In this document: positions 1 through 64,000 of the stretch, piece after piece | Position numbering within the stretch: position 1 is the stretch's first letter | Layout: each line of letters starts with the position of its first letter | Assembly: GCF_000238255.3 (NCBI RefSeq) | Contig: NZ_CP011039.1 | Coordinates: 1,227,001-1,291,000 of the forward strand | DNA length: 64,000 bases | Source of the DNA: Pseudoalteromonas spongiae UST010723-006 | GTDB taxonomy: Bacteria > Pseudomonadota > Gammaproteobacteria > Enterobacterales > Alteromonadaceae | Reading direction: 5' to 3' | Made by a program: the position numbers and the translations under genes | The notes under the pieces: generated by a model | Told to the model about the DNA's origin: nothing | The model's database searches: none | The model's input: only the letters and a program-made list of their open reading frames with translations

Positions 1-2
1 CA

Positions 3-671
3 AGTGCGCAAAGTCTTAGCGAATTTTCACATCGTTTAAGCCAACAATATAAACTGTGTGTGTTGGTGAGTTTGCCAGAGGCGATGCAGCAACATATTTA
101 TCGTGCAGAAGTGCTCGATTTTAGTTTTGAAAACTGGCTTATTTTATTATTCGACAGGGACGGTAATAGCCAAAACATTCAGATTACCAAGCCTCGCGAA
201 GCAAACGATGCATTACGCAATCAATTTAATGCGTGGTTAAATACTGTTTTTGCAGGGCATAACTTGGCCGAAGGGTTACGCCGCATGGCGGCGATGCGCC
301 AAAGTGCACCAATGTTTTGTCATGGTTCACTGGGTATGTGGATTAAAGCGCTCGCTGAAAAACTGCATGTAGATAGTAGCATTGTGATTGGCAGTCACTA
401 TTTATTTGGTGCACTGTCTAGCGAGCAGTTAAATCAAATTGGCGCGCCATTTTTAGATTATGTAGAACAAAAATTAGCGATGAAAATGGGTATGTCGGTT
501 ATGTACCACGACAACTTGCCGTTTGGTGCATTGGAAGACTATTTATTACTGAGCGTGCCGTACTTTTCACAAGAGATATACCAAGGCCGTTTATGTGTGC
601 TCTGCCCAAAGTCGGCGAAAATTGAAGCAATTATCAACGAAATATCGATTAATTGCGCTATTAGCTCTTGA
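3..671 (+). CDS. HrcA-like heat-shock repressor, C-terminal part (5' end outside window)
   Basis: The frame is open from the left edge, so the gene is 5'-truncated; only about 222 residues are visible. I see a pattern like the C-terminal part of HrcA, the repressor of groE/dnaK operons: an LSEFSHRLS stretch followed by a GAF-like region with an inserted helical segment, and an ending (YQGRLCVLCPKS) that parallels the QIGSIAIIGPTR ending of Bacillus HrcA. The next gene downstream is grpE, the usual partner in hrcA-grpE operons, which supports the call. The N-terminal winged helix is not in the window, and similarity over the rest is weak by eye. No CIRCE inverted repeat (TTAGCACTC-N9-GAGTGCTAA) was seen in the 56 bases before grpE. 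Family assignment is inference from pattern and neighbour. Confidence 0.45.
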   Translation, partial: SAQSLSEFSHRLSQQYKLCVLVSLPEAMQQHIYRAEVLDFSFENWLILLFDRDGNSQNIQITKPREANDALRNQFNAWLNTVFAGHNLAEGLRRMAAMRQSAPMFCHGSLGMWIKALAEKLHVDSSIVIGSHYLFGALSSEQLNQIGAPFLDYVEQKLAMKMGMSVMYHDNLPFGALEDYLLLSVPYFSQEIYQGRLCVLCPKSAKIEAIINEISINCAISS

Positions 672-727
672 AAGGCGTTTATCAATCCCCATAATTAGCA
701 TCAGTTGTAAGATTTCGGAGAGTATCA

Positions 728-1309
728 ATGTCTGAGCAAAATAATCAGCCAGAGCAAGAAGCAGAAGTACAGGAAACCCTTGACCAAGTAGCAGAAGAGC
801 TACAAGGTGGTGAAGAGCTAAGCGCAGAAGCGGAAATTGCAGTATTAAATGCAGAGCTTGAAGCAGCGAAGCAAACAATTGAAGAGCAAAAAGACAGTGT
901 AGTACGTGCTGCCGCAGAAGTTGAAAACATGCGTCGTCGCACAGCGCAAGATGTTGAAAAAGCGCACAAGTTTGCCCTTGAAAAATTCGCCAATGAACTA
1001 CTACCTGTGCTTGATAACTTAGAGCGTGCGATTGAGTTTGCTGACAAAGAAAACGAACACATTAAGCCGGTTATCGAAGGTGTTGAGATGACGGCAAAAA
1101 GCTTTGTTGATGCCGTAGCAAAGTTTGGTGTTGAAGTGGTTGCGCCACAAGGCGAAACGTTTAACCCTGAATTCCATCAAGCAATGTCAATTCAGCCATC
1201 TGCTGATGTTGCACCAAACACTGTTATTGCAGTAATGCAAAAAGGTTACCTATTAAATGGTCGTTTACTTCGTCCAGCAATGGTAATGGTGTCTAAAGCA
1301 GCTGAATAA
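728..1309 (+). CDS. grpE: Nucleotide exchange factor GrpE
   Basis: GrpE releases ADP from DnaK and so resets the Hsp70 folding cycle in the cytoplasm. The 193-residue protein has the family layout: an acidic disordered N-terminus (about 1-40), a long dimerising coiled coil (about 40-95) and a C-terminal beta domain. The signature end of GrpE is visible ([18 protein letters not shown]). Length is typical; E. coli GrpE has 197 residues. The start ATG follows a TCGGAG ribosome-binding site at 716-721. dnaK and dnaJ are not adjacent: a terminator follows and the next gene is on the other strand. Confidence 0.97.
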
Positions 1310-1325
1310 TAGCGCTTAAGAATGC

Positions 1326-1358
1326 AAAAAAGCTGTAACCTTGGTTACAGCTTTTTTT
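1326..1358. terminator. Bidirectional terminator between grpE and the MFS gene
   Basis: The arms AGCTGTAACC (1331-1340) and GGTTACAGCT (1343-1352) form a perfect stem, with A-run on the left and T-run on the right. It can end transcription from both convergent genes. Confidence 0.9.
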
Positions 1359-1384
1359 GTGTCTGTTGTGGCAAATATAATGTA

Positions 1385-2563
1385 CTAATGGCCGAACTTT
1401 AACTGCTTTAATTGGCAGATTAAAATACCGCTTACTGCCATTGCCATAGCAACCGCAAACCCGATGCTTGGTGGCAATGGAATAAACGCTAACATTGGGC
1501 CAGCAAAGGCGCCACTGCCAAAGCGTAAAGTACCTATCACTGCGGTAGCTGTTCCAGACTTCTTCTTGAAATTGATTAAAATCAGCGCGTCGGCGTTGGT
1601 TGCCATAATGCCTAAACTCATCATCAGCGGCGCAATAAAAGCGGCAACCAAATATACATTGTGCGTAAATACACTGACTAAAATAAGGCACGTTACCGCA
1701 ATAAAACTAATGGCTAAGCCAATATTGAGCATTTTACGTGAGCCAAATTTAGGTACTAGCCGGGTATTAATAAAGTTACCTAACATCAACGCCAATACAT
1801 TGAATGCAAATAACACCCCAAATAGGGTTTCACTCACCTTAAAGTGTGCCATATAAATTGCTGATACTTTGGTTAAAAAGCAAAAGAATGCGAACGAGGC
1901 GAGCATGGAAATAACAATATCAAATCGTGCTTTTTTGTTTGTAAGCACAATACGGTAGTTTGAAAAAAATAGCGCCAAACCTTTAATTTTACTCGGGTGA
2001 ATAGGCACTTCTCGCAAATAAAAATAAGCTAATACAAAGAGCACGCTAGCATAAATCGTCAATGCATAAAATATCGCGTGCCAATGCCAAGTGATCATTA
2101 ACACACTGCCGATACTTGGTGCGAGCAGGGGAGCTAACATCATAATCATCGACACGTAAGACATGCCTTTCGCAGTATTTTCTTGATACATATAGCGAAT
2201 AATACCAGGTACAACGACAGTGACCGCAGAGCCAAAAAATGCTTGCGCAAAGCGTAAAACAATAAAGGTATCAATAGACTGTGTTACGGTAAGTAAAAAA
2301 GAGCATAAGCCAAAGCCTAGCAAGCCAAAGAGCGCGAACAAACGCCTGCCTTTTTGATCTATTAGCGGCCCAAATAACATCATGCCTATGGCATAGCCGG
2401 CTAAATAACTACTTAAAGAGAGTTGGACTTGCGCCATATCGGTGTTGAAGTAGCTTGATATTGCAACAAAAGCAGGTAAGTACAGGTCAATTGCTAATGG
2501 CGTTGTTGCGACGAGCGCCGATAGCAGGGGTAAGATGGATTTAGATAACGTTTTTTCAGTCAC
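1385..2563 (-). CDS. Bcr/CflA-family multidrug efflux MFS transporter
   Basis: This is a 392-residue inner-membrane protein with about 12 predicted membrane segments, of the major facilitator superfamily. Proton-driven export of drugs is the usual role of the Bcr/CflA branch. The N-terminus carries the branch pattern TTPLAIDLYLPAF, and the loop after helix 2 carries the motif-A-like GPLIDQKGRR. The length matches Bcr (about 395). The gene stands alone, convergent with grpE. The substrate cannot be read from the sequence. Confidence 0.88.
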   Translation of the reverse strand: MTEKTLSKSILPLLSALVATTPLAIDLYLPAFVAISSYFNTDMAQVQLSLSSYLAGYAIGMMLFGPLIDQKGRRLFALFGLLGFGLCSFLLTVTQSIDTFIVLRFAQAFFGSAVTVVVPGIIRYMYQENTAKGMSYVSMIMMLAPLLAPSIGSVLMITWHWHAIFYALTIYASVLFVLAYFYLREVPIHPSKIKGLALFFSNYRIVLTNKKARFDIVISMLASFAFFCFLTKVSAIYMAHFKVSETLFGVLFAFNVLALMLGNFINTRLVPKFGSRKMLNIGLAISFIAVTCLILVSVFTHNVYLVAAFIAPLMMSLGIMATNADALILINFKKKSGTATAVIGTLRFGSGAFAGPMLAFIPLPPSIGFAVAMAMAVSGILICQLKQLKFGH

Positions 2564-2766
2564 AGAAATACTTATTCAGGGTATCGGGGAACCCTATTTT
2601 ACGTGTAAAATACTTGGTTTGATACAACAGATCCGATTAAGCGCTTTGCTAAATTGTAGGTTTATTGTTAAAAATAAATTACCTTACCAATTCAGGGCTT
2701 TGTGATGGTAAATATTGCAAAATCAATATTTGTTAAACAGCGCTAAACGACATTAGGGAAAACGTA

Positions 2767-3567
2767 ATGAAATTATCTCATGTATTGCTCTCACTTTCAG
2801 TGGCTGCTACGCTGGTTGGGTGTAAATCGAGTCCAACAGGGCGCACACAAATTGCCATGTATTCTGAAGCGGAAATGAACCAGCTTGGCAAACAAAGCTT
2901 TGTTCAAATGAAAAAGCAGCAACCAATTAATACCGATGCCAAAATCAATCGCTATGTGCAATGCGTTGCTGATAACGTTATTTCAGTGCTTCCTGCAAAA
3001 TACGCGAATCAACAATGGGAAGTGGTGGTATTTGAAGAACCATCTGCAAACGCATTTGCGCTTCCTGGTGGTAAAATAGGCGTACATACGGGGCTATTAA
3101 AAGTTGCACAAGGGCAAGACCAATTAGCAACAGTACTTGGCCACGAAGTTGGGCACGTAATTGCCGAGCATTCAAATGAACGTATGACTGCAGCCGGTAT
3201 TAAACAGGCAACATTGCAAGTTGCAGACGCGTATAGTCGTTCGCAAGGAAACCGTTTACACAATGAAACTATGATGGCTTTAGGTGTAGGTGCTGAGTAC
3301 TTAGGCATGATGCCGTTTAGTCGTATGCATGAAAGCGAAGCCGATAAAATTGGCTTAGACTTGATGGCAAAAGCGGGGTTTAATCCAAAGCAGTCAGTTG
3401 AATTATGGCGTAATATGGCGGCAAATAATAACGGTGCACCACCGGAATTTTTATCAACGCACCCATCATCAGATACCCGTATTAGTGATTTGCGTAGCTG
3501 GATGCCAGATGCGATGGCTTTACACAATCAAGCAAAAGCACAAAATAAACGCCCTCACTGCGAATAA
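2767..3567 (+). CDS. M48-family metallopeptidase lipoprotein (LoiP/YcaL-like)
   Basis: This is a 266-residue zinc metallopeptidase anchored to a periplasm-facing membrane. The signal peptide ends in a lipobox (LVGC, Cys at about 19). The catalytic HEVGH motif is at residues 126-130, followed by AEHSNERM. The downstream glutamate ligand lies in ESEADKIG. This is the layout of E. coli LoiP (YggG) and YcaL, which degrade misfolded envelope proteins. The residue after the lipidated Cys is Lys, so the outer membrane is likely. The gene is monocistronic, and the inverted repeat just downstream may end it. Confidence 0.9.
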   Translation: MKLSHVLLSLSVAATLVGCKSSPTGRTQIAMYSEAEMNQLGKQSFVQMKKQQPINTDAKINRYVQCVADNVISVLPAKYANQQWEVVVFEEPSANAFALPGGKIGVHTGLLKVAQGQDQLATVLGHEVGHVIAEHSNERMTAAGIKQATLQVADAYSRSQGNRLHNETMMALGVGAEYLGMMPFSRMHESEADKIGLDLMAKAGFNPKQSVELWRNMAANNNGAPPEFLSTHPSSDTRISDLRSWMPDAMALHNQAKAQNKRPHCE

Positions 3568-3579
3568 CGCAGCTTTTCT

Positions 3580-3611
3580 CTAATTGAGTAAATTGATTTT
3601 TACTCAATTAG
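3580..3611 (+). terminator. Inverted repeat, possible terminator after the M48 gene
   Basis: A perfect 13-bp stem (CTAATTGAGTAAA at 3580-3592, complement at 3599-3611) with a 6-nt loop sits just after the stop codon. There is no T-run after it, so intrinsic termination is uncertain; it could instead protect the 3' end of the mRNA. Confidence 0.5.
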
Positions 3612-3691
3612 AAATTCAAATTAAAAGTTTAAAAAAACGTCAGCTTGGTCTACATTTATAAATAAGAATAATTATAATTTAATGTAGTCCG

Positions 3692-5941
3692 TTGAAACTG
3701 AAAAACCCCCTAGCAAAACAACTGCTTGTTGGTATTTTACTTACCAGCTCTGTGTTAACGTTAATGATCACCAGCGCCATTTTATGGATGGACTACAAGC
3801 GCGATCTCAGCGTGATCGATCAAGGTTTTCAGCAAATTGAAAAAAGCCACTTACCTTCGGTTACCAATGCTCTTTGGGCCGAAGATGAGAAACAGCTTGA
3901 ATTACTATTACAGGGCATTAGCGAACTTCCTAACGTATCGTCAGTAACGATTTGGCAAGATAATGCCAACCGTCTTACCGTTAATAAAACGCAAACCAAA
4001 TACGCTAAAAGTAAATCTTGGGCTATTGATTACCGATTTAATCGCACTAAATACCATTTGGGCGAACTGATTGTCGTAATGGATATGTCTGGGGTGTATG
4101 GCTATCTCACAGACAAAGTCGTGGTAACTTTGCTTACTCAAGGTGCAAAAACCTTTATTGTATCTATGATTATTTTCACCTTAGTGCATTTATTAGTAAC
4201 CCGTCATTTAAATCATTTAGCGTATTCTATGAGCCACGTGAATATGTCGGCACCTAAAAAATTTAGACTTGACCGAAAACAAGCGCGCGATGACGAAATT
4301 AATCGTCTTGTTGTAGAATTTAACGCCATGATGGCAGCGTTGTCTAAATCATTCGGCGATCTTAAAAAGCAAAAGCAAGCAGAGCAGAATGCAAATAAGC
4401 TTAAAGGTGAATACCTCGCTAATATCAGTATGGAAGTAAAAACGCCAATGAATGGGCTTTTGGGCATGGCGCATTTGTTGTCAGAAACCAAGCTTGATCA
4501 CCGCCAACATAGTTACGTTAGTGTTATTCAAAAAAGCGCATTCAATATGCTTGAGCTACTAAATGGTATTTTAGATTACTCCAAAATTGAACACAGCCAA
4601 CTTGCGCTCGACCAACATATTTTCGATATTCACGCCTTAATTCGTGAGATTTTTCAAGAGTGTGAGTTGAGAGCGAAAGAGAAAAACCTGCGCTTAGTCA
4701 CCTATGTTGACCCCGCTATAAATAGCTATTTAGTCGGTGACTCGGTGCGTTTAAAGCAAGTTATTTGTAATCTTGTAAACAAGGCAATTAAATATTCTGA
4801 TCGTGGCGATATTTCGATTAATGTTGATGCTGAAGTAACGACGGGCTTGTCAGAGCTTACAATTAGTGTACGTGATAACGGTCAAGGCATTGATGAAACC
4901 GTGTTAGCACAGTTAAACAATCCGAAAGCAAAAGTTAATAAGAGCAATTCCTTAAATGCGCTTGGTTTAACAATTGCTCAAAACTTGGTAACGCTAATGG
5001 GTGGCACATTTACGGTTAACTCAAAAGCAGGGCTCGGCACAGATGTTAGATTTACCTTAGCACTTCCAACGAGCACATTAATTGAAAATCACCTTGATGA
5101 TGAGGGATTACTTGCCAATAAACGTGTCTTAATTTTAGACAGTAAGTTGTTTTTAGCGCGTTATTTAAGTGAACTGTTTGCACAATGGCAGATGCAAGTC
5201 ACCCACGTTCAAGACGCAGAAATTGCCCTGAATTATATGCTGGGGGATGACTTACAGTTTGCTGGATTCGATTTTGTATTGTTGTCACACAATGAGCTTG
5301 AAAATCAATTGGTTAGCTTTTATGAAAAAATTAACCGTCACAGATTCAACCGACCAGCAAATTTAATCGTATTTGGTGATGAAATTGCGGATGTAGATGT
5401 CAGCAGAGTGACGAACATCGGCTATAACCAAGTATGGCAACTACCAAAGCACCCAAGTGATATTAAATCGGCCTTGGTCAATAACATTAAACAGAGTAAC
5501 GATGTGGTTACGCCACAAGAAACCGTGCCGTTAACCGTGTTAATAGCTGATGACGCACCGATTAGCCAACGCGTTCTTAGCTCGATTTTAATGAACCGTG
5601 GCGATAATGTGATTGTCGCAGCTGATGGTGAAGAGGCAGTAGCACTGTGGCAGCAGCATCAGCATGAAATAGATATTATTTTAATGGACTGTGCTATGCC
5701 GAAAATGAGTGGCTATGAAGCCGCTCAAACAATACGTATGCAAGAGTCCGGCGATAAAATAGGCGTACCGATAATTGCGGTTACGTCGAGTGACCGTGAA
5801 GATGAGTACAACTATTGTAAAACGTTTGGTATTGATGAAGTGTTATTTAAACCGTTTTTACCCGTTGAGCTGTTGGATGTATTATCGCAATTTAAACTGC
5901 ATATCGAAGAACATAAAGCGTTCAATAATTTGAAAAATTAG
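3692..5941 (+). CDS. Hybrid sensor kinase-like protein lacking the phospho-acceptor His (pseudokinase) with a live terminal receiver
   Basis: This 749-residue protein has the layout of a BarA-type hybrid histidine kinase. It has TM1 (about 10-32), an extracytoplasmic sensor (33-142), TM2 (about 145-168), a HAMP linker, a HisKA-like helix pair (from 235), a HATPase_c-like domain (about 340-465), receiver 1 (about 475-595) and receiver 2 (about 615-745). Key residues are lost. The H-box reads NISMEVKTP, so the acceptor His is Met247. The N-box reads NLVNKAIKYS, with Lys364 in place of the conserved Asn. The G2 region is NALGLTIA, and receiver 1 has Ser532 where the phospho-Asp should be. Receiver 2 is complete: an Asp pair in IADDAP, Asp666 in LMDCAMP, a Thr, and Lys in FKPF. 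Translation starts with TTG after a weak ribosome site. I infer a non-catalytic scaffold whose terminal receiver is phosphorylated by another kinase. Confidence 0.85.
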   Translation: MKLKNPLAKQLLVGILLTSSVLTLMITSAILWMDYKRDLSVIDQGFQQIEKSHLPSVTNALWAEDEKQLELLLQGISELPNVSSVTIWQDNANRLTVNKTQTKYAKSKSWAIDYRFNRTKYHLGELIVVMDMSGVYGYLTDKVVVTLLTQGAKTFIVSMIIFTLVHLLVTRHLNHLAYSMSHVNMSAPKKFRLDRKQARDDEINRLVVEFNAMMAALSKSFGDLKKQKQAEQNANKLKGEYLANISMEVKTPMNGLLGMAHLLSETKLDHRQHSYVSVIQKSAFNMLELLNGILDYSKIEHSQLALDQHIFDIHALIREIFQECELRAKEKNLRLVTYVDPAINSYLVGDSVRLKQVICNLVNKAIKYSDRGDISINVDAEVTTGLSELTISVRDNGQGIDETVLAQLNNPKAKVNKSNSLNALGLTIAQNLVTLMGGTFTVNSKAGLGTDVRFTLALPTSTLIENHLDDEGLLANKRVLILDSKLFLARYLSELFAQWQMQVTHVQDAEIALNYMLGDDLQFAGFDFVLLSHNELENQLVSFYEKINRHRFNRPANLIVFGDEIADVDVSRVTNIGYNQVWQLPKHPSDIKSALVNNIKQSNDVVTPQETVPLTVLIADDAPISQRVLSSILMNRGDNVIVAADGEEAVALWQQHQHEIDIILMDCAMPKMSGYEAAQTIRMQESGDKIGVPIIAVTSSDREDEYNYCKTFGIDEVLFKPFLPVELLDVLSQFKLHIEEHKAFNNLKN

Positions 5942-6167
5942 TCTGGGTTTAAAATAGTTTTAAATTGATATTTTGGCAACGCTAAAAATTTCGGTCAGCA
6001 GCACGTATTATTGATTGATAAAGAGTATGCTTTACGCGGGCTTATTCCTTCGAGTGATTTCGAAGGAGATTACATCTCCCAATAACATTTACGAGAAGGC
6101 GCATATCTTCAAAGAAATCTTCAATGTGGCGTTTACGTAACTAGAAAAAACAAAACCACATAATATG

Positions 6168-6195
6168 AAAAAGGGCGTACATTACGCCCTTTTTT
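6168..6195. terminator. Bidirectional terminator
   Basis: The stem AAAGGGCGTA (6170-6179) pairs with TACGCCCTTT (6183-6192), with T-runs on both strands. It lies downstream of the minus-strand gene ending at 6213 and can also stop read-through from the kinase gene. Confidence 0.85.
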
Positions 6196-6212
6196 ATATG
6201 AAATGACTTAAC

Positions 6213-6974
6213 TTACCACTTCTTCTTCGGTGCAAAGAGCTCGTCTAAGTCGTCTTTTTCGTTATCAAGCTTTTTCTTTGCATCACTGGCGTTGGTTGCT
6301 TTTAACTCGGTCATTATTTCTTCAAGCATATCTTCTATTTCTTGTTTGCGTGATGCGACATACTCGTCTGTAAAGTTGAGCGAATTAATTACCGCAAGCG
6401 CTTTTTCAAAATACTGGCGTGCAGAGCCAAGCATATTAGCACTGCGCGCTGCTTTGCCGCGTTTTAATTGGCTGTCGATATTTACTTGTAATTGCATTTT
6501 TTCTAAACGTTTGTCTTCGTTTAAGAACACTTGTGTATCAATCTTGCCTTTTGAATGCTCAGAGCGAACTATGCTGCGTAGCTTTTTAACACCTTGCAAT
6601 AATGCAATGACTTGTTTTTCATTATCAGGTAGCGCAATGCGTTCTGCAGAAGAATCTTGGCTTGACGAATTTTCGATACGCTCTTTTGCTTCAGTTAAGC
6701 GATTTCTGATTTCTTTAGAATTGGGTGAGAGTTCAGCCATAACCGCTAACGCGGTATAAATGCGTCGATATAATACGGAAAATAGGGCTTTTGACATTGG
6801 AATATTAGCAGAATTCATCAACACTTCTTCAGTCTCTTCAATGATTTTTTTCTGCTTTGTAAGCTCCTGACGTCGCTCAGCATTTTGTTTTTCTTTATGC
6901 TGCTGTACCGCGTTGACCCAAACGCCAATAACAATTAGTGCCACTATTAGCGTGATGATAATATAAACTACCAT
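6213..6974 (-). CDS. Membrane-anchored coiled-coil protein of unknown function
   Basis: I do not recognise a named family. The 253-residue protein starts with one membrane segment (about 3-22, rich in Ile/Val). A long charged helical region rich in Lys, Glu and Gln follows, with probable coiled coils at about 25-50, 95-130 and 200-245. The C-terminus is an acidic/basic tail (DDLDELFAPKKKW). The middle (about 170-200, with ARQYFEKALAVINSL) resembles a single TPR-like hairpin. The topology suggests a cytoplasmic body anchored by its N-terminus. It is monocistronic with its own terminator. Confidence 0.7.
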   Translation of the reverse strand: MVVYIIITLIVALIVIGVWVNAVQQHKEKQNAERRQELTKQKKIIEETEEVLMNSANIPMSKALFSVLYRRIYTALAVMAELSPNSKEIRNRLTEAKERIENSSSQDSSAERIALPDNEKQVIALLQGVKKLRSIVRSEHSKGKIDTQVFLNEDKRLEKMQLQVNIDSQLKRGKAARSANMLGSARQYFEKALAVINSLNFTDEYVASRKQEIEDMLEEIMTELKATNASDAKKKLDNEKDDLDELFAPKKKW

Positions 6975-7083
6975 GGAGTTTTTCTCATTCTTATAATTGC
7001 CCTAATCTTAACTAATTCTAATTACTTAGTGTAGTGTTGTTAAAAGGAAAGTTCTAATAATAGCACTTTATTACCAGCTTTTT

Positions 7084-7767
7084 TTATGGCAAAACAAGGG
7101 TAAATTTGCTGCCACCTAATCGCCCGTCATTGGCAAGCGCGATATGTCCCTTGGTTTCTCTATTGACATGTGCTGACGCAATTAAATTAGCGAAATAGAT
7201 ACCCAGCCCAGTACGCCCTTGACTAATAAGGGCGGCAGACATTTCATTATTGGCTTTCTCTAGCATACTTTCTGGGTAGCCTTCGCCATTATCGTGAATT
7301 TCAATAACCAGCTTATCGTTTTGTTGATGTGCGCTAATGAGAATTTTTGATGCTGTGTATTTTAGTGCGTTAATAAGAATGTCATTAAGTAAGTTGGCAA
7401 TTAGGTCGGCGTCAAAAAACCACGCCAGATCTTGTTCAATATCACAACTGACATCAATATTTTTGTTGGTGATGTAGAGCTCATTTTTAGCAAGTAGCTC
7501 GTCGACGACGTCATCTAAAAAATGCTCTTCAATATTGAGCGGCAGTTGTGCGTTGTGTTCGCGATAAAGGGCAAGTACTTGCAATAAGTTGGAATTAACG
7601 CGGGCAACTTCGTAATGAATCTTGGCGAATTCAGATTGTGCTTGTGGCGTTTGCTTAATACTTTGACTAATTGTTTCCATCGATTGAAGCAGCATGCACA
7701 AAGAGTTTTTCATATCGTGCATACTTGCGCCAAGGACAACTGAAAAGTCGAGCTTATTATGGTCCAT
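7084..7767 (-). CDS. Small soluble sensor histidine kinase
   Basis: This is a 227-residue kinase core with no membrane segment or input domain. A DHp-like helix carries His17 in MHDMKNSL, an H-box of the HDxxN type. The HATPase_c domain has an N-box (NDILINALKYT), G1 (DNGEGYP), G2 (GRTGLGIYFAN) and a GGSKFTLVLP end. Catalytic residues appear intact. It starts 3 nt after the stop of the upstream REC-TPR gene on the same strand, so the two are almost certainly co-transcribed and act as a pair. The signal is presumably delivered by the partner or by the kinase's dimer interface (inference). Confidence 0.85.
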   Translation of the reverse strand: MDHNKLDFSVVLGASMHDMKNSLCMLLQSMETISQSIKQTPQAQSEFAKIHYEVARVNSNLLQVLALYREHNAQLPLNIEEHFLDDVVDELLAKNELYITNKNIDVSCDIEQDLAWFFDADLIANLLNDILINALKYTASKILISAHQQNDKLVIEIHDNGEGYPESMLEKANNEMSAALISQGRTGLGIYFANLIASAHVNRETKGHIALANDGRLGGSKFTLVLP

Positions 7768-7769
7768 AA

Positions 7770-9359
7770 TTATCCCGTTAATTTAGCTTTAGCAAAGTTT
7801 AACAGACTTTGACTTTGCTTGTGACGATGGTCGTGAGGCGCTAACGTTTTTAACGCATTAAGTGACAAAGCAAATTGACGCTTTGTTAATGTAAACTTTT
7901 GATTTTGTTTATGCAGTTGATACGCCGCTTGTAACAGGTTTAATGCAATATTTGGGTTATTAGGGGCATTGGCTAGGGCAGTTGCAAATGCGCCTTGGGC
8001 GCTTTCAAATGCTTTCTCTTTGTATTTCACCATGCCTTGTTGGTTAAAGTTCTCTGATTTTTCGTGGTCTTCGTGTGAAATAATCTTCGCTTTACCGCGC
8101 GTAATAATTGGGTCGAGCTTGGCGGTAACCGCTTCAATATCAGCGTGCTTCATAATGATTTCGAGCAGGTTTATAAATGCCGAATTGAGCGCGTCTGGGT
8201 AATCAACAATTTTATCTACCACTAAAATGAGTTTTTCACCTTTTGCGCCGTCTTTGTTAACTAAGTACTCAACAAATACTTGATGTATTTCAATTGCTAA
8301 TTGACTTTGCACACCGGGATAGAGTTTTGTGATTGTACGATAAATTGCGGGGTACTCTTTTTTTGCGCGTCGCACAAAGTTTGCTTGATCCGTAAGTTGT
8401 ATCTGTGTGCAAACACATAACTGATTTATATAGTCATCGAGTTGCGCTAAGCATGAATACTTGGCTAATTGCATAACGCGCTTGTAAGCGTTAAAGGCAA
8501 TTTCCAGTTCATTGTAGCGGGTTGCTAACAAGGCTAACTGGCGCTGCCTTACAATTGAGTTGGGCGATGCGGCAATGGCTTTTTGTGTAATTGCATATGC
8601 TGCTTCGAAGTCGTGCTGTTGAATAAAGCACTCACAGGCAAGGTCGTATGCTTCAACGGCTTGTGGGTTTTTAGTGGTAATCAGTTTGCACAGACTTAAT
8701 GCTTGATCGCTTTGCGATAGCGCCAAATGACAAATCGCTGCGCCCATTTGTGCCCAACTAAGCTCACGCTTATGCAAAATTGAATTATAAATGCTGAGCG
8801 CTTGCACATATTTAAGTTGTTTTAAATAAATTTCAGCTTTAAGACGCAAACATTCGATACCGACGCGCTTGTTTTTTGCCATTAGCTGGTCACAAAGCTC
8901 AAGGGCTGTTTTTGGCTTATCTTGATTTAATGCCGTATAAATAGGCTTAAATGCGAGACTTTTTTCAACAAGCTTATCCAAGCGAGATTTCAGGGTTGTT
9001 TTGGTAAATGGTTTTGCAAGGTAATCATCAGGACGGTATTCAAGCGCCCCCATCACTAAGTCTGACGCGGTTTCACCTGTGATCAGTACATAGTTAGTGC
9101 CGTATTTTAGTAAGTTACGATGATTAAGCTCGGCAAGCAGCTGCAGCCCATTTAATCCATCACCTAAATTGTAATCGACTAACAAAATATCATGTTGATG
9201 TTCGCTGTAGCAGGAAAGGGCATCTTCGGCATTGGTACACACATCCACATGGTGAACACCAAAACTTTCTACCATTTGTTTTAGTGATAGGCGGAATTCG
9301 GAAAAATCATCCAAAATAAGCACCGAGATAGATTTGTATCGTTGAAGAGGGTTAACCAT
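7770..9359 (-). CDS. Response regulator with C-terminal TPR-like repeats
   Basis: This is a 529-residue cytoplasmic protein. The N-terminal receiver (about 10-130) has the acidic pair Asp17-Asp18, phospho-Asp62 in LLVDYNLG, a Thr in TGET and Lys in LAKPF. The remainder is helical with tetratricopeptide-like repeats, recognisable around residues 155-280 and 445-490 (for example AQGAFATALANAPNNPNIALNLLQ). There is no DNA-binding or enzymatic output domain, so output is probably by protein-protein contact, as in other REC-TPR proteins. It is co-transcribed with the small kinase that follows. Confidence 0.88.
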   Translation of the reverse strand: MVNPLQRYKSISVLILDDFSEFRLSLKQMVESFGVHHVDVCTNAEDALSCYSEHQHDILLVDYNLGDGLNGLQLLAELNHRNLLKYGTNYVLITGETASDLVMGALEYRPDDYLAKPFTKTTLKSRLDKLVEKSLAFKPIYTALNQDKPKTALELCDQLMAKNKRVGIECLRLKAEIYLKQLKYVQALSIYNSILHKRELSWAQMGAAICHLALSQSDQALSLCKLITTKNPQAVEAYDLACECFIQQHDFEAAYAITQKAIAASPNSIVRQRQLALLATRYNELEIAFNAYKRVMQLAKYSCLAQLDDYINQLCVCTQIQLTDQANFVRRAKKEYPAIYRTITKLYPGVQSQLAIEIHQVFVEYLVNKDGAKGEKLILVVDKIVDYPDALNSAFINLLEIIMKHADIEAVTAKLDPIITRGKAKIISHEDHEKSENFNQQGMVKYKEKAFESAQGAFATALANAPNNPNIALNLLQAAYQLHKQNQKFTLTKRQFALSLNALKTLAPHDHRHKQSQSLLNFAKAKLTG

Positions 9360-9485
9360 AAAAAGCGAAAATTATTTTTGATACTAATAATTTAGACGCT
9401 TTTTTCTGACTTTTACAAAATACTAAGGTAGTTTGTAGTTAAAAATGGAATAAATACGTAAGTTTTGAATTTATGCTTGGCATAA

Positions 9486-10514
<1,029 letters not shown>

Positions 10515-10530
10515 GACGAATTTTGACTCA

Positions 10531-10561
10531 AAAAAAACGCCACATAATGTGGCGTTTTTTG
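10531..10561. terminator. Bidirectional terminator between cysB and sdaA
   Basis: A stem AAAAACGCCAC / GTGGCGTTTTT with a 5-nt loop and A/T runs on both sides lies between convergent genes. Confidence 0.9.
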
Positions 10562-10577
10562 TATCTGTTAACTGTGA

Positions 10578-11954
10578 TTAACACTCAATGATATTTACAG
10601 CGAGTCCGCCTCGAGCCGTCTCTTTGTACTTGGTTTTCATATCATTACCTGTGTCCCACATGGTTTTGATTACTTTATCAAGCGATACCTTTTGCTCACC
10701 TGAGCCACGCATTGCAAGGCGTGATGCGTTAATTGCTTTTACTGCACCCATTGCATTTCGTTCAATACACGGTACTTGTACAAGGCCACCAACAGGGTCG
10801 CACGTTAAACCTAAGTTATGTTCCATACCAATTTCAGCGGCATTTTCAACTTTCTCAACATTGCCGCCTAAAATTTCAGTGAGTGCGCCTGCAGCCATTG
10901 AGCAAGCAACGCCCACTTCACCTTGGCAGCCTACTTCTGCACCTGAAATTGATGCGTTCTTTTTGTAAAGAATACCAATTGCAGCAGCGGTAAGTAAGTA
11001 ACGCGTTGCAATGTCTTTATCTACTTCTTTAATGAACGTGTGGTAGTACATCAGCACCGCTGGAAGAATGCCTGCTGCACCGTTTGTCGGCGCAGTAACA
11101 ACACGACCGCCAGCAGCATTTTCCTCATTTACCGCAAGGGCAAATAAATCAACCCATTCCATTGCACGTAGCGGATCGTTATGTGTTTCAATGTTCAGTT
11201 GACGGTGTAGGCTCGGTGCACGACGCTTTACTTTTAAACCGCCCGGTAAAATACCTTCAGTGCGCATACCGCGCTCAACGCACGCTTTCATCACCAGCCA
11301 AATATTGTATAGCTCGTCAGTGATTTCGCTTTCTGTTTTAAGGGTTTTTTCGTTTGCCATCATCAGTGCTGGCACACTTAAACCGTGCTCTTTACACTGC
11401 GCCATTAACTCTGCGCCAGTATCAAATGGGTATGGTGCAGGGTTTTCTTCGCGAATTGTTAGTGCAGCTTGCTTTTCTTTTTCGAAATCTTCGTCGCGAA
11501 CAATAAAGCCGCCACCGATAGAATAGAAAATCTCACGGAAGACACATTGTTCGCCGTTAAATGCTTGTAGTTCCATTGCATTTGAATGCTTTGGCAAGGT
11601 CTTACGACGGTGGAATACAATGGCGTCTTTTTTTGGAAATGCCGCAGCATGGCTTTGATCAAGATAGATAGTTTCTTCTTTTTCGATTTTATCTAAAATG
11701 CTTGGTACCAAATCGGCATCAATGGTTTCTGGATCGTAACCAGCAAGGCCTAAAATAACCGCTTTACCCGAACCATGACCAATACCCGTTTGTCCGAGCG
11801 AGCCAAACAATTCACAGCGAACACTGGTTACTTGCTCTAATAGCGCTTGCTCTTGTAATGACTTTACAAACAGTCTTGAAGCGCGCATCGGGCCCACAGT
11901 ATGTGATGAGGAAGGACCAATGCCGATACTAAACATATCGAATGCACTTATCAT
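10578..11954 (-). CDS. sdaA: L-serine ammonia-lyase (L-serine dehydratase)
   Basis: This enzyme deaminates L-serine to pyruvate and ammonia using a labile 4Fe-4S cluster. The 458-residue single-chain protein has the N-terminal SDH-beta signature ([20 protein letters not shown]). The alpha region has cluster-binding cysteines in [15 protein letters not shown] and [18 protein letters not shown]. Length matches E. coli SdaA/SdaB (454-455). It is the last gene of a minus-strand series pabB-nudL-sdaA; E. coli has the same three neighbours in the same order. I chose sdaA over sdaB from that synteny. Confidence 0.95.
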
Positions 11955-12049
11955 ACGAATATCTCTTACTTAATCTTTGAACGGCCGGATATCATAACTC
12001 TAATTTATAATCATGTTAACTTTAATTAGTATGATTAATGCTTATGTGC

Positions 12050-12622
12050 TTAATTTAGATGTTTAATCAAATTGCGAATGATTTGCGCGGTGGCACCCCA
12101 AAGCAAGCCGTATTCAGTTTGAAACCCAGTTAGAGTATAGGCAGAAAACTGACGTGTGAATTGAATATCTTGCCAATTTTTTTGATCTATAAGCTGTGAC
12201 AGCGGAAGATAAAATGCACTGGCGACTTCATTGGTTGCTAGTACCAAATTGGGTTTTTCGGGAAGTAGGGCAATATAGGGTTTTATTTCAAACCCGGTGA
12301 GCGTCCAATAACTGTCCATATCACCAATTACATGGTTATCGTCCACCTCAATGCCAATTTCCTCAAAGGTTTCACGCAACGCTGTGGCAAGTAAGTTGGC
12401 GTCAGAATCTTCAAATTTACCACCGGGAAAGCAAATTTGCCCTGGGTGATGCTTTAAATAGTCAGGACGTTTACACAGCAACAGGTGAATTTCACCGCTT
12501 ACATTAACCAGCGGCACCAATACAGCGCTTTGCTTAGCAATATTGCGCATTTGTATTGGAAAGCCAACGTCATTGCTTGGCTGCTGAATATGGAAACGGG
12601 CTAGAAATTCACTTAACTGCAT
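12050..12622 (-). CDS. nudL: Nudix hydrolase, CoA pyrophosphatase type (NudL)
   Basis: This 190-residue protein has the Nudix box (GGKFEDSDANL then ALRETFEEIGI) preceded by the CoA-pyrophosphatase subfamily pattern (KRPDYLKHHPGQICFPGG). Members split CoA or its derivatives into 3',5'-ADP and phosphopantetheine. It lies 20 bp downstream of pabB and is followed by sdaA, as yeaB/nudL is in E. coli. Substrate choice is family knowledge, not read directly. Confidence 0.9.
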   Translation of the reverse strand: MQLSEFLARFHIQQPSNDVGFPIQMRNIAKQSAVLVPLVNVSGEIHLLLCKRPDYLKHHPGQICFPGGKFEDSDANLLATALRETFEEIGIEVDDNHVIGDMDSYWTLTGFEIKPYIALLPEKPNLVLATNEVASAFYLPLSQLIDQKNWQDIQFTRQFSAYTLTGFQTEYGLLWGATAQIIRNLIKHLN

Positions 12623-12642
12623 AACACGTCCTAAGCGAGCAT

Positions 12643-13998
12643 TTATTCAAGTACAGGTAAAATACGATTTACCTTATCGTATGTTTCTTGCAGCTCAGAC
12701 TCAAGGGTTGAATCGGCAACCACGCCACCGCCAGCCCAGCAATAAATTTTACCTTTTTCACAAACCAAGGTACGAATGGTTATGCTGGTATCCATGGTGC
12801 CACAGGCTGAAATATAGCCAATTGAGCCACAATAGATTGAGCGGCGGTGAGGTTCTAATTCTTCAATAATTTCCATTGCCCGGATTTTTGGCGCGCCAGT
12901 AATCGAGCCACCGGGAAACGCTGCTTTTAATTGATCAATCGCGTTGTAACCGTTGGCAAGGGTAGATGTAACCGTTGATACTAAATGATGCACCGCATTG
13001 AAGCTCTCAATATCAAAGAGCTTAGGTACTTCTACGGTACCCGGTTTAGCTACTTTGCCTAAATCGTTTCGTAGTAAATCCACAATCATCACGTTTTCAG
13101 CGCGATCTTTGGTTGAATTTGCAAGGCGTGCTTTGTTGGCGTTATCAATTTTTGCATCTGTGCTTCGCGGCACTGTGCCTTTAATCGGCTTAGTTTCAAC
13201 ATTGCGGCCTTTTACCTGAATAAAACGCTCAGGTGAAAGAGAGAGTATTTGTTGCTCACCAGTATTAATATAAGCCGAAAATGGCGCTTGGTTTGCGCTT
13301 CGCAACTTACAATAGGCAAGCCAAGGGTTGCCAGTAAAGCTAGCATCAAAGCGTTGTGCCAGATTGATTTGGTAGCAATCGCCGCTTTTTAAATATTCTT
13401 GTACTTTATTAAAGCGCTCACCATAACCGTCTTTACTGAGGTTTGATTGCCATTTAGTTGTTAAAGTAAATGGCATACGCTCGCCTTCAGCGCCTCTAAG
13501 CTGTTTAAGGTATTTATTTAAGCGTGTTTCGCTATCACAACACGGCTGTGCGATATAAAACCACTGGTTTTCGTGATGATCAAATATTAGGGCATCGGGG
13601 TAAATGCCCACCAACATTTGGCCTAAATCGATATCGTTTTTCGCAATTTCGGGCATCACTTCAATTGAGCGGCCTAAATCGTAACTGAATAAACCTAAAG
13701 CGCCGCCAGAAAACGGTAAATCAAACGGGGCTTTGTCTTTTACAAACGCGCTTATTGCGTGGTGTATTGCACTAAACCCATCACATTCGCTTTGGTGATT
13801 ATCAACAAAAGTCACATTGTTTTTTACTTCAATCAGTGAAATTGGGTCAATCACAATAATGTCAAAGCGGTTATTTGGGTGTGCTGGGTTTGCCGAATCT
13901 AAGAAAATGGCATACTGCAAATCTGCAAAAAAACTAAAAACGTGCTCGCTAGTTAGCGCTAAGTCTAATTTTTTGCATATTAATTGTTCATTTATCAT
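12643..13998 (-). CDS. pabB: Aminodeoxychorismate synthase component I
   Basis: PabB aminates chorismate to 4-amino-4-deoxychorismate for folate synthesis, using ammonia from a PabA/TrpG glutaminase. The 451-residue protein has the chorismate-binding fold with the PabB-specific PIKGT motif (around residue 270), the FPGGSITGAPK signature and a C-terminal ETYDKVNRILP. Length matches E. coli PabB (453). No separate pabA is visible, so the TrpG made by the trp operon here may serve both enzymes, as in amphibolic PabA/TrpG systems (inference). Confidence 0.93.
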   Translation of the reverse strand: MINEQLICKKLDLALTSEHVFSFFADLQYAIFLDSANPAHPNNRFDIIVIDPISLIEVKNNVTFVDNHQSECDGFSAIHHAISAFVKDKAPFDLPFSGGALGLFSYDLGRSIEVMPEIAKNDIDLGQMLVGIYPDALIFDHHENQWFYIAQPCCDSETRLNKYLKQLRGAEGERMPFTLTTKWQSNLSKDGYGERFNKVQEYLKSGDCYQINLAQRFDASFTGNPWLAYCKLRSANQAPFSAYINTGEQQILSLSPERFIQVKGRNVETKPIKGTVPRSTDAKIDNANKARLANSTKDRAENVMIVDLLRNDLGKVAKPGTVEVPKLFDIESFNAVHHLVSTVTSTLANGYNAIDQLKAAFPGGSITGAPKIRAMEIIEELEPHRRSIYCGSIGYISACGTMDTSITIRTLVCEKGKIYCWAGGGVVADSTLESELQETYDKVNRILPVLE

Positions 13999-14154
13999 TA
14001 ACTTTAACTACCAGACTGGTCGCAAACGAGTTGGGAGGTTATTATACATGCATAGTTTAACGAATTACTGCACAGATTGCATGAGTAAGCTGTGTTTGAC
14101 ACTATTCACACTGTAAACATTTGCCACCGTCACGGCATATAATAAGGATACATA

Positions 14155-15681
14155 ATGAGCACTATCCGTCAGCAAGACTTTATTGACAGCATCGAAGATG
14201 CATTGCAATACATTTCGTTTTATCACCCACTAGATTTCGTACAAGCGCTTGATAAGGCGTACCAAAAAGAAGAAAGCAAAGCGGCTAAAGATGCGATTGC
14301 ACAAATCTTAATTAACTCTCGTATGTCGGCAGAAGGTAAGCGCCCACTGTGTCAAGATACGGGTATTGTGACGTGTTTCGTTAAAGTGGGTATGGACGTT
14401 AAATGGGATAAAACCAACTTGACGGTTCAGCAAATGGTTGATGAAGGCACACGCCGCGCATACCTTAACCCAGATAACCCACTGCGTGCATCAATTGTTG
14501 CAGACCCAGCAGGCAGCCGTAAAAACACTAAAGATAACACGCCTTCAGTTGTGCATATCGACATGGTGCCAGGCGCTGAAGTTGAAGTAATGATTGCAGC
14601 GAAGGGCGGCGGCTCTGAAAACAAAACTAAAATGGTTATGCTTAACCCATCAGATGATGTTGCTGCTTGGGTTGAAAAAACGCTACCAACTATGGGAGCG
14701 GGCTGGTGTCCACCGGGTATGTTAGGTATAGGTATTGGTGGTACAGCTGAAAAAGCAGCAGTACTTGCCAAAGAATCATTGATGGATCCGGTAGATATTC
14801 ATGAGTTAATGGAGCGCGGCGCAGAAACAGCAGAAGAAAAGCTACGTTTAGAGATTTTTGAGCGCGCAAATAAAACTGGTATTGGTGCACAAGGCCTTGG
14901 TGGTTTAACTACCGTTGTTGATATTAAAATCAAAACAGCACCAACACACGCGGCATCTAAGCCTGTTGTGATGATCCCTAACTGTGCGGCAACGCGTCAC
15001 GTTCACTTCACATTAGATGGTTCAGGCCCTGCTGACCTTAAAGCGCCTAAGTTAGAAGATTGGCCAGAAGTAACATTTGAAGTAGGTGAAGATACACGCC
15101 GTGTTAACCTTGATACCTTAACAAAAGAAGACACAGCCGATTGGAAAATGGGCGAAACCGTACTGTTAAGCGGTAAAATCTTAACTGGTCGTGATGCTGC
15201 GCATAAGCGTTTACAAGACATGATTAATTCAGGTGAAGGCTTACCTGAAGGTGTTGATTTCACAAATAAATTTATCTACTACGTAGGCCCTGTAGATGCA
15301 GTAGGCGACGAAGCGGTAGGTCCTGCGGGCCCAACAACAGCAACCCGTATGGATAAATTTACTGACTTAATGCTAGAGAACACAGGCATTGTTGGCATGA
15401 TTGGTAAAGCAGAACGCGGCCCTGCAACAGTTGAATCAATCAAAAACAACAAGTCAATCTACCTAATGGCAGTGGGCGGTGCAGCGTACTTAGTATCAAA
15501 AGCAATTAAGAAAGCAAAAGTGGTTGCGTTTGAAGACTTAGGTATGGAAGCAATCTACGAATTTGAAGTAGAAGATATGCCAGTAACTGTTGCTGTAGAT
15601 AGCGAAGGTAACAACGCGCACAGCGCAGGCCCTGCAATCTGGAAAGCAAAAATTGAAGAGCTAGACGCAAAACTAAAATAA
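14155..15681 (+). CDS. fumA: Class I fumarate hydratase (4Fe-4S, oxygen-labile)
   Basis: This TCA-cycle enzyme converts fumarate and malate. The 508-residue single chain joins the class I alpha and beta regions. Cluster-type cysteines are in RPLCQDTGIVTCF and NCAATRHVHF, and the GGGSENKTKM substrate loop is clear. The C-terminal Fe-S hydratase beta part contains AVGPAGPTTATRMDKF. An AAGGATA ribosome site precedes the ATG. The symbol follows the single-chain class I type; fumB is a paralogue of equal length and cannot be excluded. Confidence 0.93.
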   Translation: MSTIRQQDFIDSIEDALQYISFYHPLDFVQALDKAYQKEESKAAKDAIAQILINSRMSAEGKRPLCQDTGIVTCFVKVGMDVKWDKTNLTVQQMVDEGTRRAYLNPDNPLRASIVADPAGSRKNTKDNTPSVVHIDMVPGAEVEVMIAAKGGGSENKTKMVMLNPSDDVAAWVEKTLPTMGAGWCPPGMLGIGIGGTAEKAAVLAKESLMDPVDIHELMERGAETAEEKLRLEIFERANKTGIGAQGLGGLTTVVDIKIKTAPTHAASKPVVMIPNCAATRHVHFTLDGSGPADLKAPKLEDWPEVTFEVGEDTRRVNLDTLTKEDTADWKMGETVLLSGKILTGRDAAHKRLQDMINSGEGLPEGVDFTNKFIYYVGPVDAVGDEAVGPAGPTTATRMDKFTDLMLENTGIVGMIGKAERGPATVESIKNNKSIYLMAVGGAAYLVSKAIKKAKVVAFEDLGMEAIYEFEVEDMPVTVAVDSEGNNAHSAGPAIWKAKIEELDAKLK

Positions 15682-15710
15682 TTTTTGGTTGAGCAAAAAG
15701 TTTAACAAAG

Positions 15711-15739
15711 CAAAAAGGGCGCTTATGCGCTCTTTTTTA
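15711..15739 (+). terminator. Terminator after fumarase
   Basis: The stem AAAGGGCGC (15714-15722) pairs with GCGCTCTTT (15727-15735), including one G-U pair, and is followed by a T-run. Confidence 0.85.
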
Positions 15740-15819
15740 TTGCCACATTCAAGAATTTAACTGACAAAAAATGATTGGAAATTATGCTTGAGCTGTATTT
15801 GCGCATTGATTAAGCTCTG

Positions 15820-15868
15820 AACCCTGAACCCTGAACCCTGAACCCTGAACCCTGAACCCTGAACCCTG
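15820..15868. repeat. Seven perfect tandem copies of a 7-bp unit (AACCCTG)
   Basis: The unit AACCCTG occurs seven times without interruption, preceded by a partial copy (CTCTG at 15815-15819). It sits in the 490-bp gap between fumarase and leucine dehydrogenase. No gene overlaps it. Apart from the fumarase terminator, this repeat and presumed promoter sequence near 16080-16165, I see nothing else in this gap. Confidence 0.97.
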
Positions 15869-16173
15869 TAACTTCTTCTTTACGCTCTACCATCTTGCTG
15901 GCTTATCGCTTACGTAAACGTCAATCTACAATTTAAATATTAGCGGATCTTTGCGATATTTTGCTTGGAATAGCGCTGTAATTGCATTGTTTATTATTAA
16001 ATAAAACTTAAGTGGAATTGAATATGTTTAATTGTAAGTTTAACTGGGTTGTTCATCTAAAATTGTAGTCTTGATGAAAGGATAATGTTAGAGTCGGTGC
16101 AAACCAAGAATAACCCGTTCATTTAACGCCATACTTATTATACGCGTTAAACATTTACAAGTTGGAGAGTCGT

Positions 16174-17214
16174 GTGACTGTTTTTAATCGTACTGAATTT
16201 GATAACCACGAAAACGTTGTTTTTTGTGCAGACAAAGAAACTGGCTTAAAAGCAATTATTGCTGTACACAGCACTAAATTAGGCCCAGCAGTGGGTGGTT
16301 GTCGTTTATGGGATTACGCAAGTGACGAAGATGCAGTATACGATGTACTGCGTTTATCAAAAGGCATGACATATAAGAATGCAGTTGCGCGCTTACCATT
16401 CGGTGGCGGTAAATCGGTAATCATCGGTAACGCAAAAGAAATCAAATCAGATGCTCTATTTAAAGCATTTGGTCGTCATTTAGAGCGTTTAGGCGGTAGC
16501 TACTACTCAGCAGAAGACGTAAACATCACTTGTGATGACGTTGCAGTAATGAATACTGAAACAAACTATGTACTTGGCCTTGAAGGTAAAAGCGGTAACC
16601 CATCACCATTTACAGCACTAGGCACGTTCTTAGGTATTAAAGCGGCTTACCAGCACAAGCACGGTCACCAAGACTTAGCAGGTGTAAAAGTGTCAGTACA
16701 AGGTCTAGGCGCGGTTTCTTACACTCTATGTAAATACCTACACGAAGCAGGTGCTGAGCTGTTTGTAACAGACATCAACGAAGAGCGTGTAAGCCGTGTA
16801 GTAAACGACTTTAACGCAACTGCGGTTAACATTGACGAAATCTACGACCTAGATGTTGATGTATACGCGCCATGTGCACTTGGTGCAACAATCAATGATG
16901 AGACTATTCCTCGCATTAAAGCAGGCATTATCGCAGGGTGTGCGAATAACCAGCTAGCAGAGCCTCGTCACGGTGAAATCATTCGTGAAAAAGGCATTTT
17001 ATACGCGCCAGATTACGTAATTAACGCAGGTGGTATCATCAACGTTTACTACGAAACAGCGCCAGAAGGTTATAGTGCAGAAGCTGCAACTAAGCATGTT
17101 GAAGGTATTTTCGATACACTAAGCGAAATCTTCAAACGTTCGGAAGATGAGCAAAAGTCAACGCACATTATTGCAGACGAACTAGCACAAGAAATCATCG
17201 AAAACGGTTTGTAA
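16174..17214 (+). CDS. Leucine dehydrogenase (Leu/Val/Phe dehydrogenase family)
   Basis: This enzyme oxidatively deaminates branched-chain amino acids to 2-oxo acids with NAD. The 346-residue protein carries the glycine-rich catalytic stretch with its lysine (LPFGGGKSVIIG) and a Rossmann motif (VQGLGAVS, around residue 180). The conserved NNQL and NAGG motifs are present. I chose the GTG at 16174 rather than the upstream TTG at 16162, because a GGAG site at 16164-16167 is correctly spaced only for the GTG. A strong terminator follows. Confidence 0.92.
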   Translation: MTVFNRTEFDNHENVVFCADKETGLKAIIAVHSTKLGPAVGGCRLWDYASDEDAVYDVLRLSKGMTYKNAVARLPFGGGKSVIIGNAKEIKSDALFKAFGRHLERLGGSYYSAEDVNITCDDVAVMNTETNYVLGLEGKSGNPSPFTALGTFLGIKAAYQHKHGHQDLAGVKVSVQGLGAVSYTLCKYLHEAGAELFVTDINEERVSRVVNDFNATAVNIDEIYDLDVDVYAPCALGATINDETIPRIKAGIIAGCANNQLAEPRHGEIIREKGILYAPDYVINAGGIINVYYETAPEGYSAEAATKHVEGIFDTLSEIFKRSEDEQKSTHIIADELAQEIIENGL

Positions 17215-17285
17215 TTTACCCGTTTGTTACTTGTAAAAGCTAGGGTAACAGAATGAGCTTGAAAGTTCATGCTATGCTCGGTAAG

Positions 17286-17314
17286 GTGCCCGCAATTGCG
17301 GGCATTTTTATTTT
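17286..17314 (+). terminator. Terminator after leucine dehydrogenase
   Basis: The palindrome TGCCCGCAATTGCGGGCA (17287-17304) is followed by TTTTTATTTT. It lies only a few bases before the start codon of the next gene. Confidence 0.9.
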
Positions 17315-17320
17315 AAGATT

Positions 17321-17968
17321 ATGGCAACTCAAATCGACCTCTCTACTTGGCAACGCGCCGAACACTTCTCATTTTTTAAAGACTTAGCAAACCCCTACTT
17401 TTCAGTGTGCGTGCGTATAGATGCGGGTGAATTGTTTGCTGCATGTAAGCAAAATGGTCAGTCTTTCTACTTAGCTTGCCTTTATGCCTTGCTGCGTGCC
17501 AATAATAGCTATCAACCCGTTTGTCATCGTATTGATAACAACCAAGTATGGCTGTGCGATAAAATTGAAATCAACGCGGTGCAATTAGATGAGCAAAACC
17601 TCTTTAAAATTTCGTACTTACCTTATGCTGAAGGCTTTGCTGACTTTAGTGAAAAAGGCAAAATTGCATTCGAAACAGCAATAAGTCAGCCATTTTTCTC
17701 AGAGCAATTTAACACGATTGAAGGGCGCCTTAACTGTATTCATGTGTCGGTGTTACCTTGGCTTGATTTTACGGGTTTTTCCCACGCGACACCCTTTGGT
17801 GAGCAAAATGGCATTCCCAAATTTGTGTTTGGTAAATTCGATAAACAACTGGGCACCATGCCACTCAATATTGATGTGCACCACGGCCTAATGGACGGCT
17901 TTCATGTTGCGCAGTTTGTAAATGTGCTGCAGCAAGAAATGGCTGCACTTGCTAAAAGCTTATTGTGA
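17321..17968 (+). CDS. Chloramphenicol acetyltransferase-like protein (type A fold)
   Basis: This 215-residue protein matches the CAT trimer family in length (about 213-219). It has an N-terminal WQRAEHFSFF pattern and the catalytic HHGLMDGFHVAQF motif, which corresponds to the HHxxxDG motif with the general-base His. The family transfers acetyl from acetyl-CoA to chloramphenicol, but several chromosomal homologues have unknown acceptors. The ATG lies 7 nt after a terminator T-run with no clear Shine-Dalgarno sequence, so expression may be low or depend on read-through. Base composition looks like that of its neighbours. Confidence 0.85.
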   Translation: MATQIDLSTWQRAEHFSFFKDLANPYFSVCVRIDAGELFAACKQNGQSFYLACLYALLRANNSYQPVCHRIDNNQVWLCDKIEINAVQLDEQNLFKISYLPYAEGFADFSEKGKIAFETAISQPFFSEQFNTIEGRLNCIHVSVLPWLDFTGFSHATPFGEQNGIPKFVFGKFDKQLGTMPLNIDVHHGLMDGFHVAQFVNVLQQEMAALAKSLL

Positions 17969-17989
17969 TTTTACTTAATCAAAATTCAG

Positions 17990-20356
17990 TTATTTAATAT
18001 CCACCAATTTACTGGCGCGGCGGTATTGTATTTTTGCGCCATTAAAATTGGGTAGCTCCCACTTTTTTGGTGCTTCAACCCGTTTTCCACTAATGTAATG
18101 AAGCACTACGCGTTTTGCGCTAATAAAGTATTCGACCCTAAGTTGTTGCTGTGGCAACACCACTGTTAGCGGGTACAGTTCACAAAACTGTTGCCATGTG
18201 TAGTCATCAACTAAGCTATAGGCAAAATCACTGTTATCAAGAAGTGCCAACTCATCAAGCGAGCTAACTTCTAAATCACTTAATATCCGTGTGATTTGTT
18301 CGTGTGGTGCTAATAATTGCCAATCGGTGCTATGCACATTTTGGTAAAGACAAAGCTGCTGGTATTCCTGAGTTAATTTTTTAAAAAGCGACTCACAAAG
18401 TGCGTCAGTTTCAATTAGGTTAACGGTGGCGGCTATAAATTCATGGCTTTTAATTACATCGCTAAACGATTTTAATGGGGTGCCTGCGTATTGGTATTGG
18501 TAATTACCCATTAATTCATTTTGCTCGGTAATCTCAGAGGAGCATAGCTTTGCTTCACCTAAGTCATTATCAATAATAACGTTGGTGGTGATGGGACTTA
18601 CTTTGGTTGCCAGTGTTTTGCGGTCTTTTACTGCACGCCCAGCAAGGCTGTAGGTTTTAAGTACCAATAGGGCGTCAGGCTCGTTACTTAAGTAGCTGTC
18701 TTTAGCGATCACCACTTCTTGCTGACCATTGTTGTAACTGCCACGGCGATTTTGCTTTTTAATATACACGCAGCTTGGCAGTAAAGCGGCAATGGCGTGT
18801 TGCAATTCGGTGATGTTGTAACTGGCGTATTTACTGAGTTCGGGTAAATCAAAATGGCTACGCAGCTGGCTGGCAAATTGCTTTGCCTCAATCAGGGCGT
18901 TTTCTTCTGCGCTGATATACTCTAAAAACTGGCCGCGCACTAAGCCAATGAGCAAGCTAAAGTCACAGAGGTTCGGAAAGTCATTTTCTAATTGCAGGAA
19001 CTTTTCTGAATTCTTATCTAGAGTGTACAGTTTGGCTGGCACGCTTAGGGCACCTGCAAGGTCGGCCATTGCCTGCTTTAGGCGGTTATTCGGCATGCTT
19101 GCCACTAAATGGGAAAGCGAAACGTCAATGGGCAGTGGCGCAAGGGCTTTACCATAGTCAGTTGCAATACCCGCATCGTTAATGGCATTGATGGATTTAA
19201 GCGTTGAAAACGCTAAATCATGGGCTTGTTGTGATAGGGGGTTGATAAAGCGTAAATTGCCAAGAGCATGATTATTTGCCGCGGCTGCCAACATCATATC
19301 CGTTAAGTTCTCACGCTGGATTTCAGGTGGTGTATGGGCTTCAAGTGGTGCATGTTGACCAAACAGTGCTAAGTAAACACCTTGTTTAATGCGCCCAGCG
19401 CGGCCGCGGCGTTGTAGTTTGGAGTCATTAGCAATTGCGGTTAGATCCAACACACTTTGGCCGTTACGAATATGCGTGCGGCGCTCAAGCCCCGAATCAA
19501 TCACTACATCAACACCGGGAATGGTTAAAGATGTTTCTGCCACGTTAGTCGCTAAAATAAGGCGGCGTTTTTCCCCTTGTTGCAAAGCGCGTTTTTGCTC
19601 GCTGATGGGGCTTGCACCATGCAAGGTGATTATATCGAATTGGTCGCTCAATCGCGTGCGCAAATAGCTGGCACACAGTTGAATTTCCCCTTTGCCGGGT
19701 AAAAATGCCAATACATCTTGGCTGCCAAGTTGGTACGCTTTTTCAGCGGCAAATGCCATGCGCTCAGTGAGGTTATCTTTATGTGGCATATCACGCATGG
19801 CGGGGGCAAGGTATTGCTCATCTACTGGGAACACTTTACCTTCGGCATGTAAATGTACGCCCTCACAATAGTTAATGAGTTGCTGAGCGTTTAATGTGGC
19901 AGAGGTTATCACCAGCTGATAGGGCTGGTTGCTGGTTTTATTATGCTCAAGCAGTAAAGCCAGCAGTAAATCGGTATCCCAGCGGCGCTCATGAAACTCA
20001 TCGAGCATAATGGTATTGAAGTCGTCTAGTAACCCTTCATTTAACCAGCGCAGTGCCACACCTGGGGTAACAAACACTATTTCGCTGTTGTGATTTGCTT
20101 GTATTTCAAAGCGAATCGCATAACCCACTTTTTCGCCAAGGGGCGTTTGCATTTCGTTTGCGACGCGCTCGGCAAGGCTAGTACATGCAATACGCCTTGG
20201 CTCAATGACCAATACTTTGCCAGTGTGTGTGCACCACTTTGGCAATTGGGTCGATTTACCCGTACCCGTGTTGGCGCTCACAATAATCGGTTGATGGCTA
20301 TTGTTGTTGCCAATATGGGCTAAAAAATCGGTTTTAATCTGGTTGATTGGTAGCAT
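17990..20356 (-). CDS. hrpB: ATP-dependent helicase HrpB
   Basis: HrpB is a DEAH-box RNA helicase-like ATPase. The protein is 788 residues from my chosen ATG at 20356 (MLPINQIKTDFL). A longer frame to 20458 would overlap the divergent gene and adds 34 residues not expected of the family. Visible are motif I (ANTGTGKST), motif II (LDEFHERRWDTDLLLALL, DEFH form), motif III (SATLN) and motif VI (QRRGRAGR), then helicase-associated and HrpB C-terminal regions ending in RRASKLVDIK. Slightly shorter than E. coli HrpB (about 809-824). Confidence 0.93.
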   Translation of the reverse strand: MLPINQIKTDFLAHIGNNNSHQPIIVSANTGTGKSTQLPKWCTHTGKVLVIEPRRIACTSLAERVANEMQTPLGEKVGYAIRFEIQANHNSEIVFVTPGVALRWLNEGLLDDFNTIMLDEFHERRWDTDLLLALLLEHNKTSNQPYQLVITSATLNAQQLINYCEGVHLHAEGKVFPVDEQYLAPAMRDMPHKDNLTERMAFAAEKAYQLGSQDVLAFLPGKGEIQLCASYLRTRLSDQFDIITLHGASPISEQKRALQQGEKRRLILATNVAETSLTIPGVDVVIDSGLERRTHIRNGQSVLDLTAIANDSKLQRRGRAGRIKQGVYLALFGQHAPLEAHTPPEIQRENLTDMMLAAAANNHALGNLRFINPLSQQAHDLAFSTLKSINAINDAGIATDYGKALAPLPIDVSLSHLVASMPNNRLKQAMADLAGALSVPAKLYTLDKNSEKFLQLENDFPNLCDFSLLIGLVRGQFLEYISAEENALIEAKQFASQLRSHFDLPELSKYASYNITELQHAIAALLPSCVYIKKQNRRGSYNNGQQEVVIAKDSYLSNEPDALLVLKTYSLAGRAVKDRKTLATKVSPITTNVIIDNDLGEAKLCSSEITEQNELMGNYQYQYAGTPLKSFSDVIKSHEFIAATVNLIETDALCESLFKKLTQEYQQLCLYQNVHSTDWQLLAPHEQITRILSDLEVSSLDELALLDNSDFAYSLVDDYTWQQFCELYPLTVVLPQQQLRVEYFISAKRVVLHYISGKRVEAPKKWELPNFNGAKIQYRRASKLVDIK

Positions 20357-20421
20357 GCGTTTATTTCTTTGTCCGAGTCGCGATATAATTGACGGTATTA
20401 TTTGTCTATTAGGATAATGTT

Positions 20422-21369
20422 TTGAAAGACATTGCGATTTTGATTTCACCTGTTGCAAACGGTGCTTATTTTAACGAAACCATCGATATTGCACAAAAAG
20501 AGTTTAAACAGTGTATTGGCGAGTATGACCTGACACTAAACGAGATTGGCGGCATGCAATTTTTACAAACCCAATTGCCAGAGCAAAAACTTGAAGCACT
20601 AGCTCGTTTATCGTTTGTACAAGGTATTTTTAGTCATGATTCGGGCACATTAACGCCGCTATCGTTAAATACTGATTTTAACTTACACAGTGATTTTGTA
20701 TTTGGTAGCAAGTACAAAGGCAAAACCAATGAAATTTTAACGCAGTTGTTGCTCAATGTGGGTTTGAGTTTCTGTAAAGAAAAAGACATCAGCAAGATTA
20801 AATTGCTTGACCCAATGTGCGGGCGCGGCACCACTTTAATGTGGGCAATGCGTTATGGCATTAAGTCTAAAGGCATTGAGCAAGACCCGAATGCGGTATT
20901 GGACTTTAGAACCTTTGCCAAAAAATGGACTAAGCTTCACCGCCAAAAGCATGAGCTTAAAGAAGGTTTTATCGGCAAAGCCAATAAACAAAACAAGGGT
21001 AAGTTTATTGATTTTACTGCTAATGGCGTTAATACCCGTATTATTAATGGCAATGCGACGACCGCGTGTGATTTATTAAAGCGTGAAAAGCAGCATTTAA
21101 TCATTAGTGATATTCCTTACGGTGTGCAGCATTTTACGACTGAAAAAACCCGTAACCCGATTGCTGTGTTAGAAGAATGCGCACCGCAATGGGCAGATTT
21201 ACTGCACAAAGATGGTATTTGCGTTATTGCGTTTAATAAGTACATTCCAAAACGCAAAGAGCTGATTGCGGTTTTTGAAGCGGCAGGGCTTAGCGCGCTT
21301 GAGTTTGAAGCGCCACACCGCATGAGCGAATCAATTTTCCGTGACGTTGTTGTTTTAAGAAAGAACTAA
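20422..21369 (+). CDS. TRM11-like class I SAM-dependent RNA methyltransferase
   Basis: This 315-residue protein has a methyltransferase domain with motif I DPMCGRGTTLMWAM (about residue 133), a GIEQDP acidic motif II and a catalytic-loop motif SDIPYGVQHF (about 231). That DIPY form is found in N2-guanosine methyltransferases such as TRM11/TrmG10. The N-terminal 110 residues may be an RNA-binding domain but no clear THUMP pattern is seen. The start is TTG at 20422, with AGGATAA just upstream; the nearby ATG at 20418 runs into a stop at once. The RNA target is unknown. Confidence 0.7.
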   Translation: MKDIAILISPVANGAYFNETIDIAQKEFKQCIGEYDLTLNEIGGMQFLQTQLPEQKLEALARLSFVQGIFSHDSGTLTPLSLNTDFNLHSDFVFGSKYKGKTNEILTQLLLNVGLSFCKEKDISKIKLLDPMCGRGTTLMWAMRYGIKSKGIEQDPNAVLDFRTFAKKWTKLHRQKHELKEGFIGKANKQNKGKFIDFTANGVNTRIINGNATTACDLLKREKQHLIISDIPYGVQHFTTEKTRNPIAVLEECAPQWADLLHKDGICVIAFNKYIPKRKELIAVFEAAGLSALEFEAPHRMSESIFRDVVVLRKN

Positions 21370-21443
21370 AAAATATATTCTCTACCTTGAACAACGCCAT
21401 GCTTCACCCAATAACTACTTAAGAAGTAGAAAAGGGCTGAAGC

Positions 21444-22265
21444 ATGGACTTCATATTAATAATATTAACCTTGGTATTTATCGCTGCGTATTGGCATTTT
21501 GATGCGCTACGCAATATTTACTGGGAACATAAACTAAAAGAGCGCACCTTAAGCGACAGCGATCGCAATGTATTACTCAAGTACATGCCGATTTATCGCC
21601 GAATGACAGATAGCGAACGCGCACAATTAGAAAAACACATCATCTGGTTTTTAGCGACCAAAGACTTTTTAGGGCGCGATGGCCTAGTGGTAAACCACGC
21701 AATGAAGTTAATTGTAGCGGCCGATGCCTGTGTTTTGGTGCTAAATAAACCGTGGCCGCTTTATAAAAATGTGAAGCAAATTTTGCTTTACCCAAGTGCC
21801 TATTATGCAAATTCAGAAAGCCGAGATGGCGCTGGGCTTGTTAGTTTTCACCAAACGGTTAGGCAAGGAGAGTCGTGGCCGGGCGGTACTTTGGTGCTTT
21901 CATGGCATGATGTACTTAACGGTAACCGTTTACCAAACGATGGCCATAATTTAGTATTTCATGAGTTTGCCCATCAACTCGATCAAGAAACTGGTGCAAC
22001 AACAGGCACGCCGCTATTAAAAGACAAACTTACCTATGAAAGTTGGGGACGCGAATTTTCTCGTGCCTACAATATGTTAAAAGCGCATGTGGCGTATGGC
22101 ATGCCCCACGTTATTCACAGTTACGGTGCCACCAATGAAGCGGAATTCTTTGCGGTGATCACCGAAACCTTTATTGAAAAACCCAGTGAATTAAAAGCAT
22201 ATGATCCGGTTATTTTTGATCTATTGCTTAATTACTTTGGCTTTGATCCAAGGCGCTGGAACTAA
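21444..22265 (+). CDS. mtfA: MtfA-type zinc peptidase (M90)
   Basis: MtfA binds and inactivates the glucose repressor Mlc in enterobacteria and has peptidase activity. The 273-residue protein carries the HEFAHQLDQETG zinc motif (about residue 175) and a downstream NEAEFFAV glutamate. An N-terminal hydrophobic stretch (3-16) could be a membrane anchor. Length agrees with E. coli MtfA (265). No Mlc gene lies in this window. The stop codon abuts an inverted-repeat element. Confidence 0.9.
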   Translation: MDFILIILTLVFIAAYWHFDALRNIYWEHKLKERTLSDSDRNVLLKYMPIYRRMTDSERAQLEKHIIWFLATKDFLGRDGLVVNHAMKLIVAADACVLVLNKPWPLYKNVKQILLYPSAYYANSESRDGAGLVSFHQTVRQGESWPGGTLVLSWHDVLNGNRLPNDGHNLVFHEFAHQLDQETGATTGTPLLKDKLTYESWGREFSRAYNMLKAHVAYGMPHVIHSYGATNEAEFFAVITETFIEKPSELKAYDPVIFDLLLNYFGFDPRRWN

Positions 22266-22426
22266 TACCAATTTTATTAATCCTTTGATCATTCTGGCGA
22301 GTTAAATGACCCATAAACTGCGTTTTAAAATTCTTAATTAGAACAACTACATGTCGAATTATAAGCCTTGTTTCTGAGCCATTTCTCCGTCGCAATACAT
22401 GACCAGCTAATTAATGCAATTGGTAT
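22265..22426. mobile_element. MITE-like element, copy 1, with 17-bp terminal inverted repeats
   Basis: The left end ATACCAATTTTATTAAT (from 22265) matches the inverted right end, which ends at 22426, at 15 of 17 positions. The 162-bp body has no ORF of its own. It begins on the last base of the mtfA stop codon. It also supplies the last codons and the stop of the LysR gene on the other strand. A diverged relative lies at 54909-55067. Confidence 0.7.
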
Positions 22427-23318
22427 CAATCTGCCAGTTAGCTTGGCATAGTCGTTCAATAAACCATTGAAAGGCTTTGCCTTGATTATCTTTATGCCAT
22501 GCAATGTATAAGTCTTGTTTTGGTCTTGGAATGGTGCACTCTTTTTGCACCAGCTCGCCATTTTCAAGATACGGTTTAGCAATATGACTTGGCAAGAACC
22601 CCACACCAATGCCGGCAAGTTGTGCTGCGAGTTTTGCCTGCATAGAATTAACATTGATTACTTGCTTGGCACTAAATAGCCCTGTACTTCGCTCTGGCAG
22701 CAAAGTGGAAGTGTCAGATACCACAATCGCAGGGTAGTGTTTTAAATCATCGTCGTCCAGCGGCGTAGTAACCTTTGCCAATGGATGCGATGCTGCCACA
22801 GCAAATATAAAACTTAGCTCTGCGATTTTGTGGGTGCGATACACGCCTTTTGGCAACTCGCCTGTTGCACCAATAACAATATCGGCACGCTTACTATGTA
22901 AGGCATCCCAGCCGCCACCTAAGGCTTCTACGCTTAGTTGAATATCAACTTGTTCAGGTCGTTTGGTGAACTCTTTTAATAAATCAAAAATGACATCTTC
23001 AGGGATCACGGTATCACGGGCGATGCGCAGTTGTTTTTCCCAACCTGATTCTAATTGGCTTACAGCATCGAGCATTTTGCTGGTGGAATGCAAAATTTGC
23101 CTGCCATGTTCTAACACCAGCTTACCAGCGGGGGTAAGTACAGCACGCTGTTTTGAACGGTCAAACAGTGGCGTGCCAATGTCTTCTTCAAGTTTTTTGA
23201 TGGTATAGCTTAGCGCCGAAGGCACTTTATAAAGTGATTCGGCTGCGGCGGCAAAACTGCCTTTTTTATCGATGGCATCGAGTGCTTTTAGGGCGTCAAT
23301 AGTGATGGCTTGATACAT
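22407..23318 (-). CDS. yhaJ: LysR-type regulator, YhaJ-like
   Basis: This LysR regulator is 303 residues from the ATG at 23318; a TTG five codons upstream is less likely. The winged HTH (ALDAIDKKGSFAAAAESLYK) matches the YhaJ branch, as does the following VPSALSYTIKKLEE. In E. coli, yhaJ lies in the same cluster as yqjF (DoxX), yqjG (hydroquinone reductase) and yhaK (pirin), whose homologues are divergent here. That makes it the likely regulator of the 23.5-25.6 kb operon. Its last residues (DTNCIN) and stop codon are encoded by the inverted-repeat element, so the native C-terminus was probably altered. Confidence 0.85.
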   Translation of the reverse strand: MYQAITIDALKALDAIDKKGSFAAAAESLYKVPSALSYTIKKLEEDIGTPLFDRSKQRAVLTPAGKLVLEHGRQILHSTSKMLDAVSQLESGWEKQLRIARDTVIPEDVIFDLLKEFTKRPEQVDIQLSVEALGGGWDALHSKRADIVIGATGELPKGVYRTHKIAELSFIFAVAASHPLAKVTTPLDDDDLKHYPAIVVSDTSTLLPERSTGLFSAKQVINVNSMQAKLAAQLAGIGVGFLPSHIAKPYLENGELVQKECTIPRPKQDLYIAWHKDNQGKAFQWFIERLCQANWQIDTNCIN

Positions 23319-23338
23319 AATTCTTTTATTCAAAAAAT

Positions 23339-23355
23339 TTGAACTAAGGGTTCAA
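23339..23355. promoter_or_regulatory. Candidate LysR operator between yhaJ and the doxX operon
   Basis: TTGAAC-TAAGG-GTTCAA is a perfect 6-bp inverted repeat with a 5-nt spacer, containing a T-N11-A core as usual for LysR regulators. It is 21 bp upstream of the regulator and about 105 bp before doxX. Confidence 0.55.
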
Positions 23356-23460
23356 AATGTTCCGATTTTTTATTGAGTTTAGCATGCTTATACTTAATTT
23401 CATCAGTTAAGCAGATGCTTTAACAAATTAGATAAGTTTAAAATTTTTGAGGAATAAATT

Positions 23461-23913
23461 ATGAAAACACTATTAACAACACTGACATCAAGCCAAGCAG
23501 GTTACGCAGCACTGGCGTTAAGATTACCTATCGGCATTATTTTTATGGCACATGGCGCGCAAAAATTATTTGCTTGGTTTGGGGGTTATGGCCTTGAGGG
23601 CACAGGTGCATGGATGGAATCTATTGGCTTAGCACCAGGCTATTTAATGGCGCTAATGGCAGGCAGTGCAGAGTTTTTTGGCGGTTTATTTATTTTACTT
23701 GGCTTATTAACTCGCCCTGCGGCATTGGCACTTGCAGGCACTATGATTGTTGCAATCTTTACTGTGCACTTTGAAAACGGACTGTTTATGTCTAACAATG
23801 GCTATGAGTTTGGCTTAGCATTATTGGCAGCAAGTATTTCTTTGGTGTTCTCGGGTGCGGGTAAAGCCTCACTGGATGCGCTTATTTCAGATAAATTGAC
23901 ACAACACGCTTAA
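23461..23913 (+). CDS. yqjF: DoxX-family inner-membrane protein (YqjF-like)
   Basis: This 150-residue membrane protein has four predicted helices and the DoxX pattern (LRLPIGIIFMAHGAQKLF, then MAGSAEFFGGLFILLGLLTRPAAL). It is the first gene of a three-gene operon with pirin and a glutathionyl-hydroquinone reductase. That combination, plus the YhaJ-like regulator, points to handling of quinone or aromatic stress. In E. coli, YhaJ activates yqjF in response to trihydroxytoluene-type compounds (established knowledge). Confidence 0.88.
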   Translation: MKTLLTTLTSSQAGYAALALRLPIGIIFMAHGAQKLFAWFGGYGLEGTGAWMESIGLAPGYLMALMAGSAEFFGGLFILLGLLTRPAALALAGTMIVAIFTVHFENGLFMSNNGYEFGLALLAASISLVFSGAGKASLDALISDKLTQHA

Positions 23914-23929
23914 TTAGGGGGTAAGTACG

Positions 23930-24628
23930 ATGATCACACTTAGAAAAGCAAATGAGCGCGGCGGCGCTGACTATGGCTGGCTTAAGAGCAAACATACTTT
24001 CTCTTTTGCAAATTACTACGACCCAAAACACATGGGCTTTTCAGCCCTTCGTGTTATCAATGATGATGTTGTGGCACCGGGCGCTGGGTTTGATACCCAT
24101 GGCCACCGCGATATGGAAATTATTAGCTATGTATTGTCAGGCACCATTGAACATAAAGACAGTGCGGGCAATATCAAAACGCTTCCTGTGGGTGAATTTC
24201 AGTTAATGTCGGCAGGCAAAGGGATTTTTCACAGTGAATACAATGCATCAAATGAAGAAGAGCTTAGATTTTTACAAATCTGGATTGAGCCGAATAGTTT
24301 TGGCGACAAACCCGGTTATCAACAAAAAGATTTTGGTAAAGACGTTGGTTTAACGACGATTGTGACGCCAGATGGCGAAAATGGCACGCTTGCGATAAAA
24401 CAGGATGCAAAGCTACATCAACTGATCCTTGAGCCAAAACAGCAGTATATATTTGAATCAAATAATGCACCTGTGTATGTACATCAAGTTTCAGGCAGCA
24501 CTCTAGTGAATGCTATTCAAATTGAAAGTGGTGATGGTGCAAAAGTGTTAGATGAAACTGAATTAGTATTTGAAAACGTATCTAACACCCCAGCGACATT
24601 AATTATTTTTGAATTACCACAGGTTTAA
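23930..24628 (+). CDS. yhaK: Pirin-family bicupin (YhaK-like)
   Basis: This 232-residue protein has the pirin N-terminal cupin with metal-ligand histidines in DTHGHRDMEIISYVLSG and a downstream GIFHSEYNAS. Short bacterial pirins such as YhaK and YhhW have this size, and some have quercetinase activity or act as redox-sensitive proteins. It is 16 bp downstream of doxX, with a GGGGG ribosome site. The in vivo substrate is not evident. Confidence 0.9.
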   Translation: MITLRKANERGGADYGWLKSKHTFSFANYYDPKHMGFSALRVINDDVVAPGAGFDTHGHRDMEIISYVLSGTIEHKDSAGNIKTLPVGEFQLMSAGKGIFHSEYNASNEEELRFLQIWIEPNSFGDKPGYQQKDFGKDVGLTTIVTPDGENGTLAIKQDAKLHQLILEPKQQYIFESNNAPVYVHQVSGSTLVNAIQIESGDGAKVLDETELVFENVSNTPATLIIFELPQV

Positions 24629-24638
24629 GGAGCAGATC

Positions 24639-25616
24639 ATGGGATTATTAGTTGAAGGTAAATGGCACGATAAGTGGTACGACACCAAAAACAGTAAAGG
24701 TAAATTCGAACGTGAAGCTGCGCAATTACGTAATTGGTTAACAAAAGACGGTGAAGCAGGCCCTTCAGGTACAAATGGGTTTGCAGCAGAATCTGGCCGA
24801 TATCATTTATATGTATCACTGGCGTGTCCGTGGGCGCACCGCACCCTTATTTTTCGCGCATTAAAAGGGCTAGAACAGCATATTTCTGTATCAGTTGTAA
24901 GCCCAGATATGTTAGAGCATGGTTGGAAATTTGATAAAACGCAGCACAGCACGGGCGATGCATTATTTGATTTTGATTATATGCATCAAATATATACGCG
25001 TAATAACGCAAACTACAGCGGCCGTGTTACTGTGCCAGTGCTGTGGGACAAAAAACAAAACTGTATCGTCAGCAATGAGTCGTCAGAGATTATTCGCATG
25101 TTTAATACCGCCTTTAATCATTTAACAGGCAACGAGCATGACTATTACCCTCTGCATTTACGTGCTGAAATTGATGAAATTAACGAATTTGTTTATCACA
25201 ATATTAATAACGGGGTATACAAAGCGGGTTTTGCTACCACACAAGACGCATATGAAGGGGCGTATATTGCGCTTTTTAATGCCCTTGATAAAGTTGAAGC
25301 CATTTTAGCTAAACAGCGCTACTTGGTGGGTACACAAATTACCGAGGCAGACTGGCGTTTGTTCACTACCTTAATTCGATTTGATGCGGTTTATTTTTCA
25401 CACTTTAAATGTAATCAACGTCAGCTTGAGTCGTATCCGAACATAGCAAACTATATTCGCGAGCTTTATCAAGTGACGGGCGTGGCTGAAACGGTCGATT
25501 TTTATCATATTAAACGCCATTACTATTTTAGCCATACCATGATTAACCCAACGCAAGTGGTACCCGTTGGGCCAAAAGTGGATTACAGCAGCGCGCATAA
25601 TCGTTCGTCACTTTAA
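24639..25616 (+). CDS. yqjG: Glutathionyl-hydroquinone reductase (Xi-class GST, YqjG-like)
   Basis: This enzyme reduces glutathionyl-hydroquinones, releasing hydroquinone and using a second glutathione. The 325-residue protein carries the active-site CPWAHRTL motif (Cys at about 62) and the Xi-class GST helices (NNGVYKAGFATTQDAYE; later LVGTQITEADWRLF). I chose the ATG at 24639 because an AAGGAG site at 24627-24632 precedes it; it starts 10 bp after the pirin stop. Length matches E. coli YqjG (328). Confidence 0.94.
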   Translation: MGLLVEGKWHDKWYDTKNSKGKFEREAAQLRNWLTKDGEAGPSGTNGFAAESGRYHLYVSLACPWAHRTLIFRALKGLEQHISVSVVSPDMLEHGWKFDKTQHSTGDALFDFDYMHQIYTRNNANYSGRVTVPVLWDKKQNCIVSNESSEIIRMFNTAFNHLTGNEHDYYPLHLRAEIDEINEFVYHNINNGVYKAGFATTQDAYEGAYIALFNALDKVEAILAKQRYLVGTQITEADWRLFTTLIRFDAVYFSHFKCNQRQLESYPNIANYIRELYQVTGVAETVDFYHIKRHYYFSHTMINPTQVVPVGPKVDYSSAHNRSSL

Positions 25617-25631
25617 AAAGTAATAGGCAAT

Positions 25632-25659
25632 AAAAAAGGCAGCGAAAGCTGCCTTTTTT
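25632..25659. terminator. Bidirectional terminator after yqjG
   Basis: The stem AAAAAAGGCAGC pairs with GCTGCCTTTTTT around a GAAA tetraloop, between convergent genes. Confidence 0.93.
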
Positions 25660-25679
25660 AATTAATAACGAATTTGTTA

Positions 25680-26072
25680 TTAAACAACACCGCGCGGAAG
25701 ACGTGTGTCGTGCTCACGCTCAGCAAGCTCTTTAATCCAGAATTCTTCAGCAGTAAAGCCTTCTGGGTTTGGCTTAGTAACTGTGTATTCTTTTTCTTTA
25801 GTTGCAGTTACTGGCGCTGCTTTTTTAGTAGCGGCTTTCTTAGCCGGTGCTTTTTTAGCAGCAGGCTTAGCTGGTGCTTCTTCTTTTGCTGCAGGAGCAG
25901 AGCCAGATGAAAGTTCCTCTGCAAGCGTTACTAAATCAGCAAGGCGAACGTTTTTACCGCCATCTACACTGTACCAACCACTTTTAGCTGTGATCTCAGG
26001 TTTTTTACCATTTGCTGCTTCATACGCTTTTTCAAACGCAGCTAGCACTTCAGTTTTATCGAGTTTACTCAT
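25680..26072 (-). CDS. Small protein with an Ala/Lys/Pro-rich linker, unknown function
   Basis: The 130-residue protein has three parts. An N-terminal globular part (1-55) ends in SVDGGKNVRLADLVTLAEEL. The linker (about 60-90) is built of Ala, Lys and Pro, like the tails of histone H1-like proteins. The C-terminal part (about 95-130) ends EREHDTRLPRGVV. The basic linker suggests nucleic-acid or nucleoid contact, but I recognise no named domain with certainty. It is monocistronic and shares a terminator with yqjG. Confidence 0.65.
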   Translation of the reverse strand: MSKLDKTEVLAAFEKAYEAANGKKPEITAKSGWYSVDGGKNVRLADLVTLAEELSSGSAPAAKEEAPAKPAAKKAPAKKAATKKAAPVTATKEKEYTVTKPNPEGFTAEEFWIKELAEREHDTRLPRGVV

Positions 26073-26224
26073 CGTATATCCCGTTTATTTGATACGAAGA
26101 TTACTGTTAAAAATACATTTATACCTAGTTTCACGTCATTTTTCAATTTTTTGAGAATTTTCTTTATTTTTGACGGTAGGTTAAGGACAATTCAATGATC
26201 AAAAACAACTTATAGGTAAGCATA

Positions 26225-26980
26225 ATGCAACTTTCTAAATTGCTCCAAGAATTAGATAGTTTACTCGCCCCCCATAAGGTTAAAGACTTTAGTCCAAACG
26301 GCCTTCAGGTCGAAGGAAAAGACACCGTTAATAAAATTATAACGGGTGTAACGGCAAGCCAAGCGCTGATAGATGCCGCTATAGAAAAAAATGCTGATGC
26401 GATATTGGTTCACCACGGCTATTTTTGGAAAGGCGAAGCGTATCCAATTACGGGTATGAAAAAACGTCGCATTGGCGCGTTAATTAAAAATGATATCAGC
26501 TTAATTGGCTATCATTTGCCGATTGATGTGCATCCAACCCTTGGTAACAATGCAAAACTCGCAGAGCTATTAGATATTGAGTACGAAGCAGGGCTTGATC
26601 CATTCAGTGAGCCAAGCATTGCAGTGAAAGGTCGCTTAAAAACACCACTTACGGCTGAAGAGTTTGCTGAAAAAATAGAAAGTGTACTCAATCGCAAACC
26701 ATTAGTTGAAAGTGTGCGTGGCAAAAAAATTGAAACGATTGCGTGGTGCACCGGCGGCGGTCAAGGTTATATTGATTTAGCCGCAAGCCAAGGCATTGAT
26801 GCCTACCTTACCGGTGAAGCGTCAGAGCAAACTATTCACAGTGCGCGCGAGCAAAATATCGACTTTTTTGCTGCGGGGCATCATGCGACCGAGCGCTATG
26901 GTGTAAAAGCCGTGGGTGAATATTTAGCTGAGCAATTTGGCTTAAATGTTGAGTTTATTGACATAGATAATCCAGTCTAA
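26225..26980 (+). CDS. ybgI: Nif3-like dinuclear metal-centre protein (YbgI family)
   Basis: This 251-residue protein forms toroidal hexamers with a dimetal site in its family; it is annotated as a GTP cyclohydrolase I type 2 homologue, and function is not settled. Visible signatures are NGLQVEG, LVHHGYFWKG (metal-binding His pair), GYHLPIDVHPTLGNN and the C-terminal AAGHHATERYGVKAVGEYL. Length matches E. coli YbgI (247). Monocistronic with its own terminator. Confidence 0.95.
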   Translation: MQLSKLLQELDSLLAPHKVKDFSPNGLQVEGKDTVNKIITGVTASQALIDAAIEKNADAILVHHGYFWKGEAYPITGMKKRRIGALIKNDISLIGYHLPIDVHPTLGNNAKLAELLDIEYEAGLDPFSEPSIAVKGRLKTPLTAEEFAEKIESVLNRKPLVESVRGKKIETIAWCTGGGQGYIDLAASQGIDAYLTGEASEQTIHSAREQNIDFFAAGHHATERYGVKAVGEYLAEQFGLNVEFIDIDNPV

Positions 26981-26989
26981 ACAACAAAT

Positions 26990-27018
26990 AAAAAAGCAGC
27001 GATTACGCTGCTTTTTTA
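26990..27018 (+). terminator. Terminator after the Nif3-like gene
   Basis: The stem AAAAAAGCAGCG pairs with CGCTGCTTTTTT around a four-base loop. Confidence 0.9.
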
Positions 27019-27068
27019 TTTGGATCTATTTACTGACCCCATGTACTACTGAGAATGCAGTGTATGGG

Positions 27069-27458
27069 TTAGTAACCACCTTTTAAAATGGTAATTTGCT
27101 GGTCAATTACAGCGAGTTCGCATCGCTTGTATTTTAGTGCAGCTTGCTGAGAATTTGGTAACTCATTGAGATAACGCCATTGGCAGTTATCGGAAATATA
27201 GCTATCAAAACTGTTTTTACTGCGTTGAAAACTTAAAAATAATTGGGTATTGCCCGTGTTATTTTGCTTTATTTCCACTTCTTTTTCTAATTTTGTGAGC
27301 CAAGTTTGGCGTGTACGTTTGTGGTCAATAATGGCTTGATCTAAGCATTGTAGCTGCAATACTACTTTGCCTTTGCTACAGGGCTTTTCATCGTTTTGAG
27401 CTAATGCATTAATGCTCAGCAGCATTAACACGGTGTAAAAAAGAGTGTATTTATTCAT
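27069..27458 (-). CDS. Small periplasmic protein, LprI/DUF1311-like
   Basis: This 129-residue protein starts at the ATG at 27458 (MNKYTLFYTVLMLL) with a Sec signal peptide ending near ALAQ. The mature part has four cysteines. A pattern (SYISDNCQWRYL, then KYKRCELAVIDQQI) resembles DUF1311/LprI lysozyme-inhibitor-type proteins, where a WR...C...R repeat is typical. The start codon lies inside the end of the sensor kinase gene (8-bp overlap), so it is the last gene of the two-component operon. Family call is tentative. Confidence 0.6.
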   Translation of the reverse strand: MNKYTLFYTVLMLLSINALAQNDEKPCSKGKVVLQLQCLDQAIIDHKRTRQTWLTKLEKEVEIKQNNTGNTQLFLSFQRSKNSFDSYISDNCQWRYLNELPNSQQAALKYKRCELAVIDQQITILKGGY

Positions 27459-28773
27459 AATTAAAAACCAAGGTAAATAGGGCGCCACCGAGCTGGCTTG
27501 TGGCAATGGTCATTTTGCCGTTATAGGCATCCATCAGGTCGCCTACAATCGCCATGCCAACACCGTGGCCGTGTTCGTAGGTATCTAAGCGTTTTCCGCG
27601 AATTGTAAGTTCTTCTATTTTATCTGCGGGTACGCCTGGGCCATCATCACCAACTTCGATAATGAGTTGTTGTCCTAACTGCTTCACTTTTATTTCAATT
27701 AAAGCGTCACATGCTTTGCAGGCATTATCGAGTATATTGCCTAGCAATTCCATTAAATCAGTTTTATCGCCTAAAAAGGTACTTTTTTCATCAATAGCTT
27801 GAATAAATTGAATGCCTTTGTCGCGATACACTTTACCCATAGCATTGATAATTGAATCGAGTATTGGCTTAACTTTAGTTTGTTTTTTCCATGTATCAGT
27901 GCCGCCCGAGGCCGCTTTTTTAAGCTGGTGTTCAATCATATTACTGATGCGGTCGAGCTGTTCTTGACTGTCGCCATTACTGGCTAGATCACTTGATTTT
28001 AAAACAGCCAACGGGGTTTTTAAAGCATGGGCAAGGTCGCTTAATGATGCGCGATATTTATCTTTTTGCCTTTGTTGCGTAGCCAATAATAAATTAAGAT
28101 CTTGCTGAATTTTTTCTAGCTCTTCTGGGTATTCACCATTAATTTGGTCGGCATTACCACTTTCGATTGCGACAATTTCTTTATCAAGGCGTTTAAGTGG
28201 GTGACTACTCCATAAAAAGCCCAGCATAATCAGTAAACCCATCACTATGGCGATAATAATCAGCCAGTGCCTCAAGGTTTCTTGGAAGTCTTGCATTTGC
28301 GATAAAATGGCTTCTTCGTCTTTTAATACCAATACAGTGACTTGATATTCAATGCCATCGGCATCCATGTAAAACACAAAGCTAAGTTGTCGAAAGTACT
28401 TATCAAGTTCTTCAATTTTCGAAAAGTCCATAATACCGGGCGCGGTTGCTGCGTGTTTTGGAATATATTGATAACCGAGCGTTGATTCAGATTGCCAAGC
28501 AATTTCTTTGTTAAGATAAATATAGGCAAAGGTATCGGATACGGGGCGAGTGAGTTCAGGAGCTATTAGGGTAATCGGCGCCAGTTCGCCTTGCTCAATT
28601 TCCACTTTTGCCATCAGTGAGTACAAATGCGCTTCGAGTGTGCGTTCGGTGTTGTCGACTAAGCTTGCGTAAAGTGCCTTACCAATTGAAAAGAACATGG
28701 CAGGCATAAGTACTAAAAGCAAAAAGACAAGGATAAATCCTTGTCTAATTTTTAACGATATACGGTGGATCAC
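27451..28773 (-). CDS. PhoQ-like sensor histidine kinase
   Basis: This is a 440-residue inner-membrane kinase. TM1 is at about 13-32, the periplasmic sensor at 33-169, TM2 at 170-188, followed by HAMP. The acceptor is His249 in DLAHALKTPLAVLKS, which is the PhoQ-type H-box. HATPase_c has an N-box (NILDNACKA), G1 (GDDGPGVP) and G2 (GHGVGMAIV). The start codon is GTG, overlapping the TGA stop of the response regulator by 4 nt (GTGA). The periplasmic domain lacks an evident acidic Mg-binding cluster, so the ligand is unknown. Confidence 0.92.
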   Translation of the reverse strand: MIHRISLKIRQGFILVFLLLVLMPAMFFSIGKALYASLVDNTERTLEAHLYSLMAKVEIEQGELAPITLIAPELTRPVSDTFAYIYLNKEIAWQSESTLGYQYIPKHAATAPGIMDFSKIEELDKYFRQLSFVFYMDADGIEYQVTVLVLKDEEAILSQMQDFQETLRHWLIIIAIVMGLLIMLGFLWSSHPLKRLDKEIVAIESGNADQINGEYPEELEKIQQDLNLLLATQQRQKDKYRASLSDLAHALKTPLAVLKSSDLASNGDSQEQLDRISNMIEHQLKKAASGGTDTWKKQTKVKPILDSIINAMGKVYRDKGIQFIQAIDEKSTFLGDKTDLMELLGNILDNACKACDALIEIKVKQLGQQLIIEVGDDGPGVPADKIEELTIRGKRLDTYEHGHGVGMAIVGDLMDAYNGKMTIATSQLGGALFTLVFNYE

Positions 28774-29444
28774 AGTTTGCCGCTTAAACGGTAGCCGCGA
28801 CCACGGAGTGTTTCAATTGGTGCGATTGAGCCGTCTGGATCGAGCTTTTTACGCAGGCGTAATACAAATACTTCAATTACGTTTGAGTCTAAATCGAAGT
28901 CTTGGTCATAAATGTGCTCTGTTAGCTCAGATTTAGACACGACCTTTTCTGGGTTAACCATTAAGTACTCAAGTACTTTGTACTCGTATGCGGTGAGCAT
29001 TAATTCATTGTCGTTAACCCATACTTGCTGAGAACGGGTATGAATGCGAATTGGACCCGCAGTAATAGTTGGGTCTGCTTTACCGGCGCTGCGTCTAATA
29101 AGCGCATTACAACGGGCAATTAATTCTTCGTTATGAAATGGTTTGGTTAAGTAGTCATCAGCACCGGCGTCTAACCCTTCCACTTTATCTTGCCAGCGGT
29201 CGCGGGCAGTTAAGATTAAAATCGGAATATCAATGCCTTGCTTTCTCGCATTGCTGATCACGTCAATGCCATCCATTTTAGGTAGGCCTAAATCAACGAC
29301 GGCTAAATCTAACGGGTATTCAGTAAGGTGAAATAAACCAGCTTCGCCATCGTGACACATATCAACGCTGTAACGGGCTTTTTCAAGTGCATGTTTTAGA
29401 TTATCTGCCAGTTGCAGATCGTCTTCTATTATTAGAATGCGCAT
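28770..29444 (-). CDS. PhoP-like OmpR-family response regulator
   Basis: This 224-residue regulator has a receiver with the acidic pair in IIEDD, phospho-Asp51 in AVVDLGLPKMDG, Thr in LTARD and Lys in TKPF. A winged-helix DNA-binding domain follows (LRKKLDPDGSIAPIETLRGRGYRL). It forms one operon with the kinase downstream and the PepSY-like gene 2 bp upstream. Confidence 0.94.
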   Translation of the reverse strand: MRILIIEDDLQLADNLKHALEKARYSVDMCHDGEAGLFHLTEYPLDLAVVDLGLPKMDGIDVISNARKQGIDIPILILTARDRWQDKVEGLDAGADDYLTKPFHNEELIARCNALIRRSAGKADPTITAGPIRIHTRSQQVWVNDNELMLTAYEYKVLEYLMVNPEKVVSKSELTEHIYDQDFDLDSNVIEVFVLRLRKKLDPDGSIAPIETLRGRGYRLSGKL

Positions 29445-29446
29445 TG

Positions 29447-29755
29447 TTATTGTTTTCCTTTTTTAACCTGGCCATTTGATTTATTTACTTTAAAGTCAAC
29501 AACCTTACCTTTTGGTTGTAACATTCTTACTTTGTAGTAATGGGTGTTCTCTTTCACGCTTAAAATCTTACCAGGGTAAGATTGCGACACTTTTTTGGCC
29601 GCTCTGCGCTTGGTTAAACCCAGAGTGTTAACATTTTTAAGCGCTTTATTCGCTGCCGCATTTTGTGAAGATGTTTTGACCTTTGAGTCATTTTCATTAC
29701 TTGCATTGGCATTAAATAGCACTAAGCAACTGATCAGACTAATCAAATATTTCAT
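29447..29755 (-). CDS. PepSY-like periplasmic protein, first gene of the two-component operon
   Basis: This 102-residue protein has a signal peptide (MKYLISLISCLVLFNANA). A short Ser/Asn-rich linker follows, then a single PepSY-like unit (KRRAAKKVSQSYPGKILSVK, then YYKVRMLQPKGKVVDFKVNKSNG). Small PepSY proteins often accompany two-component genes and are thought to modulate the sensor or a peptidase. The gene ends 2 nt before the regulator, so it is co-transcribed. Confidence 0.8.
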   Translation of the reverse strand: MKYLISLISCLVLFNANASNENDSKVKTSSQNAAANKALKNVNTLGLTKRRAAKKVSQSYPGKILSVKENTHYYKVRMLQPKGKVVDFKVNKSNGQVKKGKQ

Positions 29756-29823
29756 ACGTTAGCTCGCCACGTTATGGAGTAAGTTAAATGTACAAAAAGT
29801 TCACTGAACTTACTCTGAATCAG

Positions 29824-30123
29824 TTACGGTAAAACTCGTTTAAACGGTTTAACAATTGATTCTTTGTAAATACCCGCTTCGATATAGGGATCGTTTGCAG
29901 CCCAGCTGCGCGCATCTTCTAACGAATCGAATTTAGCAATCACTAATGAACCAGTGAAACCCGCTTCGCCTGGATCGTCGCTGTCGATTGCTGGTAGTGG
30001 CCCGGCAGATAACAAACGTTCTTCTGCTTTTAACGCTTCTAAGCGTGCTAAGTGAGCAGGACGCGCTTCTTTTCGCATCGCTAAGCTGTTTTCAACATCT
30101 ATTGAATAAATCATGTACCACAT
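29824..30123 (-). CDS. yciI: YciI-family protein
   Basis: This 99-residue ferredoxin-like fold protein closely follows E. coli YciI along its whole length: [13 protein letters not shown] start, [32 protein letters not shown], and KPFKRVLP at the end. The conserved His and Asp of the putative active site are present. Function is not established, although a peroxide- or chloro-compound-related role has been suggested for relatives. In E. coli it also lies near yciB and the trp operon. Confidence 0.93.
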
Positions 30124-30272
30124 ACAGCACCTGTTTGGTTATTTTATTGAATATAAAAATAATTCTATCAACAGAAAGGATAAAACTAAAAATCATTTTT
30201 CGCGAAAACTTGAAACAGTAGGTTTAACACTGATAGCATCCAAGGTTGAAAACAATAATACTAAGGTTCAGC

Positions 30273-31709
30273 ATGAGTGCATCGCGAGAGCATTTTAGCT
30301 CCAAACTCGGATTTATTTTGGCCGCTGCAGGCAGTGCAGTAGGCATTGGAAACCTCGTTGGTTTCCCAGTATCGGCAACCAAAAATGGCGGTGGTGCATT
30401 TTTAGTTGTTTATGCATTGTTTGTAATTTTTGTTTGCTTACCAGTAATGATGGCCGAAATGGCTATGGGTCGTAGCGCGCAAAAAGACCCACTTGGCGCG
30501 TATAATAAATTATCGGGTAACAGCAGTAAGTGGCGATATCCTGGATTTTTAGCGGTACTTACGCCATTTATGATTGGCGTGTTTTACATGGTGATCACTG
30601 TGTGGATTTTTGGTTACCTTGTTCAGGCAGCCATTGGCAACTTAGATGCACTTGCCGATCCCAGCAATTTTGGTCAGTTTATAAACCAAACCAGTGTATT
30701 TTTTTACATGGTAGGCGTTGGTGTGCTGGTTAATCTAATTCTACTTGGCGGTGTAAAGCAGGGCATTGAAAAAGCAGCAAAACTGCTTATGCCAGCGCTA
30801 TTTGTGCTACTAGTTGGCCTTGTTGCTTACGTACTGACATTAGATAATGCGATTGCTGGCCTTCGTTATTACGTTGTGCCTGATTTTAGCAAAGTGAATG
30901 CTAGCGTTTTAAATGGTGCACTGTCGCAAGCGTTTTTCTCGCTGTCGCTCGGTATGGGTATTTTAATGACTTATGCATCATATATTTCTAAGAAGGAAAA
31001 TATTGTAGGCAGTGCAAAAATGGTTGCAGTAACTGACTCATTGGTCGCATTTATTGCGGGTTTAATGGTCTTGCCAGCGATTTTCAGCTTTAACCCAAAC
31101 ACCAATCCTGCGGAGTTATCTGACTCATCGGTATCAATGATTTTTGTTTATTTACCAAAAATCTTCCTCGCGATGCAGCAAGATATCGGCTACGTAGGCG
31201 CAAGCGCAATCGCCGTAATCTTTTTCTTACTGGTATTTTTTGCAGCAATTACATCACTTGTGTCAATTATTGAAGTACCAACAGCGACCTTAATTGAAGA
31301 AAAGGGCGTTTCGCGTTTTAAAGCATTGCTATTACTTGCAGGTAGCATGGGTATTTTAACCATTTTATGTACCATGTCGTTTGGTATGAGTGAGTGGTTA
31401 AGCACAATGTTTAACTATGGTGACCACGATCCTGCAACTAAAAAGAGCCTGTTTGATTTTATATACGATGTGTTTTACGACACCATCTTACCGTTAAACG
31501 GCTTAATGGTGTGTTTGTTCGTAATGTACCGTTGGAAAAAAGCAAAGCTAACTGAAGAGCTTAGCCAAGGTGCGCCTGAGTATGCAGGTAGCTTTACCGA
31601 GAAGTATGTAAACTTCTCACTATCAACCTTTATTCCATTTATTTTGGCGCTGATTTTTATTAATACAGTTGCTAATAAGTTCTTTGCTTACAATTTATTA
31701 GGCTTCTAA
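30273..31709 (+). CDS. Sodium:neurotransmitter symporter (NSS) family transporter
   Basis: This 478-residue protein has about 11-12 membrane helices. The N-terminal signature of bacterial NSS/LeuT-like symporters is clear (FILAAAGSAVGIGNLVGFP), and TM6 contains SQAFFSLSLGMGILMTY. The family imports amino acids with Na+. I chose the ATG at 30273 (MSASREHFSSKLGF), with an AAGG site about 7 nt upstream, over a start 27 nt earlier. The substrate is unknown. Confidence 0.92.
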   Translation: MSASREHFSSKLGFILAAAGSAVGIGNLVGFPVSATKNGGGAFLVVYALFVIFVCLPVMMAEMAMGRSAQKDPLGAYNKLSGNSSKWRYPGFLAVLTPFMIGVFYMVITVWIFGYLVQAAIGNLDALADPSNFGQFINQTSVFFYMVGVGVLVNLILLGGVKQGIEKAAKLLMPALFVLLVGLVAYVLTLDNAIAGLRYYVVPDFSKVNASVLNGALSQAFFSLSLGMGILMTYASYISKKENIVGSAKMVAVTDSLVAFIAGLMVLPAIFSFNPNTNPAELSDSSVSMIFVYLPKIFLAMQQDIGYVGASAIAVIFFLLVFFAAITSLVSIIEVPTATLIEEKGVSRFKALLLLAGSMGILTILCTMSFGMSEWLSTMFNYGDHDPATKKSLFDFIYDVFYDTILPLNGLMVCLFVMYRWKKAKLTEELSQGAPEYAGSFTEKYVNFSLSTFIPFILALIFINTVANKFFAYNLLGF

Positions 31710-31734
31710 TACGATTTAAATAAAGACTTAAGTT

Positions 31735-31762
31735 AAAAGCGGAGCAATTGCTCCGCTTTTTT
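31735..31762 (+). terminator. Terminator after the NSS transporter
   Basis: The stem AAAAGCGGAGC pairs with GCTCCGCTTTT around an AATT loop and is followed by T residues. Confidence 0.92.
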
Positions 31763-31859
31763 GTGTTTAATGGCAATATAAGGTGATGGAAGGGCGAACT
31801 TTAATCATCTTAAAAGGTAGAATAGTTAATAGAATTAGATAGTTAAACTAGGTTGGAAG

Positions 31860-32417
31860 ATGGTCAAAATTAACAGTGAACAAAGTAAGCGCAGCGCGCA
31901 GTTTAAGTTTGTAGCATACGCTATTTCTGTAATTTTGATTGCCGGATGCTTGATTGCAACCAGCTTGCAAGTGGCACTAAATTGGCCATTTATTGTGATT
32001 TGTTCTCTATGTATTGTTGGCCTTTTAATAGCTTCACAATCAGCAAATAATCGCTTTTTGGTGTTGGGCAAAGCGCCTTTAATGCTCGATAGTAAAATTG
32101 TGATGTTAGGTGTTGAAACAAAAGGGCAAATAGTTATTAATCAGCCGCATTTTAAGAAGTTTAATCAAGCGATACTTCAAATACTTGCGCCAGGTTATGA
32201 AAGCGGTTTAAATGAGATTTGGTCTGATACTTTACCATTAAAAATTGAGTTTGACGGCGATACTACTTTGCTTGATTTTACCTTTACGCTACCCACACAA
32301 ATCAAACTTCATTCAGGCACACGTTTTTACTTAACAATAAGTTATGTTGAGAATATGCAGGAAGTGAAGCGTACTTATCGATTAAATGTGCGGGATCCGA
32401 AAGTAAGAATGTTGTAG
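31860..32417 (+). CDS. Two-helix membrane protein of unknown function
   Basis: This 185-residue protein has two adjacent hydrophobic helices near the N-terminus (about 17-36 and 40-58), then a soluble beta-rich domain of about 120 residues. I recognise no family. The hairpin topology would put both termini in the cytoplasm. It is preceded by the NSS terminator and followed by the hairpin-rich non-coding stretch. Confidence 0.65.
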   Translation: MVKINSEQSKRSAQFKFVAYAISVILIAGCLIATSLQVALNWPFIVICSLCIVGLLIASQSANNRFLVLGKAPLMLDSKIVMLGVETKGQIVINQPHFKKFNQAILQILAPGYESGLNEIWSDTLPLKIEFDGDTTLLDFTFTLPTQIKLHSGTRFYLTISYVENMQEVKRTYRLNVRDPKVRML

Positions 32418-32982
32418 CGGGGATTTGTAGTTGTGTTAATTGTGAGTTATTTGAAAATTGTTTAGTTGTAGCGCTTAACCTTCTCTTCTGTTAGTTGGTT
32501 CGAGCTGGCTTTTGGCAATGTCAACTGATTCTTCTATCTCCCATGAGCGTATCTTGCGCAATCCATGGCGCCCTCTTGTTCATTTTTGTTACACGACAAA
32601 AACGAGCCACAAATTTATCAGGAATAAATTTGAACAGCGAAGCTGGCCAGTATGGCGAAATACAGGGATGTATTTCGTTAAAAACGTGCCCGTAAATCAA
32701 ACTGAATCTTCAAACATAATTTAAATATGAACTTAAACGCCATGAAGCTACGCGCTAAACGTCCCTGTACGCTATCCAGCTCTAAATCCTTTTATCGCGT
32801 TCATAGCTAGCCGAACTTCGTTCGTCTCTAGACGCTATTCACCCATTCATACATAGCTTGCTCGACCGCTTCGCTCCCTGTCTCGCATTATTCATTTAAA
32901 TAATGTTTTCAGGTTTGATTAAGGGGAAAGATGTGTGTGAATTTTAAATGCAGCCTTTAAATGATGCCTTTTAAAATGGATA
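32418..32982 (+). other. 565-bp hairpin-rich non-coding stretch with CsrA-type sites
   Basis: Short open frames here have no ribosome sites or family resemblance. Two consecutive perfect 9-bp hairpins on the plus strand carry GGA in the loop. One is 32610-32632 with loop CAGGA; the other is 32656-32677 with loop GGGA. The second contains AUACAGGGAUGU, which equals the CsrA SELEX consensus (RUACARGGAUGU). A further palindrome is at about 32583-32602. On the minus strand ACAGGGA recurs near 32763-32773 and 32875-32882. It could be a Csr-type sRNA or a dispersed repeat; no intrinsic terminator was found. Confidence 0.35.
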
Positions 32983-33315
32983 TTATGTGCGCTTGTATGC
33001 CTCTTGCTGTGAGACGCCCAGACTTATTAATATTTCCTCAAAATAACCGACATTTTCTAATTCTCGATTATCTTCATAAGCTAAGCAAAAAAGAATTCTC
33101 ATTTTTGCTACTTCTGATACAGATGTGTTGTAACCATCGTTACAGTCAACCCAAGACCACAAGCAGTCTCTTAACTGTTCAAGGTTAAACTCTTTATGTT
33201 CAACCCAATACTCTTTAAGTTGTAAGAAAGCATTTTTTGCCAAAAGAATTTCAGGTATACCAAGCCTTTCAAGCCAAGCAATAATATGGGCTGCATACTT
33301 ATAATTTTCGTTCAA
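32983..33315 (-). CDS. Hypothetical protein, all-helical, downstream of the HNH gene
   Basis: This 110-residue soluble protein is rich in aromatic, Leu and Glu residues and starts MNENYKYAAHIIAWLERLG. It has no signal peptide or membrane segment. I do not recognise a family. It lies 85 bp downstream of the HNH nuclease on the same strand. Size and acidity would suit an immunity or accessory protein, but nothing in the sequence proves that. Confidence 0.55.
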   Translation of the reverse strand: MNENYKYAAHIIAWLERLGIPEILLAKNAFLQLKEYWVEHKEFNLEQLRDCLWSWVDCNDGYNTSVSEVAKMRILFCLAYEDNRELENVGYFEEILISLGVSQQEAYKRT

Positions 33316-33400
33316 ATTAGTAAATTCTCCAGAATATATAATGTCGCATTAAGCAGTAAGCAACGCATTGGGGTTCGGGTTGACCTATTTTTTAAATGCT

Positions 33401-33910
33401 TTACCCAAGAAGCTTTTTAATGCCACTTTGTGCCTGTTTGTACCTTAAATTTATAAGCGTCATAGCTACTTGTCCTACATCCTCATACAAGTTATCAGCG
33501 TACTCGTGTAAGTTTAGCGTGGGATCATAATTTTTAGATGCAACGAATTCATTTATGCGCTGTGTACGGGCAGCAGCTTCTTTGCCAGCTTTTGCAATAA
33601 TGAACTCCAACCAAGGTCTTTGTTGCTTTTCATTGTTGCAAGGAGCACAGCATGGAACCACATTTCCCCATGCGTGTAGGCCAAGCGAAGATTTGTTCAT
33701 TGGGATTAAATGATCCTGGGACAAGGACTTGCGATCAATGGATGCACCACAAAAGCAACATTGGTAATTAAAAAACTCTAACAACTCATCTTTTTGAGCT
33801 ACTTTTGGACCGAATGGCTCAAAGCCTCTGGCCTCATCATAAAATTTACCAACGTCTTGTAAGAATATTCTGATGGCGCTATTTGATATGTCAGATTTAC
33901 TTCGTGCCAT
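33401..33910 (-). CDS. Orphan HNH endonuclease
   Basis: This 169-residue protein has a zinc-bound HNH nuclease core: Cys51/Cys54 (CCFC), Asp66-His67 (SQDHLIP), Asn83 (AWGNVVP) and Cys88/Cys91 with CCAPCNNEK. Helical flanks lie on both sides. The start at 33910 (MARSKSDISN) has AAGGAG just upstream; an in-frame start 45 nt earlier lacks this. No methyltransferase or other restriction gene is adjacent. Possible roles are defence nuclease, homing-type remnant or DNA-repair accessory. Confidence 0.85.
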   Translation of the reverse strand: MARSKSDISNSAIRIFLQDVGKFYDEARGFEPFGPKVAQKDELLEFFNYQCCFCGASIDRKSLSQDHLIPMNKSSLGLHAWGNVVPCCAPCNNEKQQRPWLEFIIAKAGKEAAARTQRINEFVASKNYDPTLNLHEYADNLYEDVGQVAMTLINLRYKQAQSGIKKLLG

Positions 33911-34086
33911 GATGCTCCTTTTAGCACTTAACAACTTATTAGGGATACCTAACAAAGTTATGGATCTTGTAAGATAGGTGTTTTTAATCTTTGATTTCGC
34001 TTTTTAAAAAACTCATCTTAAATCAGAGTGTAAGATAAATAAACTGGTTATGTGTGGATGGTGGTGTGGGTAATAAATATTGTTAT

Positions 34087-34112
34087 AAAAAAGGCGCTTA
34101 TAAGCGCCCTTT
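34087..34112 (-). terminator. Terminator (minus strand) for the 79-residue membrane protein gene
   Basis: The palindrome GGCGCTTATAAGCGCC (34093-34108) is followed on the minus strand by a run of six T. Confidence 0.85.
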
Positions 34113-34139
34113 AAATATATTGTAGAAAGTTATAGTCGT

Positions 34140-34379
34140 TTAATGCGGTTTGCAATCAAACTTTTCATTGGTGTAAAACGCGGCGTAGGCGATGCCGCTT
34201 AGGGTAAAGTACATGGTAAGTACAAAGAGTAAAAAAGTACCTACATTGAAGCCTGAATTATTAAATGCACTTATCATAAATACGGCAAAGCCAATACCAA
34301 TCGGTAAACACAGCAGTGTTTTAAATAGGTTCTCGTTTTTTATTTCGTATTCAGGTTCTTGTTTGTTATCTGTTTCCAT
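34140..34379 (-). CDS. Small two-helix membrane protein, unknown function
   Basis: This 79-residue protein has a polar N-terminus (METDNKQEPEYEIKNENL), two membrane helices (about 22-40 and 46-68) and a short basic tail. A GAGG ribosome site precedes the ATG. It is monocistronic with its own terminator. No family recognised. Confidence 0.6.
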   Translation of the reverse strand: METDNKQEPEYEIKNENLFKTLLCLPIGIGFAVFMISAFNNSGFNVGTFLLFVLTMYFTLSGIAYAAFYTNEKFDCKPH

Positions 34380-34744
34380 TTAAGCCTCGACTAATATTAT
34401 TGTTCTAACCACTTTAAGTGGCCGGATTTTAGTTTTCTTTGGGCCTGTTTATCTCGTTATAGCTCCTTGAGAACAACACAACAGGTCATTAAATGTTCAA
34501 TTTAATACTAGAACGATTTAATAGATTTTCCTAATTATCAAAACATAATGGGTGATATTTGTAACTTTCGCTTTATATGAAGTGTAAGTAGAAAGTTTCT
34601 AAGCAATAAATAAGTTAAACAATCGGTATTTTGCTAGCTGATAATTATATGGTAAGGGGTTGAGGCATTATTTGAGGAGCAGGGCTCAAGGCTGAGTAGC
34701 GATCGGAAAGCATTAAATCTTGAACGTCAAAACACGGATTTACT
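34380..34744. other. Intergenic gap with no recognised feature
   Basis: About 365 bases between the small membrane protein gene and the yciB terminator. I see no convincing ORF, repeat or RNA; it presumably holds the promoter of the minus-strand gene ending at 34140. Confidence 0.5.
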
Positions 34745-34772
34745 AAAAAGGAGCGGTTATCGCTCCTTTTTA
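34745..34772 (-). terminator. Terminator (minus strand) after yciB
   Basis: The stem AAAAGGAGCG pairs with CGCTCCTTTT around GTTAT, with a T-run on the minus strand. Confidence 0.88.
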
Positions 34773-34801
34773 TATTTAAATCACGTTAAGGCTTGTTACC
34801 G

Positions 34802-35380
34802 TTATTCGCTTTTTTGTTCTTCATCGTCAGGCAAATATTGATAAAGCATAACGATAGTTACAATTAGCGCAACGAAAGTGGCAGCGGTAATGCCGAACAC
34901 TTTGAAGTTAACCCAAAAATCCAGTGAAAATGCATAGGCAACATAAATATTAACAGCGGCGATTAGGTATAAAAACGTACTCCAAAATAAGTTTATTTTA
35001 TCCCAAAGTGGCTCAGGCACTTCAATTTTCTGGCCTGTATCATTAGTTGAAGCCAAGATTGAGCCTAACATTTTTGCCATTAGGTTCTTGTTAAAGAAAT
35101 AACGCGATGCTAATAAAATGGTCGCAAAGCCTGCATAGACCACGGTTGCTTTCCACTTAATAAACTGCTCATCTTGGAAAAGAATAGTGAGTGAGCCAAG
35201 ACCAACCGCTAAAGCAAAGAGTCCCCAATGTTTGGTAGCGACTTTTTTCTCGATAAAGAAGTAGTAGGCTATTTGCAGAACTGACGCACCAATAAGTACC
35301 GACGTCGCCCAAAAAATATCCATGGTTTTATAAAGAATGAAAAATAAGATCAGGGGAGCATATTCAAATAATGCGAGCAT
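34802..35380 (-). CDS. yciB: Inner-membrane-spanning protein YciB (septation protein A)
   Basis: This 192-residue protein has five to six membrane helices and the YciB pattern (EYAPLILFFILYK at the start, FFNKNLMAKMLG mid-protein, WVNFKVFG near the end). YciB interacts with cell-elongation and division proteins and affects envelope synthesis. It lies downstream of trpA, as in E. coli, but a terminator between them indicates a separate transcript. Confidence 0.94.
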   Translation of the reverse strand: MLALFEYAPLILFFILYKTMDIFWATSVLIGASVLQIAYYFFIEKKVATKHWGLFALAVGLGSLTILFQDEQFIKWKATVVYAGFATILLASRYFFNKNLMAKMLGSILASTNDTGQKIEVPEPLWDKINLFWSTFLYLIAAVNIYVAYAFSLDFWVNFKVFGITAATFVALIVTIVMLYQYLPDDEEQKSE

Positions 35381-35452
35381 TGTTTACCTCTTAAATTATG
35401 CTGAATATTTACCTTACACCAGAGTTAATATGAAACACCAGAGTTTGGGTTT

Positions 35453-35480
35453 AAAAAAAGGGCGCTTGGCGCCCTTTGTA
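35453..35480 (-). terminator. Terminator of the trp operon (after trpA)
   Basis: The stem AAAGGGCGC pairs with GCGCCCTTT around a 3-nt loop, with a long T-run on the minus strand. Confidence 0.9.
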
Positions 35481-35494
35481 TTGTTTATACACAA

Positions 35495-36301
35495 TTATTT
35501 TTGCGTTGCGGCTTTCATATTACGTACAAAGCTTTCAAGCTCGCTTAGCATAGTTTCAGGTGATTCAAGGTTATTCTCGATAATCTTAACTACTGCAGAG
35601 CCTGAAATGGCACCTGCGGCACCTGAGGCAATTGCCGCTTTTACATCTTCAGGGGTTGAAATACCAAAACCCAGAAGCGCAGGTGCTGCGTTAAAATTTA
35701 ATAACTTTTTGATCATTGAATCTGCAGGCATTTGCGCTTTGGTTTCGGTACCCGTAACACCTGCGCGCGAGAGCAAATAGGTATAACCACGGCCGTAAGA
35801 TGCGCATTGGCGAAGTGTATCGTCATCAGCATTTGGCGTGGCAATAAAGATAGGCTCTATCTCTGCTTGCATGGCAGCTTGTCTAAACATTTTTGACATA
35901 TGCAGCGGCACATCAGCAACTAAAATTGAATCAACGCCCACTTCTTTTGCTGTGCGATAAAAGTTATCAATGCCCTGTGCTAACACTAGGTTTGAATAAA
36001 GCAGTAAGCCAATTGGAATATCCGCGTTGTACTCACGTACTTTACGAATTATTTCAAAGCTCTCAGCTGTGGTGATTTTATTTTCGAGCGCGCGAATATT
36101 GGCCGCCTGAATCACCGGGCCATCAGCGATTGGATCTGAGAATGCAATACCTAGCTCCAGCGCATCAGCGCCGCCGTCAATTAAGCGTTTAATAATCTCA
36201 AAGCTTAATTCTTTGTTTGGGTCGCCAATGGTAACAAATGGCACAAATGCACCTTGGTTAACTTCATTTAATGCGTGAAATGCTTGTTGATAGCGGCTCA
36301 T
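35495..36301 (-). CDS. trpA: Tryptophan synthase alpha chain
   Basis: TrpA cleaves indole-3-glycerol phosphate to indole and glyceraldehyde-3-phosphate in the alpha2beta2 complex. The 268-residue TIM barrel shows FVTIGDP, the catalytic Glu region ([19 protein letters not shown], with the catalytic Asp in it) and loop 6 (SRAGVTGTE). Length equals E. coli TrpA (268). The start overlaps the trpB stop by 4 nt, allowing translational coupling. Confidence 0.97.
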
Positions 36302-37488
36302 AGTTTGCCTCCTTGATTTAACACTGTATGCACGTGCGCTAAATCTTTGTCACCACGGCCACTTAAATTCACTACAATAATGGTTTCTTCACTTTTTTCT
36401 TCAGCCAGCTTTAATGCGTAAGCAAGGGCATGGCTTGATTCAAGCGCCGGAATAATCCCTTCGTTTTTCGCAAGTAGCTGGAATGCTTCTAAAGCCTCAT
36501 CATCACTAATGCCAACATATTGGGCACGGCCTGTTTCAGCAAGGTGTGCATGCTGAGGGCCAACCGCTGGGTAATCAAGACCTGCAGATACCGAGTAAGA
36601 CTCTTCGATTTGGCCGTTGCTGTCTTGCATAATAAAGGTGTATGCACCGTGCAAAATGCCTTTTGTGCCTTTACAAATTGCCGCGCCATGCTCGTCAGTA
36701 TCAAGGCCTTTACCTGCTGGCTCAACGCCAACCAGTTTTACACTTTCATCGCCAATAAAGTCATTAAACATACCAATTGCGTTAGAGCCACCACCAACAC
36801 AGGCAATCACATAATCTGGTAGGCGGCCTTCTGTATCAAGTACTTGTTGTTTTGCTTCTTCACCAATCATTTTTTGGAAGTCGCGTACAAGTGTTGGGAA
36901 CGGGTGCGGGCCTGCTGCTGTACCAAGTAAGTAGTGTGCCGTATCGTAGTTTGCTGACCAGTCGCGCATTGCTTCGTTAACCGCATCTTTTAATGTGCCA
37001 GAACCTGCGGTAACAGGAATGACTTCTGCGCCCATTAGTTTCATTCTAAATACGTTTGGTTGCTGGCGTTCTACGTCTTTTGCACCCATGTAAACGCGGC
37101 ATTTTAAGCCAAGTAGTGCACAAGCTAGGGCGGTTGCTACACCGTGCTGACCAGCACCGGTTTCAGCAATGACTTCTTTTTTGCCCATACGTTTTGTTAG
37201 TAATGCCTGACCTAACACTTGGTTGGTTTTATGTGCGCCACCGTGCAGTAAATCTTCACGTTTAAGGTAAAGTTTTACCTTAGGGTTTTTCACTAAATTG
37301 CGTGTAAGCGTCAGTGGCGTAGGGCGACCGGCATATTCATTAAGCAGCTTTTCAAACTCTGCATGAAAGCTAGGGTCGTTCTTTGCTTTATTAAATTCAC
37401 TTTCAAGTTGTTTTAAGGCGGGTACCAGAAGTTCTGGTACGTACATGCCGCCAAAATCGCCGAAATAGGCTGGGTTTTTATTTTCCAC
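36298..37488 (-). CDS. trpB: Tryptophan synthase beta chain
   Basis: TrpB is the PLP enzyme joining indole to serine. The 396-residue protein carries the PLP lysine in [18 protein letters not shown], the phosphate loop GGGSNAIG and the NLSGRGDKD end. This is the TrpB1 type, partner of TrpA. It starts 1 nt after the trpCF stop. Confidence 0.98.
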
Positions 37489-37489
37489 C

Positions 37490-38851
37490 TCAAGATTCCT
37501 TTATCTTAGAAAACACAGAATTAATTTGTTGATGACATTTTTTACCTGGGCTTGTTTCAATGCCCGAATTTAAATCAAGGCCAATGGCTTGGGTTGCAAG
37601 CGCATCAATAATATTGTCGTTATTTAAGCCGCCTGCGAGCATATAGTTGCGTTCGTTAATCAGCACATCCCAATTAAAGGTTTGCCCCGTACCACCGCTT
37701 TGGTTGCCCACTTTGGTATCAAATAAATAGCGATCAGCCCCTTGGCTCTTATGTTCAATCACATCGCTTACCGCAACGGCTTTCCATACTTGCACGCTCG
37801 CTGGTAGCGCCTTTTTAAGCGTAGCAATATAGGTTTCGTCTTCATCGCCATGTAACTGTACTGCAACCAGTTTTAGCTCAACGGCAATATGTACAATGGT
37901 GTCAATCGTTTCGTTTACAAATACGCCAACAAAGCCTAAATCGCAGCTATCGGCAATTGGTTTTGCACAGTCAATATCAACGTAACGTGGCGATTTTGCA
38001 TAAAAAATCAGGCCACCAAATACCGCGCCCGCATTATATGCGGCAATCGCATCTTGTGAGCGCGTCAAACCGCACACTTTATTTTCACCTAGAATCAGCT
38101 TACGACAGGCCAAATCAAGGTTCTGTTCAGCCATCAGTGAGCTGCCAACTAAAAAGCCGTTACACAGAGATTTTAAGCGTTTTACATCAGCGTGAGTGTA
38201 AATGCCCGATTCTGAAATAACCACTTTCCCTGCAGGGATTAACGCACGAAGGGTTTCTGTAGTGGCAAGGTCGGTACTTAAATCACGCAGATTACGGTTA
38301 TTAATACCAATAATCTCAGCGTCGAGTGTTAATGCGCGGTGTACTTCTTCTTCGTTACTCACTTCGGTCAAAATTGCCATATTGAGCGATTTTGCCACCT
38401 TTGCAAGCGCGGAGTACTCATCATCATTAAGCACACTTAGCATCAGTAAAATTGCATCTCCACCGTGCAGGCGTGCTAAATACACTTGGTACTCATCAAT
38501 GAAGAAATCTTTACAAATAAGCGGTTGATTCACCAATGAACGTACTTTAGTTAAGTAATCAAAACTGCCTTGAAAGTATTTCTCGTCAGTCAGTACACTA
38601 ATGCACGCAGCGTAATGCTTGTAAGCACCGGTAATTTCATCAAGATTAAAATCATCACGAATAAGCCCTTTGGATGGCGAGGCTTTTTTACACTCTAAAA
38701 TAAAGTTAGTGCCGGGTTTTGCTAGTTCGCCGTAAAAATCACGCTCGGTTGGTACCACCTCATCAATAAAGCTTTCAAGTGGCTTATTGGCTTTACGCGA
38801 TCCAAGCTCAATGCGTTTATCGGCAACAATTTTTTCTAATACATTAGCCAT
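37490..38851 (-). CDS. trpCF: Bifunctional IGP synthase / PRA isomerase
   Basis: This fused protein carries indole-3-glycerol phosphate synthase (about 1-255; [29 protein letters not shown]) and phosphoribosylanthranilate isomerase (about 258-453; [10 protein letters not shown], ending [14 protein letters not shown]). The fusion is the gammaproteobacterial form. I chose the ATG at 38851 ([13 protein letters not shown]); a start 45 nt earlier is unlikely. The chosen start overlaps the trpD stop by 8 nt. Confidence 0.97.
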
Positions 38852-39851
38852 GAGACACCTCGATAATGCGTGATAAATGTGAAAACGCTGCGCCACTTTC
38901 CAGGTGGTTTTGTACCGCCTGTGTTGCGTCTTTAAAGTTGCTGTAGTCGCCTTGCATTACAAGCACGGCTGCAACATTTGCGGCAATCGCTGCATTGTGC
39001 GCAGGCTTGCCTTCACCTTTTAAAATCGCAAGGCTTGCCGCCGCGTTATAATCAGGCTCGCCACCTTCAATATCTGATAGGGCATAGTTATCAAGGCCAA
39101 AATCTTGCGGTTGTAGAGTGTACTCAATAATTTCACCGTCTTTTAGCTCGGCAACCTGTGTTTCACCGTGTAGGGCAATTTCATCGGTACCTGCACCGTG
39201 GACCACCATAACCCGCTCACAGCCAAGTAGTTTAAGTGTTTGCGCCATCGGGCGAAGTAATTCAGGGGTATAAACCCCAAGCAGTTGATGGCTTGGTTTT
39301 GCAGGGTTTGCCAACGGCCCTAAAATATTAAATAAGGTGCGTGTTTTAAGTGCGGTACGCACTGGCATCGCGTATTTCACACCTGCATGGTAAAGCGGTG
39401 CAAATAAAAAGGTAAAATGGGTTTTTGCTAGGCAGTTTTCTGCTTGTGCCACACTCATATTAATATTGATGCCAAGGGCATTAAGTAAGTCAGACGAGCC
39501 CGATTTACTTGAAACACTGCGGTTGCCGTGTTTTACCATATTAACGCCCATGCTCGCGGCAACAATGGCAGCAGTAGTTGACACGTTAATTGAATTGGCA
39601 CCATCACCACCGGTGCCACATGAATCAAAGCTTATGGCACTTGGGTTAGTAAATGTCACTGCATTATCGCGCATGGCTTTTGCAGCACCTGCAATTTCGT
39701 TGTCGGTTTCGCCTTTAATTTTAAGCGCGGTTAACGCTGCGGTAAGCTCGATTTCGCTAACTTGACCTGTCATTACAAGATTAAAAAACTCGCTGCTCTG
39801 TTCAAACGTTAAATCTTGTTGTTCGATTAAGAGATTAACAAGTGGTTGCAT
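38844..39851 (-). CDS. trpD: Anthranilate phosphoribosyltransferase
   Basis: TrpD transfers phosphoribose from PRPP to anthranilate. The 335-residue stand-alone enzyme carries the PRPP loop (DSCGTGGDGANSINVST) and the KHGNRSVSSKSGSSDLLNALG signature. It is not fused to TrpG, unlike in E. coli. Its first base overlaps the last base of trpG. Confidence 0.97.
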   Translation of the reverse strand: MQPLVNLLIEQQDLTFEQSSEFFNLVMTGQVSEIELTAALTALKIKGETDNEIAGAAKAMRDNAVTFTNPSAISFDSCGTGGDGANSINVSTTAAIVAASMGVNMVKHGNRSVSSKSGSSDLLNALGININMSVAQAENCLAKTHFTFLFAPLYHAGVKYAMPVRTALKTRTLFNILGPLANPAKPSHQLLGVYTPELLRPMAQTLKLLGCERVMVVHGAGTDEIALHGETQVAELKDGEIIEYTLQPQDFGLDNYALSDIEGGEPDYNAAASLAILKGEGKPAHNAAIAANVAAVLVMQGDYSNFKDATQAVQNHLESGAAFSHLSRIIEVSHG

Positions 39852-40450
39852 TATGCGCCCTCCACATTGGCTAAATAAGCTAGGCTTTGCTTTAACAGCT
39901 GTGAGCCATTTGGCGTTAAAATTGATTCTGGGTGAAACTGAAACCCAATTACTTTATCTTGCTCTTGAATAATTGCCATAGGAATTGTGTCGTAGCTGGC
40001 AATGACATCAAGGCTATCTGGTACTTCGGTTGCCATGAGTGAATGGTAACGCGCCACTGGTATTTGCGAATGTAAGCCACTAAATACTGCGTGCTCTTTA
40101 AGTTCTATAAGTGATGATTTGCCATGCACTGTTTCACCTGCGTGACCAACCACACCACCGTAACACTCCACAATTGCTTGGTGGCCTAAACAAATACCCA
40201 GCATAGGGTAGCGGCCTTTCGCTTTATTGATAAGCTCAATTAAATTGCCCGCTTGTTTTGGGGTGCCAGGGCCAGGTGAAAGTACTAATGTTACAGGGCA
40301 AGTTTCCTCAGCCATTTTGCTTAAAATGGTGTCGGCCGGAACATGGTTACGATAAACCACCAGTTCAAAGCCCAATTGCTCAAATTCATCCACCAAGTTG
40401 TAGCTAAACGAATCAAAATTATCGATAAAGTAAATTTTTGCCTGCGCCAT
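39851..40450 (-). CDS. trpG: Anthranilate synthase component II (glutaminase)
   Basis: TrpG is the class I glutamine amidotransferase feeding ammonia to TrpE. The 199-residue protein has the nucleophile motif GICLGHQAI (Cys around residue 85), the catalytic His-Glu pair in FQFHPES and an oxyanion SPGPGTP. Free-standing TrpG of this kind often also serves PabB (inference). The start overlaps the trpE stop by 1 nt. Confidence 0.96.
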   Translation of the reverse strand: MAQAKIYFIDNFDSFSYNLVDEFEQLGFELVVYRNHVPADTILSKMAEETCPVTLVLSPGPGTPKQAGNLIELINKAKGRYPMLGICLGHQAIVECYGGVVGHAGETVHGKSSLIELKEHAVFSGLHSQIPVARYHSLMATEVPDSLDVIASYDTIPMAIIQEQDKVIGFQFHPESILTPNGSQLLKQSLAYLANVEGA

Positions 40451-42033
40451 TAGGCTTCTCCTTGGTAGATAGACTTAATTGCACGAATAACCGCTTGTGC
40501 TTTTTGGCGAGTTTCGTTTGCTTCTAGTTGTGGCACTGAGTCATAAACTACGCCTGCACCTGCTTGCACGTAAGCCATATTATCTTTAACAAAGGCACTA
40601 CGAATAACAATGCAGCTGTCCATCGCACCATCACCAGTTAAATAACCCACAGCACCACCGTAGCTGCCACGGCGTTTACCTTCGGTAATACGCACCAGCT
40701 CGGCCGCTTTTACTTTTGGTGAGCCAACCAAGGTGCCCATATTCATACACGCTTGGTAGGCATGCAGTGCATCCAGCTCAGGTTTTAATTGACCTACCAC
40801 GCGCGATACTAAATGCATCACTTGCGAGTAGCGGTCAACTTTTAATAATTCTTTTACGTAGCGCGAACCCGGTGTTGAAATGCGGGCAATGTCGTTACGC
40901 GCTAAATCAACTAGCATAATGTGCTCGGCGCGCTCTTTTTTATCATCGCGCAAATCTAGTTCAATTTTGCTATCAAGGTCAAAGTTAATGCTGCCATCAA
41001 CATTTTTACCACGGGCACGCGTACCGGCAATTGGGTAGACCTCTACTTGATTGGTGCTTTGGCAATATTTAAGCGCAGATTCGGGTGATGCACCAAATAA
41101 CACAAAGTTTTCATCTTTCATGTAAAACATGTAAGGGCTTGGGTTTTGTGTTTTAAGCTGATGATATGCTGCAAGTGAGTCAGCACATGGTAATGAAAAA
41201 CAGCGAGACGGCACGACTTGGAAAATGTCGCCATCGACAATGTGTTTTTTAAGGGTTTCGACTTGTTGACAAAAGGTTGCGTCGTCAATATCAACACTTT
41301 CACTTACAGCGCCCGGAAAGGTTGGGGCATTATAAGCTGGTAAATCGTCACACAGCTTATTAAGTGCTTCAAGCTTTTGGCCTACTTCAAAACAGTTGGC
41401 GTGTGCGTCGGGACCGCTAAATACATTGCCAATAAGTTCTGTGGTATTTGCTTGATGGTCAATAACAATCAGTGTTTCTGCAAGATAAAAAACAAAATCA
41501 GGGGTTGTGTTATCGCCGTTTGGTACGTCTGGAAGTGACTCAAAGTTGGCAACCATATCGTAGGCAAAAGTGCCGCCTAAAAATACTGCAAAATGAGATT
41601 CTGTGGTGCTTTCAATATTATTGATACATTGTCTTAATGCGGTAAATGCATTGTCAGCCACTAAGCGACTCGCTTCATCCATCAAACTGGTATCGCGTTC
41701 AAACACAATGCTTAGGCTTGAATTTGCAAGTTCAACGTTGTGATCTTTAAAAAAGCCAGCTAAATGGGGTAGTAGCTGTTTGCCGTTATTGCTTTTTGCA
41801 TCAAACGTTACCGTGTCACCATTACATTCAATACGAATAGCAGCATCGGCTAAAATTAAACTTTTTACATTATCTTTTGAATCAATTTCCGCTGATTCTA
41901 ACAATAAGCTATTAAAGTTAGTCGGGTTGTTACATACCGCGCTGTAAAGTGCTAGTGGACTTTCAATGTAGTCCCGCGCCAGCGAAATGCTGGTAACTTT
42001 ACCGACCTCGGTTGATATATGACTAAATATCAC
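40450..42033 (-). CDS. trpE: Anthranilate synthase component I
   Basis: TrpE converts chorismate to anthranilate with TrpG. The 527-residue protein has the feedback-inhibition pocket LLLES near residue 44, the chorismate-binding C-terminal domain (PIAGTRARG, the TrpE-type motif in place of the PabB PIKGT; MGTLVGSPKVKA) and the QAGAGVVYDSVP end. The start is a GTG with AAGGAATGAGG just upstream. It is the first structural gene after the two leader peptides. Confidence 0.96.
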   Translation of the reverse strand: MIFSHISTEVGKVTSISLARDYIESPLALYSAVCNNPTNFNSLLLESAEIDSKDNVKSLILADAAIRIECNGDTVTFDAKSNNGKQLLPHLAGFFKDHNVELANSSLSIVFERDTSLMDEASRLVADNAFTALRQCINNIESTTESHFAVFLGGTFAYDMVANFESLPDVPNGDNTTPDFVFYLAETLIVIDHQANTTELIGNVFSGPDAHANCFEVGQKLEALNKLCDDLPAYNAPTFPGAVSESVDIDDATFCQQVETLKKHIVDGDIFQVVPSRCFSLPCADSLAAYHQLKTQNPSPYMFYMKDENFVLFGASPESALKYCQSTNQVEVYPIAGTRARGKNVDGSINFDLDSKIELDLRDDKKERAEHIMLVDLARNDIARISTPGSRYVKELLKVDRYSQVMHLVSRVVGQLKPELDALHAYQACMNMGTLVGSPKVKAAELVRITEGKRRGSYGGAVGYLTGDGAMDSCIVIRSAFVKDNMAYVQAGAGVVYDSVPQLEANETRQKAQAVIRAIKSIYQGEA

Positions 42034-42050
42034 GCCTCATTCCTTATACA

Positions 42051-42076
42051 AAAAAGCCCGCTTAGAAGGCGGGCTG
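42051..42076 (-). terminator. trp attenuator 2 (terminator proximal to trpE)
   Basis: On the minus strand AGCCCGC pairs with GCGGGCT around a 7-nt loop, followed by a T-run. It lies between the second leader peptide and trpE. A CGCGGGAGG segment after the leader stop (plus-strand complement at 42096-42104) can pair with the CCCGCC arm to form an antiterminator. Confidence 0.9.
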
Positions 42077-42108
42077 AATAATAGACAAACAAAATCCTCC
42101 CGCGTTAA

Positions 42109-42153
42109 TTACAGGAACCACCACCATTGGATTAGTTGTTTGTTATTACTCAT
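42109..42153 (-). CDS. trpL: trp leader peptide 2 (MSNNKQLIQWWWFL)
   Basis: This is a 14-residue leader read on the minus strand from ATG at 42153 to TAA at 42109, with a GAGGTG ribosome site. It contains three consecutive TGG Trp codons (residues 10-12) just before the stop, followed by the antiterminator segment and attenuator 2. This is the standard layout for ribosome-mediated attenuation by charged tRNA-Trp. Confidence 0.93.
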   Translation of the reverse strand: MSNNKQLIQWWWFL

Positions 42154-42174
42154 TATTCACCTCAAATTAGACAT

Positions 42175-42203
42175 AAAAAAACCCGCACATTGTGCGGGTT
42201 TTA
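42175..42203 (-). terminator. trp attenuator 1 (distal terminator)
   Basis: On the minus strand AAAACCCGCAC pairs with GTGCGGGTTTT around a 3-nt loop and is followed by T residues. It lies between leader peptides 1 and 2. A CGCGGGTGGG segment after leader 1 (plus-strand complement at 42227-42236) can compete for the CCCGC arm. Confidence 0.9.
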
Positions 42204-42237
42204 AGAATAGTTTAGATACAATTATTCCCACCCGCGA

Positions 42238-42288
42238 TTACGAGTGCCACCACCATACTGTTTTGATTTGTGAAGTTACTAATTGCAT
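42238..42288 (-). CDS. trp leader peptide 1 (MQLVTSQIKTVWWWHS)
   Basis: This is a 16-residue leader read on the minus strand from ATG at 42288 to TAA at 42238. AGGA lies about 8 nt before the ATG. It contains three consecutive TGG codons (residues 12-14) near the stop, followed by its own competing segment and attenuator 1. It is a second, upstream copy of the trp attenuation device. Confidence 0.88.
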   Translation of the reverse strand: MQLVTSQIKTVWWWHS

Positions 42289-42317
42289 TTAAACGATTCC
42301 TAAAATGTTTCAGCCAT

Positions 42318-42347
42318 AGTAAACCCCAGATTGTATACATGAGTCAA
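42318..42347 (-). promoter_or_regulatory. Candidate trp promoter
   Basis: On the minus strand TTGACT (42347-42342) and TTTACT (42323-42318) are separated by 18 nt. This would place the RNA start about 20-25 nt before leader 1. A TrpR operator was not convincingly found. The -10 match is weak. Confidence 0.4.
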
Positions 42348-42426
42348 CACAAAACCGCCATTTTTTATAACTAATCGGATTTGTTAGTGTTTATTGGTTA
42401 TAAGCAGTGTTTAAACAGTTATAAAA

Positions 42427-43272
42427 TCAGGGTTTTAGTGGCTTTTTACCAAGCACAACCAGCAAAATTCCGATTAGAATAATAGCTCCAGAAATTGCTA
42501 GTCGTTCACTGATAGGCTCGGATAAAAATAAAAAGCCACCAATACCGGCAATAATAGGTACCGAGAGCTGCGATACAGCTGCTTGCACTGAGGTTAAGTG
42601 TTTTAGTGCAACATACCAAATGGCGTAACCAATACCTGATGTCACACTGCCAGCTATCACAGCGAGTAAAATCCCTGTGGTTGAGGCATTAGTTGAGTTG
42701 AGTGTCATCAAGCTTAGTAACGTTATAAAAGGTAAGGTGCGCATAAAATTAAAGGCGGTATCGGCAAGGGGATTAGATGAGTTTTTGCCAGCTAAGGTAT
42801 AGCCCGCCCACGCCATACCCGAAATCATCATAAGCACAAAACCAGTCAGTGAAGGTGATGAAATATCAGGCAGCACCAAGTAGCTAAAACCAATAAACGC
42901 AATTAGCGCGCCGCACCATTCGATAGGATAAATTTTGGTACCTGAAAAAAAGGTATAAGCAAGCATGCTAAATTGCACCGATGAAAAGAGCACAAGTGCC
43001 CCAATAGCGGTTTCAAGTGAAATATAGGCATAGGAAAAGGTTATGGCGTAAATAAACAAATAAACGGCGCCAAGCCATGAACCTTTGCTCGCTGTTTGTT
43101 TATTTTTATGAAAAAGGGCGTAAAGAATAAAAAGCGTTATCGCACCTGAGAATAAACGAATTGAGGTGAAGCTTGCGGCGTCAATTTGCCCTTGCCCAAG
43201 GGCTATTCGGCAAAGAATAGAGTTTCCAGCAAAGGCGATAAGTGAAAGTAGGGTAATTAGCAGTATTTTCAT
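42427..43272 (-). CDS. EamA/DMT-family transporter
   Basis: This 281-residue protein has ten predicted membrane helices in two EamA halves (about 5-130 and 140-275), with the typical second-half pattern VAVVSQLSVPIIAGIGGF-like (AAVSQLSVPIIAG). DMT proteins of this size usually export metabolites or amino acids. It lies upstream of the trp leader on the same strand, with the trp promoter in the gap. The substrate is unknown. Confidence 0.9.
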   Translation of the reverse strand: MKILLITLLSLIAFAGNSILCRIALGQGQIDAASFTSIRLFSGAITLFILYALFHKNKQTASKGSWLGAVYLFIYAITFSYAYISLETAIGALVLFSSVQFSMLAYTFFSGTKIYPIEWCGALIAFIGFSYLVLPDISSPSLTGFVLMMISGMAWAGYTLAGKNSSNPLADTAFNFMRTLPFITLLSLMTLNSTNASTTGILLAVIAGSVTSGIGYAIWYVALKHLTSVQAAVSQLSVPIIAGIGGFLFLSEPISERLAISGAIILIGILLVVLGKKPLKP

Positions 43273-43429
43273 AAATTAAAGCGGCACTGTTTATTATTAA
43301 TCGAGTTTAAACAGATAAAGACCTTTATTCGCAAATATTAATTTCCCAAATGAAAGCAAACAAATCAGCAAGAGTAATTAGCCACTGAATTTGGTATGAT
43401 TACACGCAATACAAACGAAAACCATATTT

Positions 43430-44284
43430 ATGAAATTTGACCTACACAGCCATACGTATTATTCCGATGGCAAGCTATCCCCAGAAGACTTAGTTGAACG
43501 CGCCGTTGAAAAAGGCGTTGATATATTAGCGATTACCGATCACGATACCGTTAAGGCGCTGCCAATTGCACAGCAACATATCGACAAAAATGCGTTACCG
43601 CTGACACTTGTTAAGGGCATCGAGTTTTCAACTAAGTGGGAAAGCTTTGAAATTCATATTGTTGGTTTAAACATTGATGTTGAAAATAGCACTTTGGCAT
43701 GCTTGATTGCTGAGCAAACAGGAAAACGCGCAACACGCGCAGAAAAAATGGCTGAAAAGCTCGAAAAACGCGGGTTTGAAAACGTATTAGAACAAGCAAA
43801 AGCGTTAGCCAACAAAGGCCAGCTTACCCGCGCTCATTTTGCTCAAGTAATTCAAGCGCAAGGGGCAGCAAACACTTTACAAGGGGTGTTTAAAAAATTT
43901 TTAGTGCGCGGTAAACCGGGATATGTAACCAGCGAATGGTGTGATGTTGCCACTGCCGTGAAGGCAATTAAAGCTGCAGGTGGTCAAGCGGTATTAGCAC
44001 ATCCAAGTCGTTATAAATTATCCAATAAATGGTTGCGCCGTTTGCTTGAAGAATTTAAACATGCTGGTGGCGATGGCATTGAAGTGGCGCTGCCACAACA
44101 AGCACCGAGTGATCGTCAGTTTTTAGCCCAGCTTGCTGAAGAATATCAGCTGCTTTCGTCGCAAGGTTCAGATTTTCATTTTGCAACCAACTGGTTAGAA
44201 CTTGGAAAGAACTTATACTTACCTAAAGCCAGTGTGCCAATTTGGCAGGATTGGGCGATTGCCAAAGAACAAGAATTAAATTAA
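43430..44284 (+). CDS. rnm: PHP-domain 5'-3' exoribonuclease / nucleotide phosphatase (YciV/RNase AM type)
   Basis: This 284-residue PHP enzyme has the metal-ligand motifs DLHSHTYYSDGKL (residues 3-15), AITDHDT, KGIEFS, VLAHPSRY and SDFHF. In E. coli YciV (RNase AM) matures 5' ends of rRNA and hydrolyses 3',5'-bisphosphonucleotides. It has the same neighbours as in E. coli: divergent from the trp operon and followed by yciO. Spacing to yciO is 9 bp. Confidence 0.92.
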   Translation: MKFDLHSHTYYSDGKLSPEDLVERAVEKGVDILAITDHDTVKALPIAQQHIDKNALPLTLVKGIEFSTKWESFEIHIVGLNIDVENSTLACLIAEQTGKRATRAEKMAEKLEKRGFENVLEQAKALANKGQLTRAHFAQVIQAQGAANTLQGVFKKFLVRGKPGYVTSEWCDVATAVKAIKAAGGQAVLAHPSRYKLSNKWLRRLLEEFKHAGGDGIEVALPQQAPSDRQFLAQLAEEYQLLSSQGSDFHFATNWLELGKNLYLPKASVPIWQDWAIAKEQELN

Positions 44285-44293
44285 GGATATCCA

Positions 44294-44914
44294 ATGAGTC
44301 AATTTTTTCATATTCATCCAGAAAACCCACAGGCGCGTTTAGTGCGTCAAGCGGTTGATATGATCCAGCAAGGCAAGGTAATTGTGTTTCCAACCGATTC
44401 AGGTTATGCAATCGGCTGTAGCATAGGTAATAAAAATGCAATGGAGCGTATTGCGCGTATTCGTGGTTTAGAAAAACACCATAACTTTACCCTTGTTTGC
44501 CGTGATTTATCGGAACTTGCCACTTACGCCCGTGTAGATAACAGTTTGTTTCGCTTAATTAAAAATAATACGCCAGGGCAATACACCTTTATTTTCAAAG
44601 GTACTAAAGAAGTGCCACGTCGCTTGCTTAATGAGAAAAAGAAAACCATTGGTATTCGCGTGCCTGATCACATTATTACTCAAGCGATTTTGGCGGAGTT
44701 GGGTGAGCCGTTAATGTCATGTTCGTTAATTTTACCGGGTGAACAATTTGCTGAGGCGGATCCAGAAGAAATTCGTTTTCAATTAGAAAAACAAGTGGAT
44801 TTAATTATTCACGGTGGCTATTTGTCTGAGCAGCCAACCACTGTGGTAGATTTTTCGGAAGACACGGTAGAGATTATTCGTGTGGGTGCAGGCGACCCAG
44901 CACCATTTGAATAA
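44294..44914 (+). CDS. yciO: YciO (Sua5/YciO/YrdC family)
   Basis: This 206-residue protein has the YrdC fold with GKVIVFPTDSGYAIGC (ATP/threonylcarbamoyl site), RIRGLEKHHNFTLVCRDLS and a PLMSCSLILPGE loop. YciO is a paralogue of the t6A enzyme TsaC; its physiological role is not fully established. Co-directional with rnm upstream and scpA downstream. Confidence 0.93.
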   Translation: MSQFFHIHPENPQARLVRQAVDMIQQGKVIVFPTDSGYAIGCSIGNKNAMERIARIRGLEKHHNFTLVCRDLSELATYARVDNSLFRLIKNNTPGQYTFIFKGTKEVPRRLLNEKKKTIGIRVPDHIITQAILAELGEPLMSCSLILPGEQFAEADPEEIRFQLEKQVDLIIHGGYLSEQPTTVVDFSEDTVEIIRVGAGDPAPFE

Positions 44915-44938
44915 GTATCCAGAGTTTAAACAGCGCCC

Positions 44939-45733
44939 ATGAGCGAAATGCAGCAGCAAAAATTACCGCTTGGCTTTTTACATGGCAAAGCGGTAACTGA
45001 TAAACCTGAAGATCTTTATATTCCGCCCGATGCACTTGAAGTGGCACTGGAAGCATTTGAAGGTCCGCTTGATTTATTGCTGTATCTAATTAAAAAGCAC
45101 AAACTCGATATTCTTGATGTTTCGATTGCCAAAATCACTGGGCAATATATGCAATATGTTGAGATGATGAAAGAGTTTAAGTTAGAGCTTGCCGCTGAAT
45201 ACTTAGTGATGGCGGCGTTACTTGCTCAAATTAAATCTCGCTTATTATTACCGGTACATAAAGAGCTGGAAGAAGAGGAAGATGATCCTCGGGCACTGCT
45301 GATTAAGCGCTTACAAGAATACGAACAATTTAGAAAAGCAGCCGAAAACCTAGATGCGTTACCACGAGTAGAACGCGATATTTATATTGCCCATGCGCTG
45401 TTAGATGAAACACAGTCGCAAGGTGTTGAACTGCCTGACCTCTGTGTGAAAGAGTTATTGCTGGCACTTAGTGATGTAATGGCGCGAGCGCAAACGTTAA
45501 CCCATCATCAAGTTAGTGCCGAAGTGCTTTCAACCCGAGCGCGAATGTCACATATTTTATCGCTTTTAACAGAAAATGATGGCTTTTTGCCATTCTCTCA
45601 GGCGTTTGAACACGTTGAAGGCAAAGCGGCTGTAGTGGTAAGTTTTATCGCCATTTTAGAGCTGGTGAAGGAAAGCTTGATTGTGGTTCAGCAAAGCGAT
45701 ATAAACTCGCTCATCTACCTTAAACTAAAATAA
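44939..45733 (+). CDS. scpA: Segregation and condensation protein A
   Basis: ScpA is the kleisin bridging SMC heads, working with ScpB. The 264-residue protein has the kleisin N-terminus (FEGPLDLLLYLIKKHKLDILD), an acidic linker near residue 115 and a winged-helix C-terminus ending in SLIYLKLK. It is followed 17 bp later by scpB. The presence of ScpAB rather than MukBEF-type genes here fits many Alteromonadales. Confidence 0.95.
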   Translation: MSEMQQQKLPLGFLHGKAVTDKPEDLYIPPDALEVALEAFEGPLDLLLYLIKKHKLDILDVSIAKITGQYMQYVEMMKEFKLELAAEYLVMAALLAQIKSRLLLPVHKELEEEEDDPRALLIKRLQEYEQFRKAAENLDALPRVERDIYIAHALLDETQSQGVELPDLCVKELLLALSDVMARAQTLTHHQVSAEVLSTRARMSHILSLLTENDGFLPFSQAFEHVEGKAAVVVSFIAILELVKESLIVVQQSDINSLIYLKLK

Positions 45734-45750
45734 AAAACGAAATAGGTATT

Positions 45751-46329
45751 ATGGCGAAGCGACTTTCTGATGAGCAGTTAATTGAATTGATTGAAGCGGC
45801 AATTTTTGTTGCGAATACGCCATTAACCAAAGACAAGCTGCGAGACACCGTATTAAGTGACTTCGCTATATCCCTAAAGCGTATTCAAAGCGCTATCGAT
45901 GCCATTATGGCGCACTACGCGACGCGCGGTGTGCGGTTAGTAAAAGTGGGATCAGGTTATCGGTTTCAAGCATGCAGCAGTTTATCGCCGTGGCTTAATA
46001 AACTATGGCAAGAAAAAGCCCCTAAATATTCCCGTGCATTTTTAGAAACATTAAGTTTAATTGCGTATCGTCAGCCAATTACCCGTGGTGAAATAGAGCA
46101 AGTGCGCGGCGTTACCGTAAGCAGCCAAACTATTAAAACAATGCTAGAGCACAATTGGGTCAAAGTGGTTGGCTATAAAGAAGTACCGGGCAAACCGGCG
46201 CTTTATGGCACCACCAAACAATTCTTAGATCACTTCTCATTGTCTTCATTGAATGAATTACCGCCATTACCAGTAGCGCAAGACGAAAAAATCTCACAAA
46301 TCCTCAGTGAGCCTGCGCAACTTGATTAG
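45751..46329 (+). CDS. scpB: Segregation and condensation protein B
   Basis: ScpB has two winged helices that clamp ScpA. The 192-residue protein shows EAAIFVANTPLTKDKLRD, RAFLETLSLIAYRQPITRGEIEQVRGV and GRPALYGTT-like GKPALYGTTKQFLDHF. Length and motifs are typical. Operon with scpA. Confidence 0.96.
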   Translation: MAKRLSDEQLIELIEAAIFVANTPLTKDKLRDTVLSDFAISLKRIQSAIDAIMAHYATRGVRLVKVGSGYRFQACSSLSPWLNKLWQEKAPKYSRAFLETLSLIAYRQPITRGEIEQVRGVTVSSQTIKTMLEHNWVKVVGYKEVPGKPALYGTTKQFLDHFSLSSLNELPPLPVAQDEKISQILSEPAQLD

Positions 46330-46382
46330 CTCTGTGCTAGAATAGCCAACAATTCCTAGCTGCGAAGTTACATGAGAAAATA

Positions 46383-47258
46383 ATGAGCGAAAAGTTACAA
46401 AAAGTATTAGCACGTGCTGGTAAAGGTTCACGTCGTGAATGTGAAAAATTTATTGAATCGGGTCGTGTTAGTATTGATGGCAAAGTTGCCCGTTTAGGTG
46501 ACCGTGTCGAGCCAACACAGCGTATCCGCCTTGACGGACATGTTGTTAAGGTTGAAGCGTCAAACGAACGTGTTTGTCGTATTTTAATGTACCACAAGCC
46601 TGAAGGTGAGCTGTGTACACGTAAAGATCCTGAAGGTCGTCGCACCGTATTTGACCGTTTACCACCGCTTGAAAATGATCGCTGGATTGCCATTGGCCGT
46701 TTAGATATCAACACATCAGGCTTACTACTGTTTACTAACGATGGTGAACTTGCGAACCGCTTAATGCACCCAAGTTATGAAGTGGAACGTGAATACGCAG
46801 TACGTGTATTCGGTGAAGTAACGGATCAAACGCTGAAAAATGTGACAAATGGCGTTGAGTTAGACGATGGCTTTGCTAAGTTCTTATCGGTAGTGCCACA
46901 AGGCGGAAGCGGTTTAAACAACTGGTTTAACGTTACCTTAACCGAAGGCCGTAACCGAGAAGTACGTCGTTTATGGCAATCACAGGAAGTGGAAGTATCA
47001 CGCCTAATTCGTGTGCGCTATGGTGACTTATTACTAAATAAACGTTTACCGCAAGGTGGTTGGGAAGAGCTAAACCTAAAAGATGTGAACTACTTACGTC
47101 AAACGGTAGGAATGCGCCGCGAAACCGAAACAAAACTATCGGTAATGCCTGAGAAGCGTAAAGATCGCCGCGCTAAGATTAACAAAATCCGTAAAGCGGT
47201 TAAAAAGCATAATCAACGTGTGACGCCGGGCAATAAACGCCGTGCACCAAAAAAGTAA
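46383..47258 (+). CDS. rluB: 23S rRNA pseudouridine 2605 synthase
   Basis: RluB makes pseudouridine at position 2605 of 23S rRNA. The 291-residue protein has an S4 domain ([20 protein letters not shown]), the catalytic Asp motif [27 protein letters not shown] and a basic C-terminal tail. The length and synteny with scpB/yciO favour RluB over RluE/RluF. A terminator follows. Confidence 0.95.
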
Positions 47259-47285
47259 TTCGGTACTTAACTGAATTGTAGATAT

Positions 47286-47314
47286 AAAAAAAGCGCCAAT
47301 TGGCGCTTTTTTTA
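47286..47314. terminator. Bidirectional terminator between rluB and bcp
   Basis: The palindrome AAAAAAGCGCCA / TGGCGCTTTTTT is flanked by A and T runs between convergent genes. Confidence 0.92.
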
Positions 47315-47334
47315 ATTAAGAATGTTTTTCTTAA

Positions 47335-47808
47335 TTAAGCATTTTCTTTTAAGTAATCGATAACCACTTGGTGGTGATCTTTGGTTTTAAATTTATTAAA
47401 GAAATGTTCAATTGTACCATCTTGTCCAATAAGGAAAGACAAACGGTGAATGCCGTCATACTCTTTACCCATAAACTTTTTTAAACCCCACACACCAAAT
47501 GCATCGGCAATGGCGTGGTCTTCGTCAGATAACAGCGGGAAGTTAAGCTCTTTTTTGGTTTCGAAGTTCTTAAGGCGTTTTACTGGATCTGGGCTAATGC
47601 CAACCGCAACGGTATTAAGCGCTGCAAGTTCCGCTTTATGATCGCGCAGATTTTCAGCTTGTACTGTACAGCCCGGTGTAGATGCTTTAGGGTAAAAATA
47701 AACAAGTACTTTGTTTTCTTTTAATAATTCTGCAAGTTCTACTGTGTCACCGTTTTGATCGGCAAGTGAGAATAGCGGTGCTTTATCGCCAGCTTGAAGC
47801 GTATTCAT
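47335..47808 (-). CDS. bcp: Thiol peroxidase Bcp (peroxiredoxin Q type), single-Cys form
   Basis: Bcp reduces hydroperoxides with thioredoxin. The 157-residue protein has the peroxidatic Cys47 in YPKASTPGCTVQA. The resolving Cys that sits five residues later in E. coli Bcp is Glu52 here, so this is a 1-Cys or alternatively resolved variant. It is 11 bp downstream of gcvR, as in other gammaproteobacteria. Confidence 0.94.
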   Translation of the reverse strand: MNTLQAGDKAPLFSLADQNGDTVELAELLKENKVLVYFYPKASTPGCTVQAENLRDHKAELAALNTVAVGISPDPVKRLKNFETKKELNFPLLSDEDHAIADAFGVWGLKKFMGKEYDGIHRLSFLIGQDGTIEHFFNKFKTKDHHQVVIDYLKENA

Positions 47809-47819
47809 ATTATAATTTC

Positions 47820-48353
47820 CTATCGAATCCGTTTTAAAATGTGTTCTACGTTAGACTTTGAAAAAATGATCTCAAGTTGATGTTTAAATTCAGCTTCATC
47901 CACGTCACGCGAGAAATTAATGTCAATTTCCGAGCGCATTACCACATCACCATCTTGTTCTACACTATCGGATTTAAGTGCTGCAATATTTACTTGGTAG
48001 TCAGCCATTAATTGCGTCACTTTGCTTAGTGTGCCCGGCGTATCAGGGCCGTGGTAGGTGAGTTTATAACCTGCTTTATACTGTTTTTCCTGATGTTGGC
48101 TGGTGCGTTTCATCATGGTTAATAAACCAAGCTCAACGCTTTTTGTCGGAATATTATATTCAACACGACTAATGGCAGAAATATCGCCTTCAAGCAACAT
48201 TATAAAGGTGAATTCATTGCCTAAAATGGCAATGCGGCTATCAATAATATTGCAATTAGTTTCACTTACTAGCTTGGTAAGCTCACTCACTATGCCTGGG
48301 CGATCTTCACCGATGGCAGTAACAACAAGTTGATTTCCAGTGTTTAACGTCAT
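47820..48353 (-). CDS. gcvR: Glycine cleavage system regulator GcvR (tandem ACT domains)
   Basis: GcvR binds GcvA and represses the glycine cleavage operon. This protein is 177 residues from the ATG at 48353 (MTLNTGNQLVV); a longer frame to 48413 adds residues not expected of the family. Two ACT domains are visible: VVTAIGEDRPGIVSELTKLVSE and YHGPDTPGTLSKVTQLMADY. The pairing with bcp matches E. coli. Confidence 0.9.
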   Translation of the reverse strand: MTLNTGNQLVVTAIGEDRPGIVSELTKLVSETNCNIIDSRIAILGNEFTFIMLLEGDISAISRVEYNIPTKSVELGLLTMMKRTSQHQEKQYKAGYKLTYHGPDTPGTLSKVTQLMADYQVNIAALKSDSVEQDGDVVMRSEIDINFSRDVDEAEFKHQLEIIFSKSNVEHILKRIR

Positions 48354-48606
48354 TTTTAGTCTCAATGGGTTAATAACGTGGCCGCGAATTTTAGCAAATT
48401 TAAATGGGTTCAACCATGTAAATATATGATGTGGTGAAAATTATAGCGAATTGTTAAGAATAAACTAAAGATAGGGTGGTGGTTTCTTGTGTTTGGTCCT
48501 TAGTAAAAGTAACATAGGCGGCAATTTTGAGAATAATATTATGAACCAAACAGTGTGTGCTGCGTCAAATCAAGCAAATAATAAAGAGCACACCAAGGAG
48601 AAATTT

Positions 48607-49671
48607 GTGCAGTATTGGATCCGAAATTCATTGGTTGTCGCTATCTCAATGGCGATTACTGCTTGTTCTGTTTTCACCAATGATTCGCATCATAAACGCA
48701 ATTACCGTGTTAATGATGAACTTAAAGTGCCAGGTAACCTGACAAAACCATACAAAGATCCTGCCTACGATCTTGACTCGGCACAATATACATCAGCTGA
48801 AGAAAGTGCGTTATATCTGGTAAAAGCACCGGCTCAAGTGCTTACTTTTGCACAAGGTTCATGGATTAACGAAGGTGATAAAGAGTCGCGCATTTTCTTC
48901 GATAAAAACGAAGGTATTCAAGATTTAGAAAGTTTTATTTGGCAAGCGATTGACGATTTATTCGTTGAGCGCCAAGTTACCACAGAAAATAAAGCTGACA
49001 ATTTCGTAGTGACTAACTGGCATACAATTGAAGAACCAATTGATGTTTGGTGGTGGGAAGAAGAGCGCGAATTAAGCCGTCAAAAATTTAAGTTTATCGT
49101 TGAAACTGAAGAGCATAAACGTACCGCATCGGTAAAGGTTGAATTAGTTGATTTTGAATCGAAATACGACGAGTTGACAGCGGTACTGCAGCAGCGTTTA
49201 GAAGTGGCGGCGCTAAATGAATTTATTGGTCAGTTTGACTTTAACTACCGACAGTTAATGGTTGAATTAAACAAAGCTCGCGGCATTGTATCGTTGCAAA
49301 TGGGTTTTGATGACAAAGGTAACGCGGCGTTTGTAACTGAGCAAAAAGCACGTGCTATTTTTGAGCGCTTCCCAAGCTTCTTAGAGCGCGTTGGTTTCAA
49401 TATTGATGAAATCGAGCAATCTCGTAACTTAATTTTCGCCACGTACGAAACACCAGATGAAAGCGTTTGGGATTCAATTTGGGGTGATGACGTTCGTAAA
49501 CTGCCACTTGAAGCAGGTCAGTATCAATTATTGGTTGCTGAAACGAAGACCGGTGGCACATCAATTACTTGGCTTGATGCTGAGGGTGAAACATTAGAGC
49601 CGGGCACGTTAAGCGATACACTACAAGTTATTTTAGCCATGCTAAAAGAGCGCGGTGTAACCGTTCAATAA
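48607..49671 (+). CDS. bamC: Outer-membrane assembly lipoprotein BamC
   Basis: BamC is a lipoprotein of the BAM complex that inserts beta-barrels. I chose the GTG at 48607, with AAGGAG at 48595-48600; the in-frame upstream extension lacks a signal-peptide start. This gives 354 residues with a signal peptide and lipobox (AITAC, Cys about 20), the conserved unstructured segment that binds BamD (NYRVNDELKVPGNLTKP), and two helix-grip domains. In E. coli dapA is directly upstream; here it is absent. Confidence 0.9.
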   Translation: MQYWIRNSLVVAISMAITACSVFTNDSHHKRNYRVNDELKVPGNLTKPYKDPAYDLDSAQYTSAEESALYLVKAPAQVLTFAQGSWINEGDKESRIFFDKNEGIQDLESFIWQAIDDLFVERQVTTENKADNFVVTNWHTIEEPIDVWWWEEERELSRQKFKFIVETEEHKRTASVKVELVDFESKYDELTAVLQQRLEVAALNEFIGQFDFNYRQLMVELNKARGIVSLQMGFDDKGNAAFVTEQKARAIFERFPSFLERVGFNIDEIEQSRNLIFATYETPDESVWDSIWGDDVRKLPLEAGQYQLLVAETKTGGTSITWLDAEGETLEPGTLSDTLQVILAMLKERGVTVQ

Positions 49672-49689
49672 TTTATAAAATTGGATTAG

Positions 49690-49717
49690 CAAAAAAGAGC
49701 CCTCGGCTCTTTTTTGC
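49690..49717 (+). terminator. Terminator after bamC
   Basis: The stem AAAAAAGAGCC pairs with GGCTCTTTTTT around CTC. Confidence 0.92.
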
Positions 49718-49829
49718 TTTTAAACGATAGAAAAGTAGCGATTAAAATAGCAAATAAGTAAATGGTTATGCATTTTGTTGGCAAAGATATGCAAATCAAT
49801 TTACCGCTATCACTTTAAAGGTAACAAGT

Positions 49830-51230
49830 ATGAGTTTGGAAGCTAATCAATCGACTGCACCACGCAGTAATTTTGCGACCATAATGATTTTCCTTATTCC
49901 GTCATTAATAGGCGTGTTTTTATTTATGACACCGATTAACTATGGTGGCGAATTCACTATCCCCATAGCGATATTGGCTAAGGAATTAAAAGGCGCGTTA
50001 GCACACTCAATTACGCTTATTGTGACATCGGTAATTGTGTCAATGGCAGTAATATCGGGCTTAGCTACGCTATTTAAACCAAAGTTTTTAAAAGCGGGTA
50101 GCTTTGTTCGTCACTTACTGATTGTTAGCCCGATTTGGCTTGTGGCACGTACGTTAGGCGCTATTTTTGTGCTAATGGCGTACTTAAAAGTCGGTACGTT
50201 TTCGATTGGTGATACCAAAATTGAGATTCACTCAGACGCAGTTGGTGGCTTGGTACTGCACGAGTTGATGCCAATTCTATTTTCGGTATTTATTTTAGCT
50301 GGTTTATTACTGCCTTTATTGCTTAATTTCGGTTTGCTTGAATTAGTCGGTACGTTACTGACTAAAGTAATGCGTCCACTTTTTGGTGTACCGGGTCGCA
50401 GTGCCGTTAACTGTGTTGCCTCTTGGTTAGGTGACGGCAGTGTGGGTATTTTAATGACTGCGAAGCAGTATGAAGAAAAACATTATACACAGCGTGAAGC
50501 GGCGATTATTGGTACAACTTTCTCGGCGGTTTCAATTACCTTTTGTTTGGTGGTTATTGGTCAAGTAAAATTGGCGCATTTATTTGCACCGTTTTACCTT
50601 ACTGTTTGTATGGCGGGTATTGCCGCTGCACTGATTGTTCCGCGCTTGCCACCACTTAGATTCAAAAAAGACATATACATTGATGGTGAAGAAGTAAAAG
50701 GTAATCCAGAGGCATTACCTGAAGGGAAAACCTTGTTTAAACATTCACTTGATGTAGCACTTGATAAAGCACGTCATGCACAAACAATTAAAGAAACGCT
50801 TATTGATGGTTTAAAAAATGCCGTTGATATGGTGTTTGCGGTACTGCCAGTCGTTATGGCGATCGGTACGATTGCTCTTGTGATTGCTGAATATACGCCA
50901 GTATTTCAATGGTTAGGCACACCGTTTATTCCACTGTTTGAACTGATGCAAATTCCGGAAGCTGAAAAGGCTGCGCAAACTGTGGTTGTTGGCTTTGCCG
51001 ACATGTTTATTCCATCAATTTTGGCGGCGCAAAATATTAACAGTGAACTGACGCGTTTTGTGGTTGCGGCAATGAGTGTAACCCAGTTGATTTACATGTC
51101 TGAAGTGGGTGCACTGTTACTAGGTAGCAAAATTCCAGTAAATATCTTTGAGTTATTTATGATTTTTATTTTACGTACATTAGTAACGCTACCGGTAATC
51201 GCCTTAATGGGACATTGGCTAGTAGGTTAA
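49830..51230 (+). CDS. yjiH: YjiH-family membrane protein (nucleoside-recognition Gate domains)
   Basis: This 466-residue inner-membrane protein has about 10-11 helices and two Gate-type segments (GVPGRSAVNCVASWLGDGSVG around residue 190; VVVGFADMFIPSILAAQ around 390). These match the YjiH family. The function is unknown; the Gate domain occurs in nucleoside transporters and related proteins. The gene stands alone and its stop overlaps the end of a convergent small gene. Confidence 0.88.
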   Translation: MSLEANQSTAPRSNFATIMIFLIPSLIGVFLFMTPINYGGEFTIPIAILAKELKGALAHSITLIVTSVIVSMAVISGLATLFKPKFLKAGSFVRHLLIVSPIWLVARTLGAIFVLMAYLKVGTFSIGDTKIEIHSDAVGGLVLHELMPILFSVFILAGLLLPLLLNFGLLELVGTLLTKVMRPLFGVPGRSAVNCVASWLGDGSVGILMTAKQYEEKHYTQREAAIIGTTFSAVSITFCLVVIGQVKLAHLFAPFYLTVCMAGIAAALIVPRLPPLRFKKDIYIDGEEVKGNPEALPEGKTLFKHSLDVALDKARHAQTIKETLIDGLKNAVDMVFAVLPVVMAIGTIALVIAEYTPVFQWLGTPFIPLFELMQIPEAEKAAQTVVVGFADMFIPSILAAQNINSELTRFVVAAMSVTQLIYMSEVGALLLGSKIPVNIFELFMIFILRTLVTLPVIALMGHWLVG

Positions 51231-51406
51231 TTTTCTTGATCTTTTTCGGCTCGCTGTTTTTCTTCTAATGAGCGGCGAGCTTTTTCTATCGGATCTTGAT
51301 TAAAGTTTTTCATATCCATTTTTGCGGAATGCTTTAGTAAAGCGATATTGCTCCAAATCACGCCAAGCACAATTGCGATTATTAAGATTGTGGCCCAGAT
51401 GCTCAT
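51227..51406 (-). CDS. DUF2897-like small membrane protein
   Basis: This is a 59-residue protein on the minus strand from ATG at 51406. A single membrane helix (about 3-21, MSIWATILIIAIVLGVIWSN) is followed by a charged cytoplasmic tail (DPIEKARRSLEEKQRAEKDQ). This fits the DUF2897 family known from Alteromonadales and Vibrionales. The coding sequence overlaps the last 4 bases of the convergent YjiH gene. An AGGCAAA sequence lies upstream of the start. Confidence 0.75.
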   Translation of the reverse strand: MSIWATILIIAIVLGVIWSNIALLKHSAKMDMKNFNQDPIEKARRSLEEKQRAEKDQEN

Positions 51407-51540
51407 AGATTTGCCTAAAAGTTGTGAATTTCTTTAATTTTAACCCAGTAAATGGAACTTAATAAGTTCTTTTTCATCAATTAAATAGTTGTTACTATTA
51501 GCGCGTTTCGCGTAATTACATTTTATTCTGGAGCACTGCG

Positions 51541-52878
51541 TTGTCACTTGAGCGAGTATTAGTTTGGCCTGAGGCTTATCCACTTTTATTAAAAGGTTTG
51601 TTAGAGCAAAATGGCGCATTTATTTTGGATGCCCTTGAAGCTTGGCCGAAATGCGAAGAGACCAAAGACGCGCAAGGGATCAGCACCAGCGTGCTACCGC
51701 CACTGTATTATTTATTGTGGCTAAAGCCGGCAGAGCCATTTGAGCAATGTTTCTATCAGCATATATTTGAATACGATGATAATGCTCAGCAGTATATTGA
51801 ATCGGCTATTGCCCATTTACATCAGCAACTCAATAGCAAAGAAGCAATAAGCGAACTCTTGTTATCACGAATCGACCAATACGCGGCGATTGGTAATCAG
51901 GTTGCAATGCAAAGTGAGCTAACACTTACCTCACTGTGTATGCATTTGCGTTTCTTTAAGCTGTTTCAGCAGTTTTTAAACCTCGGCATGCCGTTATCAC
52001 ACGATGATGTGTTAGCGATTTGGGCGGATGATGATTTTCGTGAAGTTGCCTTACCCTTTATAAAAAGTAATGTAACTGGCGATACCAATGTATTGGCAGA
52101 AGAAATCGCCGATAGATTGCGTCAAGGCGAAGACTTTTTTGATTTGTTGCTTGCACTCTCTGATGGTGAAGTTGATAACCGTTTGTTAGAGCGCGCGCTG
52201 CTATCTCATATTTCACAGCCTGATGCTAAACAAAGCTTATGTATGCGATTTATCGAGCAGGGGGCAAAAGGGCAGATCACTGATGAAGATGGTTTAACTG
52301 CCTTAATTTGGTCAGCTAAGCAAGGCTTTGCAAATGTATTTGATGCATTGCTAAGCAAGGAACGTGCAACTGAATGCGATTTAAAAGGTAATAACTTGCT
52401 GCATTTTGCGGTGCGAGCTCGCAGTTTGGATATTATTAGTAAAGCGCTTAACGGTGGCGTAAATTATCATCAAAAAGACAGCGATGGCCTTACACCATAT
52501 CGTTTAGCGGTTGAACTAGAGCTGCCTGAAGTGATAAAGCACTTCGAACACAAGTTTGGTATTAAAGAATTGAGTGAAGAAGGGCAATTAAAACTGATCC
52601 AGCATGTGCATTTGTTACATGCATTAGTGTGTTTTATTTTGCCGTTACAGATTTTTCTGATCTTTTCAGACTCAATTACTATAAAAACAGAAATCAGCAT
52701 TGCGACAACGCTAGTGTCACTCGGTGCATTTGCTTTTGCCTTGTCATTAAAGCGCAGCAACTTATACCCAAATATTAAGCACCCGTTTGCATTAACGCTT
52801 ATTCGCATATTGTCGCCAATATCACTCATATTAGCGTTATTACTGCTATTGGTGATCTTAACAACTGTGCTCAGCTAA
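51541..52878 (+). CDS. Ankyrin-repeat protein with C-terminal membrane helices
   Basis: This 445-residue protein has a helical N-terminal region (1-230) of unknown type, two to three ankyrin repeats (about 245-345; DGLTALIWSAKQGFANVFDALL and KGNNLLHFAVRARSLDIISKAL) and three hydrophobic helices (about 360-380, 382-400, 415-445). It starts at TTG with TGGAG about 8 nt upstream. The ankyrin part would face the cytoplasm as a tail-anchored protein. Role unknown. Confidence 0.78.
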   Translation: MSLERVLVWPEAYPLLLKGLLEQNGAFILDALEAWPKCEETKDAQGISTSVLPPLYYLLWLKPAEPFEQCFYQHIFEYDDNAQQYIESAIAHLHQQLNSKEAISELLLSRIDQYAAIGNQVAMQSELTLTSLCMHLRFFKLFQQFLNLGMPLSHDDVLAIWADDDFREVALPFIKSNVTGDTNVLAEEIADRLRQGEDFFDLLLALSDGEVDNRLLERALLSHISQPDAKQSLCMRFIEQGAKGQITDEDGLTALIWSAKQGFANVFDALLSKERATECDLKGNNLLHFAVRARSLDIISKALNGGVNYHQKDSDGLTPYRLAVELELPEVIKHFEHKFGIKELSEEGQLKLIQHVHLLHALVCFILPLQIFLIFSDSITIKTEISIATTLVSLGAFAFALSLKRSNLYPNIKHPFALTLIRILSPISLILALLLLLVILTTVLS

Positions 52879-52896
52879 GCTGTTTCTAATAATTAT

Positions 52897-52926
52897 TAAA
52901 GGCCACTAATACAGTGGCCTTTTTTG
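52897..52926 (+). terminator. Terminator after the ankyrin gene
   Basis: The stem AAAGGCCACT pairs with AGTGGCCTTT around AATAC, followed by T residues. Confidence 0.92.
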
Positions 52927-53042
52927 TTTGTGGTAAAAGCTTTATAAAAAGCCGTTAGGTCAAAACGAAATGTTATTAGCCTTTCTGATGGATATTTGAA
53001 ACAATGTTATAAGATATTCCATAAAGTAATAAAGCAGTAACC

Positions 53043-54890
53043 ATGAGCCAATCTTTAATTTATTTAGACGCCAATGCAACAACACCGGTTTACAGTGAAA
53101 TCGCTCAAGAAGTGATGCACTGTATGGAAGTGGAGTTTGGTAATCCGTCGTCATCTCACATTACCGGGTTAAAAGCCAAGCGTTTAATGGAAGACACACG
53201 CCAATTAGGCAAACAATTAATTGGCGCTGAAAAGGGAAGGTTGCTATTTACCTCGGGTGCAACCGAGGGGATCCAAACGTCGGTTGTATCTGCATTGGTT
53301 GCTGCAAAAAATCACACCATCGAAAAGCCAGTATTGCTTTATGGTGCAACTGAGCACAAAGCCGTGCCAAATACGCTAAAGCATTGGAATGAGTTACTTG
53401 AAATTAACGCTGAAATATTAGCAATTCCAGTTGATAAAAAAGGCTTGCTCGATCATCAGTTTATTGCAGAGCACAGCAAAAATGCTCTGCTAATTTGTAC
53501 CATGATAGTAAACAATGAAACAGGTGCAACACAAGACATCGCAGCATTAGATAAAGTGATCCGTGATAACAATCCAAATGTGTTTTGGATGGTGGATTGT
53601 GTACAAGGTTTAGGTAAACAAAAATTGGATCTTGACCAAACAAGCATCAATTATGCGCCGTTTTCTGGTCACAAGCTGTATGCACCTAAAGGTATTGGCT
53701 TTTTATATTTAAGTGAAGATGCGCCACTGACACCTTTTATTGCAGGTGGTGGGCAAGAAAGTGGCGCGCGTTCAGGTACCGAGAATTTGCCGGGCATAGC
53801 AGGTTTAAAAAAGTTATTTGAATTAATGCAAAAGGGCGAAGCAAGCCCGTTTAAATCGGCAGATGTGTTGGCGAGTTACCGTGATAAGTTAGCAAACGCA
53901 TTGTCGCATACATTTGATGAAATCGTTTTTAATAACGACTTTTCAGTATCGGTTCCAACCACAATTAACTTTAGTGTTGCTAACATTGCAGGCAGCGAAG
54001 TAATGAATTTATTTGATGCTGCTGGCATTCGAGTGAGTGCAGGCTCTGCTTGTAGTTCAGGTGCTGCGAGTAGCTTTGTACTCGATGCGATGAATCTAGC
54101 GCCGTGGCAAAGTGAGAACGCAATTCGCCTATCATTTGGCCCAATGGCAAGTGAAGATGAAATTAACAGTGCGTGTGAGCGTATTATGGCGCTTAAAGAT
54201 AAGCTTGCAAATGCATGTATGTTAACGAGTTATACTAAAGAAACACCGTGTGCAGTTGGTATTAATCAATATGTAATCGATGGCAATATTATGTACCTTA
54301 TTGTCAATCAATCACTTGATACCTTGCTGATTAACCCTATCTTTTCTGAGATCAACAAGGTTAAACGTTTAGCAACTAAGCAAGGGTTGAAGATCACCCA
54401 TATTATTAGCGATAAATCAGACTACGCAGATGTGTTTTTAGACAGTCAATATATTGATTTAATAACAAATAAAGTAATGCCTGAGTTTAACGTTGAACTG
54501 TGTGATCGCGCAGTTCTATTTACTCATCAAGGTGATCAGTTAAAACTTGCATTAACATTAGATGCACCTAACGCCGTTACCGAAATAAACAGTACAGAGC
54601 TTAAAGCACAATTAGCCGCTAATAAATTAGATGGCATCATTGATATTCGTGAGCATTATGAACATCAAGAAGGCGAGCTAAGTGACTATCTAAAGATCCC
54701 AGGTGATATGGTGACGAATATTCCAAGTCACCGTTTGCTAAATGAGTTTGCTTCAGGGCAGCTGGTAAAAGACAAACATTATGTGTTGGTGTGTCGCAGT
54801 GGTCGTCGCTCTAAAGCCTGTTGTGAGCTACTGACAAGCCTCAACTTTACTAAGTTAAATAATCTCTCTGGTGGCGTTGCCTTTATTTAG
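53043..54890 (+). CDS. Cysteine desulfurase / degenerate metallo-beta-lactamase-like / rhodanese fusion
   Basis: This 615-residue fusion has three parts. Residues 1-390 are a class V (NifS/IscS type) cysteine desulfurase: His104 in TEHKAV, PLP-lysine Lys211 in SGHK, and catalytic Cys337 in SAGSACSSG. Residues about 403-505 look like the N-terminal part of a metallo-beta-lactamase fold of the persulfide-dioxygenase sort (NQYVIDGNIMYLIV, then GLKITHIISDKSDYAD), but the HxHxDH metal motif is missing. Residues about 520-615 are a rhodanese with the Cys584 active-site loop CRSGRRS and a final LSGGV. Desulfurase and rhodanese both carry persulfide sulfur, so transfer within one chain is plausible (inference). 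The gene is monocistronic, and no isc or suf genes are adjacent. Confidence 0.88.
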   Translation: MSQSLIYLDANATTPVYSEIAQEVMHCMEVEFGNPSSSHITGLKAKRLMEDTRQLGKQLIGAEKGRLLFTSGATEGIQTSVVSALVAAKNHTIEKPVLLYGATEHKAVPNTLKHWNELLEINAEILAIPVDKKGLLDHQFIAEHSKNALLICTMIVNNETGATQDIAALDKVIRDNNPNVFWMVDCVQGLGKQKLDLDQTSINYAPFSGHKLYAPKGIGFLYLSEDAPLTPFIAGGGQESGARSGTENLPGIAGLKKLFELMQKGEASPFKSADVLASYRDKLANALSHTFDEIVFNNDFSVSVPTTINFSVANIAGSEVMNLFDAAGIRVSAGSACSSGAASSFVLDAMNLAPWQSENAIRLSFGPMASEDEINSACERIMALKDKLANACMLTSYTKETPCAVGINQYVIDGNIMYLIVNQSLDTLLINPIFSEINKVKRLATKQGLKITHIISDKSDYADVFLDSQYIDLITNKVMPEFNVELCDRAVLFTHQGDQLKLALTLDAPNAVTEINSTELKAQLAANKLDGIIDIREHYEHQEGELSDYLKIPGDMVTNIPSHRLLNEFASGQLVKDKHYVLVCRSGRRSKACCELLTSLNFTKLNNLSGGVAFI

Positions 54891-54908
54891 CAGTGGATAA
54901 CAGCACGA

Positions 54909-55067
54909 ATAGAACTCACTTACATAGCAGGTCATCCTAGCGGGTTAAGTTTAATGCTAACAGTGTTTGAATTTATCAATGTAGAACAACCGCATAAGAA
55001 AAGTTTTGCTCCGTGATGATTTATTTATCAGCAAAAACTCTGACTACATTCTTAACAGAATTGGTAT
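54909..55067. mobile_element. MITE-like element, copy 2 (diverged)
   Basis: The right end AATTGGTAT (55059-55067) equals that of copy 1 at 22265-22426. The body aligns with it in the same orientation: GGTCATCCTAGCGGGTTAA here, GATCATTCTGGCGAGTTAA there. Shared TAGAACAAC and CTCCGT blocks follow. The left end is degenerate. It lies just after the desulfurase fusion gene. Confidence 0.5.
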
Positions 55068-55098
55068 AAAAAAAGCAGCTTAAAGCTGCTTTTTTTTA
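55068..55098. terminator. Bidirectional terminator after the desulfurase fusion and the LacI-type gene
   Basis: The stem AAAGCAGCT pairs with AGCTGCTTT around a 3-nt loop, with A and T runs. Confidence 0.9.
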
Positions 55099-55117
55099 TA
55101 ATTTAAATGAATTGTTG

Positions 55118-56146
55118 TTACAGCGCATTACCGGTTGAATCCCTCACAACTAATTCAGGTGTAAAACAAATTGCCATTTTTTCTTCTTTAATTTTCGTTG
55201 GGCGGCTGTTTGCAAATAGCAGCTTCGCTGCTTGCGTAGCAATATCTTGGTTAGACTGATGAGCCGTTGTTAATTTTGGCCATGTTTGTTTTGAGAAGGG
55301 TGAATCCTCAAATCCAGTAATAGACAGTTGCTCAGGAATTTTAATATCCATCAAACGCGACGCGAATAATGCACCCGCCGCGATTTCATCGTTACAGGCA
55401 AAAATAGCGGTGACTTTTTCGTTATTCGCCATCAGTGCTTTAGCGCCTTCAACACCAGATTCAAACGAGTACTTACCCGGAAATATCAGCGCATCGTTTA
55501 ACGTAATATTATGAGCAGATAATGCGGCTTTGTAGCCCGCTAAGCGCTCAAGTGTTGATTTGTGTTCTTCTTCACCGGTAATAAATGCAATGTGCTTGTG
55601 ACCGAGCGAAATTAAATGCTCGGTAATTTGATATGCAGCATCGTGGTCATTTACGAATATAGCGTTAGGCTTACTTTCTTTTTCGCTTGGTTCGCGGCCC
55701 GATAATATGCGCACATAGTTAATGCCGATAGAATCAAGTAAATCTGTAACATCTTGACGCTCAGACAGCGGTGGCGTTAATACTAATCCCGATAAACGCG
55801 AGCGCTCGATCATGGTTTGAATTTCTTCTAGCACATTTTCGTCGGTACTGCTGCACGGGTGAATAAGTAGTTCGTAACCTTCTTCTTTACAGCGAGATAA
55901 AATACCATTTTGCATATCAATGACATAATAAGCATTAGGGTTGCTATAAACGAAGCCGATAGCAAATGACTTGGTGCCTGCTAAACTACGCGCCGCTAAG
56001 TTCGGCTTGTAGTTTAATTCTTTAACAGCTGCCATAACCTTATCGGAGGTTTTTTTTCTAACAGAAGGCTCGTTGTTCATAACACGAGATACTGTTTTCA
56101 TTGATACGCCGGCTAGGCGTGCAACATCATTTATGGTGACTTTCAT
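55118..56146 (-). CDS. LacI-family transcriptional regulator
   Basis: This regulator is 342 residues from the ATG at 56146 (MKVTINDVARLAGVSMKTVS), where the HTH begins directly; a frame to 56206 adds 20 unneeded residues. The hinge helix (NLAARSLAG) and a periplasmic-binding-protein-like effector domain are clear. It is divergent from pgi, and two LacI-type palindromes lie between them, so it probably controls itself and pgi (and possibly zwf-pgl) in response to a sugar. The effector is unknown. Confidence 0.92.
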   Translation of the reverse strand: MKVTINDVARLAGVSMKTVSRVMNNEPSVRKKTSDKVMAAVKELNYKPNLAARSLAGTKSFAIGFVYSNPNAYYVIDMQNGILSRCKEEGYELLIHPCSSTDENVLEEIQTMIERSRLSGLVLTPPLSERQDVTDLLDSIGINYVRILSGREPSEKESKPNAIFVNDHDAAYQITEHLISLGHKHIAFITGEEEHKSTLERLAGYKAALSAHNITLNDALIFPGKYSFESGVEGAKALMANNEKVTAIFACNDEIAAGALFASRLMDIKIPEQLSITGFEDSPFSKQTWPKLTTAHQSNQDIATQAAKLLFANSRPTKIKEEKMAICFTPELVVRDSTGNAL

Positions 56147-56275
56147 ATTGTTATTATATCTTTTGCTGATGAGCTTTGCGTAAAGCATGGGGTTAATAAC
56201 ACACAACGTATTATTCTAACTGTTTTTTTTTCAAGTCTGTAGCTATGTTTCATAATTTATACAATTAATATGACG

Positions 56276-56289
56276 TGATACCGGTGTCA
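56276..56289. promoter_or_regulatory. Candidate LacI-type operator 1
   Basis: TGATACCGGTGTCA is a 14-bp near-palindrome with one mismatched pair and a central CCGG. It lies between the LacI-type gene and pgi, 33 bp (about three helical turns) from operator 2. Confidence 0.45.
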
Positions 56290-56308
56290 AAAAGTTTAAA
56301 TTGCCAAT

Positions 56309-56322
56309 TGACAGCGTTGTCA
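56309..56322. promoter_or_regulatory. Candidate LacI-type operator 2
   Basis: TGACAGCGTTGTCA has perfect TGACA/TGTCA arms around a central CG, the shape common for LacI-family operators. It lies 110 bp before pgi. Confidence 0.6.
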
Positions 56323-56431
56323 TTTTTACTTATTGTTAACCTAGACATTTTAATAAGTAGTAACTTTAGCAAGTGTTTAGCGAGTTTCAAGTTGCAAACA
56401 CACGCTTAGGGTAAAGAGAGTTAGGTAGAGT

Positions 56432-58075
56432 ATGAGTAGTCGTTCTTCTTTAGCAAGTTGGCAAACACTGGCAGGCCTTGCAAGTGATATAAAGCAACAG
56501 CACTTAGTTGATTTATTTGCTAATGATGCACAAAGATTTGAGCGTTTTTCCACGCAAATTGATGGCGTTTTCTTTGATTACTCAAAAAACCTGATCACTC
56601 AAGATGTTAAAAATGCGTTATTAGCACTCGCCGATGATGTTGATTTGGCATCATGGCGCGACAAAATGTTTTCTGGTGAAAAAATTAATATTACCGAAAA
56701 CCGTGCAGTGCTGCATACCGCTTTGCGTAAACGCAATAACCAGGCGGTGTATGTTGACGGCGAAAATGTGGTTGATGCCGTTAACGCAGAATTAAATAAA
56801 ATCAGTGCATTCACCGAAAAAGTGCGCAGTGGCGCTTGGTTAGGTTACACAGGTAAGCGCATTACTGATGTGGTGAGCATTGGTGTTGGCGGTTCAAACC
56901 TTGGCCCGCAAATGGCAACGGAAGCGCTTGCTGCATACGCAGATGCAACGCTTAAAGTGCATTATGCATCAAACGCCGATGGCATGCAGATAGCAAATGT
57001 ACTAAGCAAAGTGAATGCGGAAACCACGCTATTTATTATTTCAAGTAAAACCTTTACCACATCAGAAACCATGGCAAACGCGAAAACTGCTGTTGCATGG
57101 TTGAAACAGGCTGCTGGTAATGATGATGCGGTTGCAAAGCATTTTGCTGCAGTGAGCACCAATTTAGAAAAAACGTCAGAATTCGGTATTAATCCAGATA
57201 ACGTATTTACCATGTGGGACTGGGTTGGCGGTCGTTTTTCAATGTGGTCAGCAATTGGTTTACCTATCGCTTTGTATCTTGGTTTTGATGCGTTTGTTGA
57301 ATTACTTGAAGGTGCATTTGAAGTTGATCAGCACTTTGTAGAAACAAACTTTGAAAATAATATTCCTGTGCTTATGGCGCTTTTAAGTGTGTGGAATACT
57401 AGCTTTTTGGATGCACGAGCGCAGGCTATTTTACCTTACGACCAAAGCATGCATATGTTACCGGCATACCTGCAACAAGCTGAGATGGAAAGTAACGGCA
57501 AGTCAGTCACGTTTGATGGCAAAGCAATTGATTATACGAGTGTACCACTTATTTGGGGTATGACAGGGATCAATGGTCAACACGCGTTTTACCAATATTT
57601 ACACCAAGGTACGACGATTGTGCCGGCCGATTTTATTGGTTCAATAAAGCCTGTGCATGAGGTGAACAATCATCATGAAATTTTAATGGCAAACTTTTTT
57701 GCGCAAACTGAAGCCATGATGACAGGCGTTAGCAAAGCGCAAGTTGAAAAAGAATTAGCAAGCAAAGGCTTAAGCGAAGCGCGTATTGCTGAACTGGTTG
57801 AGCATAAAGTACATCAAGGCAATCGTCCTACCACATCAATTTTACTTGATACCATTGATGCGAAGCATTTAGGCCGTTTAATTGCACTTTATGAACATAA
57901 GATTTTCTGTCAGGGCATTATTTTAGAAATTTGTTCATTCGACCAATGGGGCGTGGAATTGGGCAAAGGCTTAGCAAATGCCATTCAAAAAGAATTAGAG
58001 ACAGATGAAACGCTGGCACACGATAGCTCAACAGCGGGCTTAATTGCACTGTATAAAAATAAGCGAAAAAATTAA
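56432..58075 (+). CDS. pgi: Glucose-6-phosphate isomerase
   Basis: Pgi interconverts glucose-6-phosphate and fructose-6-phosphate. The 547-residue protein (E. coli: 549) shows the family signatures: VSIGVGGSNLGPQMATEAL, WDWVGGRFSMWSAIGLPIAL, AEMESNGKS and CSFDQWGVELGKGLA. It is followed not directly by zwf but by a 540-bp gap containing a triple structured motif. Confidence 0.97.
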   Translation: MSSRSSLASWQTLAGLASDIKQQHLVDLFANDAQRFERFSTQIDGVFFDYSKNLITQDVKNALLALADDVDLASWRDKMFSGEKINITENRAVLHTALRKRNNQAVYVDGENVVDAVNAELNKISAFTEKVRSGAWLGYTGKRITDVVSIGVGGSNLGPQMATEALAAYADATLKVHYASNADGMQIANVLSKVNAETTLFIISSKTFTTSETMANAKTAVAWLKQAAGNDDAVAKHFAAVSTNLEKTSEFGINPDNVFTMWDWVGGRFSMWSAIGLPIALYLGFDAFVELLEGAFEVDQHFVETNFENNIPVLMALLSVWNTSFLDARAQAILPYDQSMHMLPAYLQQAEMESNGKSVTFDGKAIDYTSVPLIWGMTGINGQHAFYQYLHQGTTIVPADFIGSIKPVHEVNNHHEILMANFFAQTEAMMTGVSKAQVEKELASKGLSEARIAELVEHKVHQGNRPTTSILLDTIDAKHLGRLIALYEHKIFCQGIILEICSFDQWGVELGKGLANAIQKELETDETLAHDSSTAGLIALYKNKRKN

Positions 58076-58164
58076 AAAGCGGTCAAATGTCAGGGTTAAG
58101 TGATTGGCATTAGCTTAGACTGCGCGGTTTTCAAAATGCCTTAGGCTGTTTTTAAACTGCAACA

Positions 58165-58237
58165 AATACCTTTGAACGGGTAGCACTGAGTTATTTGGAA
58201 CGTCAATTGGTGAGAGAGTTGACGCTTCCAAACACTC
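58165..58237 (+). ncRNA. Structured RNA motif, copy 1 of 3
   Basis: Outer helix: GAGT (58188-58191) with ACTC (58234-58237). Inner helix: 58194-58206 with 58219-58232, 13 pairs and one bulged C at 58225. The loop is TTGGTGAGAGAG. GGTAGCACTGAGT precedes the stem. Copy 2 differs at A58200 and T58226, which pair with each other here and are replaced there by a G-C pair. The strand is inferred from zwf orientation. Confidence 0.6.
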
Positions 58238-58298
58238 TTATTTACCAGCTCAAATAGCAACTTGGCAAATGCAAGTTGCACGTGATCAAATAGTAAAA

Positions 58299-58370
58299 AA
58301 TACCTTTGAACGGGTAGCGCTGAGTGATTTGGAGCGTCAATTGGTGAGAGAGTTGACGCCTCCAAAGCTC
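58299..58370 (+). ncRNA. Structured RNA motif, copy 2 of 3
   Basis: About 70 bases nearly identical to copy 1, with four substitutions. Two of these (G58334 and C58360) are compensatory, turning an A-U pair into G-C. The same bulged C is at 58359, and the loop TTGGTGAGAGAG is identical. The outer helix is GAGT with GCTC, one G-U pair. Confidence 0.6.
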
Positions 58371-58386
58371 ATATCCGTTTATAAAG

Positions 58387-58452
58387 CGAACTGAGTAGCG
58401 CTGAGTATTCAGGGGTAACAGTGGGTGAGAGCATTGTTACTCCTGAAAACTC
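58387..58452 (+). ncRNA. Structured RNA motif, copy 3 of 3 (diverged)
   Basis: GTAGCGCTGAGT (58395-58406) and the loop core GGTGAGAG (58424-58431) are kept. The inner stem is entirely different in sequence: 58408-58420 with 58435-58447, 13 pairs including one G-U. The outer helix GAGT/ACTC is kept (58403-58406 with 58449-58452). Conservation of single-stranded blocks with replaced stems indicates selection for structure. Confidence 0.55.
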
Positions 58453-58614
58453 TTTTCTTCATAGCCCCATTTGCGTGAGCAGTTACATACGAATTCAATA
58501 TAAATTAGCATTCATAAATAGCTTACCCAAGCGCTATTTAGTGCTAACATAACGAACTAAAAACACATTCTATATTGTACTTAACAACAAGTTACTAAAA
58601 CGAAGAGAACAATT

Positions 58615-60084
58615 ATGCTAAACCCATTCGATATCGTTATTTTTGGTGGTGGTGGTGATTTATCACTGCGTAAACTGCTACCTGCAATGTACCGTGCCTA
58701 TCAAGAAGGAAACCTGCCGGAAGGGACGCGAATTCTGCCAACCGTTAGGGCATTAGCAAATGAACAAGAATTTGTTGATAAAGTACAAAGCAGCCTCAAG
58801 TCGTTTTTAGGTAAAGGCGAATATAACGCGAAAGACTGGAAAGCGTTTTCTACGTTTTTAAAACCAATTGTTGTTAATGTCACTGAGCAAGATGATAACT
58901 GGTTACGCTTAAAAGAAATTTTAGAGTCAGACGAACAAGACAAAGCGCGCGTTTTCTATTACTCATTACCGCCTGCAGTATACGGTCGTTGTAGCGAACT
59001 TTTATCTGATAATCAGCTGATTACTAAATCAACACGTGTTGTGGTGGAAAAACCAATTGGTTACTGTGGCGCGTCAGCAGAAGAAATTAACGCGAAAATC
59101 GCAGAATACTTTAAAGAAAGCCAAATTTATCGTATCGATCATTATCTGGGTAAAGAGACAGTTCAAAACTTAATGGCACTGCGTTTTTCAAATGTGATGT
59201 TTGAGAATATGTGGGATGCAAAATCGATTGATAATATTCAGATCAGTATTTCTGAAACTGTTGGCCTAGAAAGCCGAGCGGGCTTTTACGACAAAGCCGG
59301 TGCGCTGCGCGACATGGTGCAAAACCACTTGTTACAACTACTGTGCCTTGTAGCGATGGAATCACCAAATAAGCTAACGGCTAAAAGCATTCGCACGGAA
59401 AAATTAAAAGTACTTGAAGCTTTGCGTCCACTTGTAGGTGATGACGTTGAAGCAAACACCGTACGTGGTCAATACGTACCGGGCCAACTTGACGGCAAAT
59501 TGGTACCTGGCTATTTAGAAGAACTTGGCGAAAACAGCGAGACCGAAACCTTTGTAGCGATCCGCGCACACATTGAAAACTGGCGTTGGGCTGGCGTACC
59601 ATTCTACCTAAGAACCGGTAAACGCATGAAGCAGCGTTGTGCCGAGATTATCGTAGAATACAAAAATGTATCACACAACGTGTATGACGAAACGGTTGGC
59701 GGCATTGAACCAAACCGATTAGTGATCCGCTTACAGCCGGAAGAAAGCATTCAGTTAACGCTAATGTCTAAGCGTTTAGATAATTTAGAAATGCAACTTG
59801 AACCAGTAACGCTTGACTTAGATTTGTCTAAAAACTACGAAAATGGCTTCCATTCAGATGCATACAAGCGCTTAATGCTTGATGCCGCGGCAGGTAATGC
59901 ATCACTATTTATTCACCGTGACGAAGTACGTCAAGCATGGGCGTGGATTGACCCAATTATTGAACAGTGGCAAACAGCGGGTATGCCAGCACTTTATCGT
60001 GCAGGTACGTGGGGGCCAGAAGATGCAGACGAGCTACTCGCTGAAAATAATCACGCATGGTACAACGCAGGGAATAACAAATAA
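58615..60084 (+). CDS. zwf: Glucose-6-phosphate 1-dehydrogenase
   Basis: Zwf oxidises glucose-6-phosphate to 6-phosphogluconolactone with NADP. The 489-residue protein (E. coli: 491) has the N-terminal dinucleotide site (IFGGGGDLSLRKLLPA), the catalytic RIDHYLGKETVQN (around residue 173) and VVEKPIG. GAAGAG lies just before the ATG. The TAA stop overlaps the pgl ATG by one base (TAATG). Confidence 0.97.
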   Translation: MLNPFDIVIFGGGGDLSLRKLLPAMYRAYQEGNLPEGTRILPTVRALANEQEFVDKVQSSLKSFLGKGEYNAKDWKAFSTFLKPIVVNVTEQDDNWLRLKEILESDEQDKARVFYYSLPPAVYGRCSELLSDNQLITKSTRVVVEKPIGYCGASAEEINAKIAEYFKESQIYRIDHYLGKETVQNLMALRFSNVMFENMWDAKSIDNIQISISETVGLESRAGFYDKAGALRDMVQNHLLQLLCLVAMESPNKLTAKSIRTEKLKVLEALRPLVGDDVEANTVRGQYVPGQLDGKLVPGYLEELGENSETETFVAIRAHIENWRWAGVPFYLRTGKRMKQRCAEIIVEYKNVSHNVYDETVGGIEPNRLVIRLQPEESIQLTLMSKRLDNLEMQLEPVTLDLDLSKNYENGFHSDAYKRLMLDAAAGNASLFIHRDEVRQAWAWIDPIIEQWQTAGMPALYRAGTWGPEDADELLAENNHAWYNAGNNK

Positions 60085-60797
60085 TGTCAGCCAATATTAT
60101 TGAAAAATTTTTCGATTCAAAAGGTGCCTATAACGCTGAATTAGGTGAAGATCTTGCTAAGTGTTTAGCACAAGGTATTGAACAAGATGGTCGTGCTGTA
60201 CTAATGGTATCAGGTGGTTCGTCACCGGCGCCAGCATATCGCTATTTAAGTGGTCTTGAGTTAGCGTGGGATAAAATCGACGTAGCTATGGTTGATGAAC
60301 GTTGGGTTGAGCAAAGCCATGATAAAAGTAATGAAGCGTTTATTAAATCAACGCTATTACAAGATAAAGCTGCAGCTGCTAACTTTGTAACCATGAAAAA
60401 CTCAGCGGACAGTGCGCAACTTGGTCAAGTTGAGTGTCAAAACGCATATGCGGCACTTAAACAAAATTTTGATGTGACGATTCTAGGTATGGGACCAGAT
60501 GGTCATACCGCATCACTTTTCCCGCATGCTCAAGGCCTTGATAATGCGTTAACAACTTCTGATTTAGTCGCGGCAATTGATGCAATTAAGAGTGATGTAA
60601 CTGGTGATATTACTGAGCGCATGACATTAACGCGTGCTGCTATTCTACAATCGAAAGTGATTAAGCTTTTGATCAGCGGTGAAGAAAAACTGGCAGTTTA
60701 TAAAGAAGCTAAAGCTGGCGGAGAGGTTGCAGATATGCCACTTCGCGCTATTTTACAGCAAACAAAGGTACCGGTAGAAGTGTACTGGACAGCTTAA
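60084..60797 (+). CDS. pgl: 6-phosphogluconolactonase
   Basis: Pgl hydrolyses 6-phosphogluconolactone, the second step of the oxidative pentose-phosphate and Entner-Doudoroff routes. The 237-residue DevB/SOL-type protein has VSGGSSPAPAYRYL, MVDERWVEQSHDKSNEAF and GMGPDGHTASLFPH. It is translationally coupled to zwf. A terminator follows, so edd is not in this operon. Confidence 0.95.
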   Translation: MSANIIEKFFDSKGAYNAELGEDLAKCLAQGIEQDGRAVLMVSGGSSPAPAYRYLSGLELAWDKIDVAMVDERWVEQSHDKSNEAFIKSTLLQDKAAAANFVTMKNSADSAQLGQVECQNAYAALKQNFDVTILGMGPDGHTASLFPHAQGLDNALTTSDLVAAIDAIKSDVTGDITERMTLTRAAILQSKVIKLLISGEEKLAVYKEAKAGGEVADMPLRAILQQTKVPVEVYWTA

Positions 60798-60815
60798 TGT
60801 TCGACTAAAATAGAT

Positions 60816-60848
60816 TAAAAAGCCCAACTCAAGTTGGGCTTTTTTTAT
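60816..60848. terminator. Bidirectional terminator after pgl
   Basis: The stem AAAAAGCCCAAC pairs with GTTGGGCTTTTT around TCAA, between convergent genes. Confidence 0.92.
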
Positions 60849-61742
60849 TTAGAAAGCGTGACGCTTCAAGATAGTTCCGCGATGATCTATGGCAATTTTA
60901 TAAGGCGTTTGAGAGACACCATAACGTTTAAAAATGACATTTTCGCTGTCCCAAATTACCGGCATTTGTAATTGATGGGTTTCAATAAATTTACGTACAT
61001 GGGCTTCGTTAACGTAGTAGCCACTGATCACAGTTAGATACAATTTACCTTGTTTAAATTGATTTTCAGCTAATTGCTTTAGGCTTGCCTCACAATTTGG
61101 AAAGTGTGGCATTGGGCATAAACTATCAAGAAATACCAATTCAAGTGTATTACTGGGCTTGAGCATTTTTATGGTATTGCCTAGCGATACCGTTTGCCCA
61201 GATAAACTTTCACGAACAAAATCTGAAAATTGTTCACCAACGGCAATATGATTTACCGGCGGTTGTTTTTTAAAGCGTGGTGAAGACGTCTCTTTTATTA
61301 ATTTGCTTTTATAGTGTGCAAACTGAGCTTGGGAAATTTGTTGGTTTAATTTTAGATATGCTAATAGTGCAGCATCATCACCTTTAAATATAACTTTGTC
61401 ATCGTGCTCAATAATATGAAACGGTGTTTGCCAAACGCCATATTGCCGCATTAACTTAAACCCTTTATCGATCTCAATGGATGCAAATTGCGGGTAGTAG
61501 CTTTTAAATTCAGCTAATTGACTGGGAGTTACATTGAGATCTTGTTGTTTATAGCTAACGCTATAGCTTTGTTGATTTAGCCAGTCAATAAACACGGAAT
61601 TTGCGCCATCATAATGTGCCCAAATATCCATAAACACTGTGTGTTTAGTTGGCTCTTGTGTTTTTGTATACGCAGGGTTAGCAAAAAATAGTAAGCCTAA
61701 AGTAACAACTAGGATGTGCAATGGTTTAAGTTGATTAAACAT
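60849..61742 (-). CDS. Periplasmic protein with two thioredoxin-like folds
   Basis: This 297-residue protein has a signal peptide (about 1-25). Domain 1 (about 33-135) has thioredoxin-fold features, including a cis-Pro-type QTPFHI, but no CXXC. Domain 2 (about 165-297) has DSLCPMPHFPNCE with Cys209 and Cys217 eight residues apart in place of CXXC, and SQTPYKI. It is the third gene of a thiol-redox operon, 5 nt after the TlpA-like gene. It may be a reductase partner or a thiol chaperone fed by the DsbD-like protein (inference). Confidence 0.72.
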   Translation of the reverse strand: MFNQLKPLHILVVTLGLLFFANPAYTKTQEPTKHTVFMDIWAHYDGANSVFIDWLNQQSYSVSYKQQDLNVTPSQLAEFKSYYPQFASIEIDKGFKLMRQYGVWQTPFHIIEHDDKVIFKGDDAALLAYLKLNQQISQAQFAHYKSKLIKETSSPRFKKQPPVNHIAVGEQFSDFVRESLSGQTVSLGNTIKMLKPSNTLELVFLDSLCPMPHFPNCEASLKQLAENQFKQGKLYLTVISGYYVNEAHVRKFIETHQLQMPVIWDSENVIFKRYGVSQTPYKIAIDHRGTILKRHAF

Positions 61743-61747
61743 AGGTA

Positions 61748-62233
61748 CTACTCCTTTTCTGGTAGCGCAGCGATATAGGCGTCAATTTTGTCTGAATGTA
61801 AAAAGCTCGTTAGTGCAACTTTGCCGCTTTGCTCAATTAAAATATGATAAGGCGTGCCTAATACGCCAAAGTTTTGCGTGATTTCGCCGTTTGTATCAAA
61901 CACTGTATCTATCGACAGATTATTGCGATTAAAGTAGGCGTTAATATTGTCAATTGAGTCATTAATGCCAACGTTCACCGTAATGATGGTGATTTTGTCG
62001 CTGTGATTTTTATTTAACTCTGTTAAATGTGGCATTTCAGCTTGGCAATATTGGCACCATGTTGCCCAAAACTTAAGGTAAACGGGTTTTTCCTTTAGTA
62101 ACTCGTTTAAGTTAATAGTCTCGCCTTTTAGGGTATGGCTAATTAAATTAGGTGCTTTGTCGCCAACCTTAAGCGGTGATGCAAACAAAGGGGTGGCAAG
62201 AGTAAGTAACACAAAAGCCAGTATATTTTTCAT
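61748..62233 (-). CDS. TlpA-like periplasmic thioredoxin
   Basis: This protein is 161 residues from the ATG at 62233 (MKNILAFVLL), with a signal peptide ending near LFA. A TlpA/ResA-type thioredoxin domain carries active-site Cys60/Cys63 (FWATWCQYC) and cis-Pro GTPYHIL. A longer frame to 62284 would overlap the upstream gene. It would be kept reduced by the DsbD/CcdA-like membrane protein encoded just upstream. Confidence 0.88.
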   Translation of the reverse strand: MKNILAFVLLTLATPLFASPLKVGDKAPNLISHTLKGETINLNELLKEKPVYLKFWATWCQYCQAEMPHLTELNKNHSDKITIITVNVGINDSIDNINAYFNRNNLSIDTVFDTNGEITQNFGVLGTPYHILIEQSGKVALTSFLHSDKIDAYIAALPEKE

Positions 62234-62243
62234 ATTAATATCC

Positions 62244-62927
62244 TTAAAACGTGATTTGAAAATAGAAATAAAGGGCCACGCCAATCAGCAAGGCCGCCAA
62301 TATGTATTTGAAGCCGTTAAGCCAAGGGCCGCTTTTTGGCAGCGAGTTCAAAACGTTGGAGAAAATACCCGCAATAAACAGTAAGGCACTTAATCCAAGT
62401 GCAAATGCGAACAAATAAATGGGGCCAACGAGTGGTGCTTGCTCAGTTGAAACATACATCAGTAACATACCAAGTACCGGCGAAGTGCAGGGCGCCATTA
62501 CCAAGCCGGATAACGCACCACTGACAAATACATTGAGTGGCGCATATGAACTGAATGAACTTTTGGCGACAGAAAGCTGCGGCATGTTTATCCAGCCAAG
62601 CATCCATGCAGCCATGACTAAGCAAAAACTACCCGCAATAAATAACATTGCAGGGTGGGTGGCGACACTGCCAAACAAATATCCCAGCTTGGCGGCAAAA
62701 TAACCTAATAAACTGTAGCTAAGTGCAAGACCTAACACATATAAACAGGTATATGCTGTTGACTGGTAAACATTGTTTGCATGCTGGCGTACCACTGCAA
62801 CGGTAATTGGCAGCATCGGGTAAACACAGGGTGTTAGGCTGGTTAATACGCCTGTTACAAATATTACCAGCACCACATACAGCGAAGCTTTATCGCTGAC
62901 GAGGGCTTCTTGAATAAACATTTCCAT
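62244..62927 (-). CDS. CcdA/DsbD-type transmembrane thiol-disulfide carrier
   Basis: This 227-residue protein has six membrane helices. It carries the two cysteine motifs of the DsbD beta domain: TSLTPCVYPMLPI (about residue 33) and GLVMAPCTSPVLG (about 150). It has no alpha or gamma periplasmic domain, so it resembles CcdA or the core of ScsB. It passes electrons from cytoplasmic thioredoxin to periplasmic partners, most likely the two thioredoxin-fold proteins encoded after it. Confidence 0.9.
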   Translation of the reverse strand: MEMFIQEALVSDKASLYVVLVIFVTGVLTSLTPCVYPMLPITVAVVRQHANNVYQSTAYTCLYVLGLALSYSLLGYFAAKLGYLFGSVATHPAMLFIAGSFCLVMAAWMLGWINMPQLSVAKSSFSSYAPLNVFVSGALSGLVMAPCTSPVLGMLLMYVSTEQAPLVGPIYLFAFALGLSALLFIAGIFSNVLNSLPKSGPWLNGFKYILAALLIGVALYFYFQITF

Positions 62928-63122
62928 ACTGAGCTCGCTTTAAAAATTGGCTTGCATCAGTGTTGCTGTTATTTGCCCCAAACCCTATTAAATCGATATA
63001 AAATCCATCTAAAATAAATATATTTATATATTTTTCAATGTATTAAGTTCTAGCTTGGCGTTTGTTAAAGGTTTTGTTTTGCTGTGCTTTGATTTATTAT
63101 TTAGGCCTATTTTGATTTGTGG

Positions 63123-64000
63123 ATGGATGCGCTGTTGTTTCGTTTTAGTGATTATGAATTTGAACCAGAAACAGGTTACCTAACGCGGTTGAACGATGCC
63201 CAAACTCAGCAGCCGGTGTTACTGCGAAATAAGGTTGCTAATTTACTGACCTATTTTTTGCAGCACCCAAATGAACTCATTGCTAAAGAAACCTTGCTTA
63301 CACATTTATGGCAGCATGGTGACTATCGCGAATCAGCATTAACGCAAAGTATTCGTGAGTTACGTTTGGCCCTAAACGATGATGCTAAATCGCCGTGTTA
63401 CATTAAAACAATTCCACAACGTGGTTATCAGTGGATTTGCCCAATAACACGTGACGTAAATCAGGCAGAATCAAAGCATTCTGAACAACCAACAGCAAAA
63501 AAAATACAGACAGAAAACACGTTAAATAAATCCCTAGGTTTATGGATTGTTGTGGGCGTTTTAATGTTAGCCGGGTTAATATTGGCTATTGGAATTTGGC
63601 AACTTAATAGCGGTAATGTTGCTAACCATAGCGAACAACAAAACCAAGTTACATCGCGTTTGCGAGTAATGGTGCTGCCGTTTATTAACGATACACAACA
63701 GCCAAGCATGGCATGGCTAGAACATGGCCTGTCAGATATGTTGGCGGTCGATTTAAAGCGCTCTCAACGGGTTGATGTGATTTCGCCCTCTGAGGCACAT
63801 TTATCGTTGTTGAAAAATGAGTTGCCGTGGCCCGCAATGCCAGTACAAATACGTAACTTACTCGATAAACTTGGGGCAAATGTCGCTATTTTCGCAAGTG
63901 TGCGCATGCATCAGCAAAAACAAGTTATCGACTTTCAGGCAATCTATTCTGATGGACGCATCAAACAGGGTAGTTTGAGCTATGACGAGTTAGCGTCGCA
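63123..64000 (+). CDS. CadC/ToxR-like membrane transcription regulator (3' end outside window)
   Basis: The frame is open from the ATG at 63123 to the right edge (about 292 residues seen). Residues 1-105 are an OmpR-type winged helix (RESALTQSIRELRLALNDD, then YIKTIPQRGYQW). A linker follows, then one membrane helix (about 138-162). After it comes a periplasmic part with VMVLPFINDT and AWLEHGLSDMLAVDL, the pattern of TolB/FlgO-like domains of CadC-type regulators. It is divergent from the thiol-redox operon and may sense an envelope signal that controls it. No clear ribosome site precedes the ATG. Confidence 0.85.
   Translation, partial: MDALLFRFSDYEFEPETGYLTRLNDAQTQQPVLLRNKVANLLTYFLQHPNELIAKETLLTHLWQHGDYRESALTQSIRELRLALNDDAKSPCYIKTIPQRGYQWICPITRDVNQAESKHSEQPTAKKIQTENTLNKSLGLWIVVGVLMLAGLILAIGIWQLNSGNVANHSEQQNQVTSRLRVMVLPFINDTQQPSMAWLEHGLSDMLAVDLKRSQRVDVISPSEAHLSLLKNELPWPAMPVQIRNLLDKLGANVAIFASVRMHQQKQVIDFQAIYSDGRIKQGSLSYDELAS

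Follow-up and report, generated by a model that had tools for sequence, protein, structure and literature searches.

The textbook example of RNA regulation is the trp attenuator, shown as one unit working with a repressor. The E. coli type (Rfam RF00513) combines a leader ORF with adjacent Trp codons, the alternative pairings 1:2, 2:3 and 3:4 and an intrinsic terminator, with trpE downstream. A published model describes this attenuator with a basal read-through of 10-15%, argues that a read-through this high is needed for dual control with a repressor (range about 70), and contrasts E. coli trp with the repressor-free his operon (PMC1183508). In the same account, the Salmonella his attenuator carries an extra hairpin between the pause hairpin and the terminator and cuts its leak inside a single unit (PMC1183508). 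TrpR regulons have been reconstructed in eight gammaproteobacterial lineages, and the trp operon of Shewanella is there left to attenuation (PMC5343134).

Doubled elements in a single leader have been described in other systems. Tandem T-box riboswitches precede trp genes in Bacillota, where they are expected to act pseudo-cooperatively, and the tandem T-boxes of the Trp pathway are said to be exclusive to that phylum (PMC12452182). The Salmonella mgtCBR leader holds two leader ORFs with attenuation (PMC3641672), and the rimP leader of some gammaproteobacteria is reported to have two tandem terminators and a possible antiterminator (PMC2965389).

Here we describe a locus in a window of 64,000 nucleotides (the whole stretch of DNA analyzed) from Pseudoalteromonas spongiae UST010723-006, in which trpE is very probably preceded by two ribosome-mediated trp attenuators in series on one leader transcript. 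The locus shares all the elements of the E. coli-type trp attenuator listed above but differs from it in having two serial units, in scoring below the Rfam gathering threshold and in a family in which TrpR does not rise above cut-off. Like the tandem trp T-boxes, it would set two similar sensors of tRNA-Trp charging one behind the other ahead of trp genes; T-boxes, however, are described as reading uncharged tRNA directly (PMC12452182), whereas here the translating ribosome would be the sensor. The mgtCBR leader is presented as responding to two signals, ATP and proline, through stem-loops unlike intrinsic terminators (PMC3641672), whereas here one signal would act on two intrinsic terminators. 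The rimP leader, as described, is without an amino-acid leader peptide and belongs to a different gene (PMC2965389). The his attenuator is likewise repressor-free and, as modeled, lowers leak within one unit, whereas here a second unit has been added (PMC1183508). The closest precedents are the tandem trp T-boxes and the mgtCBR attenuators; the attenuator type is known, and the tandem ribosome-mediated trp version is the variant that this locus adds. An ermB system with two leader peptides has reportedly been found as well (PMC8274638). Among the top-ranked titles and abstract openings of one open literature library we found no account of tandem leader-peptide trp attenuators, which does not amount to a claim of absence from print. 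The parallel with Bacillota would mean that two unrelated sensors of tRNA-Trp charging have each been doubled before the same pathway.

The host genome comprises two contigs (4.75 Mb). The operon, like its leader, lies on the minus strand and reads trpEGD(CF)BA, with consecutive genes from 42033 down to 35495. It consists of trpE (40450..42033; NCBIfam NF010079, anthranilate synthase component 1, 770 bits), trpG (39851..40450; TIGR00566, above cut-off), trpD (38844..39851; TIGR01245), a trpCF fusion (37490..38896; NF006945), whose true start may be further in, trpB (36298..37488; TIGR00263) and trpA (35495..36301; TIGR00262). The trpE start is a GTG at 42033, and across the genus the codon opening the TrpE match is seldom ATG (TTG 53, GTG 6, ATG 2; n = 61). 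The closest named TrpE match is that of Pseudoalteromonas sp. P1-9 (98% identical), and the best-ranked named TrpE loci all come from Pseudoalteromonas (39/39).

Both leader ORFs can be read directly. Leader ORF 1, MQLVTSQIKTVWWWHS, runs from ATG to TAA at 42238..42288 and ends in WWWHS, with its three Trp codons at 42247..42255. Leader ORF 2, MSNNKQLIQWWWFL, occupies 42109..42153, ends in WWWFL with three Trp codons at 42118..42126, and is preceded by a Shine-Dalgarno-like GAGGTG at 42158..42163. In each leader, two sense codons separate the three Trp codons from the stop, beyond which come GCGGG, a CCCGC/GCGGG terminator hairpin and a U tract. Segment 2 is GCGGGT at 42230..42235 in unit 1, where it would form either the pause hairpin with segment 1 or the antiterminator with segment 3, and GCGGG at 42099..42103 in unit 2, assigned by reading and folding. 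The intrinsic terminators, each formed by segments 3:4 and a U tract, were located by pattern scan and folding at 42175..42202 (terminator 1) and 42050..42075 (terminator 2). Folding also predicts an extra hairpin between segments 2 and 3 of unit 1 (42204..42228), in the manner of the Salmonella his attenuator. The preliminary description had placed two attenuation units in series upstream of trpE, with three TGG codons near each leader stop; its positions are right, and the codons are present at 42255-42247 and 42126-42118.

Each unit thus comprises a short ORF that has a start, a ribosome-binding site and, close to the stop, adjacent Trp codons; an intrinsic terminator between the leader and the structural gene (by sequence and folding); and a 2:3 antiterminator exclusive with the 3:4 terminator, for which the window's unit 2 by itself gives weak evidence. 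In both units, segment 2 is predicted to be exposed by a stall at the Trp codons and hidden by a ribosome at the stop codon. When charged tRNA-Trp is scarce, the ribosome would stall at the Trp codons, segment 2 would pair with segment 3, and the 3:4 terminator would be blocked; a ribosome that reaches the stop codon would cover segment 2 and let the terminator form. RNA polymerase would have to escape both terminators before it reaches trpE, so that total read-through should be the product of two read-throughs. Regulation of either unit by charged tRNA-Trp is what the sequence suggests; the stalling, the termination, the multiplicative effect and the role as a substitute for a repressor are steps that we infer from this architecture. 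Given such an arrangement, a multiplied repression or a sharper response would follow from the arithmetic of terminators in series: at high Trp the leak would be lower with two units, and the logarithmic responses to Trp supply would add up.

Such a series requires that leader 1 is transcribed together with leader 2. A promoter in front of unit 1 is suggested by a -35 element TTGACT (42342..42347), identified by reading and genus consensus, and a -10 element TTTACT (42318..42323), which would place the transcription start near 42311. The promoter-like pattern TTGAC[A/T], 17-18 bases, T[T/C]TACT is found 34-45 bases 5' of leader 1 in 61/61 genus upstreams. No conserved promoter was found between the units across 58 genomes, the best internal score varying from 6 to 9 of 12. 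An internal promoter bypassing unit 1 was rejected: the one scan match (42250-42221, 9 of 12) begins inside the Trp codons, and the upstream site is universal in the set. Since the upstream site is conserved and no internal one is, leader 1 is very likely transcribed with leader 2, and a start downstream of 42240, which the preliminary description had considered, appears unlikely.

Several comparisons bear on the window by itself. Terminator-like sites number 4 in 1 kb on both strands, against 0.7 (sd 1.0) in shuffles, and two of the four are terminators 1 and 2. The Rfam RF00513 Trp_leader model matches both units, at E 7e-5 (35.3 bits) and 3.5e-4 (32.7 bits); neither reaches the gathering cut-off of 41 bits, and the tandem leader, although of the same build, is therefore kept out of RF00513. 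No T-box family appears among the 11 Rfam matches to 41000-43500 (up to E = 1). Folding of both units, proposed earlier as a check, agrees with expectation for unit 1 (z -3.8 against shuffles) and gives a weak result for unit 2 of the window (z -1.5, 16/200 shuffles as good), whose antiterminator is equaled by 24/200 shuffles. The genome contains 90 TGGTGGTGG sites, against 114 for the reversed control; the motif is common genome-wide, so a Trp run by itself proves nothing. This abundance speaks for coincidence or artefact, whereas genus-wide conservation and the triple covariation of the competing segments speak against it and exclude chance, leaving such an explanation a negligible probability. 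The case is carried by the Trp run, the short ORF, the terminator, the alternative pairing and the conservation together; the evidence for two units is moderate from the single genome and decisive genus-wide.

For the comparison within Pseudoalteromonas, 80 trpE upstreams were collapsed to 61 distinct ones by merging those with identical last 380 bases before counting. Both Trp leaders are present in 58/61. A terminator lies 3' of the leader in 61/61 unit-1 and 58/58 unit-2 cases. These counts come from a fold-based scan, which recovered all 61 and 58; two hairpin detectors each missed some second terminators (in one of them, for example, those of L007 and L119), and L119 is accordingly counted with one terminator in the comparison of named loci. 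The unit-1 leaders have WWW in 61/61, and the 58 unit-2 leaders have WWW (50), WW (4), WWWW (3) or WGW (1). Mean pairwise nucleotide identity is 0.74 in unit 1 and 0.62 in unit 2, against 0.37 in the inter-unit spacer and 0.35 just 5' of the promoter.

A fading second copy, with only one unit that matters, would be compatible with the four WW and the single WGW leaders of unit 2, and with three upstreams (L027, L031 and L146) that lack the second leader yet have a second terminator. Unit 2 is nevertheless kept, with its terminator and 2:3 pairing, in 58/61 upstreams despite TrpE being only 70-74% identical to that of the window in most sampled species, and we regard decay of one copy as very improbable. 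The two-unit layout is genus-wide and recurs in other families, which the preliminary description had not contained.

The competing pairings are conserved along with the layout. In the predicted stalled-state fold, 61/61 unit-1 and 58/58 unit-2 cases show a 2:3 pairing of 4 bp or more, in line with the earlier proposal that CGCGGG, found 3' of both window leader stops at 42236-42231 and 42104-42099, could compete with each terminator. Among spacer shuffles, 24% for unit 1 and 35% for unit 2 also pair by 5 bp or more, so that a 2:3 pairing in one genome is weak evidence and the test by itself is only mildly specific. Counted from the first base of the Trp run, the 2:3 pairing sets in 19-24 bases downstream in unit 1 and 14-23 bases downstream in unit 2. 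If the ribosome covers about 12 bases downstream, as this reading of the geometry assumes, segment 2 would be free when the ribosome stalls at the first Trp codon and covered when it stands at the stop.

Covariation was assessed in 225 units (119 from Pseudoalteromonas and 106 others), and the competing segments covary as triples in 221/225, the 4 units without core motifs being omitted. Among these 221, the base that precedes CCC in segment 3 forms triples with the bases facing it in segments 2 and 4, namely A/T/T (77), G/C/C (67) and C/G/G (17). In 35 further units the base is a C that pairs with a G in segment 4 and is unpaired in segment 2. Such a C is found in 52/58 Pseudoalteromonas unit-2 sequences, 1/61 unit-1 sequences and 0/106 others; where it is unpaired in segment 2, the antiterminator of Pseudoalteromonas unit 2 is one pair shorter than its terminator, which is often the case. 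A fold-free count, for which 14/225 units without core motifs were omitted, gives 146, 207, 173 and 188 standard pairs at four variable pairs in 211 units, above the maxima of 102, 126, 155 and 176 in 2000 shuffles; the rows are related by descent, and hence these counts are not a probability. Hairpins that exclude each other would be expected to leave such joint changes across three segments.

The two units are not equivalent in predicted strength. The duplex with the anti-Shine-Dalgarno sequence reaches -4.3 kcal/mol for leader 1 and -11.5 kcal/mol for leader 2 in the window, with genus means of -1.3 and -4.6 kcal/mol, and in 56/58 genomes the ribosome-binding site predicted for leader 2 is the stronger. 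Hence, translation of leader 1 may be inefficient. Mean terminator hairpins in the genus are -13.0 kcal/mol for terminator 1 and -18.4 kcal/mol for terminator 2; the window reverses this ranking (-15.7 and -10.8 kcal/mol, respectively). Both asymmetries suggest that the units may be set for different leak and sensitivity. A stronger division of labor can be imagined, in which a weakly translated leader 1 terminates by default and sets a basal flow, or yields a trans-acting RNA or peptide, while leader 2 is the true Trp sensor. The difference in ribosome-binding sites fits this idea, as does a trp leader peptide reported to act in trans in Sinorhizobium meliloti (PMC7298713). However, unit 1 is the better conserved of the two and its WWW is invariant, as expected of a sensor, and the DNA encoding the N-terminal parts of both leader peptides is more variable (identity 0.58 for leader 1 and 0.48 for leader 2), which argues against a peptide with a role of its own. 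We therefore consider non-redundant units unlikely, while still worth entertaining, and continue to read both units as Trp attenuators.

The three upstreams without a second leader (L146 is strain NBT06-2) have one WWW leader and two terminators. In 3/3 of them, segment 4 of the first terminator is complementary to segment 5 of the second over 8 bp across a 10-base loop. In this one-leader form, a stalled ribosome could open both gates through 2:3 and 4:5 pairing, and a released one could close them through 3:4 and 5:6. The same 8 bp run could be taken to suggest cross-talk in two-unit genomes, where segment 4 of unit 1, once freed by a stall on leader 1, would pair with segment 3 of unit 2 and so disable terminator 2, such that leader 1 opens both gates. 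Watson-Crick runs of 5 (28 genomes), 6 (27) or 8 (3) bases between these segments are indeed found in 58/58 two-unit genomes. Both segments share a CCCG/CGGG core for other reasons, however, so such runs are expected anyway; moreover, a leader ORF intervenes in the two-unit genomes, and the full-length minimum-energy folds of the three one-leader genomes favor both terminators. Cross-talk thus seems improbable, and each of the two attenuators probably responds to its own leader.

Duplication followed by divergence had been put forward as the origin of the pair. A rapid TrpE phylogeny built from 80 named loci separates T1lg75 and T1lg88 as the sister lineage of the remaining Pseudoalteromonas (SH-aLRT 97); T1lg88 has an identical 20-base block in both units straight after the Trp codons, with a unit likeness of z 12 against shuffles. 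Over 58 genomes, unit 1 resembles unit 2 with a median z of 4.15, a value to which shared function by itself would contribute. The shared block is compatible with a duplication before the genus spread and later divergence, and conversion within T1lg would look alike. The unit tree (132 units, 85 columns) has only 9 starred of 129 branches, and a constraint grouping all Pseudoalteromonas units is not rejected (p 0.75), which is no proof of a clade.

Tandem units also occur beyond the genus. Among 41 named loci outside Pseudoalteromonas in the same sampled family neighborhood (L150-L190), two leaders with two terminators are present in seven, namely one Algicola and six of the Rheinheimera group. 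A single leader and terminator were seen in 29, and the remaining five carry an additional ORF with Trp codons without reaching two units backed by a terminator. Two units were also found at the family loci L068, L073 and L108. In two further families of the same order, tandem trp leaders with terminators were present in 5/5 loci read (family f7, L192-L196) and 4/4 loci read (family f15, L227-L230). In all nine, the tandem leaders precede the same DAHP synthase-type ORF, identified as DAHP synthase by NCBIfam at L192 and likened to it by similar beginnings in the other eight. Close same-strand Trp_leader pairs occur in at least 11/23 f7 genomes among the matches listed, four of which were read.

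The distribution of TrpR was compared with that of the tandem units. TrpR (PF01371) is above the Pfam cut-off in 0/196 genomes of the family, with weaker matches in ten, and the window's own genome has no PF01371 match; across the order, TrpR was found in 125/295 genomes. None of the 23 f7 genomes or of the five sampled f15 genomes is among these 125. Conversely, close same-strand Trp_leader pairs were found in 0/40 TrpR-bearing genomes from nine families at E 0.002 (3/40 had no match at all), and no second unit is present in seven TrpR-bearing representatives that were read. Outside f1 and f7, 36 genomes without a TrpR match were searched at the same threshold, and three of them have a Trp_leader pair, all of them f15; a fourth f15 genome has two units yet was unpaired in the search (3/4 shown), so the Trp_leader search misses some. 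By family, tandem units occur in 3/13 without a TrpR match versus 0/9 with TrpR, a difference that is not significant (about 0.19 by hand). A TrpR-operator-like motif is found under strict matching in 0/61 genus upstreams, the window included, and in 3/7 TrpR-bearing representatives, and under loose matching in 1/61 versus 5/7. A TrpR-regulated trp operon was rejected for the window, given the missing PF01371 match and strict operator-like motif. In the genomes sampled, the tandem layout goes with an absent TrpR match. Loss of TrpR as a sufficient cause of doubling was rejected, since many genomes without a TrpR match have one unit, as do the 29 single-unit loci above.

As the family appears to be without TrpR, the second attenuator might plausibly supply the dynamic range that the repressor gives in E. 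coli. It is possible, though short of probable, that doubling is a recurrent all-RNA substitute for TrpR with the low leak and wide range that elsewhere take a repressor and an attenuator together, in Pseudoalteromonas, Algicola, part of Rheinheimera and two more families of the order, and that a side branch of Pseudoalteromonas has been reduced to a single leader that switches two terminators by alternating pairings. If each unit leaked 10-15%, as in the E. coli figure, two in series would leak about 1-2%, which is a direct prediction for lineages without the repressor. A genus with two serial attenuators and no repressor seen is a natural experiment on the benefit of a second attenuator.

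Doubling of all amino-acid leaders in the genome was rejected. In the window's genome, the his operon has a single leader, MLNTLNTIHHHHTTE, with a single terminator-like hairpin (L191:1151-1289), and doubling is thus not general in this genome. A class-wide screen for two TGGTGGTGG sites 129-158 bases apart matched 90/369 genomes; in 30 loci scanned among the matches listed, only the window's own qualifies as tandem attenuators, in a screen that sees only this spacing and TGGTGGTGG and is blind to WW or WRWW leaders.

Other arrangements of Trp-rich ORFs were noted upstream of trpE. In six genera of the family (L052, L056, L071, L081, L089 and L093), one WWWHN attenuator is followed by a second short ORF 129-199 bases before the trpE match, and no terminator was found after it. 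Its peptide is conserved as K.WF[I/L]WWLLP[I/L]YAG, which suggests a nascent-chain or membrane role over codon counting. Three other families (L038, L040 and L044) have a single attenuator and then a W-R-W short ORF 5' of trpE, again with no terminator found. At L042, in a TrpR-bearing genome with an operator-like site, the only trp leader is 41 codons long and contains two WW pairs set apart from each other. In part of Rheinheimera (L157, L160, L161, L163, L173 and L178), the second leader is a longer, conserved one that carries the motif ISWRWWQFS..GP..D.C and may or may not have a terminator.
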